Origin: Chryseobacterium angstadtii
GTDB taxonomy: Bacteria > Bacteroidota > Bacteroidia > Flavobacteriales > Weeksellaceae
Length of the DNA stretch: 64,000 nucleotides
Assembly (NCBI RefSeq): GCF_001045465.1
Contig: NZ_LFND01000002.1
Coordinates: 434,001-498,000, forward strand
Reading direction: 5' to 3'
Part shown: positions 1-64,000 of the stretch, piece by piece
How positions within the stretch are numbered: position 1 is the stretch's first letter
Layout: each line of letters begins with the position of its first letter
The notes under the pieces: generated by a model
What the model saw: the letters and a program-made list of their open reading frames with translations, nothing else
The model's database searches: none
Told to the model about the DNA's origin: nothing
Program-made: the position numbers and the translations under genes

Positions 1-462
1 GCTTACATTTTTCAGAAGCAGGTTATCCACAAGCACCTGGCTTTTATTGTCCGGGGCAAGATAAACCGGAGCCCCCAGAGAAAGACATATCCCAAGACCA
101 AAAGCAAAACAAGGGATGGTAATTCCCGAAGAAATGCCCAGTCTTGAACCTTTAGGCTGAAAAATACCCTGAATCTGTCTTGCTGGATTCCAGGCAAAAC
201 CGTCATACTTATAATATTGGTCATCCGTTTTATTGTAAATAAGACCTCCTACAAGATTGGGATAGTCGCTAAATACATCTGGAGATGATGCATCATACTT
301 TGGAAAAGCAGTATAGGTCGTAGAAAATGGTAAGATTATCCCTTTTGCTCCATCCTTTACTTTCACGATATTCTGATTGCTTACCACATTATCGCCAATC
401 ACTACCTGTGCGTTTAAACCATATTGAAATAAAAGCACTACAATTAATATGAACTTTTTCAT
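1..462 (-). CDS. Secreted protein, C-terminus outside the window
   Basis: The frame opens at an ATG at 460-462 and stays open to the window edge for 154 codons, so the C-terminus is missing. Residues 1-19 are a Sec signal peptide ending in LNAQ. The mature part has the look of Flavobacteriales surface or stalk proteins: an early VVIGDNVV stretch, then KGIILP, then GGLIYNKT and YYKYDGFAW, the pattern also seen in collagen-, tail- or C1q-like secreted proteins. The start lies one base after the stop of the gene before it on the same strand, so the two are co-transcribed. No enzyme motif is visible. The function is unknown; a structural or adhesive surface role is inference. Confidence 0.65.
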   Translation of the reverse strand, partial: MKKFILIVVLLFQYGLNAQVVIGDNVVSNQNIVKVKDGAKGIILPFSTTYTAFPKYDASSPDVFSDYPNLVGGLIYNKTDDQYYKYDGFAWNPARQIQGIFQPKGSRLGISSGITIPCFAFGLGICLSLGAPVYLAPDNKSQVLVDNLLLKNVS

Positions 463-463
463 T

Positions 464-1387
464 TTATTGCATATTTATTTTTTCAACAATAATTTCTGAC
501 ACCGCATTTCCGGTGGTATTCATTGAAAAAGACAGTACATTCCCTCCAATAACTCCGGTACAAACGCCGGATCCTATGTTCTGATTACCATAAAACCTAA
601 GACGCAAGTTATCTCCGGCTTCAAAGCTTCCTATATAAGTAAGAACCAATGACTGTCCTACATCAATGGCACCCGGCGATAAACTTCCTAAGGATAAGGC
701 CCCACTGGTAGAGCTCGTCGTATTGTTGGTAATAGGTCTCCAGGTAGTCGGAGCGGCCGCAGTACTTGTTTCCATATCTACTTTTGAGTATAGGTTGATT
801 GTTACACCTGCACAGAGAGAGGGTGTCTTCACGTCAATGGCACCACTTTTAAAGGAGACCTTGTACAATCCTCTTGTTTTAATGTTAATGATATTACTGG
901 TAGCAGCGGCAAGCGAAACATCTGCCGTAATATCATTATAACTTGGACTGGCATTGGTAAAAGGGACATCTATTGCTCCGCCTCCAAGTGGACAAAGCCT
1001 GTTTACACCTCCACATCCTAATCCGCAGGTTCCACAATCTGCAGTGATGGCGGCGCTTCTTATAAAACGGGCCATTTTGTTGTTTTTCAAAGTCGTTACG
1101 ATGGGATCTGATATTTTCCAGGTAGTTCCATCGTTTTGTACAATACTTCCGGTTTCCCTGTTGAAAATAATGGAACTCTGGGTACCATTTCCTGTGGTAC
1201 CTGAAGCAGAGGCTGGCAATGCTAGAGCGGTATTAGACCGGGGCATTCTGGCTGCCGTGTTGTCTTCTTTTACATGCAATAATACCCTGGAATCGGGCTG
1301 AAAACCGGGACTTTTAGCTATCCCTACTTGTGCGTTCATCCCTATACAAAATAGTACAGGGAGTAAACGGAAATAATTGTTTTTCAT
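464..1387 (-). CDS. Secreted beta-rich surface-type protein
   Basis: I chose the ATG at 1387 because it is directly followed by a signal peptide (MKNNYFRLLPVLFCIGMNAQ); the upstream ATG at 1405 only adds MIKNYN. The mature protein begins VGIAKSPGF, then LLHVKE, then SSIIFNRETGSIVQNDGTTW, the same N-terminal layout as the next gene. A Cys/Gly-rich patch (CGTCGLGCGGVNRLC) lies near residue 118, and the rest is Thr/Ser/Ala-rich and probably beta-structured. The pentapeptide GAIDV occurs three times (about residues 137, 182 and 239). It pairs with the downstream gene, with a one-base gap. I do not recognise a precise family; a surface or adhesin-like role is inference. Confidence 0.7.
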   Translation of the reverse strand: MKNNYFRLLPVLFCIGMNAQVGIAKSPGFQPDSRVLLHVKEDNTAARMPRSNTALALPASASGTTGNGTQSSIIFNRETGSIVQNDGTTWKISDPIVTTLKNNKMARFIRSAAITADCGTCGLGCGGVNRLCPLGGGAIDVPFTNASPSYNDITADVSLAAATSNIINIKTRGLYKVSFKSGAIDVKTPSLCAGVTINLYSKVDMETSTAAAPTTWRPITNNTTSSTSGALSLGSLSPGAIDVGQSLVLTYIGSFEAGDNLRLRFYGNQNIGSGVCTGVIGGNVLSFSMNTTGNAVSEIIVEKINMQ

Positions 1388-1596
1388 ATTGTAATTTTTT
1401 ATCAATATTTGCTATTTCCAATTTAAAAAATATTATAAATCAAAACAAAATATTAGTAAAAAATATTTATTAAATAAAAAAACTGAATAAAAATGTAGGT
1501 TTTAAAGGGGATTGAGAGGTAAATTAAAAATAGTAAAATTGAAAAAAACAACATAATATTTCACTATATGTTGAATTTATTAAATTTTGGAGCTAA

Positions 1597-1632
1597 AAAA
1601 ATCACGATTTTCTGTCTCTGAAATCGTGATTT
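1597..1632 (-). terminator. Rho-independent terminator of the OstA-like gene
   Basis: Perfect 12-base arms AAATCACGATTT (1599-1610) and AAATCGTGATTT (1621-1632) enclose a 10-base loop. On the minus strand they are followed by a run of T. It lies about 25 bases after the OstA-like stop codon. The 200 bases between it and the secreted protein gene are very AT-rich with no feature I can name. Confidence 0.8.
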
Positions 1633-1657
1633 TATATTTTGTTGAAAATTTCTGATA

Positions 1658-3391
1658 CTATTTGCGTACCCTTTTCGGTTTTTTTGCTTCTTCTTTAGCT
1701 TTTTCTTTATCTATAGCATCCTGAGCCTGGTTGAAGAGTTCATTATCCGCAGTATACTTTATTTCCTCATAATTTGGGGTATCCACTAAAATATCCTGCC
1801 ATTTTCTGATCCGGTCTTTGGTATTCCAGTTGAAATCAGAGAATTTTCTTTTGTCAGGTTCTATCTTACTCATCGGATAGGTGTCTGAATTGGCCCCGAT
1901 GCTGCAGGAAATAATCTGTAAGGTTCTTTCTTCGAATAGAGCTCCAATGATTCCGCATGTAGAAAGGGTAATTCCTATTCTTTCCGGTTTTTTGGTTTCC
2001 TGATCCACATCATCCACATAAACGATAGATTGTGCGTTTCCTACTACCCTGGCTTCTTTGATATCGTTATTCTGATAATAAACGGTCATAAATTTACCTT
2101 TCACCTGGTTGAATTCATCTTTAAGGTTTAATGAATCCACTTTACTGATAGCCAAAGCATTTCCAATTACTTTAAGTGAATCTATATTTTCCGTTGTCGT
2201 ATTAAAGTACGCTTCAATTTTATCACCTGTTACCTGTTTTTCTCCGCTCCAAAGAATCGGTTGGGTATACATATGCATAATTCCGTCGGTCTCATTGAAC
2301 GCAATGGAATCTGCTCTTCCCTGTGCATTTGATTTAAAGATACGTCCTTTTTTATAGGCTCTTAAAAAGCTTTTTTTCACTTTTATATCTGCAGAATCCG
2401 GCCGTTGATAAGAAAGTATCTTTTCTGCTGCAAAATAAATGGAATCTTTTTCCATGATTTTTACGGCATAAGGACTTTTAGTCATCATCGCAGAATCTTT
2501 TTTCTGGAAAACTTCTCCGTATCCTCCCTTAATATATCTCCTTTCTATTGGATCATCCAGCGTTACATTTCCGGTTGCTTTACCGAAGCCAGTGATATTA
2601 TTAAAATACATATCATCTCCGGTAAGGATTTTATCGTTGTAAAAGATCTTGGAGTTTTTGTTAAGGAAAGCTTCCTTGGTTTCCATTCTGTAAGTTCCTC
2701 TTTCAGTATAAATTCTGTTTTTGGAATTGGCTCTGTTGGTAATGGTAGTGGGCCCAAAAAACTCGGCCACTCTTGTATTCTGATTTTGTTTGATATTGGC
2801 CCCCTCTATAATATATTCCGGATTGTCTATTTTCACATTCCCAACAAAATCAATCATTTTGGTGTTGAGGAAATAGGTCGCGGATTTGGTATACATTACA
2901 TTCTGAGCATCGGAAATTGTACCTCCCGTATTAAAATAGGCCTGATTAGCCAATCTGTCATAATACAGAATATCCGTTTTAATGGTCTGCTTCGGATCGG
3001 TAAGTACAACATCTTTTTTGGCCACCCCTTTCTGGGTAACTCCGTTGTACTCCATTTCGTGGGCTGTAATTACGGAACCGTCTGCATTCTGAAGTTTTGC
3101 ATTCCCAATAGCCTTTACAAGACTCTGGTCATTATACAGAATCACTTCATCAGCATAAAGGATAGATCCCTGATGCTCTATCTGAACATGCCCTACCATA
3201 TACTGATTGCCTTCGTACTTGGTATCTTTTTTAAATTCGTCGGAATGGATGATTTTTACCTTGTCTTCAGGTCTTACAGGTACTGAAGGTTTTCCTTTGG
3301 ATTGAATATAAGGATCCATCTGCGTTGTTTTATTCTCCTGTGCGGAGCTGAACGCAGAAATAAAAATTAACAGAAAAAGGATTATTCTCAT
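1658..3391 (-). CDS. OstA-like / LptA-type LPS transport protein
   Basis: 577 residues with a signal peptide (MRIILFLLIFISAFSSAQ). From about residue 40 it shows repeated OstA/LptA beta-jellyroll strands (GNQYMVGHVQIEHQGSILYADEV, VKAIGNAKLQNADGSVITA, FVGNVKIDNPEYIIEGA), the fold that carries LPS across the periplasm in LptA and at the N-terminus of LptD. The chain is far longer than E. coli LptA (about 185 residues) and lacks the LptD barrel, as is usual for the Bacteroidota 'OstA-like' proteins. The C-terminal 130 residues contain Cys residues, and the tail is Lys-rich (KEKAKEEAKKPKRVRK). It starts 3 bases after the Fur-like gene, so they form an operon. A role in LPS export is from family knowledge. 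Confidence 0.85.
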   Translation of the reverse strand: MRIILFLLIFISAFSSAQENKTTQMDPYIQSKGKPSVPVRPEDKVKIIHSDEFKKDTKYEGNQYMVGHVQIEHQGSILYADEVILYNDQSLVKAIGNAKLQNADGSVITAHEMEYNGVTQKGVAKKDVVLTDPKQTIKTDILYYDRLANQAYFNTGGTISDAQNVMYTKSATYFLNTKMIDFVGNVKIDNPEYIIEGANIKQNQNTRVAEFFGPTTITNRANSKNRIYTERGTYRMETKEAFLNKNSKIFYNDKILTGDDMYFNNITGFGKATGNVTLDDPIERRYIKGGYGEVFQKKDSAMMTKSPYAVKIMEKDSIYFAAEKILSYQRPDSADIKVKKSFLRAYKKGRIFKSNAQGRADSIAFNETDGIMHMYTQPILWSGEKQVTGDKIEAYFNTTTENIDSLKVIGNALAISKVDSLNLKDEFNQVKGKFMTVYYQNNDIKEARVVGNAQSIVYVDDVDQETKKPERIGITLSTCGIIGALFEERTLQIISCSIGANSDTYPMSKIEPDKRKFSDFNWNTKDRIRKWQDILVDTPNYEEIKYTADNELFNQAQDAIDKEKAKEEAKKPKRVRK

Positions 3392-3394
3392 TGA

Positions 3395-3868
3395 TTAATC
3401 ATTCTTGGTACCATAGAAATACAGCGAATGCGAATCAATATTTACGCCAAATGCTTCTTCAATTGCTTCTTTAATTCCCTGGATTCTTGGATCGCAGAAT
3501 TCTATAATTTCTTCAATTTCTTTATCAGAGCCTTTTTTGTAGATCACCAGGTGATCATGTTGTTTATCAAAATAAGACTTTTCGTAAGAGGAAGAGGTCA
3601 ATGTTTTTTCTCCGAACTGATGCTTACGGATTAACCCTGCATCAAGGAAAATTTCAATAGTGTTGTAAATCGTTGCTTTTGAAACATGATATTTTTTCTG
3701 CATCATCAGAAGATACAGATCATCCACATTGAAGTGGTGATCCATATTATAAATTTCTTCTAATATCGTATATCGTTCAGGGGTGTTTCTGAAACCCTTT
3801 TCAAGCAGGTAATTTCTTAACACATCCTTAATCAAAGCAATATTCTTTTCTTTTTGTATTGTATCCAT
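3395..3868 (-). CDS. Fur-family transcriptional regulator lacking the CxxC site
   Basis: 157 residues from the ATG at 3868; an in-frame TTG at 3871 directly precedes it and is less likely. The N-terminal winged helix is clear (TPERYTILEEIY, then HFNVDDLYLLM, then VSKATIYNTIEIFLDAGLI), and the C-terminal half has the Fur dimer domain. The usual metal-site string HHHxxCxxCG is here QHDHLVIYKKG: both Cys are replaced (by Ile109 and Lys112), and the whole protein has one Cys, C125. It therefore cannot form the Cys4 structural zinc site; His-based sites remain possible. It is followed at 3 bases by the OstA-like gene. The metal or peroxide signal is unknown. Confidence 0.85.
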   Translation of the reverse strand: MDTIQKEKNIALIKDVLRNYLLEKGFRNTPERYTILEEIYNMDHHFNVDDLYLLMMQKKYHVSKATIYNTIEIFLDAGLIRKHQFGEKTLTSSSYEKSYFDKQHDHLVIYKKGSDKEIEEIIEFCDPRIQGIKEAIEEAFGVNIDSHSLYFYGTKND

Positions 3869-3883
3869 CAAAAAAATTATCTA

Positions 3884-3891
3884 CAAATTTA
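3884..3891 (-). promoter_or_regulatory. Minus-7 box TAAATTTG of the Fur-like gene
   Basis: On the minus strand TAAATTTG matches the Bacteroidota TAnnTTTG box and lies 15 bases before the ATG at 3868. No clear -33 TTG element is seen at the usual spacing. Confidence 0.5.
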
Positions 3892-3935
3892 TTGATTTTT
3901 ATTTAAATAGAAGGTATCCTTTAGCACCGGTAGGT

Positions 3936-5936
3936 TTAGGAATTATGACGGAAGAAGCCGGACTGCTCAATCTTATTGTCATAAATCGTAAGTTCCGTAA
4001 TAGGTGCAGATTCCACTTCTACGTTGTGTGAAGACACTCCCCATGCTTTGAAATCATCGCTTCCGATATACTTCACAAAGTTGTAGATATTAAGTGTAAT
4101 CTTCTGTTTAACAGTTAAAAGTATATCGTTGATATATGTATTATCTATAATCACATACTTCAGATCCGGCGGAATATTATGCGCTCTCAAAGATGGATGA
4201 CTGCTTCTTGAAGGAATGGTTCCGTCTGCCATAAGATCTTTCAGAACCATGTTGAAATAGTCATTGATTCTGCGGTCTACTTTAAATCCAAGCAGGAAAT
4301 TCACTTTATAAACGGTTCCCGGAAGAATTTCGTCTACCGTATATTTGAAAGTATACGGATCTTCCTGATTCACAATACTTAAAATAAAATAATGATCGGC
4401 TCTTTTCGGCTGTTTTTTGATGATGGAATAGATGATTTTTGATTCTACCTCATCATTTCTTTTAGCTCTGCTCAGGTAGGCAAGATTGGTTGCATATTTC
4501 GGAATGCTTTCATCCAGCTTCATGTCTTTTATGATGGAAACGTATTTCTCAATTTTCACATACTGGATAAAGTTAGCTTTAATCAGCCTTCCGTTGTACC
4601 ATGCGTACATACATACTGCAATGAATCCGCCTAATACCATCGTCAGCCATCCTCCGTCAACAAATTTGATGACATTGGCATAGAAGAATCCTGATTCAAG
4701 GAAAAGATAAACGATGGCAAATCCTATGATGAAGATTTTGTTAACCCGTGTACGGCTCAGCCAGAACAACAACAGGATCGTTGTCATCAACATGGTAATT
4801 GTAATGGTAAGACCGTAAGCGGCTTCCATACGTTCTGATTTCTGGAAAAATATTACAACCACAAAACAGAATGCCATCAGCCCCCAGTTGATTCTCGGAA
4901 TATACATCTGCCCTTTGATCCCTGAAGGATATTCAATATGCTGGTTCGGCCAGAAAGAGATAGACATCGCTTCGGAGAACATGGTAAATGAACCTGTAAT
5001 TACGGCCTGACTGGCAATAATAGCTGCTGCCGTAGCCAGAATTACTCCCGGAAGAACAGCCCATTGCGGCATAATTCCAAAGAAAGGATTTACTCCGTTG
5101 AATACCTGATGATAGTTGTCAAGAAGCCATGCTCCCTGTCCTAGATAATTCAGAATAAGCATCAGTTTCACAAAAATCCAGCTTATTCTGATGTTTTTTG
5201 CTCCACAATGTCCTAAATCTGAGTATAAAGCTTCCGCTCCTGTAGTACAAAGGAAAACAGCTCCCATAATCACAATAGCACTGGAAGAATGGGTAATCAG
5301 GTTATAGGCATACATCGGGTTGAAAGCTCTTAAAATTTCGATATGATCAAAAATATGAACGGAACCGAAAATTCCAAGAACCAGGAACCATGTCACCATA
5401 ATCGGTCCGAAAAACTTTCCGATAGAGGCCGTTCCAAACTGCTGTACCACAAAAACCACAAATAGGATCACAATGGTAATGATTACTACAGGAGTTTCAG
5501 GATTGTATATTTTGAGCCCTTCAATAGCAGACATCACCGTTAAGGAAGGAGTGATTACACTGTCTGCAACGAGTGTGGAAGCCCCAATTATGGCGACCAC
5601 GTAGAGCCATTTTTTCTTGAGTTTCTTTACTAATGAATACAGGGCAAGAATACCACCTTCCCCTTTGTTATCTGCTCGTAAAGCAATGATCACATATTTC
5701 AGGGTGGTCTGAAGCGTAAGCGTCCAGATAATACAGGACAATGCACCTTCAATATATTCGTCGAACGGCATAGAGGCACCGTCTTTTCTTGCGTTAACGA
5801 TCGCCTTCATTACGTAAAGGGGCGACGTACCAATATCACCGAAAACAATCCCGAGAGATACAATAACGCCTACAAATGAGAGTTTATTAAGATCAAAGTG
5901 ATGACCACCCTCTGTAACATCTGCCATATCAGCCAA
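3936..5936 (-). CDS. kup: Kup-type potassium uptake protein
   Basis: 666 residues, the normal Kup length. It moves K+ into the cell with protons across the inner membrane. The N-terminus shows the family signature GDIGTSPLYVMKAI (about residues 33-46), then some 12 hydrophobic helices including TTGAEALYSDLGHCG and the GSFTMFSEAMS segment, and a cytoplasmic C-terminal domain of about 200 residues that ends at SGFFRHNS. It is transcribed alone from a clear promoter (5954-5981). No hairpin terminator is visible in the 67 bases before the Fur-like gene, so read-through into that gene is possible. Confidence 0.96.
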   Translation of the reverse strand: MADMADVTEGGHHFDLNKLSFVGVIVSLGIVFGDIGTSPLYVMKAIVNARKDGASMPFDEYIEGALSCIIWTLTLQTTLKYVIIALRADNKGEGGILALYSLVKKLKKKWLYVVAIIGASTLVADSVITPSLTVMSAIEGLKIYNPETPVVIITIVILFVVFVVQQFGTASIGKFFGPIMVTWFLVLGIFGSVHIFDHIEILRAFNPMYAYNLITHSSSAIVIMGAVFLCTTGAEALYSDLGHCGAKNIRISWIFVKLMLILNYLGQGAWLLDNYHQVFNGVNPFFGIMPQWAVLPGVILATAAAIIASQAVITGSFTMFSEAMSISFWPNQHIEYPSGIKGQMYIPRINWGLMAFCFVVVIFFQKSERMEAAYGLTITITMLMTTILLLFWLSRTRVNKIFIIGFAIVYLFLESGFFYANVIKFVDGGWLTMVLGGFIAVCMYAWYNGRLIKANFIQYVKIEKYVSIIKDMKLDESIPKYATNLAYLSRAKRNDEVESKIIYSIIKKQPKRADHYFILSIVNQEDPYTFKYTVDEILPGTVYKVNFLLGFKVDRRINDYFNMVLKDLMADGTIPSRSSHPSLRAHNIPPDLKYVIIDNTYINDILLTVKQKITLNIYNFVKYIGSDDFKAWGVSSHNVEVESAPITELTIYDNKIEQSGFFRHNS

Positions 5937-5953
5937 TTTAATTTTTAAAAGCG

Positions 5954-5981
5954 CAAATTTATACTAATTTTATGACGTCAA
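5954..5981 (-). promoter_or_regulatory. kup promoter
   Basis: On the minus strand TTGAC (5981-5977) is separated from TAAATTTG (5961-5954) by the accepted Bacteroidota spacing: 17 bases follow the TTG. The box ends 17 bases before the kup ATG. It is one of the few promoters here with both elements. Confidence 0.65.
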
Positions 5982-6009
5982 GAATTTTTCTTCATGAATA
6001 TAATAAATG

Positions 6010-6036
6010 AAAAAACTTCCTTTCGGAAGTTTTTTT
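6010..6036 (-). terminator. Terminator of the pdh E1 beta gene
   Basis: Stem CTTCC/GGAAG with tetraloop TTTC, flanked by A and T runs on both sides. It lies 10 bases after the stop of the E1 beta gene and could work in both directions. Confidence 0.75.
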
Positions 6037-6045
6037 CTATAATAG

Positions 6046-7026
6046 TTATTTCACGTACATCGCTTTTTTGATCTCCTCTTTCACTTTTTCAAGTTTAGGG
6101 AACCATTCTGCAAATAGTGCAGCAGAATAAGGCGCAGGTGCATCAGGAGTTGTAATTCTCTTGATAGGAGCATCAAGATAATCGAAAGCATGCTGCTGTA
6201 CCATATAAGTAATTTCAGAAGAAATTGAACCGAACGGCCAAGCTTCTTCAAGAATTACCAGTCTGTTTGTTTTTTTAACGGAAGCTAAAACAGTATCAAA
6301 GTCAAGAGGACGAACCGTTCTAAGATCAATCACTTCTACAGAGATTCCTTCTTTAGCCATATCTTCAGCTGCCTGTATAGCCAGCTTCATGATCTTACCA
6401 AAAGAAACCAAAGTAACGTCTGTACCTTCTCTCTTGATATCTGCTTTACCTATCGGCAGGTAATATTCTTCTTCAGGGATTTCCATTTTATCACCATACA
6501 TCTGCTCAGATTCCATGAAGATAACAGGGTCATTATCCTGAATAGCTGTTTTCAACAACCCTTTCGCATCGTAAGGATTCGAAGGAACCACTACTTTAAG
6601 ACCCGGAACATTGGCAAACCAGTTTTCAAAAGCCTGAGAGTGTGTAGCTCCCAATTGTCCTGCAGAAGCAGTAGGCCCTCTGAAAACGATAGGACAGTTC
6701 CACTGGCCACCACTCATCTGACGGATCTTCGCTGCATTATTAATAATCTGATCAATACCTACCAAAGAGAAATTGAACGTCATATACTCTACAATAGGTC
6801 TGTTACCATTCATTGCAGCTCCTACAGCAATTCCTGTAAAACCAAGCTCAGCAATAGGGGTATCGATTATTCTTTTAGGACCAAATTCATCCAACATTCC
6901 TTTTGAAGCTTTGTATGCACCATTGTATTCTGCAACTTCCTCCCCCATTAAAAAGATGGATTCGTCTTTACGCATTTCCTCGCTCATTGCTTGTGCAATT
7001 ACCTCACGAAAAGTATATTCTGCCAT
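6046..7026 (-). CDS. pdhB: Pyruvate dehydrogenase E1 component subunit beta
   Basis: 326 residues, the standard length of the beta chain of alpha2beta2 E1. It works with the alpha chain and thiamine diphosphate to decarboxylate pyruvate and acetylate the lipoyl domain of E2. Visible family features are FREVIAQAMSEEM at the start, GEEVAEYNGAYKASKG, the TPP-side GFTGIAVGAAMNG, the RGPTASAGQLGATHSQ segment, and the C-terminal transketolase domain with VSFGKIMKLAIQAAEDM and DLRTVRPLD. The alpha subunit gene is not adjacent in this window. A branched-chain 2-oxoacid E1 beta is a weaker alternative. Confidence 0.93.
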   Translation of the reverse strand: MAEYTFREVIAQAMSEEMRKDESIFLMGEEVAEYNGAYKASKGMLDEFGPKRIIDTPIAELGFTGIAVGAAMNGNRPIVEYMTFNFSLVGIDQIINNAAKIRQMSGGQWNCPIVFRGPTASAGQLGATHSQAFENWFANVPGLKVVVPSNPYDAKGLLKTAIQDNDPVIFMESEQMYGDKMEIPEEEYYLPIGKADIKREGTDVTLVSFGKIMKLAIQAAEDMAKEGISVEVIDLRTVRPLDFDTVLASVKKTNRLVILEEAWPFGSISSEITYMVQQHAFDYLDAPIKRITTPDAPAPYSAALFAEWFPKLEKVKEEIKKAMYVK

Positions 7027-7049
7027 ATTTATTTGAAAAATTTAGACTA

Positions 7050-7083
7050 CAAAAATAGTGTTTTTTTATTAGTAACATAACAA
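7050..7083 (-). promoter_or_regulatory. Promoter of the pdh E1 beta gene
   Basis: On the minus strand TATTTTTG (7057-7050) is preceded by TTTG with a spacer of about 23 bases, the upper end of the Bacteroidota range. The leader would be about 20 bases. Confidence 0.5.
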
Positions 7084-7263
7084 AAAAGGCATCGCATTGA
7101 ATGAGAGGACTTAATATTCTTTGAACCAAAAAGCTATTTCTTCCGTACTGCTCAGCGATCCGTGGCTTTTCCGGGCTCAGACAGAAGTTTATTGTGGATT
7201 CTTTTACCAATCACATCTAAAATATAGAATCCCTGCAATCTTTGATTGGGATTAAAAAAATAG

Positions 7264-7297
7264 AAAAACGGCATCTCATTGCTGAAATGCCGTCCTA
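7264..7297 (-). terminator. Terminator of the DUF2147 gene
   Basis: Seven-base perfect arms ACGGCAT (7268-7274) and ATGCCGT (7287-7293) around a 12-base loop, followed by a T run on the minus strand. It lies 22 bases after the DUF2147 stop. Confidence 0.75.
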
Positions 7298-7315
7298 TCA
7301 TTTTATTTAAACCGA

Positions 7316-7735
7316 TTAGTTTACTTTATCCCAAACCTGGGTTCTTCCGAACACAGAAACTCCCATATATCCTCTTACATTCAGTTTGTCACCACTTTTT
7401 GTGATGGTACACTTGTATGTTTTTCCTGATTTAGGGTCTGTAATGGTTCCTCCTGTAAACTCATCACCTTCTTTTTTAAGACCTCTGATGATTTCTAATC
7501 CTAAGATAGGTTTTCCTTTTCTGTCATCCTTACATCCCGTACAGTTTGGATCTGCAGGCTTGATCAGCAATTGGGAAACTTTCCCATAATACTTCCCGTC
7601 TGACTTTTTAAAGATCTCCACAATAGATTTTGCCTGCTTCGTTTCGTCATCTATAGTCTTCCATTTCCCTTCAATCTGTGCAAACGAAAGTACACTGAAT
7701 AGGCAAAGCGCGAATGTTAATAATACTTTTTTCAT
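7316..7735 (-). CDS. DUF2147 secreted protein
   Basis: 139 residues with a signal peptide (MKKVLLTFALCLFSVLSFAQ). The mature chain fits DUF2147: GKWKTIDDETKQAKSIVEI at the start, the Cys pair NCTGCKDD, GLEIIRGLKKEGDEFTGG, DPKSGKTYKC and the closing RGYMGVSVFGRTQVW. The family is a small periplasmic beta-barrel of unknown biochemical role. The gene stands alone with its own terminator. Confidence 0.9.
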   Translation of the reverse strand: MKKVLLTFALCLFSVLSFAQIEGKWKTIDDETKQAKSIVEIFKKSDGKYYGKVSQLLIKPADPNCTGCKDDRKGKPILGLEIIRGLKKEGDEFTGGTITDPKSGKTYKCTITKSGDKLNVRGYMGVSVFGRTQVWDKVN

Positions 7736-7852
7736 ATTTCTTATAGTTTTAATTCCGATATACGTTTTTTGTTAGCTATCTATTGTTAAAAATAGAAATT
7801 AAATTTCAAACAGGCAAAAACTTTTATTATACAGGGCATATGATAGACCGAA

Positions 7853-7968
7853 GTTCCAGAATTCGGGGTACGAGTTTCGGGGTTTAAATCAGCAGCTCAA
7901 CTCTAAAACGCTCTCACTCTCCAACTCTAAAACCCTCCAACTCTCCGACTCTAAAACTCGAAACGCAA
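7853..7968 (-). repeat. Stop-codon-adjacent degenerate repeat, site 1
   Basis: Directly after the stop of the LTA-synthase-like gene, the sense (minus) strand carries imperfect tandem units of 24 bases that each begin TTTTAGAGT and continue with GGAGAGT-type words, followed by CCCGAAACTCG-like words. The sense strand of the tandem part is almost free of C. No hairpin terminator is present. See the finding on this repeat family. Confidence 0.6.
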
Positions 7969-7969
7969 A

Positions 7970-9898
7970 CTATTTCAGTTTCCTGTTAATCACCCTATCC
8001 ATATAATCCTGGAACCAGGCTTTTGCCGTCTGCATTCCCTTTTCAATTTCCGGGTTTTTCAGTTTTCCCATCAGGTTTTTTTCAAAGCCCAGGTCTGTTT
8101 TATCGTATACGCCGGTAATTTCTTTTCCGTCAAAGCGGTATATGTAGTTTCCGATGATGAACTGCTCCGAGCTTCCATCTGAATTCACAACAATAGAAGG
8201 GTATACTTTATCACTTACGAGACTTCTCCCCCAGCTTCTGATAGGCTTATTGTAACCGATAAGATCTGCCAGTGTAGGATAAATATCAATCTGCTGGGCC
8301 ACTTCCGGATTCACCCCATTAAGATGATAGTCCGGATTGGGGGAATAAAGAATAAGCGGAACGGCAAACCGGTTCATGGCTTTTTCATATTCTCCGTAAG
8401 CGATCTGATTGGTATGATCTCCTGTGAAAACAAAGATGGTATTATTGAACCACGGTTCTTTTTTAGCTGTTTCAAAATATTTTTTAATGGCATAATCCGT
8501 ATACTGGATCGGTTCATGCATTTCTATGGTTCCTTTTTTAAATTTCCCTTTGTATTTCTCAGGAATTTTAAACGGATGGTGAGAGGAAGCGGTAAATACG
8601 GTAGACATAAAAGGCTGCTTCTTTCCTACATTCTTTGCAAAATACTGAAGAAACGGCTCATCCCAGATGGCCCACATCCCATCAAAATCCTCATCGTGAT
8701 TGTATTCATTTTTCCCGAAATAATGTTTAAAGCCCAATATATTTCCAAATCCGAGAAAACCCATAGATCCATTGGGAGCTCCGTGATAGAAAGAGGTATC
8801 GTACCCAAGATCATTACAAACCGAAACAATGGACTGTATTTTCTGATTGGAATAGGGTGAACTGGTAAAAGCATCCGTAAGACTCGGAATTCCGGCCAAC
8901 ACACTGCTCATTCCGTGGATGGATTGTCTGCCATTGGCAAAAGTATTGGGAAAAATCAGACTCTTCCCCGCAAGGCTGTCTATAAAAGGGGTATAGGAAA
9001 CATATCCGTTGATATTTTTGTCTTTATTAAAAGCTCCCGAATATTCTCTTCCGAAAGATTCAACAATAAAAATAACGATATTGGGACGGTTCTCTACTTT
9101 CCGGTCATATTCTTTATAAGGCTGAACATTATCCGCAATATATTTTTCATCTACAAAATGAACTTCTTTAAAGTTATTCGTTCCTAAAGTTCTGAAGAAT
9201 GAAAATGTACTGTTTAAGACTATATTTCCCTGAAGCGGATTCACAACAAAACGGTTCGCATCTACCAAATTGATAGGTCTTGTACTGTGCTTGAAATCTC
9301 CACGAATTCCTCCTACTACCAAAACAGCGGTTCCGCAAAGAACCAACACAGACCATATAAAGTACGGGATAAGTTTTAAAGGCTTCTGCTCCGTAATCTT
9401 TACTTTTTTATAAAGGAAAACCCAAAGTGCCATTAAAACAACAAACCACATCAGAACAAAAGGATGCTGGCCAATGGAAACCGTGAATACTTTAAAGACA
9501 TTGGACTCGTGTTTTGCCACTTCCAGTGCTGTAGAAGTAAGTCTTGCCTGGGAAAATTTATAATAAACAAAATCCCCGAAATTCATCGCATAGGCAATTC
9601 CGTTGGTAATAAAATACAGCCAGAAAAGAATGGTCTGATAAACTTTCTTCGTATTAATGACAATCGGGACAAGACTCAGCAGAATAAATAAGGCATTGAC
9701 ATATAAAATGGCCGTAGTATCAAAGGCTGTTCCATGAAATGCAAGGTTGAAATAATCTGAAACGGAATCTACTTTAATGAGTTCTTTATTGAAATACCAG
9801 AACAAAAGCCTGGCTATCTGATAAAAGACATATGCTAAAAAAATCCGGTACAAAAGCACCAGAACTTCTTGTTTTCTAAATTCTTTAAAAAATTTCAT
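7970..9898 (-). CDS. LTA-synthase-family sulfatase (membrane phosphoglycerol transferase-like)
   Basis: 642 residues. Five hydrophobic helices in the first 200 residues anchor the chain; the rest is an extracytoplasmic sulfatase-fold domain. Visible motifs are NIVIFIVESFGREYSG (metal ligand Glu), NTFANGRQSIHGM (nucleophile region), SSHHPFKIP, and FTGDHTNQ (metal ligands Asp-His). Gram-positive LtaS polymerises glycerol phosphate; Bacteroidota have no lipoteichoic acid, so the acceptor here is probably another envelope glycan or lipid, which is inference. It shares an 89-base divergent promoter region with pssA. The stop codon is followed at once by a degenerate repeat. Confidence 0.88.
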   Translation of the reverse strand: MKFFKEFRKQEVLVLLYRIFLAYVFYQIARLLFWYFNKELIKVDSVSDYFNLAFHGTAFDTTAILYVNALFILLSLVPIVINTKKVYQTILFWLYFITNGIAYAMNFGDFVYYKFSQARLTSTALEVAKHESNVFKVFTVSIGQHPFVLMWFVVLMALWVFLYKKVKITEQKPLKLIPYFIWSVLVLCGTAVLVVGGIRGDFKHSTRPINLVDANRFVVNPLQGNIVLNSTFSFFRTLGTNNFKEVHFVDEKYIADNVQPYKEYDRKVENRPNIVIFIVESFGREYSGAFNKDKNINGYVSYTPFIDSLAGKSLIFPNTFANGRQSIHGMSSVLAGIPSLTDAFTSSPYSNQKIQSIVSVCNDLGYDTSFYHGAPNGSMGFLGFGNILGFKHYFGKNEYNHDEDFDGMWAIWDEPFLQYFAKNVGKKQPFMSTVFTASSHHPFKIPEKYKGKFKKGTIEMHEPIQYTDYAIKKYFETAKKEPWFNNTIFVFTGDHTNQIAYGEYEKAMNRFAVPLILYSPNPDYHLNGVNPEVAQQIDIYPTLADLIGYNKPIRSWGRSLVSDKVYPSIVVNSDGSSEQFIIGNYIYRFDGKEITGVYDKTDLGFEKNLMGKLKNPEIEKGMQTAKAWFQDYMDRVINRKLK

Positions 9899-9902
9899 CC
9901 GG

Positions 9903-9910
9903 CAAATTTA
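9903..9910 (-). promoter_or_regulatory. TAAATTTG box, 4 nt before the start codon
   Basis: On the minus strand TAAATTTG ends at 9903 and the ATG begins at 9898. If transcription starts the usual few bases after the box, the mRNA of the LTA-synthase-like gene would have essentially no 5' leader. Confidence 0.55.
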
Positions 9911-9974
9911 CATCAAAAACCGATTAATGTATTTTTTCCTTCATAATATTTCAGGATAAACTTTGGAAAAACCG

Positions 9975-9982
9975 TATTTTTG
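9975..9982 (+). promoter_or_regulatory. TATTTTTG box, 5 nt before the pssA start
   Basis: TATTTTTG ends at 9982 and the pssA ATG begins at 9988. The -33 element is not clear. A leaderless mRNA is suggested. Confidence 0.5.
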
Positions 9983-9987
9983 TTGAC

Positions 9988-10701
9988 ATGAATTTCATAA
10001 AAAATAATCTTGCCAATCTATTGACGCTTGCCAATTTATTTGCAGGCTGTGTAGGTGCAATCCATCTTATTTTAGGAGATTACCAGACGACGGCAATCTG
10101 TATCATTCTTTCTTCTATCTTCGATTTCTTTGACGGGTTTGTGGCCCGGGCAGTAAAATCCAATTCCAATCTGGGTCTTCAGCTGGATTCTCTGGCAGAT
10201 ATGGTGAGCTTCGGATTGATTCCCGGTCTTACGATGTATAAAGCACTGGAGCCGTTCGGAAATGAAATTTTAGGGATGCAGCTTCCTTTTGAGATCAGCT
10301 ATATCGGTCTTTTAGCAACGATTTTCTCCTGCTTGAGACTTGCTATTTTTAATCTCGATGAAGAGCAGCGTTATTATTTTAAAGGACTCAACACACCAAC
10401 CAATACGGTATTGCTGTTTGGATTGTATTATGCTTTCAAAGAAATGGGAGCTTTCGGATTCTTATTCGAAAATCCTTTACTTTTAATAGCATTAACAGTG
10501 ATCACATCATGGCTTCTGATCAGTCCGATTAAAATGATAGCCATGAAATTCAAGTCCAGAAAATTACAGGACAATTATCCGAAAGTTATTTTATTAGGCG
10601 GTGGAATTGCCATTCTGATTATATTTCAGATTGTGGGTATTCCTATGCTTGTTATTTATTATATCTTAGTATCGTTGATTTTTCAGAGACAGCTGAAGTA
10701 G
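9988..10701 (+). CDS. pssA: CDP-diacylglycerol-serine O-phosphatidyltransferase
   Basis: 237 residues, a polytopic inner-membrane enzyme that makes phosphatidylserine, the precursor of phosphatidylethanolamine. The CDP-alcohol phosphotransferase motif is complete near residues 47-72: DFFDGFVAR, then eight residues, G, three residues, D, three residues, D. The start MNFIKNNLANLLTLANLFAG is typical. About six membrane helices follow. The TAnnTTTG box lies 5 bases before the ATG. After the stop there is a short GA/T-rich repeat and no terminator hairpin. Confidence 0.94.
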   Translation: MNFIKNNLANLLTLANLFAGCVGAIHLILGDYQTTAICIILSSIFDFFDGFVARAVKSNSNLGLQLDSLADMVSFGLIPGLTMYKALEPFGNEILGMQLPFEISYIGLLATIFSCLRLAIFNLDEEQRYYFKGLNTPTNTVLLFGLYYAFKEMGAFGFLFENPLLLIALTVITSWLLISPIKMIAMKFKSRKLQDNYPKVILLGGGIAILIIFQIVGIPMLVIYYILVSLIFQRQLK

Positions 10702-10735
10702 AAGTTAGAGGCAAGAAGTTAGAAATTAGTATAAC
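10702..10735 (+). repeat. Stop-codon-adjacent degenerate repeat, site 2
   Basis: Immediately after the pssA stop: AAGTTAGAGGCAAGAAGTTAG-type words, then a stretch with CACATTATCACATTAACC before the exonuclease start. It is related in position and base bias to the other stop-adjacent repeats. Confidence 0.45.
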
Positions 10736-10789
10736 AGCGCATCCCCGAATCAGCACATTATCACATTAACCTATTTTCAATTGAACAAC

Positions 10790-11554
10790 ATGAATTTAAA
10801 ACTCCATAAACCGCTTTGTATTTTTGATCTTGAAACAACGGGAACCAATATCGGAAAAGACAGAATTGTTGAAATCTGTATTTTAAAAGTAAACCCGGAT
10901 GCATCCCGCGAAAGCAAAACATGGCGCGTAAATCCTGAAATGCCTATTCCCAATGAATCCAGTGAGATTCACGGAATTTATGATGAAGATGTAAAGGATG
11001 CTCCCACTTTCAGAGACATTGCCCCAAAAGTGATGGAAATGCTTTCAGGAAGTGATCTGGGGGGATTCAATTCCAATAGATTTGATGTTCCGCTTCTGGC
11101 AGAAGAACTGCTGAGAGTAGAAATAGATTTTGATCTGAGTAAATTCAGGCTTGTAGATGCACAGACCATTTTCCACAAAAAAGAACCGAGAAACTTAGGA
11201 GCTGCTTATCAGTTCTACTGTGGCAAAGTTTTGGAAAATGCCCATTCGGCCGAAGCTGATGTGATGGCGACTTTTGAGGTGCTGGATGCACAGGTTGGAA
11301 AATATGACGATATCCCGAATGAGATTGCTCCTTTAAGTGAATTCACCTTCCATAATAAGAATGCAGATCTTGCAGGATTTATAGGATACAATGATAAAAC
11401 GGAAGCTGTTTTCAATTTCGGAAAATATAAAGGGCAAGTGGTAAAAGCTGTGTTCCAAAAGGATCTTGGCTATTACGGATGGCTTCAGAATGCGGATTTC
11501 CCGCTGTACACCAAAAAGGTATTTACAAAAATTCAACTTACAGGTAAATTTTAG
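10790..11554 (+). CDS. DnaQ-like 3'-5' exonuclease
   Basis: 254 residues from the ATG at 10790; an in-frame TTG three codons upstream is less likely. The DEDDh exonuclease motifs are all present: FDLETTG (Exo I), GFNSNRFDVPLLAEEL (Exo II) and HSAEADVMATFEV (Exo III). The last 60 residues (FNFGKYKGQVVKAVF through GWLQNADFP) resemble the DUF3820 module often attached to such nucleases. Role: proofreading-type or DNA/RNA-trimming exonuclease; it is not the Pol III epsilon chain by any direct evidence. The DUF2007 gene follows at 3 bases, so they share an operon. Confidence 0.9.
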   Translation: MNLKLHKPLCIFDLETTGTNIGKDRIVEICILKVNPDASRESKTWRVNPEMPIPNESSEIHGIYDEDVKDAPTFRDIAPKVMEMLSGSDLGGFNSNRFDVPLLAEELLRVEIDFDLSKFRLVDAQTIFHKKEPRNLGAAYQFYCGKVLENAHSAEADVMATFEVLDAQVGKYDDIPNEIAPLSEFTFHNKNADLAGFIGYNDKTEAVFNFGKYKGQVVKAVFQKDLGYYGWLQNADFPLYTKKVFTKIQLTGKF

Positions 11555-11557
11555 ACA

Positions 11558-11956
11558 ATGTCGAATCTGGTCCGCTTTAAATTTTACGAAACAGCTCTTG
11601 AAGCCAACAGGGACAAACAAATTCTTGCAGAAAACGGCGTGAATGGTTTTATTGCCAACGAACAGCTCATTCAGTCGGATTGGCTGCTTTCACAGGCTGT
11701 GGGCGGCATCCAATTACAGGTTTTTGAAGAAGATGTAGAAAAAGCTAAACAGATTCTTCAGGATTATAATGACAATGAAGCGTATTCACTGGAAGTAGAA
11801 CATACCATAAAGGATCCTGCATTTGATTTTGTATGCCCGAAGTGTGGTTCAAATCATATTTACAGGGACGATAGAGCGACGAGCTTTTTTGGAATCTCCA
11901 TTTTGTCAAGCCAGAAATTTGTCTGTTATTATTGCGGGAACGAGTTTACGCATTGA
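11558..11956 (+). CDS. DUF2007 protein with C-terminal zinc ribbon
   Basis: 132 residues. The N-terminal half (VRFKFYETALEANRDKQIL, ENGVNGFIANEQ, GGIQLQVFEEDVEKAKQIL) matches DUF2007, a ferredoxin-like fold related to PII-like signalling domains. The C-terminal half has two Cys pairs, CPKCG and CYYCG, spaced as in a zinc ribbon. It lies 3 bases after the exonuclease gene. The ligand is unknown. Confidence 0.85.
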   Translation: MSNLVRFKFYETALEANRDKQILAENGVNGFIANEQLIQSDWLLSQAVGGIQLQVFEEDVEKAKQILQDYNDNEAYSLEVEHTIKDPAFDFVCPKCGSNHIYRDDRATSFFGISILSSQKFVCYYCGNEFTH

Positions 11957-11999
11957 TATCAGTTTTCATAAAGAGAAATAATAAAAAAGCATACGTGAT

Positions 12000-12605
12000 A
12001 TGAAAATCATTTGTATAGGAAGAAACTACAGCGAGCATGCTAAAGAATTAGGAAACGAAATCCCTGAAAAACCGGTTATTTTCATGAAACCTGACACAGC
12101 CGTTTTAAAGGGAAATGATTTTTATATCCCTGAATTCTCCGAAGATATTCATTATGAGCTGGAAGTGGTTCTAAAAATCTCAAAAGGAGGGAAATATATT
12201 CAGAAGGAAACAGCGCATAAACATTATGAAGAAATCAGTTTAGGAATAGATTTTACGGCCAGAGATCTTCAGAGCGAACTTAAATCCAAAGGTCTTCCCT
12301 GGGAGCTTGCCAAAGGTTTTGACGGTTCTGCAGTGGTAGGAAATTTCTTCAGCAAAGAAAATTTTGATCTTGAAGGACTGCCGTTTTCATTATTACAGAA
12401 TAAAGAAAAAGTTCAGGACGGAAATACCAAAGACATGATCTTCAGCTTTGATGATATCATTGCTTTCGCTTCTCAATACTTTACTTTAAGAGTAGGTGAT
12501 CTTATTTTTACAGGGACACCAAAAGGCGTTGGAAAGGTAAATGAAAACGATGTTCTGGAAGCGTATCTGAAAGATGACAAAATCCTTGATATCCGAATAT
12601 TATAA
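12000..12605 (+). CDS. Fumarylacetoacetate hydrolase family protein
   Basis: 201 residues, the short form of the FAH fold. Signature parts are IGRNYSEHAKELGNEIP, VIFMKPDTAVL, the metal-binding HYELEVVLKI, GIDFTARDLQ, and the end DLIFTGTPKGVGKV. Members act on oxaloacetate, acylpyruvates or related beta-diketo acids with Mg2+ or Mn2+; which substrate applies cannot be read from sequence. It is the third gene of a same-strand run (exonuclease, DUF2007, FAH, UspA). Confidence 0.92.
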   Translation: MKIICIGRNYSEHAKELGNEIPEKPVIFMKPDTAVLKGNDFYIPEFSEDIHYELEVVLKISKGGKYIQKETAHKHYEEISLGIDFTARDLQSELKSKGLPWELAKGFDGSAVVGNFFSKENFDLEGLPFSLLQNKEKVQDGNTKDMIFSFDDIIAFASQYFTLRVGDLIFTGTPKGVGKVNENDVLEAYLKDDKILDIRIL

Positions 12606-12664
12606 GTATTTAACATAAAAATCCGGCTTTTTTTTCTTATCTTTAGGATACAAAATTAGAGGTC

Positions 12665-13102
12665 ATGATAAATATTGTACTACCCGTAGATTTTGGGGAC
12701 AAAACAGAACAGCTTGTAGATGGAGCCGTAAAATTTGCAAAACAGCTCAACGGCAGAATCTTTCTGATTCATGTGGCACCGGCAGATATTGGTTTTGCCA
12801 TCGGTGATATGGGATATCAATATTTTCCTGAAGTAGAAGCCAATGAGATTAGAAGCGAGCTGGTAGAACTGAATAAGATTGAACAAAGAATCATCGCCCA
12901 TGATGTAGACTGCGAGCACCTTTTAAAACAAGGAATTGCCAAAGAGATCATTCTGGATTATGCCAAAGCAAAAAATGCAGATTATATTGTAATGGGATCG
13001 CATGGAAGAAGCGGAATTTATGATGTATTTGTAGGAAGCTTAACCAAAGGGCTTACTAAAGATTCTCCTGTTCCGGTACTTGTACTTCCGATTCACGAAT
13101 AG
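12665..13102 (+). CDS. Universal stress protein, UspA family
   Basis: 145 residues, one Usp domain. The beginning IVLPVDFGDKTEQLVDGAVKFA and the ATP-binding GSHGRSGIYDVFVGSLT near the C-terminus are diagnostic of the ATP-binding class. A TATCTTTA stretch 20 bases upstream is a near match to the -7 box. A strong bidirectional hairpin follows. Confidence 0.93.
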   Translation: MINIVLPVDFGDKTEQLVDGAVKFAKQLNGRIFLIHVAPADIGFAIGDMGYQYFPEVEANEIRSELVELNKIEQRIIAHDVDCEHLLKQGIAKEIILDYAKAKNADYIVMGSHGRSGIYDVFVGSLTKGLTKDSPVPVLVLPIHE

Positions 13103-13125
13103 AAATTGAATTTTAATCGTTAATA

Positions 13126-13161
13126 AAAAAACCGATCAGACTAAAGTCCGATCGGTTTTTT
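13126..13161. terminator. Bidirectional terminator between uspA-like gene and small membrane gene
   Basis: Arms AAAAAACCGATC and GATCGGTTTTTT with an extra inner GACT/AGTC pairing. It serves the two convergent genes. Confidence 0.85.
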
Positions 13162-13178
13162 ACTATATAACCAATTAA

Positions 13179-13412
13179 TTAACCTTCTTTTTTAAAGATC
13201 TTAGGATCGTAGTAAGGGTTTTTACCCTCAGTCGGAGAATAATAGTCTTTGTCTTTATCACCACCAAGTGTTACTACTAATACATAGCACCAATAAGTAA
13301 ACAGTACACAGCAAACGATAAATAAAATCCAGTTTAAAACATTTCCAAATGTATCAAAAAAACCGAAACTAAATTTGAAAACTTTACTTAAGAATAACCA
13401 GAAAGACGTCAT
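13179..13412 (-). CDS. Small membrane protein, probably DUF6341
   Basis: 77 residues with a hydrophobic helix at about 25-48 (LNWILFIVCCVLFTYWCYVLV) and a polar tail ending YYSPTEGKNPYYDPKIFKKEG. It stands divergent to the DUF6427 gene, an arrangement I recall for Flavobacteriia. Function unknown. The DUF name is from memory and less sure than the membrane topology. Confidence 0.75.
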   Translation of the reverse strand: MTSFWLFLSKVFKFSFGFFDTFGNVLNWILFIVCCVLFTYWCYVLVVTLGGDKDKDYYSPTEGKNPYYDPKIFKKEG

Positions 13413-13430
13413 TATTTTCCTTTTTTAAAT

Positions 13431-13438
13431 TAACTTTG
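13431..13438 (+). promoter_or_regulatory. TAACTTTG box of the DUF6427 gene
   Basis: TAACTTTG matches TAnnTTTG and lies 16 bases before the ATG at 13455. Confidence 0.5.
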
Positions 13439-13454
13439 TACAAATTTATAAAAA

Positions 13455-14360
13455 ATGTTTAAATTACTTTCAAAAGAAAGCAATATTTTTTCAATTCCTG
13501 TGTATATTGGTTTTCTTCTATTAGTAGTTATAATATTCAACATCCTGAATTTCAACACTTATGAAGCAATCATTGCCGGAATAACTTTCCTGGGAATTGC
13601 TTTGGGATATTTTTGTTTCCACAGCATTGCTCTTAATTATCAGACGCATCTGCCGTTATTTTTATATACCTTCTTTATTTTCGGACTGTATCCCGGAAAT
13701 CTGGACATTGGAGTTGCGGTAGCTCTGCTTACCAATTCCTTTTTGCTCCTGCTGCTCACCAGTGCAGACGAAGACATCAGAAAAAAATCTTATGTTCTGG
13801 TAGGCGCCATTGTTGCCCTGAATTTTATTTTTCTTCCGACAACGTGGCCCATGGCTCTTTTCGTGATTGTTCACGTCATCGCTACCTCTCAAAAAATCAG
13901 TTTAAATCTCTTCAGATTTCTTTTGGGAACTATAATGATTGCCTTCAGTTATTTCTCTGTCATGTTTTTTTTCCATTTCACCACCTGGAATCTCGATTAT
14001 TTTCCTTTTGGAAAAATGAAGCCAATGACAGATTATACGGATCTCGTTCCTTTGGTTCCGATTGTACTGATGCTTATTTATGCTGTATACGACCATTTTA
14101 CAAACTATAACAAAAAAAGCCCGATCAGCAGATATAAATACACTTTTCTGCTTGTCTTTTCGCTGGCCCAGCTGGTCACTATTATTCTGTATATGAATAA
14201 AAGCTACGAATATTTACTGCTTCTGGCATTTCCATCGAGCATTATCCTGAGCAGGATGATGAGATTTTTACCCAAATACTGGATGCAGGAGGTAAGCTTA
14301 TGGCTTATCATCATAAGTTTGATTACTTTTAAAGCAGGTACGTATTTTGATTTATTTTAA
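13455..14360 (+). CDS. DUF6427 family membrane protein
   Basis: 301 residues with about 8-9 hydrophobic helices filling nearly the whole chain (for example LLLVVIIFNILNF, IIAGITFLGIALGYF, FRFLLGTIMIAFSYFSVMFF). It matches my recollection of DUF6427, a Flavobacteriia membrane family of unknown role. The DUF3109 gene follows after 5 bases, so they form an operon. No catalytic motif is visible. Confidence 0.82.
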   Translation: MFKLLSKESNIFSIPVYIGFLLLVVIIFNILNFNTYEAIIAGITFLGIALGYFCFHSIALNYQTHLPLFLYTFFIFGLYPGNLDIGVAVALLTNSFLLLLLTSADEDIRKKSYVLVGAIVALNFIFLPTTWPMALFVIVHVIATSQKISLNLFRFLLGTIMIAFSYFSVMFFFHFTTWNLDYFPFGKMKPMTDYTDLVPLVPIVLMLIYAVYDHFTNYNKKSPISRYKYTFLLVFSLAQLVTIILYMNKSYEYLLLLAFPSSIILSRMMRFLPKYWMQEVSLWLIIISLITFKAGTYFDLF

Positions 14361-14365
14361 AGATT

Positions 14366-14950
14366 ATGATTCAGATAGACGATAAATTGATTTCAGAGGA
14401 TATATTTTCCGAAGAATTTGTTTGCAACCTTACGAAATGTAAAGGTGCATGCTGTGTGGAAGGAGATGTAGGCGCTCCGCTAGATAAGGATGAACTTGAA
14501 ATTTTAGACAGTATTTTTGATAAAATAAAACCTTATCTTACACAGGAAGGCATCAAAGCCCTTGAAGAACAGGGTACATGGACTACCGATCCTCAGGACG
14601 GTATGTATGTAACCCCTATGGTAGAAGACCGAGAATGTGCTTACGTCACATTCGACGAGAAAGGAATTACGAAATGTGGTATTGAAAAAGCATATGAAGA
14701 CGGCGCTGTTGACTGGCAGAAACCTATCTCCTGCCACCTCTACCCAATCCGTATCACCGAATATTCTACATTTACAGCCCTGAACTACCACGAATGGAGC
14801 GTGTGCAGCGATGCCTGTGCACTGGGAAAAGAACTGCAGGTTCCTATCTATAAATTCCTGAAAACTCCGCTCACCAGAAAGTACGGTGAAGATTTCTACG
14901 GCGTTCTGAGTGAAGCTGCCGACGAATGGAAAAAAGCCTATGGCTCTTAA
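14366..14950 (+). CDS. DUF3109 family Cys-rich protein
   Basis: 194 residues. The N-terminus has CNLTKCKGACCVEGDVGAPL, followed by single Cys in RECAY, TKCGIEK and the motif SCHLYPIRI, then CSDACALG. This Cys set is that of DUF3109, related to the YkgJ-type iron-sulfur or zinc proteins. The substrate is unknown. The gene is coupled to DUF6427 and followed by a hairpin terminator. Confidence 0.92.
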   Translation: MIQIDDKLISEDIFSEEFVCNLTKCKGACCVEGDVGAPLDKDELEILDSIFDKIKPYLTQEGIKALEEQGTWTTDPQDGMYVTPMVEDRECAYVTFDEKGITKCGIEKAYEDGAVDWQKPISCHLYPIRITEYSTFTALNYHEWSVCSDACALGKELQVPIYKFLKTPLTRKYGEDFYGVLSEAADEWKKAYGS

Positions 14951-14956
14951 AACTAT

Positions 14957-14988
14957 AAAACCGTGGAAAACTCTACGGTTTTTTTTAT
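14957..14988 (+). terminator. Terminator of the DUF3109 gene
   Basis: Arms AAAACCGT and ACGGTTTT followed by a T run, 6 bases after the stop. Confidence 0.75.
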
Positions 14989-15266
14989 TGATTCCGAGCC
15001 TGTTTATTTCTTATTTTTTTAAACGTAAGGGAAAACAAAGAATTGAATTGAATTGAATATTCCTTTATTTTAAGATAAACAAAGGTGTAAACTTATATAA
15101 GTAATACCCTATTTTTGCTTTAATTTTTTTTGTCAACAAATATTTTTGATTAATTAAAAACACCTGAAAAGATCATCTGCATCATGATTACAGAGCATTT
15201 TTTAAAAACTTGGATAAGGATTTTAAGAATACAATTTAAATTCGCATTTTTGTAAAAAAACCGGCT
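14989..15266. other. AT-rich intergenic stretch
   Basis: With the terminator this makes a gap of 316 bases. It holds three direct copies of ATTGA near 15040-15055 and the promoter region of the XRE gene; CATTTTTG 13 bases before the ATG is one base off the TAnnTTTG box. I see no gene. Confidence 0.5.
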
Positions 15267-15632
15267 ATGCAAAAAGAAAAATTACGTGCAATAAGAAAAC
15301 AGAAAGGCTATACCCAACAGCAGATCGCCGACATCATAGCCACTGATGTATCCAACTACAGCAGAAAAGAAAGCGGCGATGTAAGGATTTTCAGGGATGA
15401 ATGGGAAAAAATCTCCCGTTTTCTGGACCTTCCCATTGAGGAAATTTATGAGGACGATGAAGTGAAAACTATTATCCAGAATCCGGTATTCCACGACAGT
15501 CCGGGATCTTATGCCATGGGACATGTCACTAATTTTAACAATGAAATGAGTCTTGCCATTATAAAGAATCTTCAGGAATATATAGAGCTTCTGAAAGATG
15601 AAGTGAAAAGGCTGAAGGAAGGGAAGAAATAA
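15267..15632 (+). CDS. Small XRE-family regulator
   Basis: 121 residues. The first 60 form an HTH of the XRE/Cro class (LRAIRKQKGYTQQQIADII, then VSNYSRKESGDV). The C-terminal part is a predicted coiled coil (AIIKNLQEYIELLKDEVKRLKEGKK), which would mediate dimerisation. It shares a terminator with the convergent M16 peptidase. The regulated genes are unknown. Confidence 0.88.
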   Translation: MQKEKLRAIRKQKGYTQQQIADIIATDVSNYSRKESGDVRIFRDEWEKISRFLDLPIEEIYEDDEVKTIIQNPVFHDSPGSYAMGHVTNFNNEMSLAIIKNLQEYIELLKDEVKRLKEGKK

Positions 15633-15640
15633 CACCATAA

Positions 15641-15668
15641 AAAAACCGCAGACTGCTCTGCGGTTTTT
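15641..15668. terminator. Bidirectional terminator, XRE gene and M16 gene
   Basis: Perfect 12-base arms AAAAACCGCAGA and TCTGCGGTTTTT with a 4-base loop. Confidence 0.88.
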
Positions 15669-15693
15669 CTTTTATTCATGATTCTGAATACTC

Positions 15694-18549
15694 TTATTTT
15701 ACAACGGATGCACTGGTCACAGCTGATTTGGCATCTGTCTTTTTATTATTTTCCCAACCGTCTTCCGGCATTAGTGTCGCTGTAATTTTTCCTTTGCTAA
15801 GGTATTTTTTAGCAACATCCTGAAGATCTTTTACCGTTAATGCTTTTACTTTTTCCTGATAATTCAGAATATCATATTTATCGCTTCCGTCCAGTTGGTT
15901 TTTAGCAAGAGAACTCAGCCAGAACATATTATCTTTAAGTTCTGTTTTGTTATCGTTGTATTCTCCTTCTTTGTATTTGTCAAGGTCTTTCTGTTCAGGG
16001 CCTTTGTCAATTAGCTTCTGAAGTTCCGTCACCGCACTTTTGGTCAGTTTTTCCGCATTTTCAGGACCGCAAGGGAAACTGATGCTGAAATTGTAGTTGC
16101 TGTAAGGAATCTTGCTCATACTTCCTCTGGCACCTCCGCCGTAAATACCGCTTTCGTCTTCTCTCAGCTTCTCAATAACCTTGATGGTAGCTACCTCTCC
16201 AAGGGCTGCAAGCGCTAAAGCTTCTTTTTCACTGTAAGGCGTTTCTCCGCTGTAGGATATGGTTACCAGACTCTTAGGATCTTTTCCTTTTTTGTATACT
16301 TTCGAATAATCTCCGGTCAGCTGTCTGTACCCCGTATCTTTGAATGTCGTGGATTTTCCAGAGGTAGGAAGTCCTCCGATATACTGAAGGACCTGCTCTT
16401 TAAGCTTTGCTTCGTCTATATTTCCCACAAAATAAAACTGGAAGTTTCCGGCATTGGCAAATTTCTCTTTGTAGATATCGTATGCTTTTTTATAATCGGT
16501 ATTGGCCCAGTCTTTTTCCATCGGGAATAATCCGATAAATCTTGGGTTCTTTTGGTTCATGAATTTCGCATGCTCATTGGAGAAATAAGCCTGAGGATTG
16601 GACAAAAGATTATCCAGCATCGCAGACTGTTTTTCTTTGTAAGCATTGAATGCTGCAGGATTGTAATTTAAACCTGTAAAATAAGCATAGGTAAGCTCCA
16701 TAGCTGTTCCTAAATCTTTTTGGGTGGTTCTTCCTGAAATTCCTTCAAAGTAAGGCCCAATCATAGGGTTTACACTCACCTGCTTTCCTGCAAGGTAATT
16801 GGTAAGATCTGCTTTTGAGAATCCTCCAACTCCCGCTTCAGATAATGCACCGAAAGCAAATTGAGTTTTAATAAAATCGGCATCAGAGATCAGTGAGTTT
16901 CCGCCTAAGCTTCTTGCGGAAAACAAAATTTCGTCATCTTTGAAATCCGTCTTTTTGAAAGTTACTTTCGCTCCGTTGCTTAAAGTCCAGGTTGTGGTTC
17001 CCAGTTTGGCATCGGTTTCGGTTTTTGCTATTTTTCCTTCAGATTTGAAAGGTTTTATCAGGTTTTTGATGGTTGCTTTCTCTTCGTAAGGTTTTAGGTC
17101 TGCCATTTTTACGGCTTCGAACGTATTCATCACCATAGCTTCCGTAGGCATGGTAACGTTGTCTTTCTTAGGGCCGGTTATCACGACCACTCTGCTGTCG
17201 TCTTTCACCATTTTTTTGATGATATCATTGGTTTGCGCCAAAGTAACGGTAGGCAGGAATGATTTTGTATCTTCATATTCCCAGGCAATTCCTGGCATAG
17301 GTTCCTGTTCCAGGAAATTTCTTACATATTCGTCTACCAGTCTGTCGCTTTCCGTCTTATCACGGTTGTTGTAAGATCTTTCAAGATTGGAAAGCATTTG
17401 AGATTTTGCTCTGTCGAGTTCAGACTGTGTAAACCCGAATCTTTTCGCTCTTTCCACTTCTTCCAGTAAAACTTTCAGTGCATTCAGCTGGTTTCCTTCT
17501 TTTACCATAGCAAATCCCTGAAAAGCTTCTTTGGTTCTTGCGTATGTTCCTCCATGATATACCGATCCGAAGGTAAAAGGTGGATTGTTTGAGTTGATCA
17601 GCTCTCTAAGTCTGTTGTTCAGCATCGTGGTAGAAAGACTTTCAATAACACTTTGATTGTATTGCTCCACCGTTACATCCGGCTGATACGCTTCAGCATC
17701 TTTCATGATAAACTGAACCATAGAATTGGTAGCATCCGGATCTGTTTCAATGGCTACAAGTGTTTCCTTATGATTGGGCAGGTCAAATACTTTTCTTTCT
17801 CTTGGTTTGGAAGGATTTTTATATTTGCTGAAATTATCTTTAATTTTTTTCTCAACTTCATCTACGTTGATGTCTCCTACTACCACAATAGCCATCAGAT
17901 CCGGTCTGTACCACTCCTGATGAAACTTTCTGATAACATCCGGTTTAAAGTTTTCAAGTACTTCTTTTTTCCCGATCGGAAGGCGTTCTGCGTATTGGGA
18001 TTTGTATAATAGTTTAGGAAGATATTTATCCGCCATTCTTTTGTCTGCTCCAAGACCGAGTCTCAGTTCTTCAAGAACAACTCCTCTTTCTTTGTTGATC
18101 TGTTCATCGGAAAGGGTGGCATTAAAGGCCCAGTCTTCCATTACTTTCAGCCCCGCATCCAGATTTCCTGCTTTATCCAATGGAACAGGAAGCATATATA
18201 CTGTTTCGTCAAAGCTTGTATAAGCATTCAGGTGTTGTCCGAATTTCACACCGATCGACTGCAGGAAGTCTACCAGTTTGTTATCCGGGAAATTCTTGGT
18301 TCCGTTGAAGTTCATATGCTCCATAAAGTGAGCTAAACCTCTCTGGTTTTCATCTTCAAGAATAGATCCGGCATTAATAGCCAAACGGAAGTCTACTTTC
18401 TTTTCAGGTAATGTGTTTTTTTTGATATAGTACTTCATTCCGTTGGAGAGGGTACCGATTCTCACAGAAGAATCCACAGGGATGTTCTGGCCGAAAACAT
18501 TTGAGGACATCAGGAAAATGACCGCAAATGAGGATAAAACTTTCTTCAT
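15694..18549 (-). CDS. M16 family zinc metallopeptidase (PqqL/pitrilysin-like)
   Basis: 951 residues from the ATG at 18549, which directly opens a signal peptide (MKKVLSSFAVIFLMSSNVFGQ); the ATG at 18570 only adds MKIKSNY. The inverted zinc motif HFMEH (HxxEH) lies near residue 75, followed by the distal Glu in KERGVVLEELRLG. Two M16 halves can be seen; the second (from about residue 530) is the inactive partner, as is normal. Length fits the periplasmic Bacteroidota group that degrades peptides. The gene is monocistronic, with its own terminator. Confidence 0.93.
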   Translation of the reverse strand: MKKVLSSFAVIFLMSSNVFGQNIPVDSSVRIGTLSNGMKYYIKKNTLPEKKVDFRLAINAGSILEDENQRGLAHFMEHMNFNGTKNFPDNKLVDFLQSIGVKFGQHLNAYTSFDETVYMLPVPLDKAGNLDAGLKVMEDWAFNATLSDEQINKERGVVLEELRLGLGADKRMADKYLPKLLYKSQYAERLPIGKKEVLENFKPDVIRKFHQEWYRPDLMAIVVVGDINVDEVEKKIKDNFSKYKNPSKPRERKVFDLPNHKETLVAIETDPDATNSMVQFIMKDAEAYQPDVTVEQYNQSVIESLSTTMLNNRLRELINSNNPPFTFGSVYHGGTYARTKEAFQGFAMVKEGNQLNALKVLLEEVERAKRFGFTQSELDRAKSQMLSNLERSYNNRDKTESDRLVDEYVRNFLEQEPMPGIAWEYEDTKSFLPTVTLAQTNDIIKKMVKDDSRVVVITGPKKDNVTMPTEAMVMNTFEAVKMADLKPYEEKATIKNLIKPFKSEGKIAKTETDAKLGTTTWTLSNGAKVTFKKTDFKDDEILFSARSLGGNSLISDADFIKTQFAFGALSEAGVGGFSKADLTNYLAGKQVSVNPMIGPYFEGISGRTTQKDLGTAMELTYAYFTGLNYNPAAFNAYKEKQSAMLDNLLSNPQAYFSNEHAKFMNQKNPRFIGLFPMEKDWANTDYKKAYDIYKEKFANAGNFQFYFVGNIDEAKLKEQVLQYIGGLPTSGKSTTFKDTGYRQLTGDYSKVYKKGKDPKSLVTISYSGETPYSEKEALALAALGEVATIKVIEKLREDESGIYGGGARGSMSKIPYSNYNFSISFPCGPENAEKLTKSAVTELQKLIDKGPEQKDLDKYKEGEYNDNKTELKDNMFWLSSLAKNQLDGSDKYDILNYQEKVKALTVKDLQDVAKKYLSKGKITATLMPEDGWENNKKTDAKSAVTSASVVK

Positions 18550-18655
18550 ATAATTTGATTTTATTTTCAAACTAAAAATATCAATTATTCATAACCTGAA
18601 GAAGGAATAAATTTCACATCATAGTTAAATTTGAGTTAAAATTATAAATACAACA

Positions 18656-18681
18656 AAAAAGCCGGATATTTTCCGGCTTTT
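18656..18681 (-). terminator. Terminator of the LolA-like gene
   Basis: Arms AAAAGCCGGA and TCCGGCTTTT with a short loop, 20 bases after the stop; it also lies just upstream of the M16 gene. Confidence 0.8.
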
Positions 18682-18702
18682 ATCTCATAAAATGATTGAT
18701 TT

Positions 18703-19389
18703 TTATTTAAAATCGGCATCAGAAACACCTGTATTTAAAACAATTTTAGTGGTTTTAATGGTTACTTTCTGACCCTTACCATCAATCTCTACTTCTGAAG
18801 GGAATTTCAATCCTTCTACCGTCATATAATTTTTTACGGTAACCGTTCCTTCTCCTACGGTAGATTTGTAAAGAAGTCCTGTAGCGGCATCAAAATAGAA
18901 CTTTCCTTTTTCTGAAGCCAATACGTTATAATCTTTATTGTCCACCTTCTCTACAGTGGATGTTTTAAAGCTGGAAGGATCAAAGGCCAAAGCTTCCACC
19001 GTGGTTCCTTTTTTCAGTTCAGCAATATTTTCTGCCGGAAAATCGGTTTTCTGTCCTGCTCTTTCTATATATCCTTTTTCGCCGTCAAAAACCTGGCTTA
19101 TTTTCTGTCCCATAGCAGTCTGTACAGACTTGAATTTATTTCCCTGCTTTATGGTACTCATGGTAATATCCATTCCCTGAACACTAAGGGTATTATCAAT
19201 CACTGTAGATTTTACGGCTTCCAGTTTAGCTTTTCCTCCTAAGGCCTTGAAATAATTATCAATCACTTCTTTAGGGGTAAGTTTGGATTTTATAACTTCC
19301 GTTTTCACAGAAGCGGCACTAGCCTGCTGAGCGGCTGCCGGAGCCGAGAACAGTACAGCACAGAAAAACGGAATGATGATCTTTTTCAT
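18703..19389 (-). CDS. LolA-like outer-membrane lipoprotein-sorting-type protein
   Basis: 228 residues from the ATG at 19389, where a signal peptide begins (MKKIIIPFFCAVLFSAPAAAQ). The longer frame to 19461 has no such property. The mature chain has KEVIDNYFKALGGKAKLEAVKS, a phrase common in LolA/LppX-fold periplasmic proteins of Bacteroidota, then alternating beta strands to the end GVSDADFK. It probably binds a lipid or lipoprotein in the periplasm; the partner is unknown. It lies upstream of the M16 gene on the same strand, but a terminator separates them. Confidence 0.78.
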   Translation of the reverse strand: MKKIIIPFFCAVLFSAPAAAQQASAASVKTEVIKSKLTPKEVIDNYFKALGGKAKLEAVKSTVIDNTLSVQGMDITMSTIKQGNKFKSVQTAMGQKISQVFDGEKGYIERAGQKTDFPAENIAELKKGTTVEALAFDPSSFKTSTVEKVDNKDYNVLASEKGKFYFDAATGLLYKSTVGEGTVTVKNYMTVEGLKFPSEVEIDGKGQKVTIKTTKIVLNTGVSDADFK

Positions 19390-19600
19390 ATCTATAATAA
19401 GTTTAGGGTGTAAATATATGAATAATGACCTCAACAAATAAGCCAAAGAATACTTATCCATGATACATTATAATACCTATAAGAATACTTTAAGCTTTTT
19501 TAAGAAAATAAGCTTGTGAAAAGTTGATGCGAAATAGAATCACAGGGTGGCGAAAATTGGAATTTTACTGAAAGCTAGAATGTCCTTTTGTGCCTTGTAG

Positions 19601-19635
19601 TAACCATGTCAAGGTTTTGAACCTTGACATGGTTA
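19601..19635. repeat. Dispersed palindrome, copy 1
   Basis: Perfect 16-base arms TAACCATGTCAAGGTT and AACCTTGACATGGTTA around the loop TTG. A second copy with the same core and compensatory arm changes lies at 61826-61858. There is no T run, so it is not a standard terminator. Confidence 0.85.
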
Positions 19636-19749
19636 ACAGAACCGCTCAAATCCGGATAGCCTCTAACTTTCTTATCCTCATTAAAACAAAAAGCTATTAT
19701 CCGGCATTCGGGTTAAATAAATAAAAACACCTTTAAACCGGACATAAAA

Positions 19750-19775
19750 AAAACCTCTGATTTCTCAAAGGTTTT
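19750..19775 (-). terminator. Terminator of tig
   Basis: Arms AAAACCT-TGA and TCA-AGGTTTT with one internal mismatch, A run on one side and T-rich on the other, 24 bases after the tig stop. Confidence 0.65.
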
Positions 19776-19798
19776 CAAATATTTATATCTTAAATAAA

Positions 19799-21133
19799 TT
19801 ATTTTTTAAGTTCTTCTAAAAACTCGTCGTGAGAGATTTTAGTTTCCTTTTTAGAAGCTTTTTCAAGAATAACATCTTTCAGTTTAGCCATAGCTACTTC
19901 AGAAGAAATTTGTCTTACCTGCTCCTGGTCTTTCAACATCTCAACAGCATATTTCTGGATTTCTTCGTCTCCTAAGTGGTGAATTCCGTAGATAGCCAAT
20001 TGGTTTCTTACCAACTGCTCAGCCTGTGCCAATACATCAGCATAGTCTAACTGGATTTCGTTATCCGTCATTAATTTACCTTCAATGATCTGGTATCTTA
20101 ACTGGCTCTTCTCTGCATTAAGGATTTCTTTTGCCTGTTCTTCAGACTGGATATTCTGGTTAGAGAATAATAACCATTTTACTAAGAAATCTTCAGGAAG
20201 TTTTACTTCTTCTTTTTCAGTAACCTGCTCCAATACTTTATTCACATAGTGAACGTCTGCATTCTGCTGGAAGTACTCATCCAACTCAGATTTTACTTTT
20301 TCTTTAAGCTCTTCTTCAGAAGTAATGGTTCCTTCTCCGTACACTTTGTCGAATAGATCCTGGTTTAGCTCAGCCAAGTTCAGTGAATAGAAGTCTTTTA
20401 CTTTTACTTCTACTTCAGCATGGTGTAAATGCTCTACTTCTTCTTTAGTGAATCCTAATTCTTTAGCCAATTCTTCATCACCTGCAAGAGTTTCTTTAGA
20501 TACTTTTACAGAACCGTCCATCTTCAATGCTTTTACCAATTTGAAAGCTTCTTTGTTTTCAGCAGTAATGGTAGCATTTTTTGGGTGGTGGTTGTGCTCT
20601 CCTTCAGCATCTTCTTCTACAACCTGAGAAATTTCTAAAGCTACATAAGAATCTTTAGTGATTTTATCCTGAGGAACCTGCTCTGCAAAACGTCTCTGCA
20701 TGTTCTCAATGCTCTTTGTAATTTCTTTGTCGGAAGCTTCTACTTTATAATGAGGAGCTTCATATTTAGCTAAATCTATAGTGAATTCAGGCTCATATCC
20801 TACTTCGAAAGCAACTTCAATTTTATCAGCATTGTAATCCAATTGGTTTACGGGCTGAGGAACAGGCTGACCAACTAATCTTAACTTGTTTTCGTTAACA
20901 TAGCCGTTCAATGCGTCAGAAACCTGTTTGTTGATTTCTTCGAATGCAATACCTGCTTCATATTGTTTTTTAACCATACTCAAAGGCACTTTCCCTTTTC
21001 TGAAACCAGGAACTTGCGCATTTTTAGCATAATTAATCAACTGCTTTTCTACTTTTTCTTTGTAGTCAGATTTTTCCAATGTCACTGTAAGTAATGCACT
21101 TACGTCATCATGGTTTTGTGCGGTAACCTTCAT
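19799..21133 (-). CDS. tig: Trigger factor
   Basis: 444 residues. It is the ribosome-bound chaperone for nascent chains. The N-terminal ribosome-binding loop is clear: VPGFRKGKVPLSMVKKQY (about 41-58). The C-terminal arms (about 270-440) are helical and Glu/Lys-rich. The middle, where other bacteria have an FKBP-type prolyl isomerase, has no recognisable FKBP signature and instead shows His-rich strings (EGEHNHHPK, HLHHAEVEV), a form I associate with Bacteroidota. It has a TATTTTTG box upstream and its own terminator. Confidence 0.95.
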   Translation of the reverse strand: MKVTAQNHDDVSALLTVTLEKSDYKEKVEKQLINYAKNAQVPGFRKGKVPLSMVKKQYEAGIAFEEINKQVSDALNGYVNENKLRLVGQPVPQPVNQLDYNADKIEVAFEVGYEPEFTIDLAKYEAPHYKVEASDKEITKSIENMQRRFAEQVPQDKITKDSYVALEISQVVEEDAEGEHNHHPKNATITAENKEAFKLVKALKMDGSVKVSKETLAGDEELAKELGFTKEEVEHLHHAEVEVKVKDFYSLNLAELNQDLFDKVYGEGTITSEEELKEKVKSELDEYFQQNADVHYVNKVLEQVTEKEEVKLPEDFLVKWLLFSNQNIQSEEQAKEILNAEKSQLRYQIIEGKLMTDNEIQLDYADVLAQAEQLVRNQLAIYGIHHLGDEEIQKYAVEMLKDQEQVRQISSEVAMAKLKDVILEKASKKETKISHDEFLEELKK

Positions 21134-21155
21134 TATTGATTAAAATTTTAGGTTG

Positions 21156-21163
21156 CAAAAATA
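21156..21163 (-). promoter_or_regulatory. TATTTTTG box of tig
   Basis: On the minus strand TATTTTTG ends 22 bases before the tig ATG. No clear -33 element. Confidence 0.5.
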
Positions 21164-21223
21164 TGAATTTTTTATGAAAATCACCCACTTAAAGTCAACT
21201 TATAACGCCAAAAATTGTTAAAT

Positions 21224-21254
21224 AAAAAACCACCGGGAATTCCAGTGGTTTTTT
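21224..21254 (-). terminator. Hairpin terminator downstream of the receptor locus
   Basis: Arms AAAAAACCAC and GTGGTTTTTT with an inner GGAATTCC palindrome. It lies 245 bases after the lipoprotein stop, beyond the degenerate repeat, and upstream of tig; it can act in both directions. Confidence 0.8.
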
Positions 21255-21371
21255 GTCAACAAGATTAAAGGTTCTATTCATTAACCTGATTTCGGGATAA
21301 AAAGATTTCAGATCTCCAGGCTAAGGTTGAGATTTAGAAAGATCAATCGTTAATTTTGCTACGCAAGTGAA

Positions 21372-21498
21372 ATGTGAAGGTCCTCCAACTCCAAGATACA
21401 CCCCAAATAACCCATCACTTCCCAAAACTCTCAAATCCTCCGACTCTCAAACCCGCATCCCGCATCTCGAGTCCCGGACCCTAAAACCCGAACTCCGG
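21372..21498 (-). repeat. Stop-codon-adjacent degenerate repeat, site 3
   Basis: Immediately after the stop of the lipoprotein gene the sense strand reads GGAGTTCGGGTTTTAGGG, then GATGCGGGATGCGGGTTTGAG and GTCGGAGGATTTGAGAG words. G-rich, C-poor. The rest of the 365-base gap holds the hairpin at 21224-21254 and no gene. Confidence 0.6.
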
Positions 21499-22086
21499 TT
21501 AATTAATAATGTTATAATTCGCCTGTGCGTCTGTTTCCCCTCCCGTATGAGTTCCATAAATAACGCCGTTTCCACTTACTGCAGAAGCTTCAGAAACTGT
21601 TACCGGCTCATGGAATAAGGTAAGCACCAACTGGCTGGTAGCAGCAGGATTTTTTACAGCCGCATTGACTACCCATTTTGTTTTCAGTCCAACACGGTTT
21701 CCGTCATCTCTTGTCGAGCCGGCCTCATCTGTACGGGTTAAAGTAATATCAGAGTTTGGAAAGTTATATACCAGGAAATGTTCATTTTTAGCTTCTATAA
21801 TTTCCTGCGTTGCATCTTCATTCCCATTTTTGAAAATTACTTCTACATTATAGGTATGACCGTTGATCAGTTTAACATTCGGATTCGTGGTACTGTTCAC
21901 CTGGTAATCATACACTACAGGAGTTCCCGTAGCTTCATCCGTTACTCTTAGAAGGACATCCGAAAGTTCTTCCTGAGGAAGATCGTCCGCTTCATCGTCG
22001 CTTCTGTTACATGATGTTAAACTGAAAGAAACGGTTAAGAATAAAAGTCCTAAGATAAGTGTCGTATTTCTAAAGATATTTTTCAT
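21499..22086 (-). CDS. Lipoprotein of the TonB-receptor locus
   Basis: 195 residues. The signal peptide ends in a lipobox (LTSCNRSDDE), so it is lipid-anchored, with an acidic stretch after Cys. The mature part is beta-rich: DVLLRVTDEATGTPVVYDYQV, HTYNVEVIFKNGNEDATQEII, and an EHFLVYNF segment, with the end KTKWVV and LVLTLFHEPV. It follows the receptor gene by 18 bases. Such lipoproteins sit beside metal-type receptors in Bacteroidota and may help capture the ligand at the surface; that is inference. No metal motif is obvious. Confidence 0.8.
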   Translation of the reverse strand: MKNIFRNTTLILGLLFLTVSFSLTSCNRSDDEADDLPQEELSDVLLRVTDEATGTPVVYDYQVNSTTNPNVKLINGHTYNVEVIFKNGNEDATQEIIEAKNEHFLVYNFPNSDITLTRTDEAGSTRDDGNRVGLKTKWVVNAAVKNPAATSQLVLTLFHEPVTVSEASAVSGNGVIYGTHTGGETDAQANYNIIN

Positions 22087-22104
22087 TTTTTTGATTTTAA
22101 GTAA

Positions 22105-24498
22105 TTAAAACTGATATTTAAGAGTTAAAATAAAGTTTCTTCCCATTTCGCTGGAAAAGAAACGAAGTCTGTTCAGATAATCCCTGTAAGACGTATTGAA
22201 TACATTGCGGACTGAAAAATCAATTCCGAAATTTTTAGACAGATTTACCCCTGTCTGAAGGTTCCAAAGTGAATATCCATTCGGAGGTGTAGAAATATCT
22301 ACTTCCTGGTTGTAAGCATTTCCATCTGAATCAAACAATCGGATGGGAACGTTATAAACCGGGAATCTCGTTTGTTTCAGATAAGTATTGTTACTTACTG
22401 AAAAATAAAAGTTCTTCCATTCTTTCTTATTGAATTCCAATGAATTATTAAAATTCGGAGGCATCATGAGAATAAGCGGTACATCATGCGTTGTATCCTG
22501 CCCATACACGTAGGAACCGCTTCCTTTGTAGGTAAGGTTATTTGTAATTTTAAGCTGAACATCAAGATCTAATCCATACATTTTCGCATTGATCTGCTGA
22601 TAATTATAGACTACGAAAGCTCCGCCCCACTGTGTATTCTGATATCCCGTAGGAATCTGGTTGATAAAATTCTGAGTATAAAAGAAGTACGGGTTCACTG
22701 AAATATTCAATCCTTTTAAAACATTGGCTTTTACATCAGCCACTAAATTAAACTGGTTTCCCGTTTCACTTTTCATTCTCATATCTCCTCTTTCAATAAT
22801 AGCTGCGGAATGGTGAAGTCCGTCTGCAAAAAGCTCTGCAACGTTCGGAGATCTTGAAACTCTGGCATAATTGAATTTCAAATTAAAGTATTCTGATGGA
22901 TGATAAACAATTCCTCCGTTTGCTGAAATATTATTATAGCTTAAAGATGGGTTTGTAAGAATTCTGTTTTGGTTGATTCTTACTACAAAATCCGAATAAT
23001 CCGCGGCATACATCTTATTCCAGTCACTCAGATCATACCATTTTGTGACTTCATAACGGTCATAATCATATCTTCCTCCCAGTTCAAGATCCAATTCGGG
23101 TGTAATTTTATATTTGAATACAGAATAAATTCCTGCATAATACCGGTCATAGTTCGGGACAAGACGTCTTGCTTCTGTCTGCGTATTGGAATAATTGTTT
23201 TGATACCCTGCATTAATCCCTGTTTCAAGATTCCATTTTGCTCTTTCGATCAGGTGATTTACATTCAGATCATTGGTAATCAGTTCAAGATCCAAGGCCG
23301 GTTTTTTGCTGAGTTCTTCCGTACGTCTGATGTCATATTCTTTTCTATGATTGTACTGAAAGCTGTAAGTCGCCGTAATCTTTCCAAAATTTTCAAACCT
23401 TTTGTAAGCAGAAACTTTAGCAATATGATGCTCTATTTCCTGTCTCGGGTTATCAATATCATAACTGAAATCCCTTTGGTAAATAGGTTCAGGAGCTGTA
23501 AGAGCATTGCGAAGGTCTTCAGAATTTCCTACATGAGAACTTCTGAGAATTCCTATCGTACTCTTCGTCAGATAATAATCAAAAGAAAAACCTTTTTCAA
23601 ATGTCATCTTCTGAACTCCAAAATTAAATCCGGAGCTTTCCAGTCCTGTATTCATCAAACCATAATCCGGCGCTTCAAGATCACCCAGTTTTTTATAGCT
23701 TCCATTGGTTTTCACAGCCCAGCCATTTTCCCAGGTCTTTGCCAGTTTTACATTAAGATCAGCTCCTCTTCCGTTGGAAATTCCGGAAAGAGCAACACTT
23801 CCCATTATGGTATCTTTCTTAGGCAAAACCTGAGGCTGTAAAACCACGACTCCCCCAACAGCTCCGCCGCCATATTTCAGGGCAGACGCTCCTTTTATAA
23901 CATCAATATGTTCAAAATTATTGACATCCACGTTGGGTGCATGCTCTACTCCCCATTCCTGTTCGGCCAGTTTTACCCCATCATTAAGAATAGAAACCCG
24001 GCTACCGTAAAGCCCATGAATAATAGGTTTTGTGATATTATTTCCCGTTTTGAGAACGTTAACTCCGGAAATGTTTGTTAATAGATTTCCCAGATTTTCG
24101 CTCACGTTTCTTGAAATCATGGATTTATCAATGGTTTTCACAACCATGCTTCCATTGTTCTTGTGACTTCCGTGAACCGTAACTGTCTCAATGTCTTTTA
24201 TATGATGCTCCAGAGTAATTACCAAGTGTAGGTCCCGATCAACTGCTATATTTTCAGTATAATCGTCACAATCGGGATGCCTGGCAACGAGCACATATTT
24301 TCCTGCGGGAATTTTATTGAACGTAAAATTACCTTTAGTATCTGTTTTAGCTGTAAATCCGCCGATATTAACGACAGCATTTTCCAGCAAGGTTTTATCA
24401 TGAAAATCCTGAACAGTTCCTTGTACTGTAAATGTTTTTTGTGCACTTATCAATGTCAGCCCACAAAGGACCAACATCAGGCTATATATCAATTTCAT
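22105..24498 (-). CDS. TonB-dependent receptor, probably metal uptake
   Basis: 797 residues. Signal peptide (MKLIYSLMLVLCGLTLISAQ), then a carboxypeptidase-regulatory-like domain (about 22-100), then a TonB plug (VSENLGNLLTNISGV, IIHGLYGSRVSILNDGV, GVEHAPNVDVNNFEHIDVIKG, GGGAVGGVVVL) and a 22-strand-type barrel ending in an aromatic residue (ILTLKYQF). The plug resembles ZnuD-like receptors, and His/Asp-rich spots are present (HPDCDD, DLHLVITLEHHIKD). With the Cys/His protein upstream and the lipoprotein downstream this suggests a metal ligand such as zinc or copper. The exact ligand is not proven by sequence. Confidence 0.9.
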   Translation of the reverse strand: MKLIYSLMLVLCGLTLISAQKTFTVQGTVQDFHDKTLLENAVVNIGGFTAKTDTKGNFTFNKIPAGKYVLVARHPDCDDYTENIAVDRDLHLVITLEHHIKDIETVTVHGSHKNNGSMVVKTIDKSMISRNVSENLGNLLTNISGVNVLKTGNNITKPIIHGLYGSRVSILNDGVKLAEQEWGVEHAPNVDVNNFEHIDVIKGASALKYGGGAVGGVVVLQPQVLPKKDTIMGSVALSGISNGRGADLNVKLAKTWENGWAVKTNGSYKKLGDLEAPDYGLMNTGLESSGFNFGVQKMTFEKGFSFDYYLTKSTIGILRSSHVGNSEDLRNALTAPEPIYQRDFSYDIDNPRQEIEHHIAKVSAYKRFENFGKITATYSFQYNHRKEYDIRRTEELSKKPALDLELITNDLNVNHLIERAKWNLETGINAGYQNNYSNTQTEARRLVPNYDRYYAGIYSVFKYKITPELDLELGGRYDYDRYEVTKWYDLSDWNKMYAADYSDFVVRINQNRILTNPSLSYNNISANGGIVYHPSEYFNLKFNYARVSRSPNVAELFADGLHHSAAIIERGDMRMKSETGNQFNLVADVKANVLKGLNISVNPYFFYTQNFINQIPTGYQNTQWGGAFVVYNYQQINAKMYGLDLDVQLKITNNLTYKGSGSYVYGQDTTHDVPLILMMPPNFNNSLEFNKKEWKNFYFSVSNNTYLKQTRFPVYNVPIRLFDSDGNAYNQEVDISTPPNGYSLWNLQTGVNLSKNFGIDFSVRNVFNTSYRDYLNRLRFFSSEMGRNFILTLKYQF

Positions 24499-24858
24499 TG
24501 TCTATAGATTGATTGTGTACCGTTTCAGGTACATTTTTTTTGCGTAAAAATGTGGTATGGGTTGTTTCAGATGTCAGATTTTTGTTGGTGTCAGACAGGA
24601 GATGGTCTCCGGAAGGGTTGAAACAAAAACAAAACAGTTAATCCTGTTCAGCCCGGCTGTAGAAACTTTTTCTATGCAAGACCAACAGAAACTCCCGGTT
24701 TCCATCTTCCCGATCTGAATATGGTAAATATCTGAACCCTGAGCAGTATCTGTAAACCGCAACGTTACATCGTTCATAACGACATCCGTTTTCCGGAACC
24801 AGCCACTGCCAACTGCTTACTAAAAACAGCAGTAAAACCCAAATAAAGAATCTATGAT
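24499..24858. other. Gap with broken reading frames
   Basis: 360 bases between the small Cys/His protein and the receptor. On the minus strand one frame reads a hydrophobic helix (FFIWVLLLFLVSSWQWLVPEN) and another then reads TDVVMNDVTLRFTDTAQGSD and CWSCIEK, but neither has a proper start and they are in different frames. This may be a decayed third gene or a long leader. I cannot support a gene. Confidence 0.4.
24516..24533. promoter_or_regulatory. Inverted repeat upstream of the receptor start
   Basis: TGTACC and GGTACA arms separated by six bases, 18 bases before the receptor ATG. It could be an operator or an mRNA hairpin. On the plus strand a T run follows, but no plus-strand gene ends here. 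Confidence 0.45.
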
Positions 24859-25191
24859 TTATGAAACTGCGGGAGGGCCCCGAAGCTGAAAAGTGAATTT
24901 GGTCTGAGACCATATTTTTTCCTGAACTGCAATAGTCTGCATGACCTCATGACCGAAATGATCAAAAGTAAAGCTGAATTCTTCAGGAATTAAAGTATTT
25001 CCGGTAGCTAAAAAATGACATGCCAGACAGTCGCCCGGCTTTTCTTTAGCGGTAGTTTTAGCAATGGTATTTTCTGTTTTTTTAAGATTGAAGTTCTTAA
25101 AATAGTCAACAGTATCGTGATGGTGAAAACTTTGAGAAAACAGCGCAATGAAGTAAATTCCAAACAAAAGCCTGGAAATAAAACGCTTCAT
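24859..25191 (-). CDS. Small exported Cys/His protein of the receptor locus
   Basis: 110 residues from the ATG at 25191, which opens a hydrophobic leader (MKRFISRLLFGIYFIALFSQ); the upstream start at 25215 only adds MVFKDNRT. The mature part has HHH at 23-25 and GDCLACHF (Cys55, Cys58, His59), then a FSFTFDHFGH stretch, and ends LRGPPAVS. The layout is that of small metal-linked proteins found before TonB receptors. CLACH also matches the heme c motif CxxCH, so heme cannot be excluded. It is the first gene of the locus, with a TACTTTTG box upstream. Confidence 0.72.
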   Translation of the reverse strand: MKRFISRLLFGIYFIALFSQSFHHHDTVDYFKNFNLKKTENTIAKTTAKEKPGDCLACHFLATGNTLIPEEFSFTFDHFGHEVMQTIAVQEKIWSQTKFTFQLRGPPAVS

Positions 25192-25219
25192 AGTTCTGTT
25201 GTCTTTAAAAACCATATTT

Positions 25220-25227
25220 CAAAAGTA
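25220..25227 (-). promoter_or_regulatory. TACTTTTG box of the receptor locus
   Basis: On the minus strand TACTTTTG ends 28 bases before the ATG at 25191. No Fur-like palindrome is obvious around it. Confidence 0.5.
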
Positions 25228-25300
25228 TGAAAATAATTTAAGTTTTATGATGAAGGATGTAAAAACTATTCAATAGGTCGTTGAAAGGGAGAGCTTGTTA

Positions 25301-25523
25301 CAGGAGTTGATGATAGAACTGAGAGACAAGAATCAAGAGACAAGAACCAAGAACCAAGACATCAGATACCAGACATCAGATTCTAGACATGAGACTTTTT
25401 TGGGTAAATTTTAGTTTCCGAATCCGGGTTACGAAGATCGAACCCGCAACTACCAACAATCAAAATCTCTATACTCATATACTCTCCAACCCTAATACTC
25501 TCCAACTCCCAAACCCGTAACTC
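25301..25523 (-). repeat. Stop-codon-adjacent degenerate repeat, site 4 (longest)
   Basis: Directly after the TAG of the ABC-F gene, the sense strand reads GAGTTACGGGTTTGGGAGTTGG, then GTATTAGGGTTGGAGAGTAT, then a second block of CTGATGTCTGGTATCTGATG and TTGGTTCTTGGTTCTTG words. It fills most of the 332-base gap. No hairpin is visible. Confidence 0.6.
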
Positions 25524-27452
25524 CTAGCTCAGTTGAGAACCCAAATGTTCCCATTCCTGTAAAGCTACTTCCAGTTCTTCTTTCGTTTTATTATATTTTT
25601 CTAAAGTTTCTTCAGACGGATTTTCCTTCGTAAAAGAAGCTTCGAATGTTTCGATTTCTGCTTCAAGTTCGGAAATTCTTTCTTCTACTTTCTTTAATTT
25701 ATTTTGAATATTTTTTTGCTCTTTGCTTACGATGGTTGATGATTTCTCTTCCACCTTCACTTCTTTCGGAGCCAGTTTCACCTCTACTTTCACTTCTTCG
25801 CCGTGAAGTTTTGCTTTTTCGGCAGAAATTTCTCTGAGTGTTTCTTTTTGTCTGTATTCCAGATATTCTCCTACACTTCCCAGGAATTCTTTCATTCTTC
25901 CGTCGCGGAATTCATAAATTTTATCACAAAGTCCGTCCAGGAATTCTCTGTCGTGAGAAATCACGATCAGTGTTCCTTCAAAATTCTGCAGAGCCAGCTT
26001 GATGATCTCCTTAGACTGAATGTCCAAGTGGTTCGTAGGCTCATCCATAATCAACGTGTTGAAAGGACGAAGTAATAATTTACAAAGTGCCAGACGGTTT
26101 CTTTCTCCTCCGGAAAGTACTTTTGTCTTTTTGGAAACTGCTTCACCCTGGAAAAGGAAAGATCCTAAAAGATCTCTTACTCTAGGTCTTGTTTCTTCCG
26201 TTGCAGCATCTTCCGCTTCTTCTAAAACCGTTTTATTGGGAGTCAGAACTTCTTCCTGGTTTTGGGCGAAGTATCCAATGTTCACATTGTGTCCCAGGTT
26301 CCAGGTTCCTGAATAATCTTTAATATCTCCGGCCAGAATTTTTGCCAATGTGGTTTTTCCCTGTCCGTTTTGTCCTAAAAGAGCAATTCTGTCTCCTCTC
26401 TGAACAATAAAGTCTACGTCATCAAAAATCTGCTTGTTTCCGTATGCCTTTCCTAAGTGATCTGCCTCAAAAATAACTTTTCCGGGAACCATAGACTGTA
26501 CAAAACGGATATTGAATTTTGAAACGTCTTCATTATCAATTTCAATACGCTCAATTTTATCCAGTTTTTTAATCAGTGACTGTGCAAAAGATGCTTTGGT
26601 AGCACTTGCACGGAACTTATTGATGTTGTCCTCCATCTGCTTGATCTCCGCATCCTGATTCTTTTTAGCATTGATCAGCTTTTCACGGCGCTCTTCACGC
26701 ATCACCAGATATTTGGAGTAGTTGGCTTTATAATCGTCTACTTTCTTATTATTGATATCAAAAGTTCTGTTGCACACCGCCGTCATGAACTGCTTGTCGT
26801 GACTTACCAGAACAATAGCACCGGGATAATCTTTCAGGAAGTTTTCCAGCCAGATGATGGATTCCATATCCAGGTGGTTGGTAGGCTCATCGAGAAGCAT
26901 GATGTCATTTTTCTGAAGCAGCAGTTTTGCCAGTTCAATTCTCATTCTCCAGCCTCCGGAAAACTCGTCGGTAATTTTGCGGAAATCATCTGCTTTGAAT
27001 CCTAAACCGAACAGTACTTTCTCCATATCGCCTTCAAGATTGTAGGCATCATGGTTCATCAGAAGATCGTTCAGCTCTGTCATTTTATTGATCAGTTCAG
27101 AATAAGCATCACTTTCATAGTCTGTTCTTACAGCCATCTGGTGATTCACCTCTTCCAGTTCATTTTTCCATGCATTGATCTGCTCAAAAGCCTGCATGGT
27201 TTCATCCCAAACCGTTCTTCCTTTTACAAAATCAAGATCCTGTTTCAGGAACCCGATAGTAACACTTCCTTCACGGACTACGTTTCCTTCATAGAAATTA
27301 ATTTCCCCTGAAAGCATTTTTAATAAAGTAGATTTTCCTGCTCCATTTTTTCCTACGAGCCCTACTTTATCATCCTTTTTAATGGTGAAATTGGTGTTTT
27401 GAAACAGATAGTTTCCTGAATGATGTAATCCTAAACCTTGAACCGAAAGCAT
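25524..27452 (-). CDS. ABC-F family ATPase
   Basis: 642 residues without membrane helices. Two ABC domains: Walker A GKNGAGKST (about 35) and GQNGQGKTT (about 355), signatures SGGWRMR and SGGERNR, Walker B LLDEPTNHLD and IMDEPTNHLD. Between them lies the helical linker with the Lys/Glu-rich arm (REERREKLINAKKNQDAEIKQ). The C-terminal 110 residues form a charged coiled coil. ABC-F proteins act on ribosomes; this one is closest in outline to Uup/YheS-type housekeeping members rather than to known resistance types, but the subgroup is uncertain. Confidence 0.94.
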   Translation of the reverse strand: MLSVQGLGLHHSGNYLFQNTNFTIKKDDKVGLVGKNGAGKSTLLKMLSGEINFYEGNVVREGSVTIGFLKQDLDFVKGRTVWDETMQAFEQINAWKNELEEVNHQMAVRTDYESDAYSELINKMTELNDLLMNHDAYNLEGDMEKVLFGLGFKADDFRKITDEFSGGWRMRIELAKLLLQKNDIMLLDEPTNHLDMESIIWLENFLKDYPGAIVLVSHDKQFMTAVCNRTFDINNKKVDDYKANYSKYLVMREERREKLINAKKNQDAEIKQMEDNINKFRASATKASFAQSLIKKLDKIERIEIDNEDVSKFNIRFVQSMVPGKVIFEADHLGKAYGNKQIFDDVDFIVQRGDRIALLGQNGQGKTTLAKILAGDIKDYSGTWNLGHNVNIGYFAQNQEEVLTPNKTVLEEAEDAATEETRPRVRDLLGSFLFQGEAVSKKTKVLSGGERNRLALCKLLLRPFNTLIMDEPTNHLDIQSKEIIKLALQNFEGTLIVISHDREFLDGLCDKIYEFRDGRMKEFLGSVGEYLEYRQKETLREISAEKAKLHGEEVKVEVKLAPKEVKVEEKSSTIVSKEQKNIQNKLKKVEERISELEAEIETFEASFTKENPSEETLEKYNKTKEELEVALQEWEHLGSQLS

Positions 27453-27495
27453 TTGTTTAAATAAAAATTAATGATGAATAATGAATTTCCGGGTG

Positions 27496-27503
27496 CAAAA
27501 GTA
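27496..27503 (-). promoter_or_regulatory. TACTTTTG box of the ABC-F gene
   Basis: On the minus strand TACTTTTG ends 43 bases before the ATG. Confidence 0.45.
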
Positions 27504-27570
27504 CGGAAAAAGAAATGAATTGCCGAGAAATAATAACATTCTGGTTCACAATAGATTTATTCATTGACGC

Positions 27571-27599
27571 AAAAAGGGATGTCCTGCCAGACACCCCTT
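27571..27599 (-). terminator. Terminator of the Tle1-like gene
   Basis: On the minus strand arms AAGGGGTGTC and GACATCCCTT (one G-T pair) with a six-base loop and a T run, 42 bases after the stop. Confidence 0.7.
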
Positions 27600-27640
27600 C
27601 GTAACCTAAATTTAAAACTGAAAAGTACTAACGTTTGTAT

Positions 27641-28978
27641 CTAATTCTGTTCTGCCGCCATGGATCTTATCTCAATAGTACGGCTCCAGATATCATTATT
27701 CGGAACATTGGTCCCATACAGGAAGTCAGCCACAAAGCTGTCTTCGGGAAGATGCAGATCTGTCACCAGTTTGGTATGGATTCCTCTTTCTATGGATGTA
27801 CTGCTGGGTACATTCAGACCGTTGTTGATCAATTCTGCCTCAATTTCATCATCTGATTTACCGGAAACATCTCTAATCGTTCCAAAATTGGCTGAAATAT
27901 GGGTATAATCTGCAAGAGCTGTATAATCATATTTTGGTTTCAAAGCAGGTAAAAAGCTTTCAACATAAGCCGCTAGGTCTGTATAAAAATCTGAGAGGAA
28001 AGCATCATTTTCGATATCAAGTCCCACACTGGCAAGGTCTGTACTGAATATTCCAGATACCGCATTATTGGTTTCCTCCAGCATAATTCTTCCGTACACA
28101 AACGGAAGGGTATTCAGCACCAAATCTCTGGAAACATAGGCCTGAGACAAGACAACTCCTCTTTCAATCTGAAAACCAGAAAGCAGAGCGTCCCATATCT
28201 TATTTCCTTCAGCATCCGTTTTTGCATTTCTTACATCCGAAACATAGTCATTCAGATCTTTGACATTAATAAAATCCGTGGAAATGTATACGGAATGCCC
28301 TGCCGGAAGATAACCGCCGCCTACATCAGCATGGGCTCCGGGAACGAAAATTTCTTTCCATACGGAACCGGCAGTCTCGGTTTTGGTATCCTGCATATTT
28401 CTTGAATTCTCAAAGAAACCGGTTAATGGAAAAAAGAACCTGCATTCGTTCACAGCACATATATGAAGGGCATTTTCTACCTGCTGCGGCAGTCCCATAT
28501 CATAGGTATTGAATGGTTTGGATTCCACCGTATCAAAAACACCCAGAAATTTTATGCTTACATTTCCTGAAGGATACTGGGTTGCAAGCAGGTTGCAGAA
28601 TTCCCTTGCCAGCATACTTCCCCTGCTGAATCCGTATACATAAAAATGGTAGTCTATATTTTTATTATTGATCAGATTCCGGGTAAACGTAACTGCTTTC
28701 TGCAATTTGTCATCAGAAGAATATCCTTGTGCATCCGGAGGATTGGCGCATGTTGCCATAGCAAAATTGCTGTCTTCTTCTCCTGTAAATGTACCTATCC
28801 CTTCTACGTATATTTTATTACTTCCGTAAAATAAGTTGAATAATTTATAAATATTGGTGGGTGCGCCTTTATAGCTTTCATTGTTCACTGAAGGTCTTTT
28901 TCCTGCCGCCGCATTGATCCCATTATTTCCTGTTCCGTCAAAAAAGATCCCGACAGACATGGCTGTATCGTTTTCCAT
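27641..28978 (-). CDS. Tle1-like phospholipase (DUF2235), orphan
   Basis: 445 residues. The start SVGIFFDGTGNN, the nucleophile elbow GFSRG (Ser118), the LGVFDTVES strand and the GAHADVGGGY motif (Asp and His of the triad region) are diagnostic of DUF2235, the family of type VI secretion phospholipase effectors Tle1. The reaction would be hydrolysis of phospholipid acyl chains. There is no signal peptide, no T6SS structural gene, no VgrG/PAAR and no obvious immunity gene next to it; the neighbours are a two-component system and an ABC-F gene. It may be an orphan effector or a cytoplasmic lipase of another role. Confidence 0.87.
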   Translation of the reverse strand: MENDTAMSVGIFFDGTGNNGINAAAGKRPSVNNESYKGAPTNIYKLFNLFYGSNKIYVEGIGTFTGEEDSNFAMATCANPPDAQGYSSDDKLQKAVTFTRNLINNKNIDYHFYVYGFSRGSMLAREFCNLLATQYPSGNVSIKFLGVFDTVESKPFNTYDMGLPQQVENALHICAVNECRFFFPLTGFFENSRNMQDTKTETAGSVWKEIFVPGAHADVGGGYLPAGHSVYISTDFINVKDLNDYVSDVRNAKTDAEGNKIWDALLSGFQIERGVVLSQAYVSRDLVLNTLPFVYGRIMLEETNNAVSGIFSTDLASVGLDIENDAFLSDFYTDLAAYVESFLPALKPKYDYTALADYTHISANFGTIRDVSGKSDDEIEAELINNGLNVPSSTSIERGIHTKLVTDLHLPEDSFVADFLYGTNVPNNDIWSRTIEIRSMAAEQN

Positions 28979-29137
28979 CGCTGTGTTTTATTTTAATTGT
29001 TAAAAGTTTTTCCTCAACATTTCCATAATATGATTCTGTTTTAAATCCCGTTAAACTTATTTTTCAAATTAACGGAAGAAGGAAAAGCGATACTAGCGTG
29101 AAAAATACCAAATAAAAAATTCCGTATTTCTACGGAA

Positions 29138-29815
29138 TTACATTTTGTCGAGAGAATATATATTGTTCACAACGGCATAAATTACGATACCTACCGTGTT
29201 CTTGGCTCCGATTTTTTCAAGAATCCGCTGGCGGTGGCTTTCTACTGTTCTGGGGCTTATGAAGAGTTTTTCACCGATCTCATTATTGGTATACTCCTGA
29301 CAGATCAGTTTTACGACATCTTTTTCCCGCTCAGAGAGTTCGTCCTCCATTTCAAATAAGGATTTCTTTTTTGCGGAACTGTTCATGTAGGTGAAGAGCA
29401 TCTGATGGTCTTCTGCCGTAAAGAATACGCCGTTTTTATACACCATTGTAATGGCATCAATAAATGTTTTCTTATCCGAATTTTTGGGTAAAAACGCAGA
29501 AACCCCCAATTTGACCATATACCCAAGTATAGAAGTTTTGTAATGCGAAGAGAGGATGATGATTCTGAGCTCAGGGTATTTTTCTTTAAGGATTTCTACC
29601 AGTTCAAAACCGTTCATGGGCTGCATCTGTACATCCACCAGTGCAATATGTGGAAATTCTTCTTCCGGAAGACTTCCTAATTTCTCAATAAAATCCGGGC
29701 CGTTATTGGATGTAAGACATACGGAAATATTCTTTTCATTCGAAAGCAGCATTTTTACCCCTTCCAGGATCAGCTGTTCGTCATCAATTAAGGCTATTTT
29801 GATTTGGGAATTCAT
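29138..29815 (-). CDS. NarL/LuxR-type response regulator
   Basis: 225 residues. The receiver domain has the acidic pair DDE (about 11-13), phospho-acceptor Asp in ALVDVQMQPMNG and the conserved Lys in FLPKNSDK. The C-terminal LuxR HTH reads LSEREKDVVKLICQEYTNNE and FISPRTVESHRQRILEKIG. Its start overlaps the kinase gene by 32 bases, so the pair is translated together. The targets are unknown. Confidence 0.95.
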   Translation of the reverse strand: MNSQIKIALIDDEQLILEGVKMLLSNEKNISVCLTSNNGPDFIEKLGSLPEEEFPHIALVDVQMQPMNGFELVEILKEKYPELRIIILSSHYKTSILGYMVKLGVSAFLPKNSDKKTFIDAITMVYKNGVFFTAEDHQMLFTYMNSSAKKKSLFEMEDELSEREKDVVKLICQEYTNNEIGEKLFISPRTVESHRQRILEKIGAKNTVGIVIYAVVNNIYSLDKM

Positions 29816-30512
29816 TGTTTTTTGGAATTATAATGATTAAACGGGTTCCTTTATTTAAAGTACTTTTCCATTTATGGGCAGCATTCATGGATTTTATCCG
29901 GGATTCAATATTTTTGATTCCCATTCCTTTTTTCACCAGATTATAATCAAATCCCTGTCCGTTATCAGTAATGATCACCGACATATTCTGAGGATAATCT
30001 TTGATATAGATCCAAATATCCGAGGCCGTAGAATGTTTGATCACATTGGTGGTAAATTCCTGGATAATTCTGTACAGCTGTACTTCTACAAAGATATCTT
30101 TTTTCCCATATCCGGGCATTACCTGCATGGAAATATTGATCTTGTGCGAGAGGTTGGCTATCAATTCTTCCACATAAAGAACAAACCCCACCGATTCGAG
30201 GTTGACAGGATATAATGAATGGGAAATACTTCTGGCCGCATCAATAAGGGATGCCATCTGGCTGTAAATGTTTTTTTTGATAATCTCATCTCCTTTGGTA
30301 TCCAGATTGTTCATCCAAAGTGAAAGAATATTCAGGCGGTTTCCTATATCATCATGGATCATGACGGCTATTCTTTTTCGTTCTTCCTCCTGAGCTTTGA
30401 TATTTTCAAGTACGAGTTTTTTCTGGTGAAGAACTTCCGCTTCATGCTGGACATTCTTTTCCTTAATGATCCGGCTTATAAAAGACCGGTAAGCAAGGAG
30501 AATAAAGGACAC
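29784..30512 (-). CDS. HisKA_3 sensor histidine kinase with an uncertain start
   Basis: 242 residues from a GTG at 30512. The HisKA_3 dimerisation helix (EEERKRIAVMIHDDIGNRLNIL, phospho-His in the IHDD motif) and the HATPase boxes (TTNVIKHS, ITDNGQGFD, GMGIKNIESR) are clear. The frame continues upstream without stop to about 30611 and reads IKEVTLNISLLVLIIVTITV, which completes a membrane helix, but no ATG, GTG or TTG lies there. An ATT at 30575 that overlaps the stop region of the gene before would give the natural start (IKEVTLN). With the GTG start the helix is cut to about nine residues. Partner: the response regulator that overlaps its end. Confidence 0.88.
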   Translation of the reverse strand: MSFILLAYRSFISRIIKEKNVQHEAEVLHQKKLVLENIKAQEEERKRIAVMIHDDIGNRLNILSLWMNNLDTKGDEIIKKNIYSQMASLIDAARSISHSLYPVNLESVGFVLYVEELIANLSHKINISMQVMPGYGKKDIFVEVQLYRIIQEFTTNVIKHSTASDIWIYIKDYPQNMSVIITDNGQGFDYNLVKKGMGIKNIESRIKSMNAAHKWKSTLNKGTRLIIIIPKNNEFPNQNSLN

Positions 30513-30562
30513 TATAACGGTTATGGTAACAATTATAAGGACGAGAAGGCTGATATTTAAGG

Positions 30563-31186
30563 TTACTTCTTTAATTTGATGAAGGTATATAAAAATGAAC
30601 AGTATAAAATACTCGACAAAATATTATTCACGCTCAGAATAATATAATAATCGTTTTCTGATAAATTGGCCAGCTGATGCTGAATAATAAAAATAAAAAC
30701 CGAAACGGAATAGTAGAAAAAAATACTGGCATCTACAAGCAGGAAACGGTTTTGTGTGGAAGTATCTCTGATCTCACGGATCAGGGCAAATCCCGAAAGA
30801 CAGATGATGATAATATTTGAAATCACCTTTACAATATCGCTGTTAGAAGGCCAGTCCACAGTATATTTTGATCCCATGAACCCTAAGGCCAGTATTCCTG
30901 TAATCATCAGGATATATTTCGGGAGCTCCAGCTTTCTTATGAATAAAGCGGTGACCAGAAAAAATTCACCTGCTATATAAAGCGGATACAGAAATGAGGT
31001 ATCATTGAGGTTGAAAACATAAGGCAGAACCAGGTTCAGGAGTTCAATAAAAAAAAGAAAAGCAATACAATGAAAATATTGCTTTTCTTTATGATTTAAT
31101 ATACGGTATTTTGCTGCTCCCAACAGTATGATGGACAGGAGCAGACCATAGTTTAGGAATAAAATAGCTTTAAAAAAATCGGTCAT
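30563..31186 (-). CDS. Polytopic membrane protein of the two-component operon
   Basis: 207 residues with about six or seven hydrophobic helices (FLNYGLLLSIILLGAAKY, CIAFLFFIELLNLVLPYVF, YILMITGILALGFMG, VISNIIIICLSGFALI) and a last helix LSSILYCSFLYTFIKLKK. It precedes the kinase directly; the kinase frame overlaps its last codons. It resembles the membrane sensor parts of 7TM-type kinases as a separate chain, so a role as the sensor partner of the kinase is a reasonable inference. No family is recognised. Confidence 0.78.
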   Translation of the reverse strand: MTDFFKAILFLNYGLLLSIILLGAAKYRILNHKEKQYFHCIAFLFFIELLNLVLPYVFNLNDTSFLYPLYIAGEFFLVTALFIRKLELPKYILMITGILALGFMGSKYTVDWPSNSDIVKVISNIIIICLSGFALIREIRDTSTQNRFLLVDASIFFYYSVSVFIFIIQHQLANLSENDYYIILSVNNILSSILYCSFLYTFIKLKK

Positions 31187-31210
31187 TCCTATCTCTATAC
31201 GTATTTAATT

Positions 31211-31948
31211 TTAAGATCCAAGTTCAGGAATACGGCATACAGGCGGACATGGTTTTGCCCAGTCGTAGGTATTTGAAACCATTTCAGTACTTTCTCCCTG
31301 CTGTAAAAGTTCATGAGAAGAAATAAAGATCAATGTTACCAGCATTCTCTGGTAGATATCATTGTGTCTTAATCCGAATGAGCATTTAACGCTTGCTACC
31401 TTTGGAATAGGGTGGCAAAGGTCTGCCTCAGGAATATAAAATCTTCTGAAGACTCTTTCTCCTTTGAATTCATTACATTCACGGAAGAACCACTCCATCC
31501 CTTCGTTTCTCCAACGCTCAATAGCTTCTACGGCTATATCCTGATCAAGAACCGGCTGGCTGGATACCGGGAAATTGGTATTCATATTATCATCTACTTT
31601 AGTAAGATTACTGGAAATAACAGCATTCTTAACGATGGTAAACTCTTTTGTTTCCTGCAGTCTTAAATCGTGTTTAAGTGGACCCAGAACTGTGTACTGG
31701 TATTCGGTAACTCCTTTTTCTCTATGCCCCTGTTCGTCCAGTGGAACAAAAATAAGATACATTTGGTTATCCAACACCCCTATTTCGGCACACAGATCCA
31801 CATATTTGTTGGCATCTTTGATTTTTGTAATCTGATCTGAAGACAGATCAAAAACGTAATTGGTAGGGATCAGATTAGAGATCAGGTAATAATTTTGTAA
31901 ATAACGATTCCATTCAGAGATGGCCGTTAAGTAATCTTTTTCGTTCAT
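31211..31948 (-). CDS. Uncharacterised soluble protein upstream of the two-component genes
   Basis: 245 residues, no signal peptide or membrane helix. The sequence is well behaved (MNEKDYLTAISEWNRYLQNY, then DLCAEIGVLDNQMYLIFVPL, then ERWRNEGMEWFFRECNEFKG, and the end KPCPPVCRIPELGS). I do not recognise a domain. The next gene starts 24 bases after its stop, which suggests one operon with the membrane protein, kinase and response regulator. Confidence 0.72.
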   Translation of the reverse strand: MNEKDYLTAISEWNRYLQNYYLISNLIPTNYVFDLSSDQITKIKDANKYVDLCAEIGVLDNQMYLIFVPLDEQGHREKGVTEYQYTVLGPLKHDLRLQETKEFTIVKNAVISSNLTKVDDNMNTNFPVSSQPVLDQDIAVEAIERWRNEGMEWFFRECNEFKGERVFRRFYIPEADLCHPIPKVASVKCSFGLRHNDIYQRMLVTLIFISSHELLQQGESTEMVSNTYDWAKPCPPVCRIPELGS

Positions 31949-32081
31949 AAGTTCATGGTTTGTTTAGTCGCATAAAATTATACAAACTAAACATCCTGCA
32001 CAAATAATCTCATCATAAATTTATTATTCGTAAAACAAATTTAATTTTCACCTATAAAAGATATTCATCAATGAAAAAAAA

Positions 32082-32702
32082 TCAGTAGTTCCTTACGGTA
32101 ATATGATAACAGCTTTGCTGTCTTTCTTTGATGTAGTAAATCCGGCCTGCATCCGCATAATATTTTAAAACTTTCTCCAGGGCCACTTCCATTTTCGGAT
32201 TGTATTTCAGTACATCATTGAAACGTATGTAAGAAATATCAAAAGAATTTCCGTAATTGTGGGAGCTGATTCCCAGTGATGCATTGGAATTCACTCTTCT
32301 CAATCTGCACTGATCTTCAAGAGTTCGTGTAATGGATGAAACGGTGAAAGTATGTCCTTTGGTTTCTTTGCTAAATCTGGATCCCATTTTTTCCAGAGTC
32401 GCTTTTGCTTTGGAAACCATATAAGCCCGGCTGTAATCCAGTTTCTGAATGCGGTACCCTTTTCCTGTTTTCTTTATTTTGTGAAACTTTCCGCTGCTGA
32501 TGTATTTCTGTACGGTTTTGGAATCTTTCAGAAGCTTCACCCCAAAACTTTTTGAGGCATCCAGATGTGCTTTGTACAGAGGCGTAGGTTCTACTTTCAG
32601 AACAGATTCAAGATCATAACAGGGAAGCGTTTTTTTTGCTTTCTGAGAATAATAAAAGCTATACATAAAAGGCAATAAAGCCACACAAAAAAACTTTCTC
32701 AT
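32082..32702 (-). CDS. DUF5715 / M15-like exported peptidase-type protein
   Basis: 206 residues with a signal peptide-like start (MRKFFCVALLPFMYSFYYSQ). The C-terminal half holds SSITRTLEDQCRLRRVNSNA, SSHNYGNSFDISY (the SxHxxGxxxD zinc motif of M15 D-Ala-D-Ala peptidases) and a last His in CYHITVRNY, the third zinc ligand position. It therefore has the M15-type fold with a probable peptidoglycan-related role. DUF5715 is the family name I recall. It is divergent to aqpZ. Confidence 0.82.
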   Translation of the reverse strand: MRKFFCVALLPFMYSFYYSQKAKKTLPCYDLESVLKVEPTPLYKAHLDASKSFGVKLLKDSKTVQKYISSGKFHKIKKTGKGYRIQKLDYSRAYMVSKAKATLEKMGSRFSKETKGHTFTVSSITRTLEDQCRLRRVNSNASLGISSHNYGNSFDISYIRFNDVLKYNPKMEVALEKVLKYYADAGRIYYIKERQQSCYHITVRNY

Positions 32703-32886
32703 TAACCATGCTTTTAAATTACTAAACGAAAGATAAACATTTATGCCATACCATTCAAGCGCATTATAATGTTACCCTGAAAAGATTCCCAACAAACATC
32801 AAACCAAATTATTAAATACATAATTTTAAGTTATAAAAAGTTAATTTTTTTTTACATTTTAACTTTTTATTTTAAAATTTAAATTT

Positions 32887-32894
32887 TACATTTG
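32887..32894 (+). promoter_or_regulatory. TACATTTG box of aqpZ
   Basis: TACATTTG matches the box fully and ends 24 bases before the ATG at 32919. An in-frame TTG lies inside the box, so it cannot be the start codon; this decides the start. Confidence 0.6.
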
Positions 32895-32918
32895 AGATAC
32901 ATTTATAAAATAAACAAC

Positions 32919-33641
32919 ATGATAAAAAAACTTTTTGCTGAATTTTTCGGCACATTTTGGCTTGTTTTCGGTGGTTGCGGAAGTGCTGTTTTCGCTGCCG
33001 GAGTTCCCGACATTGGCATTGGACTTCTAGGCGTATCTTTAGCCTTTGGTCTTACGGTTCTTACCATGGCTTATGCTGTAGGCCATATTTCCGGTGGGCA
33101 TTTCAATCCCGCTGTATCTTTCGGACTTTTAGCCGGAGGCCGGTTTTCGGCAAAGGATCTTATTCCTTATGTTGTAGCGCAGTGTCTTGGTGCATTGGCT
33201 GCTGCAGGATGTCTTTATGTTATCCTTAACGGATCAGGAGCGGTAGATTTCTCAAAACCCGGGGCTTTTGCTACCAATTTCTACGGAGAAGCGGTTTACA
33301 ACGGAAAAGCATTCAGTATGGGAGCTGCATTCCTTGCCGAGTTTTTACTTACTGCATTCTTCCTGATTGTTATTATGGGAGCAACAGATAAGTGGGCTAA
33401 CGGAAAATTTGCAGGTATCGCTATTGGTCTGGCTTTAACATTAATTCACCTTATTTCTATTCCAATCACCAATACTTCTGTAAACCCGGCGAGATCACTT
33501 TCGCAGGCGGTATTTACGGGCGGACTTGCTATGTCTCAGCTCTGGCTGTTCTGGGCAGCGCCTATTATGGGAGGAGTTGTCGGAGGATTGATCTACAAGT
33601 TCTTACTTCAGAGAGATTCAACTGAGGTTGTAGCAGATTAG
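32919..33641 (+). CDS. aqpZ: Aquaporin Z
   Basis: 240 residues from the ATG at 32919; the longer frame begins at a TTG inside the promoter box. It is an inner-membrane water channel. Both NPA motifs are present ([11 protein letters not shown] about 59-69 and [10 protein letters not shown] about 186-195) with six membrane helices between and around them. The second NPA loop has the Arg of the selectivity filter. It has its own promoter and a strong terminator. Confidence 0.96.
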
Positions 33642-33654
33642 TACAAATCAATAT

Positions 33655-33695
33655 AAAAAATATAGGCTGTCAGTTTCTGGCGGCCTATATTTTTT
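33655..33695. terminator. Bidirectional terminator downstream of aqpZ
   Basis: Arms AAAAAATATAGGC and GCCTATATTTTTT around a 15-base loop. The convergent nuclease-like gene can use it too. Confidence 0.8.
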
Positions 33696-33696
33696 G

Positions 33697-33765
33697 GGTT
33701 GAAAGTTACGGGTTTCGAGTTCGAATCACGGAACCCGTATCCCGAAACTCTATTATCCCCATTAA
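33697..33765 (-). repeat. Stop-codon-adjacent degenerate repeat, site 5
   Basis: After the stop of the nuclease-like gene the sense strand reads TAGAGTTTCGGGATACGGG, then TTCGAACTCGAAACCCG. The words match those at sites 3, 4 and 9. Confidence 0.5.
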
Positions 33766-34311
33766 TTATTTCACCTTCTTAATATCAAAAGGATTTTTAA
33801 AAATAAGCTCTTCCTGTTTTCCTTTGATCTCCATTTTCCGCTGCAATAAGTTCAGAGCCATTTTCCGGATAAAAAGGTCTTTATCGTTCAGTTTCCAATA
33901 AGAATCTTCATGTACTTTTTTCGGGCTTCGTATGGGATAAAATTCTGTTTCCCAGGTGTCTTCATTGTGATAGAATTCAATAATTCCGCAATGTCCGGGA
34001 ATAGCAGTATGCTCTATCATTCCCATCGGAAGCAGAAAGCTGAAGGTATTGCACATATAATCGCCACAGGAGATTTTATCATGTTTCAGGAATTTCTCCC
34101 CTGTATCTTTATTTAAGTATGATTTTTTGAAATCGTTTTTAAAATCGCTTTTTGAAAGTTTAATTTCAATTTCATGGCTGAAACCTTCGGCATCTATGAA
34201 CAGGATATCCGCTTCCCAGTCGGCCTGGAAATAATTCGTGAGTACAATTTCTTTTTCAAAATCGCAGTGGGCATGGATATAAGCGTGAACAAGTTCTTCG
34301 ATCTTCAACAT
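33766..34311 (-). CDS. PD-(D/E)XK nuclease-like protein
   Basis: 181 residues, soluble. The pattern Asp35 in WEADILFID, then Glu49 and Lys51 in HEIEIKLSKSDF, is the PD-(D/E)XK nuclease core (D, 13 residues, E-x-K). A KHDKISCGDYMCNTFSFLLP segment and a C-terminal helical part follow. No methylase or other defence gene is adjacent, so a restriction role is not supported; repair or an orphan nuclease is possible. I do not recognise a narrower family. Confidence 0.7.
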   Translation of the reverse strand: MLKIEELVHAYIHAHCDFEKEIVLTNYFQADWEADILFIDAEGFSHEIEIKLSKSDFKNDFKKSYLNKDTGEKFLKHDKISCGDYMCNTFSFLLPMGMIEHTAIPGHCGIIEFYHNEDTWETEFYPIRSPKKVHEDSYWKLNDKDLFIRKMALNLLQRKMEIKGKQEELIFKNPFDIKKVK

Positions 34312-34315
34312 TTAT

Positions 34316-34350
34316 TGGATTTTAGAAGTTAGAAGTTAGAAGTTAGAGGT
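34316..34350. repeat. Short degenerate repeat, site 6
   Basis: Three near-perfect copies of AGAAGTT-type words (AGAAGTTAGAAGTTAGAAG) between the stop of the LuxE-like gene and the nuclease-like start. It is the same word as at site 2 but on the opposite strand with respect to the upstream gene. Confidence 0.5.
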
Positions 34351-34394
34351 TAGAGTTTTAATTTTTTTTGGATTTTTCTCAAAAGTATTTAAAA

Positions 34395-35411
34395 TCAGCT
34401 TACCAGCAAACTGCAGCCGCGGATATCGGAGTGATCTATTCTTCCCAAAACCTGAAAGCGTTCTCCCGGAAGGATTTTACCCAAATCCTGTGTTGCAATA
34501 AAACAGCAGGAATGGATATTGGCCAAATCAATGATATTAATCGCTCCGGTTCTCCCTTCCTGCTCATAGGAAAAAGGATCTTCCGCATTTCTAACCAATA
34601 TTTTCATCCAATTGGGACATTCATATTCATTATTTCCAAGTGAATATGCCTGTGAAAGCAGCTCAGTCATTGAATATTCCGAGTAAATCCTATCTGTTTT
34701 CAAGCCATTCTGAAGAATTTTTAAAAGCTCGTCCTTTGTCATTTCTTCTTTTCTGCCTTTCATTCCCCCGGTTTCAATAACGGTCAAATTTTGAGACCCT
34801 GAAATAGAAAAACCAAGATTTTCAATGGAATCCAGGAAATCCAGCAAGGCAAATGATACTCCGAAAAGAATGACTTTTTTATCTTTCAAGCCATTTAAAA
34901 GCTCAAAAAGTTCAGCATGATTATAAAGAAAATAGCCATTTTCCGGCTTTCCGGACTTTTTCATCAGATAGTCTACCATATAGATCAGGGAAGAATTCTG
35001 TTTTTCCAGATAGCTTGGAAGGAGCCCTAGAAAAATAAAATCTTCTGGTTTCCCTATAAACTGTTCAAAACTTTTGTAAATGCTTTCTTCATATTTATTG
35101 GGATCTGCGATGAAATGTTTGGAAAGATTCATCTGAGTAGTTCCTGAACTTTGAAAAAATAGATCAGCTGATGCATTTTTATCCAGAATCTGATGGTTTT
35201 TGAACATCTCAATCGGAAGGAAAGGTATTTTTGCCAGGCTTTTGACTTCTTCAGGACGTATGTTCAGAAAATCTACAAATTTTCTATAGATCTCAACATT
35301 CTCATACTGGTAATGAAAAGCAGCTAATGATGCATGGAGAAAATCCTGTTCCGTTTCTATATTGAATATATTTTCCAATTTTTTACAATTATTTTCAAAT
35401 TTATTATCCAC
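34395..35411 (-). CDS. LuxE/PaaK-like acyl-protein synthetase
   Basis: 338 residues with a GTG start at 35411. The chain matches the LuxE branch of adenylate-forming enzymes: IPFLPIEMFKNHQIL, FFQSSGTTQMNLSKHFI (phosphate-binding SSGTT), then ETGGMKGRKEEM and the end GRIDHSDIRGCSLL. LuxE activates fatty acids for bioluminescence, but no lux genes are here; in Bacteroidota such proteins occur with amino-sugar or lipid biosynthesis genes. The substrate is unknown. No partner genes are adjacent. Confidence 0.86.
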   Translation of the reverse strand: MDNKFENNCKKLENIFNIETEQDFLHASLAAFHYQYENVEIYRKFVDFLNIRPEEVKSLAKIPFLPIEMFKNHQILDKNASADLFFQSSGTTQMNLSKHFIADPNKYEESIYKSFEQFIGKPEDFIFLGLLPSYLEKQNSSLIYMVDYLMKKSGKPENGYFLYNHAELFELLNGLKDKKVILFGVSFALLDFLDSIENLGFSISGSQNLTVIETGGMKGRKEEMTKDELLKILQNGLKTDRIYSEYSMTELLSQAYSLGNNEYECPNWMKILVRNAEDPFSYEQEGRTGAINIIDLANIHSCCFIATQDLGKILPGERFQVLGRIDHSDIRGCSLLVS

Positions 35412-35561
35412 TCACAATGAATGGATTACAAAACAAATTAAAATTTTTGAAATATTTTTTAACAGGAGGATTACACTTTGGTAAACTTCTTGCAATTACG
35501 TAATCGGAATATGGATTAAAAACAAGAGTGAGTTTCGATTCATTCGGAAATTACCTCTCTC

Positions 35562-36353
35562 TCAGGGGTAATTTTTTTTTGTTCCATCCTTAAAAGTTTT
35601 CAGCTCAAAATCCTTTTCGAAAACCCCGTAAGTAAAATAGGAGATCCAGTCTCCCAAATTGATGTATTTTGCCTTTTGATCCAGCTCCAGCACCATAGGA
35701 AGGTGGCGGTGGCCATAAATAAAGTAATCGAATTTATCTTTTTTTAGTTTTTCCTTCGAATAGATGATCAGGAACTCTTTATCTTCTCCCAGAAAGGCTT
35801 TATCTTCTTCTCCGGAAATCATTTTATTTTTCTGAGAAAGATACAAAGCTATTTTCATGGCAATATCCGGATGAAGCCATTTGAAAAACCACTGAGCAAC
35901 AGGATTTGTAAACAGTTTTTTCATCCTTTTATATCCTTTGTCACCAGGTCCGAGGCCATCTCCATGAGCCAGCAGAAACTGTTTTCCGCCCATCTCAAAA
36001 TACTGTTTCTGATAAAAAACCGTACACCCAATCTCTTCTTCAAGGTAGTCTTTCATCCACAGGTCGTGGTTTCCCACAAAGAAATAAATATGAATTCCTC
36101 TGTCTTTAAGCTCGGCTATTTTTCCGAGAACACGTACATATCCTTTTGGAATTACATGTTTCCACTCATGCCAGAAATCAAAAAGATCTCCCATTAAAAA
36201 CAAAACCTGAGCATCTTCCTTGATCTCATCCATCCAACGGATAAATTTCTCTTCGCGCACCTTACTTTCTTTAGGGGTAGGTGCACCAAAATGCTGATCT
36301 GAAGCAAAATATACTTTTTTTCCAGGTTCTAAATTAATGATTGTTTTTAACAC
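35562..36353 (-). CDS. lpxH: UDP-2,3-diacylglucosamine diphosphatase
   Basis: 263 residues, GTG start at 36353. It cleaves UDP-2,3-diacylglucosamine to lipid X in lipid A synthesis. All metallophosphatase motifs are present: ASDQHFG, MGDLFDFW, VGNHDLW, LAHGDGLGPGDKGYK and YGHRHLP. It begins 30 bases after the queD stop, so both are probably one transcript. The end of the gene contains a run of nine A (GGAACA then A9), which is a slippage-prone site. Confidence 0.94.
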   Translation of the reverse strand: MLKTIINLEPGKKVYFASDQHFGAPTPKESKVREEKFIRWMDEIKEDAQVLFLMGDLFDFWHEWKHVIPKGYVRVLGKIAELKDRGIHIYFFVGNHDLWMKDYLEEEIGCTVFYQKQYFEMGGKQFLLAHGDGLGPGDKGYKRMKKLFTNPVAQWFFKWLHPDIAMKIALYLSQKNKMISGEEDKAFLGEDKEFLIIYSKEKLKKDKFDYFIYGHRHLPMVLELDQKAKYINLGDWISYFTYGVFEKDFELKTFKDGTKKNYP

Positions 36354-36383
36354 CAGTCTGAGGTTTTAATGAATAAATTACTG

Positions 36384-36830
36384 TTACTTATTGTCTTCTG
36401 CGAACCATTCTCCGTAAGAGTTTTCGGTTTCGTGAAGTTTAAGATAGGCCAGAGAAACCTCAGCCGGAAGTTTTGATTTTATTTTGGCTGCAATAGCATA
36501 CAGCATATTCTCACAGGTAGGCTGAAAACTGCAATAGATCACTTTATGTCCCTTGCTCTCAAGATCTTCACCCAATTCTTTATGAGGAGACAGTGCATTC
36601 ACGAGAACGGCATGATCCCATACATCTACAATCTCAGATTTTACGATACTTTTAATATCCCCAAAATCCACTACCATCCCGTTTTTGGAATTTTCCAAAT
36701 CATTAATCACCTTTCCTTTTACCGTTACAAACAGTTTGTAGGAATGTCCGTGCATATTTTTACATTTCCCATCGTAGTTGTACAGCACGTGAGCTGTCTC
36801 GAATGTGAAAATTTTTGTAATACGTATCAT
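36384..36830 (-). CDS. queD: 6-carboxy-5,6,7,8-tetrahydropterin synthase family (QueD/PTPS)
   Basis: 148 residues from the ATG at 36830; the frame to 36848 would begin upstream of the promoter box and is rejected. It acts in queuosine synthesis (or as a PTPS). The zinc His (HVLYNYDG, HGHSYKLFV), the catalytic Cys in GKCKNMHG and the final LHETENSYGEW are visible. The TATCTTTG box ends 4 bases before the start. lpxH follows. Confidence 0.92.
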   Translation of the reverse strand: MIRITKIFTFETAHVLYNYDGKCKNMHGHSYKLFVTVKGKVINDLENSKNGMVVDFGDIKSIVKSEIVDVWDHAVLVNALSPHKELGEDLESKGHKVIYCSFQPTCENMLYAIAAKIKSKLPAEVSLAYLKLHETENSYGEWFAEDNK

Positions 36831-36834
36831 ACTG

Positions 36835-36842
36835 CAAAGATA
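36835..36842 (-). promoter_or_regulatory. TATCTTTG box 4 nt before the queD start
   Basis: On the minus strand TATCTTTG ends at 36835 and the ATG starts at 36830. It excludes the longer ORF start and suggests a leaderless mRNA. Confidence 0.55.
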
Positions 36843-36948
36843 TGACAAAACATAATTATAAGCCGTGTATTCAATTTGGAAAAAATAATCTCATTATTAT
36901 TCTCCGGACATTAAAATTATTTAACATAACCAGGATAATACTCCTCGT

Positions 36949-37335
36949 CTATTTAAGCTGATCCAGCCACGTATGTTCCAGTCTTTTAATTTTTCTGGTT
37001 TCTTTATCAAAAAGCACCCATAAAGTATGTGAATCTACTACCAGCTGTTCATTACAGTAAAATTCAACTTTTCTGGGCTGTCTGATCCCCTCAGGCTCTT
37101 TCGGATAGGTCTTAACGATGATTACATCTCCCAGATAAACCTGCTTTTTATACTGAATATGGTGATCTACCAGCATCCATACATCTTCCGGATAATCTGT
37201 TTTTTCCTTCACCGTTTCCCAGTGTTCTGCAGCCATTTCTTCTACCCAATGCACATACTGCACATTATTGACATGATTATTCTGGTCTATATGCTCTTTT
37301 GTTACTTCTATTTTCTTTTCATATACTAAATTCAT
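36949..37335 (-). CDS. Acyl-CoA thioesterase, hotdog fold
   Basis: 128 residues, a single hotdog domain. The motif HIDQNNHVNNVQYVHWVEE near residue 16 is the 4-hydroxybenzoyl-CoA thioesterase/YbgC-type active-site helix. The chain ends VLFDKETRKIKRLEHTWLDQLK. It hydrolyses acyl-CoA or acyl-ACP; the chain length is unknown. It is separate from queD by 118 bases. Confidence 0.88.
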   Translation of the reverse strand: MNLVYEKKIEVTKEHIDQNNHVNNVQYVHWVEEMAAEHWETVKEKTDYPEDVWMLVDHHIQYKKQVYLGDVIIVKTYPKEPEGIRQPRKVEFYCNEQLVVDSHTLWVLFDKETRKIKRLEHTWLDQLK

Positions 37336-38117
37336 AATACCTCATTCTAATTACATTACATCAAAGGTATGAACTTTCTTCAGGGGTCTTTATTTCAAAA
37401 TCTTTAAATATGCTGATTATTCAAAAAAAGATAAACAAAAAAAGATGAAGCAGGCCAGCACAAAGGCACATACTTCATCAGCATCATTTGTGTTTTTAGA
37501 ATCTACTTATTCTCTCATTAGATTATTACTGTTTCATATAAAATTTTAATATTAAATTTCTTTTCTGAAATTTTTTTTCATTTTTACATTTGTTTTCAAA
37601 TATTTCAATCTGCTTATTCGACAATAATCTGTGCCTGGTCTAAAGTGAGAATAATGTGGGTGGCATACATTGCTGTATACACTGTTGTGTTTTTTTAATG
37701 GAATGAATTTGTGTTTTTAATAATTAATCGTTCTGTAATTTTTGTCAGTGATCATTCCTGACATTTCAAAACTAATACAATTCGGAAAACACAAAAACAG
37801 ATTAGTCGGGAGGTTAACAATTTTTTAAATTAACAACCTGATTATCAATTAAAAAATAGAATTAGGTTAACATGTTTTTTTCAGTTATATAATACTTTTT
37901 TAACAAAAACACGGCTTCATTTGAGAACAAAAAGATGAAAAATTAAATCAAAATAATCGATTTCATAAAAATGTTATACAAAAAGACATTTAAAAGTGGA
38001 TATAATTATAGTACCACAAATAGTACAACGTTAATCTTACACAAATGTCCGATTTCAATTTTTATGACAATATTTTCTCATTCTATTTTTTATTTTCTTA
38101 ATACTTCTAAATCAAAA
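37336..38117. other. Long AT-rich intergenic region
   Basis: About 780 bases with very low G+C. I see no tRNA and no reading frame I trust; a 66-codon frame at 37971-38171 has no recognisable features and runs through the aceA terminator into aceA on the other strand. Short repeated words such as TTTTCAAATATTTCAATC are present, but no clear structure. Confidence 0.5.
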
Positions 38118-38142
38118 AAACCTTCTCAAAGCAGAGAAGGTT
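38117..38142 (-). terminator. aceA terminator
   Basis: Perfect nine-base arms AACCTTCTC and GAGAAGGTT with a six-base loop and a T run on the minus strand, 26 bases after the stop. Confidence 0.88.
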
Positions 38143-38167
38143 ATATGGAAAAAATAGGAAAAAATGA

Positions 38168-39448
38168 TTAATGAAATTGTGCCGTTTCTGTAGAATCTTT
38201 CATAGCCACTGTTGCAGAAGAACCATTAGTTACCACATTCTGAATTTCATCAAAATATCCTGTTCCTACAAAAGACTGATGTTTTACGGCTCTGAATCCT
38301 TTTTGCTGTAAAGCAAATTCACGTTCCTGAAGTTCAGAATATCCGGCCATTCCTCTTTCTTTATAAGCCAATGCGAGTTCAAACATAGCGGTATTCAGCG
38401 CATGGAAGCCTGCCAGTGTGATAAACTGGAATTTATATCCCATTTTCGCAAGCTCTTCACGGAAATTAGCCATCTCTTCCACACTTAATCTCGCCGCCCA
38501 GTTGAAAGATGGCGAACAGTTATAAGCCAGCATTTTTCCGGGAAACTGTGCATGTATTCCTTCTGCAAACTGTCTGGCCTGTTCCAGATCAGGATTAGAA
38601 GTTTCCATCCAGATAAGATCTGCATAAGGAGCATAAGATAAGCCACGGTCTATCCCCTGTTCTACTCCGTTTTTCACCACATAAAAACCTTCGGAAGTTC
38701 TTTCGCCTGTAACAAATTTCTTATCTCTGTCATCGATATCTGAAGTTAAAAGATCCGCTGCATCTGCATCTGTCCTTGCGATAATAATGCTCGGTACACC
38801 CAATACATCTGAAGCCAGACGGGCTGCAACCAGTTTATTGATCGCTTCCTGAGTGGGAACTAAAACCTTGCCTCCCAGATGCCCACATTTTTTTGCTGAT
38901 GAAAGCTGATCTTCAAAATGAACGGCCGCTGCTCCCGCTTCAATCATCTGTTTCATCAGTTCGAAAGCATTCAGGTTTCCTCCAAATCCCGCTTCTGCAT
39001 CTGCAATAATAGGAACCAGATATTCTCTATCTCCGCTTCCGCTTACAGACTGAATCTGATCCGCTCTCAGTAAAGCGTTATTAATTTTTTTCACTACAGA
39101 CGGCACTGAATTCGCCGGATAAAGTGACTGGTCGGGATACATTTCCCCTGAAAGATTGGCATCAGCAGCTACCTGCCAGCCTGAAAGATAGATGGCTTCC
39201 AGTCCGGCGTCTACTTCCTGAACAGCCTGATTTCCGGTTAATGCGCCAAGTCCGGCTACATAATCCTGGTTATTCAGCTTATCCCAGAATTTTTTAGACA
39301 TTTCTGTCGCAATGGTGTAATCTATCTGATAAGAACCGCGAAGTTTTAATACTTCTTCAGCAGTATAGGTTCTTTTTACTCCTTTCCAGCGGGGATTGTT
39401 CAGCCAGTCCTGCTCTATCGCATGGATTTGTTCTTGTCTTGTTTTCAT
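38168..39448 (-). CDS. aceA: Isocitrate lyase
   Basis: 426 residues from the ATG at 39448 ([21 protein letters not shown], the usual ICL start); the longer frame to 39526 adds a stretch read out of the degenerate repeat. It cleaves isocitrate to glyoxylate and succinate. The catalytic [14 protein letters not shown] loop, the ADAEAGFGG metal site and NCSPSFNW are all present. It is the second gene of the glyoxylate-shunt operon, 111 bases after aceB, and ends in a strong terminator. Confidence 0.97.
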
Positions 39449-39468
39449 AATATTTGGATTTATTGTTT

Positions 39469-39515
39469 GTTCGGGTTTCGAGGTGCGGGTTTTGTGATTC
39501 GGGATCATAGATCTT
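39469..39515. repeat. Degenerate repeat, site 7, between aceB and aceA
   Basis: Plus-strand words CGGGTTTCGAGGTGCGGG and GTGATTCGGGATC. Sense polarity is opposite to most sites. It lies 45 bases after the aceB stop. Confidence 0.5.
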
Positions 39516-39559
39516 AACAGGATCACTTCTCTTTTAAAATTCTTAGGTCCAAAAAATAT

Positions 39560-41137
39560 TTATTTAATGAATGGGTAGGCTTTCAGAGTCAGGAATTCTT
39601 CGAATTTTTCCGAAAAAACCAGTTCATTGAATAGTTCTTTCGCCAGATTGAATTTACCATTGCTGAATCTTTCCCCACCCACATATTTTTCGATATGATC
39701 CATTTCTTCAGTTTCCCACTGCAGAATCATCTCCCGGGTCAATGAAAGGCCGTTATCAAGCTTAGCTTCATTTTTCAGCCATTGCCACAGCTGGGTTCTT
39801 GAGATTTCTGCGGTAGCCGCATCTTCCATCAGATTGTAAATAGCCGCTGCGCCAATTCCCATCAGCCAGCTTTCTATATATAAGATACCTACATTGATAT
39901 TTTTTCTCACTCCTTTTTCAGTGATCTCACCTTTCGGAACTTCCAGAAGATCCGCTGCTGTGATATGATACCCCGGTTTTTTATCAATCTGATTTTTATC
40001 CGGCATGTATGTGTCAAAAATAACTTTAGCTACGGAAACTAAGGCAGGGTGAGCTACCCAGGTTCCATCGTGACCGTTTTTAACCTCACGTTCTTTATCT
40101 TTTCTTACTTTTTCAAAAGCTGCATGATTGGCTTCATCATCATTTTTTACGGGAATCTGTGCAGCCATTCCTCCAATGGCGTGAACGTTTCTTTTATGAC
40201 AAATTTCTATCACTCTTTTAGAATAAGCACTCATAAACGGAGACGTCATAGTGACCTGATCTCTGTCCGGAACCATAAATTCAGGCAGGTTTCTGAATTT
40301 TTTGATGAATGAGAAAATGTAATCCCATCTTCCGCAATTCAGCCCTGCACTGTGCTCTTTCAGCTCAAATAAAATTTCATCAATTTGAAATGAAGCAGTA
40401 ATGGTTTCAATCAAAACGGTTGCTTTGATTTTTCCGGCAGGTATTCCCAGATAATTCTGAGCAAAGACAAAAACATCATTCCACCAGCGGGCTTCTTTAT
40501 AATGCTCTAATTTCGGAAGGTAAAAATAGGGACCGCTTCCGTTTTCCAATAGATACTCTGCATTGTTGAAAAAGTAAATTCCAAAATCAGTCAGTGAACC
40601 TGAAGCTTCTTCACCATTGATTTCAATATGCTTTTCCGGTAAATGCAAACCTCTCGGACGCACCTGAAGAACAGCTGTTTTCTCATTCAATTGGTAGGAT
40701 TTTCCATTGTCAGCAGTAAAATCTATGTTACGTCTTATGGCATCCGATAAATTAATTTGTCCCTGAATACAGTTTTCCCAGGTGGGTGCATTACTATCTT
40801 CAAAATCTGCCATAAAAGTCAGCGCTCCTGAATTAAGCGCGTTGATAATCATTTTGCGGTCTACTGGCCCTGTGATCTCCACTCTCCTATCCAGCAGATC
40901 AGCGGGAAGCGGTGCACAGATCCAGTCTCCGGTTCTGGTCTCATGGGTTTCCGGCAAAAAATCCGGCAGATTTCCTGAGTCAAAAGACTGCTGTGTTTTT
41001 TTCCTTTCTTCTAAAAGCTCTAATCTTTCTGTGTTGAAATTCTGATGAAGTGCAATAAGAAAATCGGTAAGCCCGAGAGTAAAAACCCCTTCAAACTGTT
41101 TCTGTGTTTTTATTTTCAATTGAGTTTTAGTTTCCAT
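39560..41137 (-). CDS. aceB: Malate synthase A
   Basis: 525 residues, the A-isoform length. It joins acetyl-CoA and glyoxylate to malate, the second shunt step. Visible motifs are FMADFEDSNAPTW, RPRGLHLPEKH, the VLIETITASFQIDEILFEL loop, GLNCGRWDYIFS, and GIGAAAIYNLMEDAATAEISR near the end. It is the first gene of the operon with aceA, with a TATGTTTG box 28 bases before the ATG and a palindrome further upstream. Confidence 0.97.
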   Translation of the reverse strand: METKTQLKIKTQKQFEGVFTLGLTDFLIALHQNFNTERLELLEERKKTQQSFDSGNLPDFLPETHETRTGDWICAPLPADLLDRRVEITGPVDRKMIINALNSGALTFMADFEDSNAPTWENCIQGQINLSDAIRRNIDFTADNGKSYQLNEKTAVLQVRPRGLHLPEKHIEINGEEASGSLTDFGIYFFNNAEYLLENGSGPYFYLPKLEHYKEARWWNDVFVFAQNYLGIPAGKIKATVLIETITASFQIDEILFELKEHSAGLNCGRWDYIFSFIKKFRNLPEFMVPDRDQVTMTSPFMSAYSKRVIEICHKRNVHAIGGMAAQIPVKNDDEANHAAFEKVRKDKEREVKNGHDGTWVAHPALVSVAKVIFDTYMPDKNQIDKKPGYHITAADLLEVPKGEITEKGVRKNINVGILYIESWLMGIGAAAIYNLMEDAATAEISRTQLWQWLKNEAKLDNGLSLTREMILQWETEEMDHIEKYVGGERFSNGKFNLAKELFNELVFSEKFEEFLTLKAYPFIK

Positions 41138-41165
41138 AACTTATTGATTTTGTGATTTGATGTTA

Positions 41166-41173
41166 CAAACATA
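41166..41173 (-). promoter_or_regulatory. TATGTTTG box of aceB
   Basis: On the minus strand TATGTTTG is preceded by TTTG with a spacer of 14 bases, somewhat shorter than usual. The palindrome at 41193-41206 lies just upstream of that TTTG. Confidence 0.55.
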
Positions 41174-41192
41174 AATAAAAATTTTCACAAAC

Positions 41193-41206
41193 AGCGAACG
41201 TTCGCT
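41193..41206. promoter_or_regulatory. Palindromic operator candidate in the aceB-regulator interval
   Basis: AGCGAACGTTCGCT is a perfect 14-base palindrome in an otherwise AT-rich interval. It sits next to the -33 region of aceB and 46 bases before the -7 box of the divergent regulator. It is the best candidate operator of that regulator. Confidence 0.65.
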
Positions 41207-41251
41207 AATTATTTTTAAAATTTATTATGCAGATAATCGCAGCTAATTATT

Positions 41252-41259
41252 TATATTTG
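41252..41259 (+). promoter_or_regulatory. TATATTTG box 3 nt before the regulator start
   Basis: TATATTTG ends at 41259 and the ATG begins at 41263. It overlaps the codons of the longer frame that starts at 41227, so the shorter start is chosen. Confidence 0.5.
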
Positions 41260-41262
41260 AGT

Positions 41263-42808
<1,546 letters not shown>

Positions 42809-42857
42809 ATCAAAATTAAAATTTTCATTTATAATTTTCCATAAAAAAACACATTTC

Positions 42858-43511
42858 ATGATATTAGATTTATTTTTCCCAAACCGATGCATTCATTGCA
42901 GCCGGATCATTGATGCAGATCTTTTGGTGTGTGGTTCATGCTTTGAACATATTCATTTTACTCATTTTGAGTATGGCGACAAAAACAGCATTTCAGAAAA
43001 ATGTAAACTTCTGTTTCCTGTTGAAAATACCTACGCTCTGATGAAATTTGAACAAGACGGTCTAAGTCAGAAAATTATCCATGAACTAAAATACAAAAGC
43101 AGAGAAGTTGTGGGCAAAACCTTAGCTGACTGGACTACAGAACGTCTTGATTTCAAGAATGAACAACCTGATTTTCTGGTATCGGTTCCTCTTTATCCCA
43201 AAAAACTAAAGGAAAGAGGCTATAATCAACTACATTTATTTACGGAAACTTTGTCGAAATTTTACAGTATCCGGTTTGATCATCAATTAATTCAAAGAAA
43301 TCAGTATTCAAAAGCTCAGGCTTTCAAAGATAAAAAACACCGTTTGGAAACAGTGAATCCTTTTTCTCTTTCAAAACCTGTTTCCGGAAAGCATATCCTT
43401 TTAATTGATGATGTTTTCACAACAGGAAATACGGTAGCCTCTATTGCCTGGGAGATTTTAAATGCAGGAGACAACAGGGTGAGTGTTTTGGTGATGGCGG
43501 TGGATGTGTAG
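42858..43511 (+). CDS. ComF family phosphoribosyltransferase-like protein
   Basis: 217 residues. The N-terminus has the zinc pairs CIHCSR and CGSCFE, then the PRTase domain with the PRPP loop HILLIDDVFTTGNT (about 180-193). ComF/GntX proteins help DNA uptake in competent bacteria, but also occur widely without competence. The sequence KERGYNQLHLFTETL is typical. After the stop there is a G-rich degenerate repeat and no terminator. Confidence 0.9.
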   Translation: MILDLFFPNRCIHCSRIIDADLLVCGSCFEHIHFTHFEYGDKNSISEKCKLLFPVENTYALMKFEQDGLSQKIIHELKYKSREVVGKTLADWTTERLDFKNEQPDFLVSVPLYPKKLKERGYNQLHLFTETLSKFYSIRFDHQLIQRNQYSKAQAFKDKKHRLETVNPFSLSKPVSGKHILLIDDVFTTGNTVASIAWEILNAGDNRVSVLVMAVDV

Positions 43512-43580
43512 TGGGTTTCGGGTTACGTGATGCGAGGTTCGGGGTGTGGGGTTTATGGATTTGAGGAATAGCCTAATGAG
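43512..43580 (+). repeat. Stop-codon-adjacent degenerate repeat, site 9
   Basis: Directly after the ComF TAG: TGGGTTTCGGGTTACG, then TGATGCGAGGTTCGGGG, TGTGGGG and TTTATGGATTTGAGG. G-rich and almost free of C on the sense strand. Confidence 0.6.
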
Positions 43581-43655
43581 GCATACTTGGAGACCTATCA
43601 TTTAAATTCTCAAAACTCAATTCTTTTTCCTAATTTTCGGGGAAACTATTAGATT

Positions 43656-44345
43656 ATGAAAAATCTGCTTTTACTGCATGGAGCATTGGGACACCGGGAT
43701 ATTTTTAAACCTTATGAAAAGGAACTGTCAAAATATTTCAACATCCATACGCTTTTATTTTCCGGACATGGAAACACAGAACTTCCGGAAAACGGTATCA
43801 GCATTGAAAAATATACTGACGAAATAAGAAGTTACTTAGAAAAAGAAGATTTAATAGACGTCTGTATTTTTGGCCACAGCATGGGAGGTTATGCCGCACT
43901 TTGCTGTGCTTTACGACATCCGGAAAGGATAAATTCCATCATGACTCTGGGAACCAAATTCAACTGGACAGAAGAACAGGCTTTAAAAGAAAGTAAAATG
44001 CTTGATCCTGAATCCATTATTTTGAAAGTTCCGAAATATGCAGAACAGCTGGAAAATCAGCATGCCCCTCAATGGAAACAGTTACTGCCCGCCATTGCAG
44101 AAATGATGATTGCACTGGGCAAAAATCCTCCTCTGAATGAAAGCAGCCTCTGGGCTATTGCCATTCCGGTACAAATCATGGTCGGAGACAAGGACAATAT
44201 GGTGAGCATTGTAGAAAGCGTCAATGCTTACCGCAGTATCCCAAATGCAAAATTGGCCATACTCCCGGATACAAAACATCCTATGGAAAAAGTACGGCCT
44301 AATTTATTATTGGATCTGATGAAAGATTTCTGGAATCTTTCTTAG
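43656..44345 (+). CDS. Alpha/beta hydrolase
   Basis: 229 residues. The start LLLLHGALGHRDIF (oxyanion-hole HG), the nucleophile elbow GHSMGGYA (Ser about 78), Asp in MVGDKDNMV and His in DTKHPMEK complete the triad. No signal peptide. The substrate cannot be told. Its stop lies 3 bases from the stop of the convergent upp gene, so there is no terminator between them. Confidence 0.88.
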   Translation: MKNLLLLHGALGHRDIFKPYEKELSKYFNIHTLLFSGHGNTELPENGISIEKYTDEIRSYLEKEDLIDVCIFGHSMGGYAALCCALRHPERINSIMTLGTKFNWTEEQALKESKMLDPESIILKVPKYAEQLENQHAPQWKQLLPAIAEMMIALGKNPPLNESSLWAIAIPVQIMVGDKDNMVSIVESVNAYRSIPNAKLAILPDTKHPMEKVRPNLLLDLMKDFWNLS

Positions 44346-44348
44346 TAT

Positions 44349-44999
44349 TTATCGTTGTAATTTTTCACCATAGCTCAGATCTCCGGCATCCCCGAGTCCT
44401 GGCGTGATGTATCCTTTGGAAGTAAGATCTTCATCAATGGCTCCTACCCATATTTTTGCATCAGGGTAAGCTTTCTCGATGGTTTCAACGCCTTGTCTGG
44501 AAGCTATTGCAGCCACAATATGCAGCTGGGTTGGAGTTCCATTAGTCAGAAGGTCTTTAATCGCTTCAATTAATGACGCACCTGTTGCCAGCATTGGATC
44601 AGCTACAATCAAAGGTCTTCCTTCAATATTCGGGCAGGTAAGATAATCCTGTTTAATCGAGAAGTAGTCGTTGGCATCATGCTTTCTGTAAGCAGCAACG
44701 AAACCACAATCTGCTCTATCCAGATAGCTCAAAATTCCTTCAAATAAAGGAACTCCGGCTCTCAAAATAGTTGTAATCACCGGCTGAACTGCAATTTCCT
44801 GAACTTTAATTTTATCCAAAGGAGTCTGAATCTCCACTTCTTTATATTCCAGTCCTTTACTGATTTCAAAAGCAGCAATTTCACCTATACGTTCCATATT
44901 TCTACGGAATCTCATTCGGTCATGCTGGATATCTACATTCCTAAGCTCGTTGATCCAGGAGTTTATTAAAGAAAATTGTTTTGAAAGTTCTGTTACCAT
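44349..44999 (-). CDS. upp: Uracil phosphoribosyltransferase
   Basis: 216 residues from the ATG at 44999 (a TTG two codons upstream is less likely). It salvages uracil with PRPP to UMP. Motifs: RAGVPLFEGIL, RADCGFVAAYRK, the PRPP site VADPMLATGASLIEA and the end GLGDAGDLSYGEKL. It ends 3 bases from the convergent hydrolase stop. Confidence 0.95.
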   Translation of the reverse strand: MVTELSKQFSLINSWINELRNVDIQHDRMRFRRNMERIGEIAAFEISKGLEYKEVEIQTPLDKIKVQEIAVQPVITTILRAGVPLFEGILSYLDRADCGFVAAYRKHDANDYFSIKQDYLTCPNIEGRPLIVADPMLATGASLIEAIKDLLTNGTPTQLHIVAAIASRQGVETIEKAYPDAKIWVGAIDEDLTSKGYITPGLGDAGDLSYGEKLQR

Positions 45000-45002
45000 A
45001 GT

Positions 45003-45062
45003 CAATTTGATAATATAATGATGTGATGATTTGGTAATATGATGATGTGTTGATTATTGAGT
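45003..45062. repeat. Degenerate repeat, site 10
   Basis: Plus-strand words ATATAATGATGTGATGATTTGG and ATATGATGATGTGTTGATT between the four-helix stop and the upp start. Similar words occur at site 11. Confidence 0.5.
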
Positions 45063-45411
45063 CTATTCATATTTTCTGGCAGTTGAAATGATTTTAGACA
45101 ATAATTTCTGAATACTTAATAACTGTATTTTTAAAGCCGGGTCAAAATTATAATTTTCAGAATTTTTCACAAAGCAACAGCCAGTACTCCGTTTCTTTCG
45201 CTTCTTTATCTGCAATTTTCAGTTTGTGGATAAAATCAGCTCTGCTTTCAGCACTCTGCGCTTCAAAAATATTAGCTCCAATTGATGTTCCTGATTTCAT
45301 AAGCTGGTTTGCAATGACAAACTTCCTCCTACTCTCAAGTGACTCAGTATATTTAATGATGTCTAATGAAAACCTGATACTTAAATCTAAAATTTCGTTC
45401 TTCTTTTCCAT
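45063..45411 (-). pseudogene. Frameshifted four-helix-bundle (23S rRNA IVS-type) protein
   Basis: The N-terminal frame (MEKKNEILDLSIRFSLDII, MKSGTSIGANIFEAQ, KEAKETEYWLLLCE) is a typical four-helix bundle protein, but it stops after 84 residues at 45157. If one A is removed from the A5 run at 45163-45167, the frame continues with NSENYNFDPALKIQLLSIQK and ends STARKYE at 45063, 115 residues, which is the normal family length. So the gene is broken by a one-base change, a programmed slip, or a sequencing error. Function of the family is poorly known. Confidence 0.8.
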
Positions 45412-45461
45412 ATCTTAATTAACATTAGCACATCAGTAAATTATCTCATCAGCAAATCATC
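45412..45461 (-). repeat. Degenerate repeat, site 11, after der
   Basis: On the sense strand after the der stop: GATGATTTGCTGATGAG, TTTACTGATGTGCTAATG. C-poor, in the same position class as the others. Confidence 0.45.
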
Positions 45462-46772
45462 TTATTTTTGTCTGAAATACACTTCAATAGGAACTCCGGT
45501 GAAACCGAATTCTTTTCTCAGCTGGTTTTCAGTAAATCTTTTGTAGGGTTCTTTTACATACTGAGGCAGGTTGCAGAAAAATACAAACTGCGGAGACGGC
45601 GTCGGAAGCTGTACACAGTATTTAATTTTAATGTATTTTCCTTTGTTGGCCGGTGGCGGAGTCTGCTCGAAAATAGGAAGCATCACTTCATTTAATTTTG
45701 AAGTTTTGATCTTCTTCTTACGGTCTTCATATACTTCCATAGCCACCTCCACTGCTTTCAGGATTCTCTGTTTCGTTAGAGCTGATATAAAAAGAATTGG
45801 AATATCATGAAACTGCCCGATTTTATCTTTAATGGCTTTCTCAAAATCACGCATGGTGTTGGTTTGCTTGTCTTCCACAAGGTCCCATTTATTCACCAGG
45901 ATCACAATTCCTTTTCTGTTTTTCTGTGCCAGTCCGAAGATATTCATATCCTGAGATTCCCATCCCAGCGTAGCATCTACCATAACGATTACTACATCAG
46001 AATATTCGATGGAACGGATGGATCTCATTACAGAATAGAATTCCAAATCTTCATTTACTTTAGATTTTCTTCTCATTCCTGCGGTATCTACCAACACAAA
46101 CTCATGACCGAATTTATTGTAAAGCGTCTGAATACTGTCTCTTGTAGTTCCTGCAATATCAGTAACAATATTTCTTTCCACATCCAGCAAGGCATTCGTC
46201 AAAGTAGATTTCCCTACATTTGGACGTCCTGCAATGGTAATTTTAGGCAGACCCTCAAACGGATCTTTATATTCTGTTGTTGGAAAATCTTTAACGATAT
46301 CATCAAGAAGATCCCCGGTTCCTGAACCTGTGGCAGAAGAAAGAGTATAATATTTATCTATTCCTAACTGGTAGAATTCTGTAGCAGGAAGTTCCTCTTT
46401 TGAGGAATCCACTTTATTGATGACAATGTAGATCGGCTTATTTGATCTTCTCAGAAGACGGTAAATCTCGTAATCGGTATCGGTAAGACCTTCTTCCACA
46501 TTCATCATAAAAATAATGGATGTAGCTTCATCTACGGCCAGCTGAACCTGTTTGCGGATCTCTTCTTCAAAAATATCATCCGTTCCTACATCATATCCGC
46601 CGGTATCAATAACTGTAAAATCAACACCGTTCCAGTCAGATTTTCCATAATGACGGTCTCTTGTAACACCAGCCGTAGAATCTACGATGGCTTCTCTTCT
46701 TTCCAGTAAACGGTTAAAAAGTGTGGATTTTCCTACGTTGGGACGCCCAACGATTGCGACAATATTTGACAT
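45462..46772 (-). CDS. der: Ribosome biogenesis GTPase Der (EngA)
   Basis: 436 residues with two tandem G domains: GRPNVGKSTLFN (1) with DTGGYDVG, NKVDSS; and GRPNVGKSTLTN (about 182) with DTAGMRRK and NKWDLVED. A KH-like C-terminal domain closes the chain (GVPIEVYFRQK). It acts in 50S assembly and is normally essential. TATCTTTG lies upstream at 46835-46842. Confidence 0.97.
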   Translation of the reverse strand: MSNIVAIVGRPNVGKSTLFNRLLERREAIVDSTAGVTRDRHYGKSDWNGVDFTVIDTGGYDVGTDDIFEEEIRKQVQLAVDEATSIIFMMNVEEGLTDTDYEIYRLLRRSNKPIYIVINKVDSSKEELPATEFYQLGIDKYYTLSSATGSGTGDLLDDIVKDFPTTEYKDPFEGLPKITIAGRPNVGKSTLTNALLDVERNIVTDIAGTTRDSIQTLYNKFGHEFVLVDTAGMRRKSKVNEDLEFYSVMRSIRSIEYSDVVIVMVDATLGWESQDMNIFGLAQKNRKGIVILVNKWDLVEDKQTNTMRDFEKAIKDKIGQFHDIPILFISALTKQRILKAVEVAMEVYEDRKKKIKTSKLNEVMLPIFEQTPPPANKGKYIKIKYCVQLPTPSPQFVFFCNLPQYVKEPYKRFTENQLRKEFGFTGVPIEVYFRQK

Positions 46773-46834
46773 AAAAATGTTTAATAAATGAAATTATTAA
46801 TGGGTATCTCCAACTTTTGGAGCCCAATTTTTTG

Positions 46835-46842
46835 CAAAGATA
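46835..46842 (-). promoter_or_regulatory. TATCTTTG box of der
   Basis: On the minus strand TATCTTTG ends 62 bases before the der ATG, giving a longer leader than at most genes here. Confidence 0.4.
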
Positions 46843-47028
46843 AGGTTTTATTATTTAGATATTTAAAAAGTACTCGTTTTAAATAATTTCTGAATCAACA
46901 AAAGCCCAACCTATCAAATTAACAATCAAACCATTACAAATAAACGCGGTATTTCTTAATATTGATCTCGAAAAAATATTTTTTCTATTGAATAATTTTT
47001 ATAATTTTGCACCACCAAAAAATAAGGC

Positions 47029-47099
47029 AGACCTATAGTGTAACGGTAGCACTCCGGTTTTTGGTACCGTCAGTCGGGGTTCGAATCCCTGTGGGTCTA
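47029..47099 (+). tRNA. tRNA-Gln (anticodon TTG)
   Basis: Acceptor AGACCTA pairs with TGGGTCT (47092-47098; one G-T pair) and discriminator A at 47099. The anticodon loop is TTTTGGT with anticodon TTG, which reads CAA. The T arm has TTCGAAT between CGGGG and CCCTG, and the D arm GTAACGGTAGC is normal. No CCA is encoded, as usual in this phylum. A TAATTTTG box lies about 15 bases upstream. It is a single tRNA, followed by a terminator. Confidence 0.95.
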
Positions 47100-47106
47100 C
47101 ATAAAA

Positions 47107-47134
47107 AATAACCGCTTGAATTCAAGCGGTTATT
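47107..47134 (+). terminator. tRNA-Gln terminator
   Basis: A perfect 28-base palindrome with arms AATAACCGCTTGAA and TTCAAGCGGTTATT, followed by T-rich sequence. Confidence 0.85.
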
Positions 47135-47213
47135 TATTTTTCATCAAATGTGTTTTTAACTCTCCAGAATTTTTTTAAGCTTCCCAACCTGTCATAAAAA
47201 ATTCTATTGATTT

Positions 47214-47354
47214 CTAAAAAATATTATCCAGCGCCAAATAAATAATTATCGAAATAAGCGCTACATAAAAAATAAATTCAAATTTTTTCAGCTTTTTTAC
47301 TAATCTGCAATTTTTGTTAATTTTCTCCAATTCATCTTCCGTGTAATTTTCCAT
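47214..47354 (-). CDS. Putative 46-residue membrane microprotein
   Basis: A short frame with ATG at 47354 and TAG at 47214 reads MENYTEDELEKINKNC, then KKLKKFEF, then a hydrophobic helix (FIFYVALISIIIYLALDNIF). An acidic head, a basic cluster and one membrane helix at the C-terminus give a tail-anchored topology. The gap around it has no other gene. No family is recognised, and codon support is limited by size. Confidence 0.45.
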   Translation of the reverse strand: MENYTEDELEKINKNCRLVKKLKKFEFIFYVALISIIIYLALDNIF

Positions 47355-47652
47355 TTGTGTTGTGTTTTATTTTTCGAAATAATTAAGACAAAACTATATT
47401 ATGCAGCCATAAAAAACATCATCCGAAGCGCTACTTATTGTTAACTACAAATGAATAACACGTTAAAAAATAGTTAACAATAAATTCATAACAACCAACA
47501 AACCAGTTTATTATAATTTAAATTCAATATTTTAAATTAAACACGCTTTCATTGCAAAACGATTCAAAAAATAGAAAAGATTTTACAGATTATAGACAAA
47601 AACAACTAACAGGAAGTTTAGAAATTAAGAATTTTAATCATTGACATCTGAT

Positions 47653-48279
47653 TTAAATATTTTTTAAATACGTATTCAAATCTGATTCTTTCCCTATATC
47701 CATCTTGGTTTTTATTTTCGTTTTATACACCCTTGCACTACCCTCCGTAATATTTTCCAACAACGAAATTTCTTTGGACGACAACTCAAGCTTATAATAA
47801 ACACAAAACTTCAGCTCATTATTGGTTAAAGAAGGAAATCTTTCAGAGAGCTTTTGAATAAACTGTCTATTCTCCAGAGAACTTTCATTAATAAGGTCAT
47901 AATTCTTCTTATCAATCTGGATCAGATTATTGATTTTAAGAAAAAGATCAGTAATCATCTGTTCTGCATCAATATTCTTAGATTTTTTCATCTTCCTGAT
48001 ATTTTCCAGAAAGGTTTTTTCGGTTTCTATTTTCAGATTAAGATTAAGATGCAGATTGGTAATCTTTTCTTCCTGACGCTTTAAATCCTGTTCCAGAATC
48101 TTCTTATTTTTTGTCAGGATAATCTTCTCTTTCTCTACAATCTCCTTCTCTTTTTTACTGATATTCTTTATAATACAAATGATAATTCCAAAAATGAAAA
48201 CTACGACACACACCGCGATAAGCATTAATGTGTTTTTTAATTTCTGGCTGGCTATTTTTTCTTTATGCTTCTTGATCAA
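47653..48279 (-). CDS. Membrane-anchored coiled-coil HTH protein, C-part of a split regulator
   Basis: 208 residues from a TTG at 48279. Helix 15-39 (NTLMLIAVCVVVFIFGIIICII) spans the membrane, a coiled coil follows (KKEKEIVEKEKIIL and EQDLKRQEEKITNL), and the last 65 residues are a LuxR-type HTH (FPSLTNNELKFCVYYKLELSSKEISLL, SARVYKTKIKTKM). It overlaps the TPR gene by 17 bases. Deleting one A of the AAAA run in the overlap would fuse both into a TPR-membrane-coil-HTH chain, a common regulator type in Flavobacteriales. So this is probably half of one gene. Confidence 0.8.
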   Translation of the reverse strand: MIKKHKEKIASQKLKNTLMLIAVCVVVFIFGIIICIIKNISKKEKEIVEKEKIILTKNKKILEQDLKRQEEKITNLHLNLNLKIETEKTFLENIRKMKKSKNIDAEQMITDLFLKINNLIQIDKKNYDLINESSLENRQFIQKLSERFPSLTNNELKFCVYYKLELSSKEISLLENITEGSARVYKTKIKTKMDIGKESDLNTYLKNI

Positions 48280-49402
48280 CGCTTTTGATAATAAAGCTAT
48301 TTAAGGTATCAGAAATGTACATCAGCTTATCATTTGTTTTCTCATTACTCTGGTCTCGTAATAATTTCAATTTTTTACATAACCCCTTCACCCCTGTATT
48401 ATTATTCATTTTCAATTCATAGGATTGAAGCATCTCATTAATCTGAATTTTATCTTGAATATCAGTTGTTTTACCTTCCAGAAACAGTCCATAATTAATC
48501 ATTTCTTTCATTTTATCATTCTCATTAGTTTCGTTATAAAGATCAAACTGCCTTTCCATATTCATCACAGCCAAATGATAAAACTCTACTTTCCCTTTAT
48601 AATAATTCATTTCCTCCTTCATAAGCAACTCTGCCTCAGCATATTTCTTACTCTGATAATAATAAAACCCTAGATTTCCTTTTACACTTACAAAGAAGTC
48701 TTCCTCTTCCGCAGTCATATCTTTTATCTGCTCTAGTATCACAATTGCTTTTTTCGTTTCTTCAGTTGCAAGATTAAGGTTTCCCATTTTTTCATATGAA
48801 AGACCAAAGTTATTATGCATGGAAGCAATATAAAGAAGGTTTTTACGGTCTTTAGGGAGATTTTGCAAGCATTTATTAAAGTAAAAAAGGGCTTGTTTAT
48901 ATTGTTTTTCATTGTAATAAATCCTTCCCTTCAGGTGATAAAGGTGAGGCAGAAAATATTTCTGACCATCTTTATCATCTAATTTAATAGCTTCATTAAG
49001 AAACTGCATCGACAGTTTGGGAGATCTGTGTTCGAACTGATGAGCCAAATTGAAATTACAGGCAATGCTGATATAATCATATTCATTATTATTCAAAATC
49101 AGTAATTCATAAACAACTGGGATTGTTTTGATTAAAAGTTCATCATCTTTACTGTCAGCATCATTAAAAAGTTCTACATACTTACTGCTTATCAGAAATT
49201 TACGATCATTAGTTTCTCTGTTCTTTTCTAATTCTCTGTTCTTTAAAGCAATAATTTTTTCAGGCCGATGCCTTACTGCAGCAGCCTCATGACCAATTTT
49301 ATCAAAGTAGTGATTGGCCTCATCTTTAGTCGAACTGCTACAAGAAATAATATTTAATATTAAGAGTAAAACAGCTAAAATTTTAATAACATCTTTTTTC
49401 AT
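48263..49402 (-). CDS. TPR lipoprotein-like protein, N-part of a split regulator
   Basis: 379 residues from the ATG at 49402 (a TTG just upstream is less likely). A signal peptide leads to a lipobox-like ISCSSS. Four or more TPR units follow (LYHLKGRIYYNEKQYKQALFYFNKCLQ, SMHNNFGLSYEKMGNLNLATEETKKAI, VKGNLGFYYYQSKKYAEAELL). It lacks its own output domain. The next frame, with a membrane helix and HTH, starts inside its end. A lipobox on a chain that would continue into the membrane is unusual, so the Cys may not be lipidated. Confidence 0.82.
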   Translation of the reverse strand: MKKDVIKILAVLLLILNIISCSSSTKDEANHYFDKIGHEAAAVRHRPEKIIALKNRELEKNRETNDRKFLISSKYVELFNDADSKDDELLIKTIPVVYELLILNNNEYDYISIACNFNLAHQFEHRSPKLSMQFLNEAIKLDDKDGQKYFLPHLYHLKGRIYYNEKQYKQALFYFNKCLQNLPKDRKNLLYIASMHNNFGLSYEKMGNLNLATEETKKAIVILEQIKDMTAEEEDFFVSVKGNLGFYYYQSKKYAEAELLMKEEMNYYKGKVEFYHLAVMNMERQFDLYNETNENDKMKEMINYGLFLEGKTTDIQDKIQINEMLQSYELKMNNNTGVKGLCKKLKLLRDQSNEKTNDKLMYISDTLNSFIIKSVDQEA

Positions 49403-50150
49403 CAATTCATTTTTTTCATATTATTTCCAATCAAACAACAATAATATTCATATAAATATTTTTTTTTCGCATCATAATTAAATAATATTAACTAATATAT
49501 AATTGCTCTTTCAAAAATAGCGCCGAATTACCATTCTCTTATGCGTGACATTTTATTTATAAAAAATTAACACTAAAAAACATTATAAGTATTTAATAAT
49601 CAAATATTTAATACATTCAATTTTAACATTTTTTTTCACAAAAACATATATCACTAACAATCAGTTAACACCAACATTACACATTTTATGCTTCAGAAAA
49701 CTAATTTTGCCAAAGAATCTAGTTCAAAAACACAAATTTTCAGATTCAATCAAAACCCATATAAAAAAACCTTTTTAACGTATGAAAATTTATTTTACCA
49801 ATGCAGATCACTGTATCAACATCTATTTCAGATGACAAGCGCTCAGGTGGGAATAAGGACATTTCAATTAACCTTGTTCTGAAAGTATTTTCCTGAAATA
49901 AAAATACAGATACCCGATGATGAGAATGTTTTAAGACAGTGTACAGGACATTATTAACCAAGTTATTTTGACATATCCAAACACATCTCATCATTCCAGA
50001 TTCACAAATGACATAGTCATTTAAAACATATTATTTATTTACTATCAATATTCACCTTTAGCTAAGCACACCTATTTCCCTGTTTAGTTCTACTCTTACG
50101 CTTAGTTAAAGGTTTTTAAACCGCAAAACAATAAAAACCTATAATCTATT
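49403..50150. other. AT-rich gap before the HTH cassette
   Basis: About 750 bases. A 64-codon plus-strand frame at 49688 has no recognisable feature and I do not trust it. The part 50040-50150 upstream of the cassette contains AAAGGTTTTTAAACC, a short inverted repeat. Nothing else can be named. Confidence 0.45.
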
Positions 50151-50576
50151 TTGGTACATAATTTTAAGGAAATAAAAATAGGATCACTGATCAAACAAAA
50201 GGTTACGGAACTGGGTATTGAAATGACCCGAATCTGCAATTTCTTCACATGTACTGAAGAGGAAATAAAAAAAATGTATGAATCTGAAAACATTCAGACT
50301 GAAGCTCTTCTTCGTTGGAGTAAGCTTCTGGAATATGATTTTTTCAGAATTTACTCACATCATTTGATCTTATATGCTCCCCCGAGCTCTCATATCAAGG
50401 AGAAAAAAAAATCTCATCTCCCTGAGTTTAGAAAAAATGTTTATACCATTGAGATTATCAATTTTATCCTTGAATTACTGGAACAGGATAAAAAAACACG
50501 GGCCCAGATTATTGAAGAGTACAGAATCCCTAAGACAACCTTATATAAATGGATTAAAAAATATAAAAACAAATAG
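50151..50576 (+). CDS. HTH cassette gene 1: transposase-like HTH protein
   Basis: 141 residues with a TTG start at 50151 (VHNFKEIKIGSLIKQKVTEL); an ATG at codon 25 would cut a conserved-looking part. The first part is XRE-like (IGSLIKQKVTELGIEMTRICNFF, TEEEIKKMYES), and the C-terminal 40 residues form a transposase-type HTH (KKTRAQIIEEYRIPKTTLYKWIKKY). There is no DDE catalytic domain. I recall this type in many Chryseobacterium genomes, next to genes like the two that follow. Function unknown. Confidence 0.72.
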   Translation: MVHNFKEIKIGSLIKQKVTELGIEMTRICNFFTCTEEEIKKMYESENIQTEALLRWSKLLEYDFFRIYSHHLILYAPPSSHIKEKKKSHLPEFRKNVYTIEIINFILELLEQDKKTRAQIIEEYRIPKTTLYKWIKKYKNK

Positions 50577-50603
50577 TCTCTACAATGAATGATTAATACA
50601 CAA

Positions 50604-50834
50604 ATGATGAAAAAGAACAACCCACACTCAGAGTTGATAGGACTAACCAAAAAAGAACTGATTCTAAGATTCGGAGATGAATTTAATTTTTACCCGGATG
50701 ATCTCTGGATCTACCTTATCAACAAAAACTTTCTGGGAAAAAAAACTTTTCTTGTTGTCCTGTTTAAGGACAATATGGTAATTAATGTTAATATCACAAA
50801 AACATATGGAAAATTTAAAAAAACCGGATTATAA
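50604..50834 (+). CDS. HTH cassette gene 2: small SmpA-like protein
   Basis: 76 residues from the ATG at 50604 (an ATG at 50589 adds five residues). The pattern LIGLTKKELILRFGDEFNFYPDDLWIYLI, then GKKTFLVVLFKDNMV, resembles the SmpA/BLIP-like small fold (G-x-T-K-x-E, G-x-x-F, W-x-Y). No signal peptide. It lies 27 bases after gene 1, and gene 3 begins inside its last codons. Function unknown. Confidence 0.68.
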   Translation: MMKKNNPHSELIGLTKKELILRFGDEFNFYPDDLWIYLINKNFLGKKTFLVVLFKDNMVINVNITKTYGKFKKTGL

Positions 50835-51138
50835 AAGAATATACACTGATCTTCTGAGCCTGAAATTTCCTGAGAAGCAAAATTCCTGCGAACATATTCT
50901 ATCTAAAACAGAGCTTATGGTAAAAGATGTACTTCTTCTCAACAAGATTATTTTCCCACAGGATGACAAAAAAGATTTCAGTCTTAATCAGAAGCACCGT
51001 TCCTACGATAGAATTTCAATTATGGAAATATTGGATTATCAGAAGTGCCACCAGCTTAATAACAGTCAGCTGGCCAATCATTTCAAAATAAGCAGAAACA
51101 GTGTCACTAAATGGAAAAAACATTTTCAAAACAATTAG
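50806..51138 (+). CDS. HTH cassette gene 3: transposase-like HTH protein
   Basis: 110 residues from the ATG at 50806 (MENLKKPDYKRIYTDLLSLKFPEK), which overlaps gene 2 by 29 bases; the ATG at 50785 gives a longer but less typical start. The C-terminus is an HTH: HRSYDRISIMEILDYQKCHQL, NNSQLANHFKISRNSVTKWKKHF. Only one HTH and no catalytic residues, so it is not a working transposase. Overlap and order with genes 1 and 2 suggest translational coupling. Confidence 0.75.
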   Translation: MENLKKPDYKRIYTDLLSLKFPEKQNSCEHILSKTELMVKDVLLLNKIIFPQDDKKDFSLNQKHRSYDRISIMEILDYQKCHQLNNSQLANHFKISRNSVTKWKKHFQNN

Positions 51139-51334
51139 ATACCGGAGAAGATACCAAGTGTATTTTCCCTCTTTTTATAAGTTTATTTTATTCTTGTTTA
51201 TTTTTTTAGTTTAAAGGTCTGAAAAAGTTTTCTCTAAAAGCAGTGTCGATATGTTGGCTATACACTTTTCAAATTCTGTACATCCCCAGAATCGGCACCT
51301 ATCTGCTTTTCCCTATCAATGACTTTTAAGCAAA

Positions 51335-51362
51335 ACAGTCCCGGCCAAATGGCCGGGACTGT
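51335..51362. terminator. Strong hairpin after katG
   Basis: Thirteen-base arms AACAGTCCCGGCC and GGCCGGGACTGTT around AAAT. On the minus strand TTTTG follows. The 250 bases between the HTH cassette and katG hold nothing else that I can name. Confidence 0.85.
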
Positions 51363-51394
51363 TATTTATTTTATCGGATATTTTTATAACCTTT

Positions 51395-54001
<2,607 letters not shown>

Positions 54002-54463
54002 ATGAAAAAAATAGTGGTTATTCTTCTTGTTGCTTTTATCATTATACAGTTTTTCCCCATCGATAAAACCAATCCTCCCCCAACTCCCGGGATGGATTTT
54101 CTGAAGATTAAAAATACCCCGGAACCTATTGCCAAGATCATCAAAACCTCATGTTATGACTGCCATTCCAATGAGACCCGATATCCGTGGTATTCCAGTA
54201 TTTCACCCGCTTCCTGGTTTGTTAAAAATCATATAGATGAAGGCAGAAAGCATCTTAATTTCTCTACCTTTGCTGTATACGAACCGAAGAGACAGGCTCA
54301 TAAGCTGGAAGAATGTATAGAAATGATTGAAAAAGAGGAAATGCCTCTGGAATCTTATTATGTAGGGCATCAGGCTGCCAAGCTTACTTCCGCGCAGTGC
54401 AAAGAATTGGTTCAGTATTTCAAAAAAGAAAAAGAAGATACCGAAAGGAAAATGTCATTTTAA
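54002..54463 (+). CDS. Heme-binding domain protein (Haem_bd, CxxCH)
   Basis: 153 residues. One N-terminal hydrophobic helix (KIVVILLVAFIIIQFF) anchors or exports it. The motif SCYDCHSNETRYPWYSSISPASW carries a c-type heme site CxxCH followed by the family-typical Arg-Tyr-Pro-Trp-Tyr. The C-terminal part is helical and charged. It probably receives heme in the periplasm. The DCC gene starts 8 bases after its stop, so they form an operon. Confidence 0.9.
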   Translation: MKKIVVILLVAFIIIQFFPIDKTNPPPTPGMDFLKIKNTPEPIAKIIKTSCYDCHSNETRYPWYSSISPASWFVKNHIDEGRKHLNFSTFAVYEPKRQAHKLEECIEMIEKEEMPLESYYVGHQAAKLTSAQCKELVQYFKKEKEDTERKMSF

Positions 54464-54471
54464 AAACCAAC

Positions 54472-54888
54472 ATGATGCAGGAGAACTGGGAAAATAAGCA
54501 TATTGTATTTTTTGACGGTGAATGCGGCGTCTGCAATTTCTGGGTACAATGGATTCTGGAACGGGATAAGAATGACCGGTTTCTGTTTGCTTCCCTTCAG
54601 TCTGATTTCGGACAGAAATTTTTATCCGAAAGAGGCCTGGAAACAAAAGTTTTCAATACCCTGTACCTATGGAGACCGGGACAATATTATTATGTAAAAT
54701 CCCGCGCGGTGCTACAGATCGCCAATATACTGGGTGGTGTTTACAAACTGTCCGCGGCAGGAAAAATATTCCCTGCCTTTTTAAGTGACCAGGTGTATGA
54801 TCTTGTTTCAAGAAACAGAATGAAACTGGCCAATCAGAAGTGTTTTCTTCCGGATCGGGAGCAAAAGAAGAAATTTATTGAGGTCTGA
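54472..54888 (+). CDS. DCC1-like thiol-disulfide oxidoreductase (DUF393)
   Basis: 138 residues from the ATG at 54472; the longer frame at 54397 overlaps the heme gene by 67 bases and reads a basic out-of-family extension. The DCC motif is clear: FFDGECGVCNFWVQWILERD, then RFLFASLQSDFG. The CGVC pair is the presumed redox site. Typical family length is 130-140. It is the second gene of the operon. Confidence 0.9.
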   Translation: MMQENWENKHIVFFDGECGVCNFWVQWILERDKNDRFLFASLQSDFGQKFLSERGLETKVFNTLYLWRPGQYYYVKSRAVLQIANILGGVYKLSAAGKIFPAFLSDQVYDLVSRNRMKLANQKCFLPDREQKKKFIEV

Positions 54889-54954
54889 ATTTTTAATTTA
54901 GATAAACGGGCTGAAGCCGGTTCCTATTGAATACCTTATCTATCATAAATAAAA

Positions 54955-54977
54955 AGCAAGGACGATTGATCCTTGCT
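54955..54977. terminator. Bidirectional terminator between DCC and amylase genes
   Basis: Arms AGCAAGGA and TCCTTGCT with a seven-base loop and A/T runs on both sides. Confidence 0.8.
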
Positions 54978-55000
54978 TCTTTTTTACATTATTATCAATT

Positions 55001-56440
55001 TTATTGGTTCAATGACCATATTGAGTAGCTGTTTGGCGGGCACTGGATTTTCACCCATTTATCTCCCTGTGTTGTAGGATACCAGCTTGAACCGCCTGTA
55101 AAATCTTTGATCTGCTTACTGCTCCAATTGGTTTCAACCCATCTTTCCTGCCAGTTTGATGAAGTATTGATATAAACAACAAGTCCCGGATTTCCGTTGT
55201 AGCCGTTACGTCTTGCAATATATTCATCATTATCTGTGTACAGGATTGAAGTGGTTCCGGTGGCCTTATTGTTATGAATCCAGATCAGATTGTTCAGTCT
55301 TTCTTTGTTCAGCCATTCTTCATAATCACGGTAGAAAATGGTTGGGTAACCTTCATGAGTTAAAATATAGGCATAGGCCGGCATTTTGTTGTAGATCACA
55401 TCCGTATCATGGTTAGCAACAAAAGTTACTGCTTTATAAGGATTTCTTTTCCACATCATATCGTCGTTCAGGGCATTGAGGTTTCCGTTATCAAAAGCTT
55501 CATCCATTTTATAATAGGCTGCAAAATCAAACACGGAGCTGTTGGCATTATTAGCCCACCATTCTAAGGTATTCACGTTGGAATCCCAAAGTTCCCCCAC
55601 GGAAAATCCTCCTACATTGGAATTCCATGAATTCACGACCCAGGGTCCGAAACCTTTTACATAATCAAACCTCCAACCGTCGAATTTCATGACGTTTTTA
55701 TAATATTTTCCTACAGAATCATCTCTTCCCCATAACCAGTCCTGTACATAAGGATTAGCATGGCAGAGATCCGGAAATCCTCCGAATGCTCCTTCATCAT
55801 TATTTCCGTAAGAATTTTTATAAAAGTCATTATAACTTCGCTGGAATTTGCCGGAGGCTACTCCTGAAAAATCAGTCCAGGTATTGGTTCCTGTAAAAGG
55901 ATTAGCCTGAGACTGTCCGCCACTGTTATGATTGATAACAATATCGGCATACACCTGCATATTTTCGGTGTGAGCTTTGGTGATTAAAGCTTCCAGTTCT
56001 GTTCTGGATCCAAAACGGGTTTCTATACTTCCATTCTGATTAAAATTTCCGAAATCATAATAATCTGTAGGATCATATCCCATAGAATAAGCTCCGTTCT
56101 GAGCTTTTGATGCGGGAGGAAGCCATACAGCCCCAATTCCTGAATCGGACCACGCCGTCAGTTTATCTTTCACCGTATTCCACCATGTACCTCCTTCAGG
56201 AACATCCCAATAAAACCCCTGCATAAGAACACTACCTCCGGGACCGGCTACAAATTTCCCGGCTACGGATCCACTTCCGTTTCCGGTACTGAAAGGGCGG
56301 CCGTCATGATTGGTAACATTTACCGTTTTGTTGTGAACTTCCTGCTGGCGAGGAGTTTCATTATCGTTTTCATCATTACTGCGGCAGCCGCTAAAAATGA
56401 CTAAAGCCAGCATTGAAACTAAGAAATGTGTTTTTTTCAT
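55001..56440 (-). CDS. GH13 alpha-amylase, lipoprotein
   Basis: 479 residues. The signal peptide ends in a lipobox (IFSGCRSND), so it is lipid-anchored and probably surface-exposed. The GH13 regions are all present: YADIVINHNSGG (I), GWRFDYVKGF (II, nucleophile Asp), VGELWDSN (III, Glu) and FVANHDTDVI (IV). The C-terminal beta domain ends YSIWSLNQ. It hydrolyses starch-type glucans. There are no SusC/SusD genes beside it, so it is not part of a PUL in this window. Confidence 0.95.
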   Translation of the reverse strand: MKKTHFLVSMLALVIFSGCRSNDENDNETPRQQEVHNKTVNVTNHDGRPFSTGNGSGSVAGKFVAGPGGSVLMQGFYWDVPEGGTWWNTVKDKLTAWSDSGIGAVWLPPASKAQNGAYSMGYDPTDYYDFGNFNQNGSIETRFGSRTELEALITKAHTENMQVYADIVINHNSGGQSQANPFTGTNTWTDFSGVASGKFQRSYNDFYKNSYGNNDEGAFGGFPDLCHANPYVQDWLWGRDDSVGKYYKNVMKFDGWRFDYVKGFGPWVVNSWNSNVGGFSVGELWDSNVNTLEWWANNANSSVFDFAAYYKMDEAFDNGNLNALNDDMMWKRNPYKAVTFVANHDTDVIYNKMPAYAYILTHEGYPTIFYRDYEEWLNKERLNNLIWIHNNKATGTTSILYTDNDEYIARRNGYNGNPGLVVYINTSSNWQERWVETNWSSKQIKDFTGGSSWYPTTQGDKWVKIQCPPNSYSIWSLNQ

Positions 56441-56614
56441 ACTAAAATATTAATTATTAATTCATTAACTAAATTACAATTTTATTAAAACAAAGTCTAA
56501 AAAACGTGAAATATTTTAATTTTCCACAAAAGATCTATGGAAAAGACTGCATAAAATTTTCATTAAAAAATCATAAACTTTTAATATTTTCAAAACAATT
56601 TTTCTTTTAATCCA

Positions 56615-56622
56615 TATATTTG
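56615..56622 (+). promoter_or_regulatory. TATATTTG box 6 nt before the DUF4290 start
   Basis: TATATTTG ends at 56622 and the ATG begins at 56629. An in-frame TTG overlaps the end of the box and is rejected as start. A leaderless mRNA for DUF4290-murA is likely. Confidence 0.55.
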
Positions 56623-56628
56623 CATACT

Positions 56629-57300
56629 ATGGAATACAATACCCAAAAAACTCAGCTTCATATGCCGGAATACGGCAGAATCATACAACAGCTGGTTGAA
56701 CGCTGCAAAGAGCTCGCTACCAAAGAGGAAAGGAGCGAAATGGCTATGGCCATTATTGATTTTATGGGTCAGAGAAACCCTCAACTTCGGGACGAAGAAA
56801 ATTATAAACATAAACTTTGGGATCATCTTTATATTTTATCTGAATATGATCTGGATGTAGACTCACCCTATCCTTTTCCAACCAGAGAACAACTGGCAGA
56901 AAAGCCTAAAAAAATGGAGTATCCTAAACTTCAGGGAGATTTCAAATTCTACGGAAAAAGTATTCTTCAACTGATTGAAAAAGCAATAGAACTGGAACCG
57001 GGCGACGAAAAAGAAGCACTGATTGAGGTAATTGCGAACAATATGAAGAAGTCGTACAATGTATATAATAAGGAACATGTAACAGATGATGTGATTTTCC
57101 GTCACCTGAAAGAACTGTCTGAAAACAGGCTGGATCTTACTGGAATAGAATCTCTTGAAAAAAGTAAGATTTACTACACCGGCAATAACAACAACCGCAA
57201 TAATAACAACAGCGGAAGAAATAACAACAGTAATAATAACAACAAGAATAACCAGACCAACAAAAGAAGGCACAACAACAACCATAAAAACAGAAAATAA
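56629..57300 (+). CDS. DUF4290 protein with an Asn-rich tail
   Basis: 223 residues from the ATG at 56629. The DUF4290 domain (about 1-175) reads MEYNTQKTQLHMPEYGR, then NPQLRDEENYKHKLWDHLYI, then LDVDSPYPFP. The last 35 residues are a low-complexity Asn/Arg/Lys tail (NNNRNNNNSGRNNN and so on), basic and disordered, like RNA-binding tails. The TAA overlaps the murA ATG by one base (TAATG), so both are translated together. The family is confined to Bacteroidota, with unknown role. Confidence 0.92.
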   Translation: MEYNTQKTQLHMPEYGRIIQQLVERCKELATKEERSEMAMAIIDFMGQRNPQLRDEENYKHKLWDHLYILSEYDLDVDSPYPFPTREQLAEKPKKMEYPKLQGDFKFYGKSILQLIEKAIELEPGDEKEALIEVIANNMKKSYNVYNKEHVTDDVIFRHLKELSENRLDLTGIESLEKSKIYYTGNNNNRNNNNSGRNNNSNNNNKNNQTNKRRHNNNHKNRK

Positions 57301-58607
57301 TGAGTGGAACATTTCAGATAAGAGGAGGAAAAAGACTGCATGGGGAAATCACTCCACAAGGGGCTAAAAATGAAGCTTTACAAATTTTGTGTGCCGTTTT
57401 GTTAACTGATGAGGAAGTAAGAATTAAAAATATTCCGGATATTCATGATGTCAACAGGCTGATTGAAATTCTTGGTGATTTCGGCGTGAAAGTAACCAAG
57501 AACGGTCAGGGTGATTTTACATTCAAAGCAGATCAGGTTAATTTTGATTATATAAAATCTAACGAATTCAAAAAAGACGGGGCTAAACTGAGAGGTTCCA
57601 TTATGCTTATGGGTCCTATGCTTGCCCGCTATGGTGAGGCTTATATGCCAACGCCGGGAGGTGACAAGATCGGAAGAAGAAGACTGGACACCCACTTTCA
57701 GGGGCTTGTAGAGCTTGGTGCCGAATTCAATTATGATGAAGATGAGTATTTCTATTCATTAAAAGCCAAAGAACTGAGAGGAAAATTCATTCTCCTTGAA
57801 GAAGCTTCTGTAACAGGAACCGCAAACATCGTGATGGCTGCTGCCCTTGCCAAAGGAAAAACAAGAATTTATAACGCTGCATGCGAACCTTACCTTCAGC
57901 AGCTTTGTAAAATGCTGAACAGAATGGGAGCCAATATTTCAGGAATAGGTTCCAACCTTCTTACAATTGAAGGGGTAGATTATCTACGCGGTACAGAACA
58001 TACAATGCTTCCGGATATGGTGGAGATCGGATCATGGATTGGTCTTGCTGCCATGACTAAATCTGAGATCACCATCAAAAATGTAAACTGGAACCAGCTG
58101 GGTGTTATTCCCAATACTTTCAGAAAATTAGGAATTGAACTGGAGCAGAGCAATGATGATATTTTTATTCCTGCTCAGGAAAACTATAAGATCCAGAAAT
58201 TTATCGACGGATCTATTCTTACCATTTCAGATGCTCCATGGCCGGGATTCACACCGGATTTATTATCCATTATTCTGGTAGTGGCTACTCAGGCAAAAGG
58301 AAGTCTTTTGGTTCATCAGAAAATGTTTGAATCCAGATTATTCTTTGTAGATAAACTGATCGATATGGGTGCGCAAATTATTCTTTGCGATCCGCACAGA
58401 GCTACGGTAATAGGAATGAACCAGGAAACTCCGTTAAGAGGAACCACTATGGTTTCCCCGGATATCAGAGCCGGAAACGCTCTTCTTATTGCTGCTCTTT
58501 CTGCAGAAGGAAAATCCATCATCCACAATATTGAGCAAATCGACAGAGGTTACGAAAATATTGACGGAAGACTGAAGGCAATTGGTGCTGACATTGAAAG
58601 AATCTAG
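57300..58607 (+). CDS. murA: UDP-GlcNAc 1-carboxyvinyltransferase MurA, Asp variant
   Basis: 435 residues. It transfers enolpyruvate from PEP to UDP-GlcNAc, the first committed step of peptidoglycan synthesis. The PEP-loop GAKNEAL (Lys23, Asn24) and the loop MPTPGGDKIGRRRLDTH are clear. In E. coli the loop Cys115 is the target of fosfomycin; here the position is Asp122 (codon GAC at 57663-57665). Asp variants in other genera work normally and resist fosfomycin. The start overlaps the DUF4290 stop. A strong terminator follows. Confidence 0.96.
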   Translation: MSGTFQIRGGKRLHGEITPQGAKNEALQILCAVLLTDEEVRIKNIPDIHDVNRLIEILGDFGVKVTKNGQGDFTFKADQVNFDYIKSNEFKKDGAKLRGSIMLMGPMLARYGEAYMPTPGGDKIGRRRLDTHFQGLVELGAEFNYDEDEYFYSLKAKELRGKFILLEEASVTGTANIVMAAALAKGKTRIYNAACEPYLQQLCKMLNRMGANISGIGSNLLTIEGVDYLRGTEHTMLPDMVEIGSWIGLAAMTKSEITIKNVNWNQLGVIPNTFRKLGIELEQSNDDIFIPAQENYKIQKFIDGSILTISDAPWPGFTPDLLSIILVVATQAKGSLLVHQKMFESRLFFVDKLIDMGAQIILCDPHRATVIGMNQETPLRGTTMVSPDIRAGNALLIAALSAEGKSIIHNIEQIDRGYENIDGRLKAIGADIERI

Positions 58608-58626
58608 AAACAGAATTTATTTCCAT

Positions 58627-58660
58627 AAAAAAGCGTTCAAATTAAGTTTTGAACGCTTTT
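58627..58660. terminator. Bidirectional terminator murA / DUF2207
   Basis: Arms AAAAGCGTTCAAA and TTTGAACGCTTTT with A and T runs on both sides. Confidence 0.85.
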
Positions 58661-58681
58661 GTTTTTTCAGTGTGAACAGGG

Positions 58682-60595
58682 CTACCAGCCACCACCACCG
58701 CCTCCGCCACCTCCACCGCCGGAGAATCCGCCGCCTCCGGAACCACTGCTGGAGCTGGAAGGCTGCGTAGATGCAGACTGTATGGATTGGGTAAGGCTTG
58801 AATTCAATGTACTGGCGAATGCATAATGATTTATTGGTCCGCCATAATACCAGCTGCTGTTATATTCTGTGGCTGTTTTTTTCAGCAAATTATCAAATTT
58901 CTCACCCCAGATCTGATCTACTCCCATGACCATTGCGAAAGGAAGTAATGTTTCGAAAACCTGCGGAGTCATCTGAGGAGGATTGTGAAACTTCAGCTGT
59001 TCGTTTTCGGCGGCTCCCATATACATTTTGAAACCGTCTATCAGTGATTTTTTTCTCAGTTTTTCTTTTGTCGGCTGCTTGATTAAGTATTGATAAATTA
59101 CCATTATTAAAAATGCCAGCACATAAAAAATATAGCACGCGCTGAAATTGATTGTTTCAACATTATCTCCATTGGCAACTATGATTCCTCCCAATCCGAT
59201 CACTACAAAGATGGAAAGCGGAATCAAAATTTTCCAGGAAACATTTTTAAAAAGAAATGTTATTAAAACAAATGCGAGAAAAAGAATAATATATAAAAGA
59301 CCTCCGACAAATACTCTTTCAAATTCAGGAAGCAGATTATAACTTACAAATAAGCCTAATCCATATACAAGGGTAATGATCAGCCAGGGTAAAACAAGTT
59401 TCTTCGTATTGTTTCCTTCGTTTAAAAAGTTATCATGCTGAAAACTTAAAGCTCCTTTGAAACTCTGAACTGCTTTTTCAATTTTTGAATTGTATTTCCC
59501 GTCAAATTTAACAGAATCTTCATCCTTAGAAAACAGGCTGTTCATAAGATTGATCTCTTCTTTTGACAAAGTTTCATCTGCCGGTTTCAGTTTTTTCAGA
59601 ATAAAAACTTTGGTACTGAAAAATCCCAGCACACCGGAATCCTCACTTTCTATGATTTTCACATAGCCTTTTACAGCGAGGTTAACAATGGAAGCCGTCA
59701 GGTATTTATTTTTAAAACTTTCAGAATTGATATAGCCTAGGGAAGCGGGTGAAAGATTTTCCGGAGCATTGAACTGCGGATAAACCGTTGGAGTCTCCGG
59801 ATCTATGCCGTATTTTCTCCATGTAGAATAGAGATACGTGATCAGTCCCAATAATATAATGCACACACTGATCAGAATCCCGTACTTTTCTGAAAAAGTT
59901 GGCGGTGGCGGAGGTACCATAACTCCCTTTTGAAAACCTACAGCAATCGTAAGGCCTTCATTAGGTTTAAGCCCCGAAGCACTCCATTCAACCGAATGAT
60001 CTGAAAGCACTTTTACCGTACAGTTCTGGTTGGTGCTGCCATAAGCTCCTGTATAGCATGAATTTTGAATAATTCCGGCACCTGCGGGAAGAGTTACTCT
60101 TGCAGAAATGGTATCTACGTCAAAATCCCAGTAAGTTCCGTTTACATTCCAGTAAAATTCATCATACTTGTCAAAGAACCCGATCTGGTTTCCTGTTTTA
60201 TATTTTATTTCATAATCATAGGTTCCGGGATTCAGGATCACATCTTTGTTTCCTGCATATATTTTAAGGTATCCGTCTTCTGTTTTTTCGTGATAATCTT
60301 CATCTTCTCCGTTCTTTTTTACGGAAAGAATATCATACCTTACTTTCTGCGTTTTATGGTTCAGATCTCTGGACAAAGGGAGAGCCCGGAAAATTCCCCT
60401 CTTGATGTTTTCGCCCAGACTGTATACCTTGATATGCTCTGTAACGGTAATCCCGGAATTTTTATCCACTTCAATATCCGAATGAAAGGAAATGATTTTT
60501 TCATTTTCGATAGTGAATGACTCTTCTGCCCCTTCATTCTGGGCAAAAGCCATACAAAAAAGCTGAAGAAAGAAAAAAAGCAGCCACTTTTTCAT
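58682..60595 (-). CDS. DUF2207 membrane protein with a Gly-rich tail
   Basis: 637 residues. Signal peptide (MKKWLLFFFLQLFCMAFAQ), then a periplasmic beta domain (about 25-230, DUF2207: FHSDIEVDKNSGITVTEHIKVY, IKRGIFRALP), a membrane helix near 235-255, a cytoplasmic part, several more helices (about 405-510), and an end of Ser/Gly repeats (SGSGGGGFSGGG, then Gly run and Trp). The tail is typical of this family. It follows the LemA gene by 3 bases, the usual pair. Function is unknown but envelope-linked. Confidence 0.93.
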   Translation of the reverse strand: MKKWLLFFFLQLFCMAFAQNEGAEESFTIENEKIISFHSDIEVDKNSGITVTEHIKVYSLGENIKRGIFRALPLSRDLNHKTQKVRYDILSVKKNGEDEDYHEKTEDGYLKIYAGNKDVILNPGTYDYEIKYKTGNQIGFFDKYDEFYWNVNGTYWDFDVDTISARVTLPAGAGIIQNSCYTGAYGSTNQNCTVKVLSDHSVEWSASGLKPNEGLTIAVGFQKGVMVPPPPPTFSEKYGILISVCIILLGLITYLYSTWRKYGIDPETPTVYPQFNAPENLSPASLGYINSESFKNKYLTASIVNLAVKGYVKIIESEDSGVLGFFSTKVFILKKLKPADETLSKEEINLMNSLFSKDEDSVKFDGKYNSKIEKAVQSFKGALSFQHDNFLNEGNNTKKLVLPWLIITLVYGLGLFVSYNLLPEFERVFVGGLLYIILFLAFVLITFLFKNVSWKILIPLSIFVVIGLGGIIVANGDNVETINFSACYIFYVLAFLIMVIYQYLIKQPTKEKLRKKSLIDGFKMYMGAAENEQLKFHNPPQMTPQVFETLLPFAMVMGVDQIWGEKFDNLLKKTATEYNSSWYYGGPINHYAFASTLNSSLTQSIQSASTQPSSSSSGSGGGGFSGGGGGGGGGGGW

Positions 60596-60598
60596 TCC

Positions 60599-61147
60599 TT
60601 AGAATTTTACGGTTGGAACTTCTCTGTCAGCTATATTTTCAAGTTCGAAGAAAGGTGATTTTTCAAACTTGTACATGTTGGCAACGATGTTACTTGGGAA
60701 AGATTCAATCAGGGTATTGTTCTCACGAACGGTACCGTTATAATATCTTCTGGACTTTTCCACATCATTTTCTATGGAAGTAAGCTCACTCTGCAACTGT
60801 TGAAAGTTGGCATTAGCTTTCAGATCCGGATACTGCTCAGCTACCGCAAAAAGATTCATCATAGCCTGATTCAGATTTTTCTCTGCCGCTTCTTTGGCCT
60901 GAACAGAATCCGCCCCTACAGCCTGAGTTCTTGCTCTGATAACACTGTCCAGGGTTTCACGCTCATGCGTTGCGTAGCCTTTTACCGTTTCCACAAGATT
61001 GGGAATAAGATCATGTCTTTTTTTGAGCATTACATCAATACTGCTCCAAGCCTCCTGAACTAAATTTTTCAGTTTTACAAGACGGTTATAAATGGATATC
61101 CCGTAAAAAATACATGCTGCAATTAAAGCAATAATAACTATGGTCAT
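60599..61147 (-). CDS. LemA family protein
   Basis: 182 residues from the ATG at 61147; the frame upstream to 61249 adds a run of unrelated hydrophobic and Lys residues. One N-terminal membrane helix (TIVIIALIAACIFYGISIY) is followed by the LemA helical domain: RLVKLKNLVQEAWSSIDVMLKKRHDLIPNLVETV, then YPDLKANANFQQLQ, and the end FELENIADREVPTVKF. It is the first gene of the LemA-DUF2207 operon. Confidence 0.95.
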   Translation of the reverse strand: MTIVIIALIAACIFYGISIYNRLVKLKNLVQEAWSSIDVMLKKRHDLIPNLVETVKGYATHERETLDSVIRARTQAVGADSVQAKEAAEKNLNQAMMNLFAVAEQYPDLKANANFQQLQSELTSIENDVEKSRRYYNGTVRENNTLIESFPSNIVANMYKFEKSPFFELENIADREVPTVKF

Positions 61148-61293
61148 ATTTTCTCGTTTTTTCTTCTTTAAAAATAGTGTTTTTTTGAATCGGAAAGAGA
61201 AATTAAGAAAATGTAACAGGGTTATTTGTATAAAACATAAAAAAAGCACCCGGAAATCGGATACTTTCTGTAATTAAACTATATGAATCTCAC

Positions 61294-61608
61294 CTAAAAA
61301 TACTTCCGGCAGTTATACTCCACCGTGGTACTTAAAAGTTTATTTTTATTCAGATAGAATTCCAGCTGTTGGTAATCTTCTGAAGTGACATTAATGTATA
61401 ACTGTACCGAACCAAAACTGTTTCCATTTACATATTCCACATTAGCAGACAACACTCTGTGACAGATCCCAAACTGATTGTAAATGGTATTCATTAAATG
61501 CTCAAATTTCATTTTGCCATTCAAATCTATTTCCAGTATCAGTTCTTTTTTGTGCAGATTAATTGTGTTATTAGGTATTATCTGCAGTGTAGGATTGGGT
61601 GTAATCAT
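61294..61608 (-). CDS. Stand-alone NIL domain protein
   Basis: 104 residues from the ATG at 61608 (a GTG directly upstream is less likely). Almost the whole chain is one ferredoxin-like NIL domain (KKELILEIDLNGKMKFEHLMNTIYNQFGI, VLSANVEYVNGNSFGSVQLYINVTSEDYQQLEFYL). NIL domains normally sit at the end of the MetN methionine transporter ATPase and sense methionine; here no transporter is present. A long palindrome upstream resembles a regulator site, so a sulfur-regulated binding protein is a fair inference. Confidence 0.8.
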   Translation of the reverse strand: MITPNPTLQIIPNNTINLHKKELILEIDLNGKMKFEHLMNTIYNQFGICHRVLSANVEYVNGNSFGSVQLYINVTSEDYQQLEFYLNKNKLLSTTVEYNCRKYF

Positions 61609-61686
61609 CACTAAACAATTTTTTGGTTAAACATTTTCTAGATCATGGTTGCTTTCTTGCGTTAAATCTTTGACAAAAATATAAAA

Positions 61687-61721
61687 AATTATTAGTCCAC
61701 CAAATTAGTAGACTAATAATT
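61687..61721. promoter_or_regulatory. Operator-like palindrome upstream of the NIL gene
   Basis: Arms AATTATTAGTCCAC and GTAGACTAATAATT, 14 bases with one mismatch, are separated by CAAATTA. It lies 79 bases before the NIL gene start on the minus strand. The form TTAGTCTAC-N7-GTAGACTAA looks like a site for an Rrf2-type regulator; the assignment is inference. Confidence 0.6.
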
Positions 61722-61825
61722 TTTAATTTTAACATTTATTTTTTTCTTCCTTGAATTTGGTTTAGGTAATTAATATACCCATGCAGCTGAGAAAAGAAAA
61801 TTAAGAACTATAGCTATCGTTGCAA

Positions 61826-61858
61826 ATCCTTGTCAAGGTTTTGAACCTTGACAAGGAT
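61826..61858. repeat. Dispersed palindrome, copy 2
   Basis: Perfect 15-base arms ATCCTTGTCAAGGTT and AACCTTGACAAGGAT around TTG. It shares the core TGTCAAGGTTTTGAACCTTG with copy 1 at 19601-19635, and the outer bases differ in a paired way. Confidence 0.85.
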
Positions 61859-61899
61859 GAAACCTTAACAGATTAAACATAGGATACATATAAAAAAAC

Positions 61900-61930
61900 A
61901 CCCCTAAAGATTATCCACATCTTTAAGGGT
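61900..61930 (-). terminator. Terminator of the YiiX-like gene
   Basis: Arms ACCCCTAAAGAT and ATCTTTAAGGGT (one mismatch) with an eight-base loop and a T run on the minus strand, 22 bases after the stop. Confidence 0.75.
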
Positions 61931-61952
61931 ATTATTATTTCTGAAATATGAT

Positions 61953-62624
61953 TTACAACTCTCCTACTCTTTCCAGTTTGTCCGAAGCAGCCAGTCCATT
62001 GGGGTTACATCCGGGTTCACCTTCCGGAACTGGCAGATTTTTCTTTTTATAAAACTCCGTCCAGAATTCGTTGGTTTTTCCTGTTTTTGGATCAACAAAC
62101 GTCATAGGTTCCAGTTTAAAGATACTGCTTTCCCGGAATGACCTTTCTATATAATCTGAGCAATAGTAAGAATTTTCATCTAAAATATAATTGAAGTTAT
62201 AAGGCTTTCCAAGCATGGATTCTGCTTTTTTGAGTGCCTGTGGAATGGATTTCTGATATTCAGGCTTCAGTCGGTAAATGATTACTTTCTGCCCGTCATC
62301 AGACTGATCTTTAAGAAAGGAAGCAAGCTCCTGTTTTTGGGAACCTCCTTTGGGTGCAGCATGCAATACATACCAGTGACTGCCCTGCTTCTCTGTAATT
62401 CCGATATGATCAAATGAAGCTTCTTTCTGTTTTTGGGTTACATTATTAATCGCTCCGGAAAGCCCTGTTTCTTTTGCAGTAACAAAAAGCAGGTCACCAT
62501 TTTTTAATGATGTGGCTCCAGGTTGAGAAGTACAGTTCTGAACCAAAAGTAGCACAACAAATAAAATAATAAAGGTAAAAATTTTTCCGGTGTTCAAAAA
62601 CAGACTGCTTTTTATTTTAATCAT
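61953..62624 (-). CDS. YiiX/YebB-like permuted papain hydrolase, lipoprotein
   Basis: 223 residues from the ATG at 62624; the box TAAATTTG at 62647-62654 lies directly before the alternative ATG at 62645, which would not be transcribed. The signal ends in a lipobox (VQNCTSQPG). The permuted NlpC/P60 fold shows GDLLFVTAKETGLSGAINN, the catalytic His in FDHIGIT, and Cys in YYCSDYIERSF. The family cleaves amide or thioester-type bonds in the envelope or in lipids; the substrate is unknown. Confidence 0.9.
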   Translation of the reverse strand: MIKIKSSLFLNTGKIFTFIILFVVLLLVQNCTSQPGATSLKNGDLLFVTAKETGLSGAINNVTQKQKEASFDHIGITEKQGSHWYVLHAAPKGGSQKQELASFLKDQSDDGQKVIIYRLKPEYQKSIPQALKKAESMLGKPYNFNYILDENSYYCSDYIERSFRESSIFKLEPMTFVDPKTGKTNEFWTEFYKKKNLPVPEGEPGCNPNGLAASDKLERVGEL

Positions 62625-62646
62625 AATTCGTTTATCATTAAGCATC

Positions 62647-62654
62647 CAAATTTA
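62647..62654 (-). promoter_or_regulatory. TAAATTTG box of the YiiX-like gene
   Basis: On the minus strand the box ends one base before a possible ATG at 62645 and 22 bases before the chosen ATG at 62624. It decides the start. Confidence 0.5.
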
Positions 62655-62691
62655 CAAATTGCATTCCTTATATGAATAGGAAAATACTTAC

Positions 62692-62699
62692 TACCTTTG
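62692..62699 (+). promoter_or_regulatory. TACCTTTG box of the OmpR-type operon
   Basis: TACCTTTG matches the -7 box and ends 26 bases before the response regulator ATG. Confidence 0.5.
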
Positions 62700-62725
62700 C
62701 AGAACAGCAATAAAACCCAACTTCT

Positions 62726-63430
62726 ATGCCTCACATTCTGTTAGTTGAAGATGATAAAAGACTTTCGCAGCTCATTGCGAGGGGACTGATGGAAAATGAC
62801 ATGGAAGTAAACACTGCTGCCGACGGTGAGACGGCCTTAAAACTTACCGGATTACTGAATTTCGACCTCATCATTACAGATATTATCCTTCCGGTGAAAA
62901 ACGGGCTGGAATTCTGCAAAGAGATCAAAATCCTCAAACCTGAGATTCCGGTCATTATGCTGACAGCACTGGGAACTACCGATGATAAGCTGGAAGGCTT
63001 TGATTCCGGAGCTGATGATTATCTCACGAAACCTTTTGAAATGCGGGAACTGATCGCGAGAATTAAGGTTTTGCTTAAAAGATATTCTTCGTATCGTCCG
63101 GAAGCACCATCAATACTGCGTTATGAAGACATTGAGATGGATCTGAAACTGAAAACCGTCTCCCGTTCCGGAAATCTGATCAAACTTACCCCAAAAGAAT
63201 TCAACCTTATGAAGTTTCTGCTTGAAAATCCTGAAAGGGTACTTTCCCGCCATGAAATTGCAGAAAATGTGTGGGAAACTCATTTTGATACGGGTACGAA
63301 CTTCATTGATGTGTATATTAATTATATCCGGAAAAAAATAGACCGTGATTTTGAAACCAAGCTTATCCATACAAAATCCGGGATGGGTTTTATTTTAAAA
63401 AAGGATTACGAAAACAGTTCCAACCCATAA
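62726..63430 (+). CDS. OmpR/PhoB-type response regulator
   Basis: 234 residues. Receiver domain: acidic EDD (8-10), Asp in LIITDIILPVKNG, Thr in MLTALG and Lys in DDYLTKPFEM. Winged-helix output domain: LTPKEFNLMKFLLENPERVLSR, then TNFIDVYINYIRKKID and TKSGMGFIL. The kinase gene follows after 9 bases. The signal is unknown. Confidence 0.96.
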   Translation: MPHILLVEDDKRLSQLIARGLMENDMEVNTAADGETALKLTGLLNFDLIITDIILPVKNGLEFCKEIKILKPEIPVIMLTALGTTDDKLEGFDSGADDYLTKPFEMRELIARIKVLLKRYSSYRPEAPSILRYEDIEMDLKLKTVSRSGNLIKLTPKEFNLMKFLLENPERVLSRHEIAENVWETHFDTGTNFIDVYINYIRKKIDRDFETKLIHTKSGMGFILKKDYENSSNP

Positions 63431-63439
63431 AAAACAAGG

Positions 63440-64000
63440 ATGAAAGTTAGAACCAGGCTTACTTTACTGTTTACCCTCGTGACTGCTATGCTTATTAGTT
63501 TTTATGCGGTTGCCATCTATTATTCCTCAAAAGAAGCCAGGGAAATTTCGTTTTATACTGAACTTAAAAGTGAAGCTGTTGCCAAAGCCAATCTTTTTTT
63601 CGAAGGTGCATTAACCGAAAAGGAAATGCATCGGCTTTACAAAACCAATACACAAACATTAAGCGAGGTTCAGGTGGCTATTTATGATTCCGGATTTAAT
63701 CTTGTTTATCATGATGATTCCAAAGTGGATTATGTGAAAGAAAATTCCGAGATGCTTTCAAAGATCTTTAAAAAAAAGCAGCTCTTCTTTTTTCTGGATG
63801 ATTTTCAGGTGACAGGAATTGTGTATTCTCATAACGGAAAACAGTATGCTGTTACAGCCGCAGCTTATGACCAGTACGGATATAATTCAATTAATCATTT
63901 ATTGACCATCAGCATTATTTCGTTTATCATTATTCTGGTCCTTATTTATCTGGCCGGTCTTTTCCTTTCGAAAAAAGCACTGAGTCCTGCGGTGAGAATG
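63440..64000 (+). CDS. Sensor histidine kinase, N-terminal part only
   Basis: The ATG at 63440 opens a frame of 187 codons that runs off the window. Helix 1 (LTLLFTLVTAMLISFYAVAIYY), an extracytoplasmic sensor of about 120 residues (KEAREISFYTELKSEAVAK, LFFFLDDFQVTGIVY), helix 2 (ISIISFIIILVLIYLAGLF) and the start of a HAMP-type linker (SKKALSPAVRM). The catalytic part lies outside. It is the partner of the regulator directly upstream. Confidence 0.9.
   Translation, partial: MKVRTRLTLLFTLVTAMLISFYAVAIYYSSKEAREISFYTELKSEAVAKANLFFEGALTEKEMHRLYKTNTQTLSEVQVAIYDSGFNLVYHDDSKVDYVKENSEMLSKIFKKKQLFFFLDDFQVTGIVYSHNGKQYAVTAAAYDQYGYNSINHLLTISIISFIIILVLIYLAGLFLSKKALSPAVRM

Follow-up and report, generated by a model that had tools for sequence, protein, structure and literature searches.

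SinR/SinI-type systems and other local repressor pairs are small regulators encoded beside the adhesin or biofilm operons that they are thought to control. The locus described here, built around two genes designated A and C, resembles them in that regulator genes lie beside surface genes; the sequence relation is confined to the SinR-like fold of A, and control by A and C is putative. The N-terminal domain of A is related in both fold and sequence to stand-alone XRE-type regulators of the class Bacteroidia (cI/SinR/C-protein fold; proteins of 114-182 aa), whereas A additionally has a second helix-turn-helix (HTH), an acidic instead of a polar/basic reading helix, and a partner, C. The C-terminal HTHs of A and C show weak Pfam/NCBIfam likeness to those of IS3/IS481 OrfA proteins and resolvases, from which the pair differs by having no catalytic domain or longer frame, by the XRE-type N-terminus of A and by its conserved pairing. 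A third gene, P2, found between A and C in some copies, yields a model similar in fold to the BamE/SmpA lipoproteins and to the N-terminal domain of TpgA; in contrast to BamE/SmpA, P2 shows neither a signal peptide nor a lipobox by eye. No description of the A-C pair, or of the control of the tail-fibre-like secreted proteins of the Chryseobacterium group, was found among the titles and abstract openings returned by searches of the open-licence literature. Similar small HTH proteins in several Chryseobacterium genomes are presumably labelled 'transposase'. From the analysis below, A-C looks like a family of paired gene regulators without prior description and not like broken transposases.

Gene organization of the cassette

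The window (the whole 64,000-nt stretch analysed) corresponds to positions 434001-498000 of contig C2 of the Chryseobacterium angstadtii genome (5.2 Mb, 11 contigs). The original prediction placed in it three small adjoining genes, two for HTH proteins without catalytic domains and one between them for an SmpA-like protein; an ORF check of the window found all three frames open and intact and confirmed their coordinates (Table 1). The register of the TTG start of A agrees with the starts of its paralogs. Of the two candidate starts of C the paralogs favor 50806, with which C overlaps P2 by 29 nt; the gap between A and P2 is 12 nt. HTH matches were the only ones obtained for A and C in Pfam/NCBIfam domain searches (sub-threshold in Pfam, at residues 105-139 of A and 77-109 of C), and no DDE, HUH or serine/tyrosine recombinase domain was reported in A, P2 or C, in agreement with the prediction. 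A search of solved structures with the sequence profiles of A, C and P2 gave nothing below E 0.16.

The likeness of the middle protein to SmpA held for its fold, at a moderate level, and not in Pfam, where P2 and its relatives gave no match, the SmpA/BamE model included. The P2 model (mean pLDDT 80, ten-row alignment) has the topology alpha-beta-beta-beta, and among the chains ranked highest by Foldseek the top VIA-align row is E. coli BamE (Z 6.3, rmsd 2.8, 64 aligned), with the TpgA domain at Z 5.4 (rmsd 3.5, 62 aligned); plain Foldseek returned no row at E <= 0.001. Z values at this level may reflect a common arrangement only, and 'SmpA-like' is likely a fair description of the predicted fold of P2, not of family membership.

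Table 1. Features of the A-P2-C cassette and its surroundings in the window, and domain-bearing secreted neighbours at two other loci
Feature	Position	Strand	Description
Gene A	50151-50576	+	141 aa; XRE/cI-like N-terminal domain, C-terminal transposase-type HTH; TTG start
Gene P2	50589-50834	+	81 aa; predicted BamE/SmpA-like fold; optional middle gene
Gene C	50806-51138	+	110 aa (117 aa from 50785); unique N-terminal region, C-terminal HTH
Cassette-bearing block	49531-51382	.	missing from colinear region of relative G021
Neighbouring TPR regulator	47653-49405	-	split, two overlapping ORFs in the window; recurrent neighbour class of A-C pairs
Phage tail Collar domain protein	L041 6852-7931		secreted neighbour
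YadA_head repeat protein	L050 5660-7987		secreted neighbour

Domain composition of A and C

In the AlphaFold model of A (mean pLDDT 85, from a 61-row alignment), a five-helix N-terminal domain is followed by a separate C-terminal HTH. The former resembles cI, SinR and restriction-controller proteins, with probability 0.96-1.00 and E 0.11-0.24 in the top 20 Foldseek rows, and the Cro/C1-type model HTH_26 is matched by 6 of the 61 A members. The reading-helix region, residues 33-43, has a mean net charge of -2.3 over 63 A copies versus +1.2 in 20 stand-alone relatives, related sequences being taken as independent in this test; A does not show there the polar/basic DNA-reading helix 3 expected of XRE-family regulators. 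Residues 124-137, the second HTH, carry a net charge of +3.6. When paralogs from the same genome are compared, helix 3 is the least conserved helix (identity 0.34), and conservation is highest in helix 5 at 0.82, followed by the second recognition helix at 0.65 and helix 4 at 0.64; Y123, I125, P126, T129 and W133 are invariant in 63/63 copies. An acidic, least conserved helix 3 together with a basic, conserved second HTH suggests that the old reading helix of A has been given up, and these sequence features point to a move of DNA reading from helix 3 to the added HTH. The alignment between the C-terminal HTHs of A and C is weak (hhalign probability 38%, E 3e-4).

Pairing and distribution of A and C

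The window's own genome contains ten matches to A, nine full-length and one N-terminal piece; the eight full-length paralogs are 52-60% identical to window A. There are nine matches to C, and by their coordinates each follows a full-length A on its own strand (9/9), with 15-379 nt between the matches. The frames holding these matches measure 82-203 aa (A) and 105-142 aa (C), and none in this genome is of transposase size. No longer frame with their domains occurs here. The two HTH proteins are not transposase fragments, a point on which the original prediction is borne out. Across 59 same-genus genomes, 381 A and 369 C matches were counted at E <= 1e-5 (Pearson r 0.96), with a median of six A matches over these 59 species; A and C are both present in 58 of them, and both are missing from the remaining one, G054. 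This co-occurrence is far beyond chance.

Individual copies were compared in two sets. The named loci are the best 80 of 484 candidates, so that this set leans towards the window's A; they come from Chryseobacterium, Epilithonimonas, Empedobacter, Soonwooa, Sphingobacterium athyrii and genus-less Flavobacteriaceae/Weeksellaceae records, and together with the nine own loci they make 89 loci with 96 A copies. In these, C follows on the same strand within 1 kb of 87 and within 6 kb of 89 of the 96 A copies, with none for 7, and the A-C spacing ranges from -5 to 4105 nt. The exhaustive set holds nine single-contig genomes (some, not all, of those in the sample) with 60 A matches, of which 54 full-length ones were kept and six decayed ones dropped; C lies within 1 kb of 45 of the 54, within 6 kb of one more, and is missing for 8. 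The six decayed matches, with several stops each, occur in three of the genomes, which suggests that pairs also get lost. Pairwise distances of A and C are correlated over the 89 pairs (r 0.47, against a maximum of 0.17 in 1000 permutations that again take related sequences as independent) and reach r 0.77 among the nine own pairs. Judged from these distances and positions, A and C appear to be inherited and duplicated mainly as pairs.

The predicted three-gene system stood as a multi-gene unit of A followed by C, but not as a trio. P2 has one strong match in its own genome (itself) and one weak match (E 0.04), against nine full-length A-C pairs, and by profile a P2-type gene lies between A and C in 2 of the 54 exhaustive copies and in 1 of the 9 own pairs; in the named loci the longer A-C gaps often hold a P2 relative (ten were aligned) or small ORFs of two further kinds. 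A with C makes up the robust unit, and P2 is an optional insert. In a class-wide sample of 198 genomes, full-length A with C was found, among the candidates scored, in the own genome and one other genome of the same genus, and the N-terminal part of A alone (profile positions up to 121) in at least 23 others, in frames of 96-182 aa; 20 of these N-terminal matches are the stand-alone relatives used in the charge comparison above.

Genes beside the A-C pairs

Sequence flanking the 96 A copies, 5 kb to either side (881 kb in all), was compared with 40 random 20-kb stretches from ten same-genus genomes (789 kb after removal of one A-C region), with ORFs of >= 60 aa from a simple caller. The foremost neighbour is a secreted family named after its 'QVGIN' motif, here a single-linkage cluster (E 1e-6, half coverage) that also takes in giant adhesin-like ORFs: 123 ORFs at 66 of the 89 loci versus 4 in the random stretches, a 24.5-fold density (pseudocount 0.5). 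Of its 129 placements, 86 precede A on the same strand. A second, small family of secreted proteins (QVAIGK...SVSLEF) occurs at 22 loci versus 0 random ORFs. One or the other lies upstream on the same strand within 5 kb of 64 of the 96 A copies, in 39 within 350 nt. In the exhaustive set, where stretches partly overlap because copies lie close together and a few neighbour genes are therefore counted twice, a 'QVGIN' gene is within 5 kb of 38 of the 54 A copies and missing near 16; either surface family is upstream on the same strand in 25 (16 within 350 nt) and not in 29. The surface-gene link is weaker in the exhaustive than in the named set.

The link is, moreover, one-sided. By coordinates, just 4 of the own genome's 27 'QVGIN' matches have an A copy within 5 kb, against 0.5 expected and with a profile that misses some subtypes, so most of the 'QVGIN' genes counted there lie away from any pair. 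Strong 'QVGIN' matches number at least nine per genome in the median of the 59 genomes and up to at least 33; with these lower bounds, A and 'QVGIN' counts correlate weakly, at rho 0.40 (partial 0.26 given genome size, p 0.04). G054, which has neither A nor C, also has no strong 'QVGIN' match, as a single case. The 'QVGIN' proteins of five loci (L022, L023, L024, L028 and L029) and of many named loci have a signal peptide, a QVGINT-like motif, tail-fibre-like repeats and varied ends. A domain scan of seven secreted neighbours gave one Collar and one YadA_head protein (Table 1), a single sub-threshold match in one more, and no match in four.

A pooled family of TPR and AraC regulators is another frequent neighbour (71 ORFs versus 12 random). 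Split by length, TPR-size members are strongly enriched (46 ORFs at 37 of the 89 loci versus 2 random, 16-fold); AraC-size ORFs are hardly enriched (14 versus 9, 1.3-fold), and members of other size number 11 versus 1. A TPR-size regulator is near 18 of the 54 exhaustive copies. The split regulator beside the window cassette, pointed out in the original prediction, belongs to this recurrent TPR class, and a regulatory role, which had been raised there as a possibility, is the best reading of A and C; no observation here favours DNA marking, the other possibility named there. As to the flanks, secreted surface genes and TPR regulators are enriched beside A-C pairs in general, but no surface gene lies beside the window copy. 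At two own loci other genes caught the eye: Vsr-like endonuclease and DNA-methyltransferase-like ORFs downstream of the pair at L024 (11706-13556), and a large serine-recombinase-like ORF adjoining the pair at L025 (7133-8863), all named by eye.

A core pair and the search for a common operator

In 9/9 closed genomes one A-C pair adjoins a SulP-type permease gene (named by eye). These nine copies and the own copy L028, where the permease gene is in the opposite orientation, form one clade of ten in the FastTree trees of both A (support 0.94, 63 tips) and C (support 1.0, 54 tips); the trees include the core A of G045 despite an in-frame stop in the sequence that was read. The median dN/dS of the core pair is 0.048 for A and 0.056 for C, from the pairs with dS between 0 and 2.5 alone (23 of 37 for A and 14 of 45 for C). 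The family thus has a single ancient pair maintained by vertical descent, together with many copies subject to gain and loss. The approximately 600-nt intergenic region between the permease gene and the core A contains conserved blocks in all ten core copies, one of them around the palindrome TTTTAATTAAAA.

We could not find an operator common to the A-C pairs by comparing core blocks with 138 upstream regions, by dyads or by recurrent words. The core blocks score no better than shuffles upstream of the 138 other A copies. Dyads are enriched at 301-700 nt upstream of A, which probably reflects the coding sequence of the surface genes. A AAAAACACAAATGA-like word lies 57-163 nt upstream of A in several copies, at six loci, and ACACAAATG occurs exactly upstream of A in 15/150 copies; the AAAAACACAAATGA-like word partly coincides with start-codon context and may be either the start context of a small ORF or a site.

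The window copy and its relatives

The window cassette lies in the interval between katG and der (window 46772-51395), which was read in 20 same-genus relatives; 12 of the 20 stretches reach der, and none of the ORFs of >= 60 aa in the 20 matches A or C. Colinearity with G021 extends to window position 49530 and resumes at 51383; these points are about 185 nt apart in G021 versus 1,852 in the window, so the block was either gained in the window genome or lost in G021. We recognised no terminal inverted repeats or target duplication at the window copy. The upstream regulator is indeed split, as predicted: where the window has two overlapping ORFs, G021 has one ORF of 584 aa (L152 1017-2771), which shows TPR Pfam matches. 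The interval varies among relatives, to judge from seven of the stretches: several contain long ORFs that look RHS-like by eye, followed by small ones, and others a 'QVGIN' gene.

By motif, no 'QVGIN' or QVAIGK gene is present among the ORFs of the window. The window copy is therefore an isolated, intact pair with an optional P2, and the surface-gene link is invisible from the window alone. An AQVGI-like peptide in the ORF at 49688-49882, considered as the remnant of a decayed 'QVGIN' gene upstream of A, was not significant (best 1.0 bit).

Proposed roles of A and C

It is proposed that A and C bind DNA as dedicated partners and jointly regulate their own operon and neighbouring operons for secreted tail-fibre/adhesin-like surface proteins, a reading to which we give an even chance. 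The proposal builds on the observed pairing, co-divergence, selective constraint, domain make-up, helix charge and neighbourhood enrichment; DNA binding, formation of a complex, transcriptional control and the surface operons as targets are inferred. A would be derived from a stand-alone XRE-type repressor of Bacteroidia. The acidic former reading helix suggests that its N-terminal domain may now serve for contacts, whether within a dimer, with C or with polymerase, and DNA would be read by the added transposase-type HTH with its strongly conserved recognition helix. C, which has a similar HTH and a different N-terminal region, would supply the other half of the DNA contact or modulate A, the two probably working as a hetero-oligomer; P2, where present, would be an accessory protein. 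Several observations speak against joint regulation. The strongest are that no shared operator was found, that the core pair sits beside a permease gene and away from surface genes, and that many 'QVGIN' genes have no pair nearby; in addition, A and 'QVGIN' counts correlate weakly, AraC-size regulators are hardly enriched, C is missing within 6 kb for 8 of the 54 exhaustive A copies, and a similar HTH also occurs in transposases.

A more far-reaching version of this proposal, which we regard as quite unlikely, joins all A-C pairs of a genome into one cross-talking network in which specificity comes from the pairing of A with C and one or a few surface operons are on at a time. Within it, the strong conservation of the second reading helix of A would mean that all pairs read the same kind of site. 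If true, competition among paired regulators would provide antigenic or receptor variation (e.g. to escape phages) with no DNA rearrangement involved.

The alternative that survives best, although we consider it unlikely, is that A and C are accessory factors of recombination or nucleoid organisation, domesticated from a transposon, which promote the exchange or shuffling of surface genes and not their transcription. The transposase/resolvase-type HTH, the conservation of the second recognition helix across paralogs, the position of pairs at variable surface loci, young copies that differ between close relatives, and the decayed copies would all fit such a role. However, the most frequent neighbour families include no recurrent recombinase partner (one tyrosine-recombinase-like family occurs at 4 of the 89 loci), the core pair is inherited vertically and in most of the nine genomes has no surface genes beside it, and the N-terminal domain of A is of repressor type.

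A small two-gene unit with many copies, a patchy presence and an XRE fold such as many antitoxins have could also be a selfish or addiction module, either toxin-antitoxin-like or for superinfection control of a mobile element, but this is very unlikely: A and C each have an HTH of DNA-binding type, no toxin-like match was obtained for either, the known anti-phage defence models of PADLOC gave one weak match alone (A to the CARF model, E 0.028), and A had no match among 72,556 plasmid and 50,697 phage records, so that carriage on plasmids or phages was rejected as well. An origin of A and C as OrfA-like fragments left by an insertion sequence, or as a non-autonomous element, is extremely improbable and largely refuted: the weak IS3/IS481 HTH matches, the multiple copies and the block missing from G021 are outweighed by lengths and order that stay constant across dozens of diverged copies, the constraint on and orthology of the core pair, the divergence of the own paralogs, the XRE-derived N-terminus of A, and the lack of catalytic parts, of a longer frame in the own genome and of recognisable terminal repeats at the window copy.

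As regulators, A and C would correct the label 'transposase' that such proteins presumably carry. Standing beside many tail-fibre-like operons, the pairs would offer a direct handle on surface variation in the Chryseobacterium group. A would also be a clear case of regulator re-tooling, in which a repressor fold seems to yield DNA reading to an acquired transposase-type HTH.
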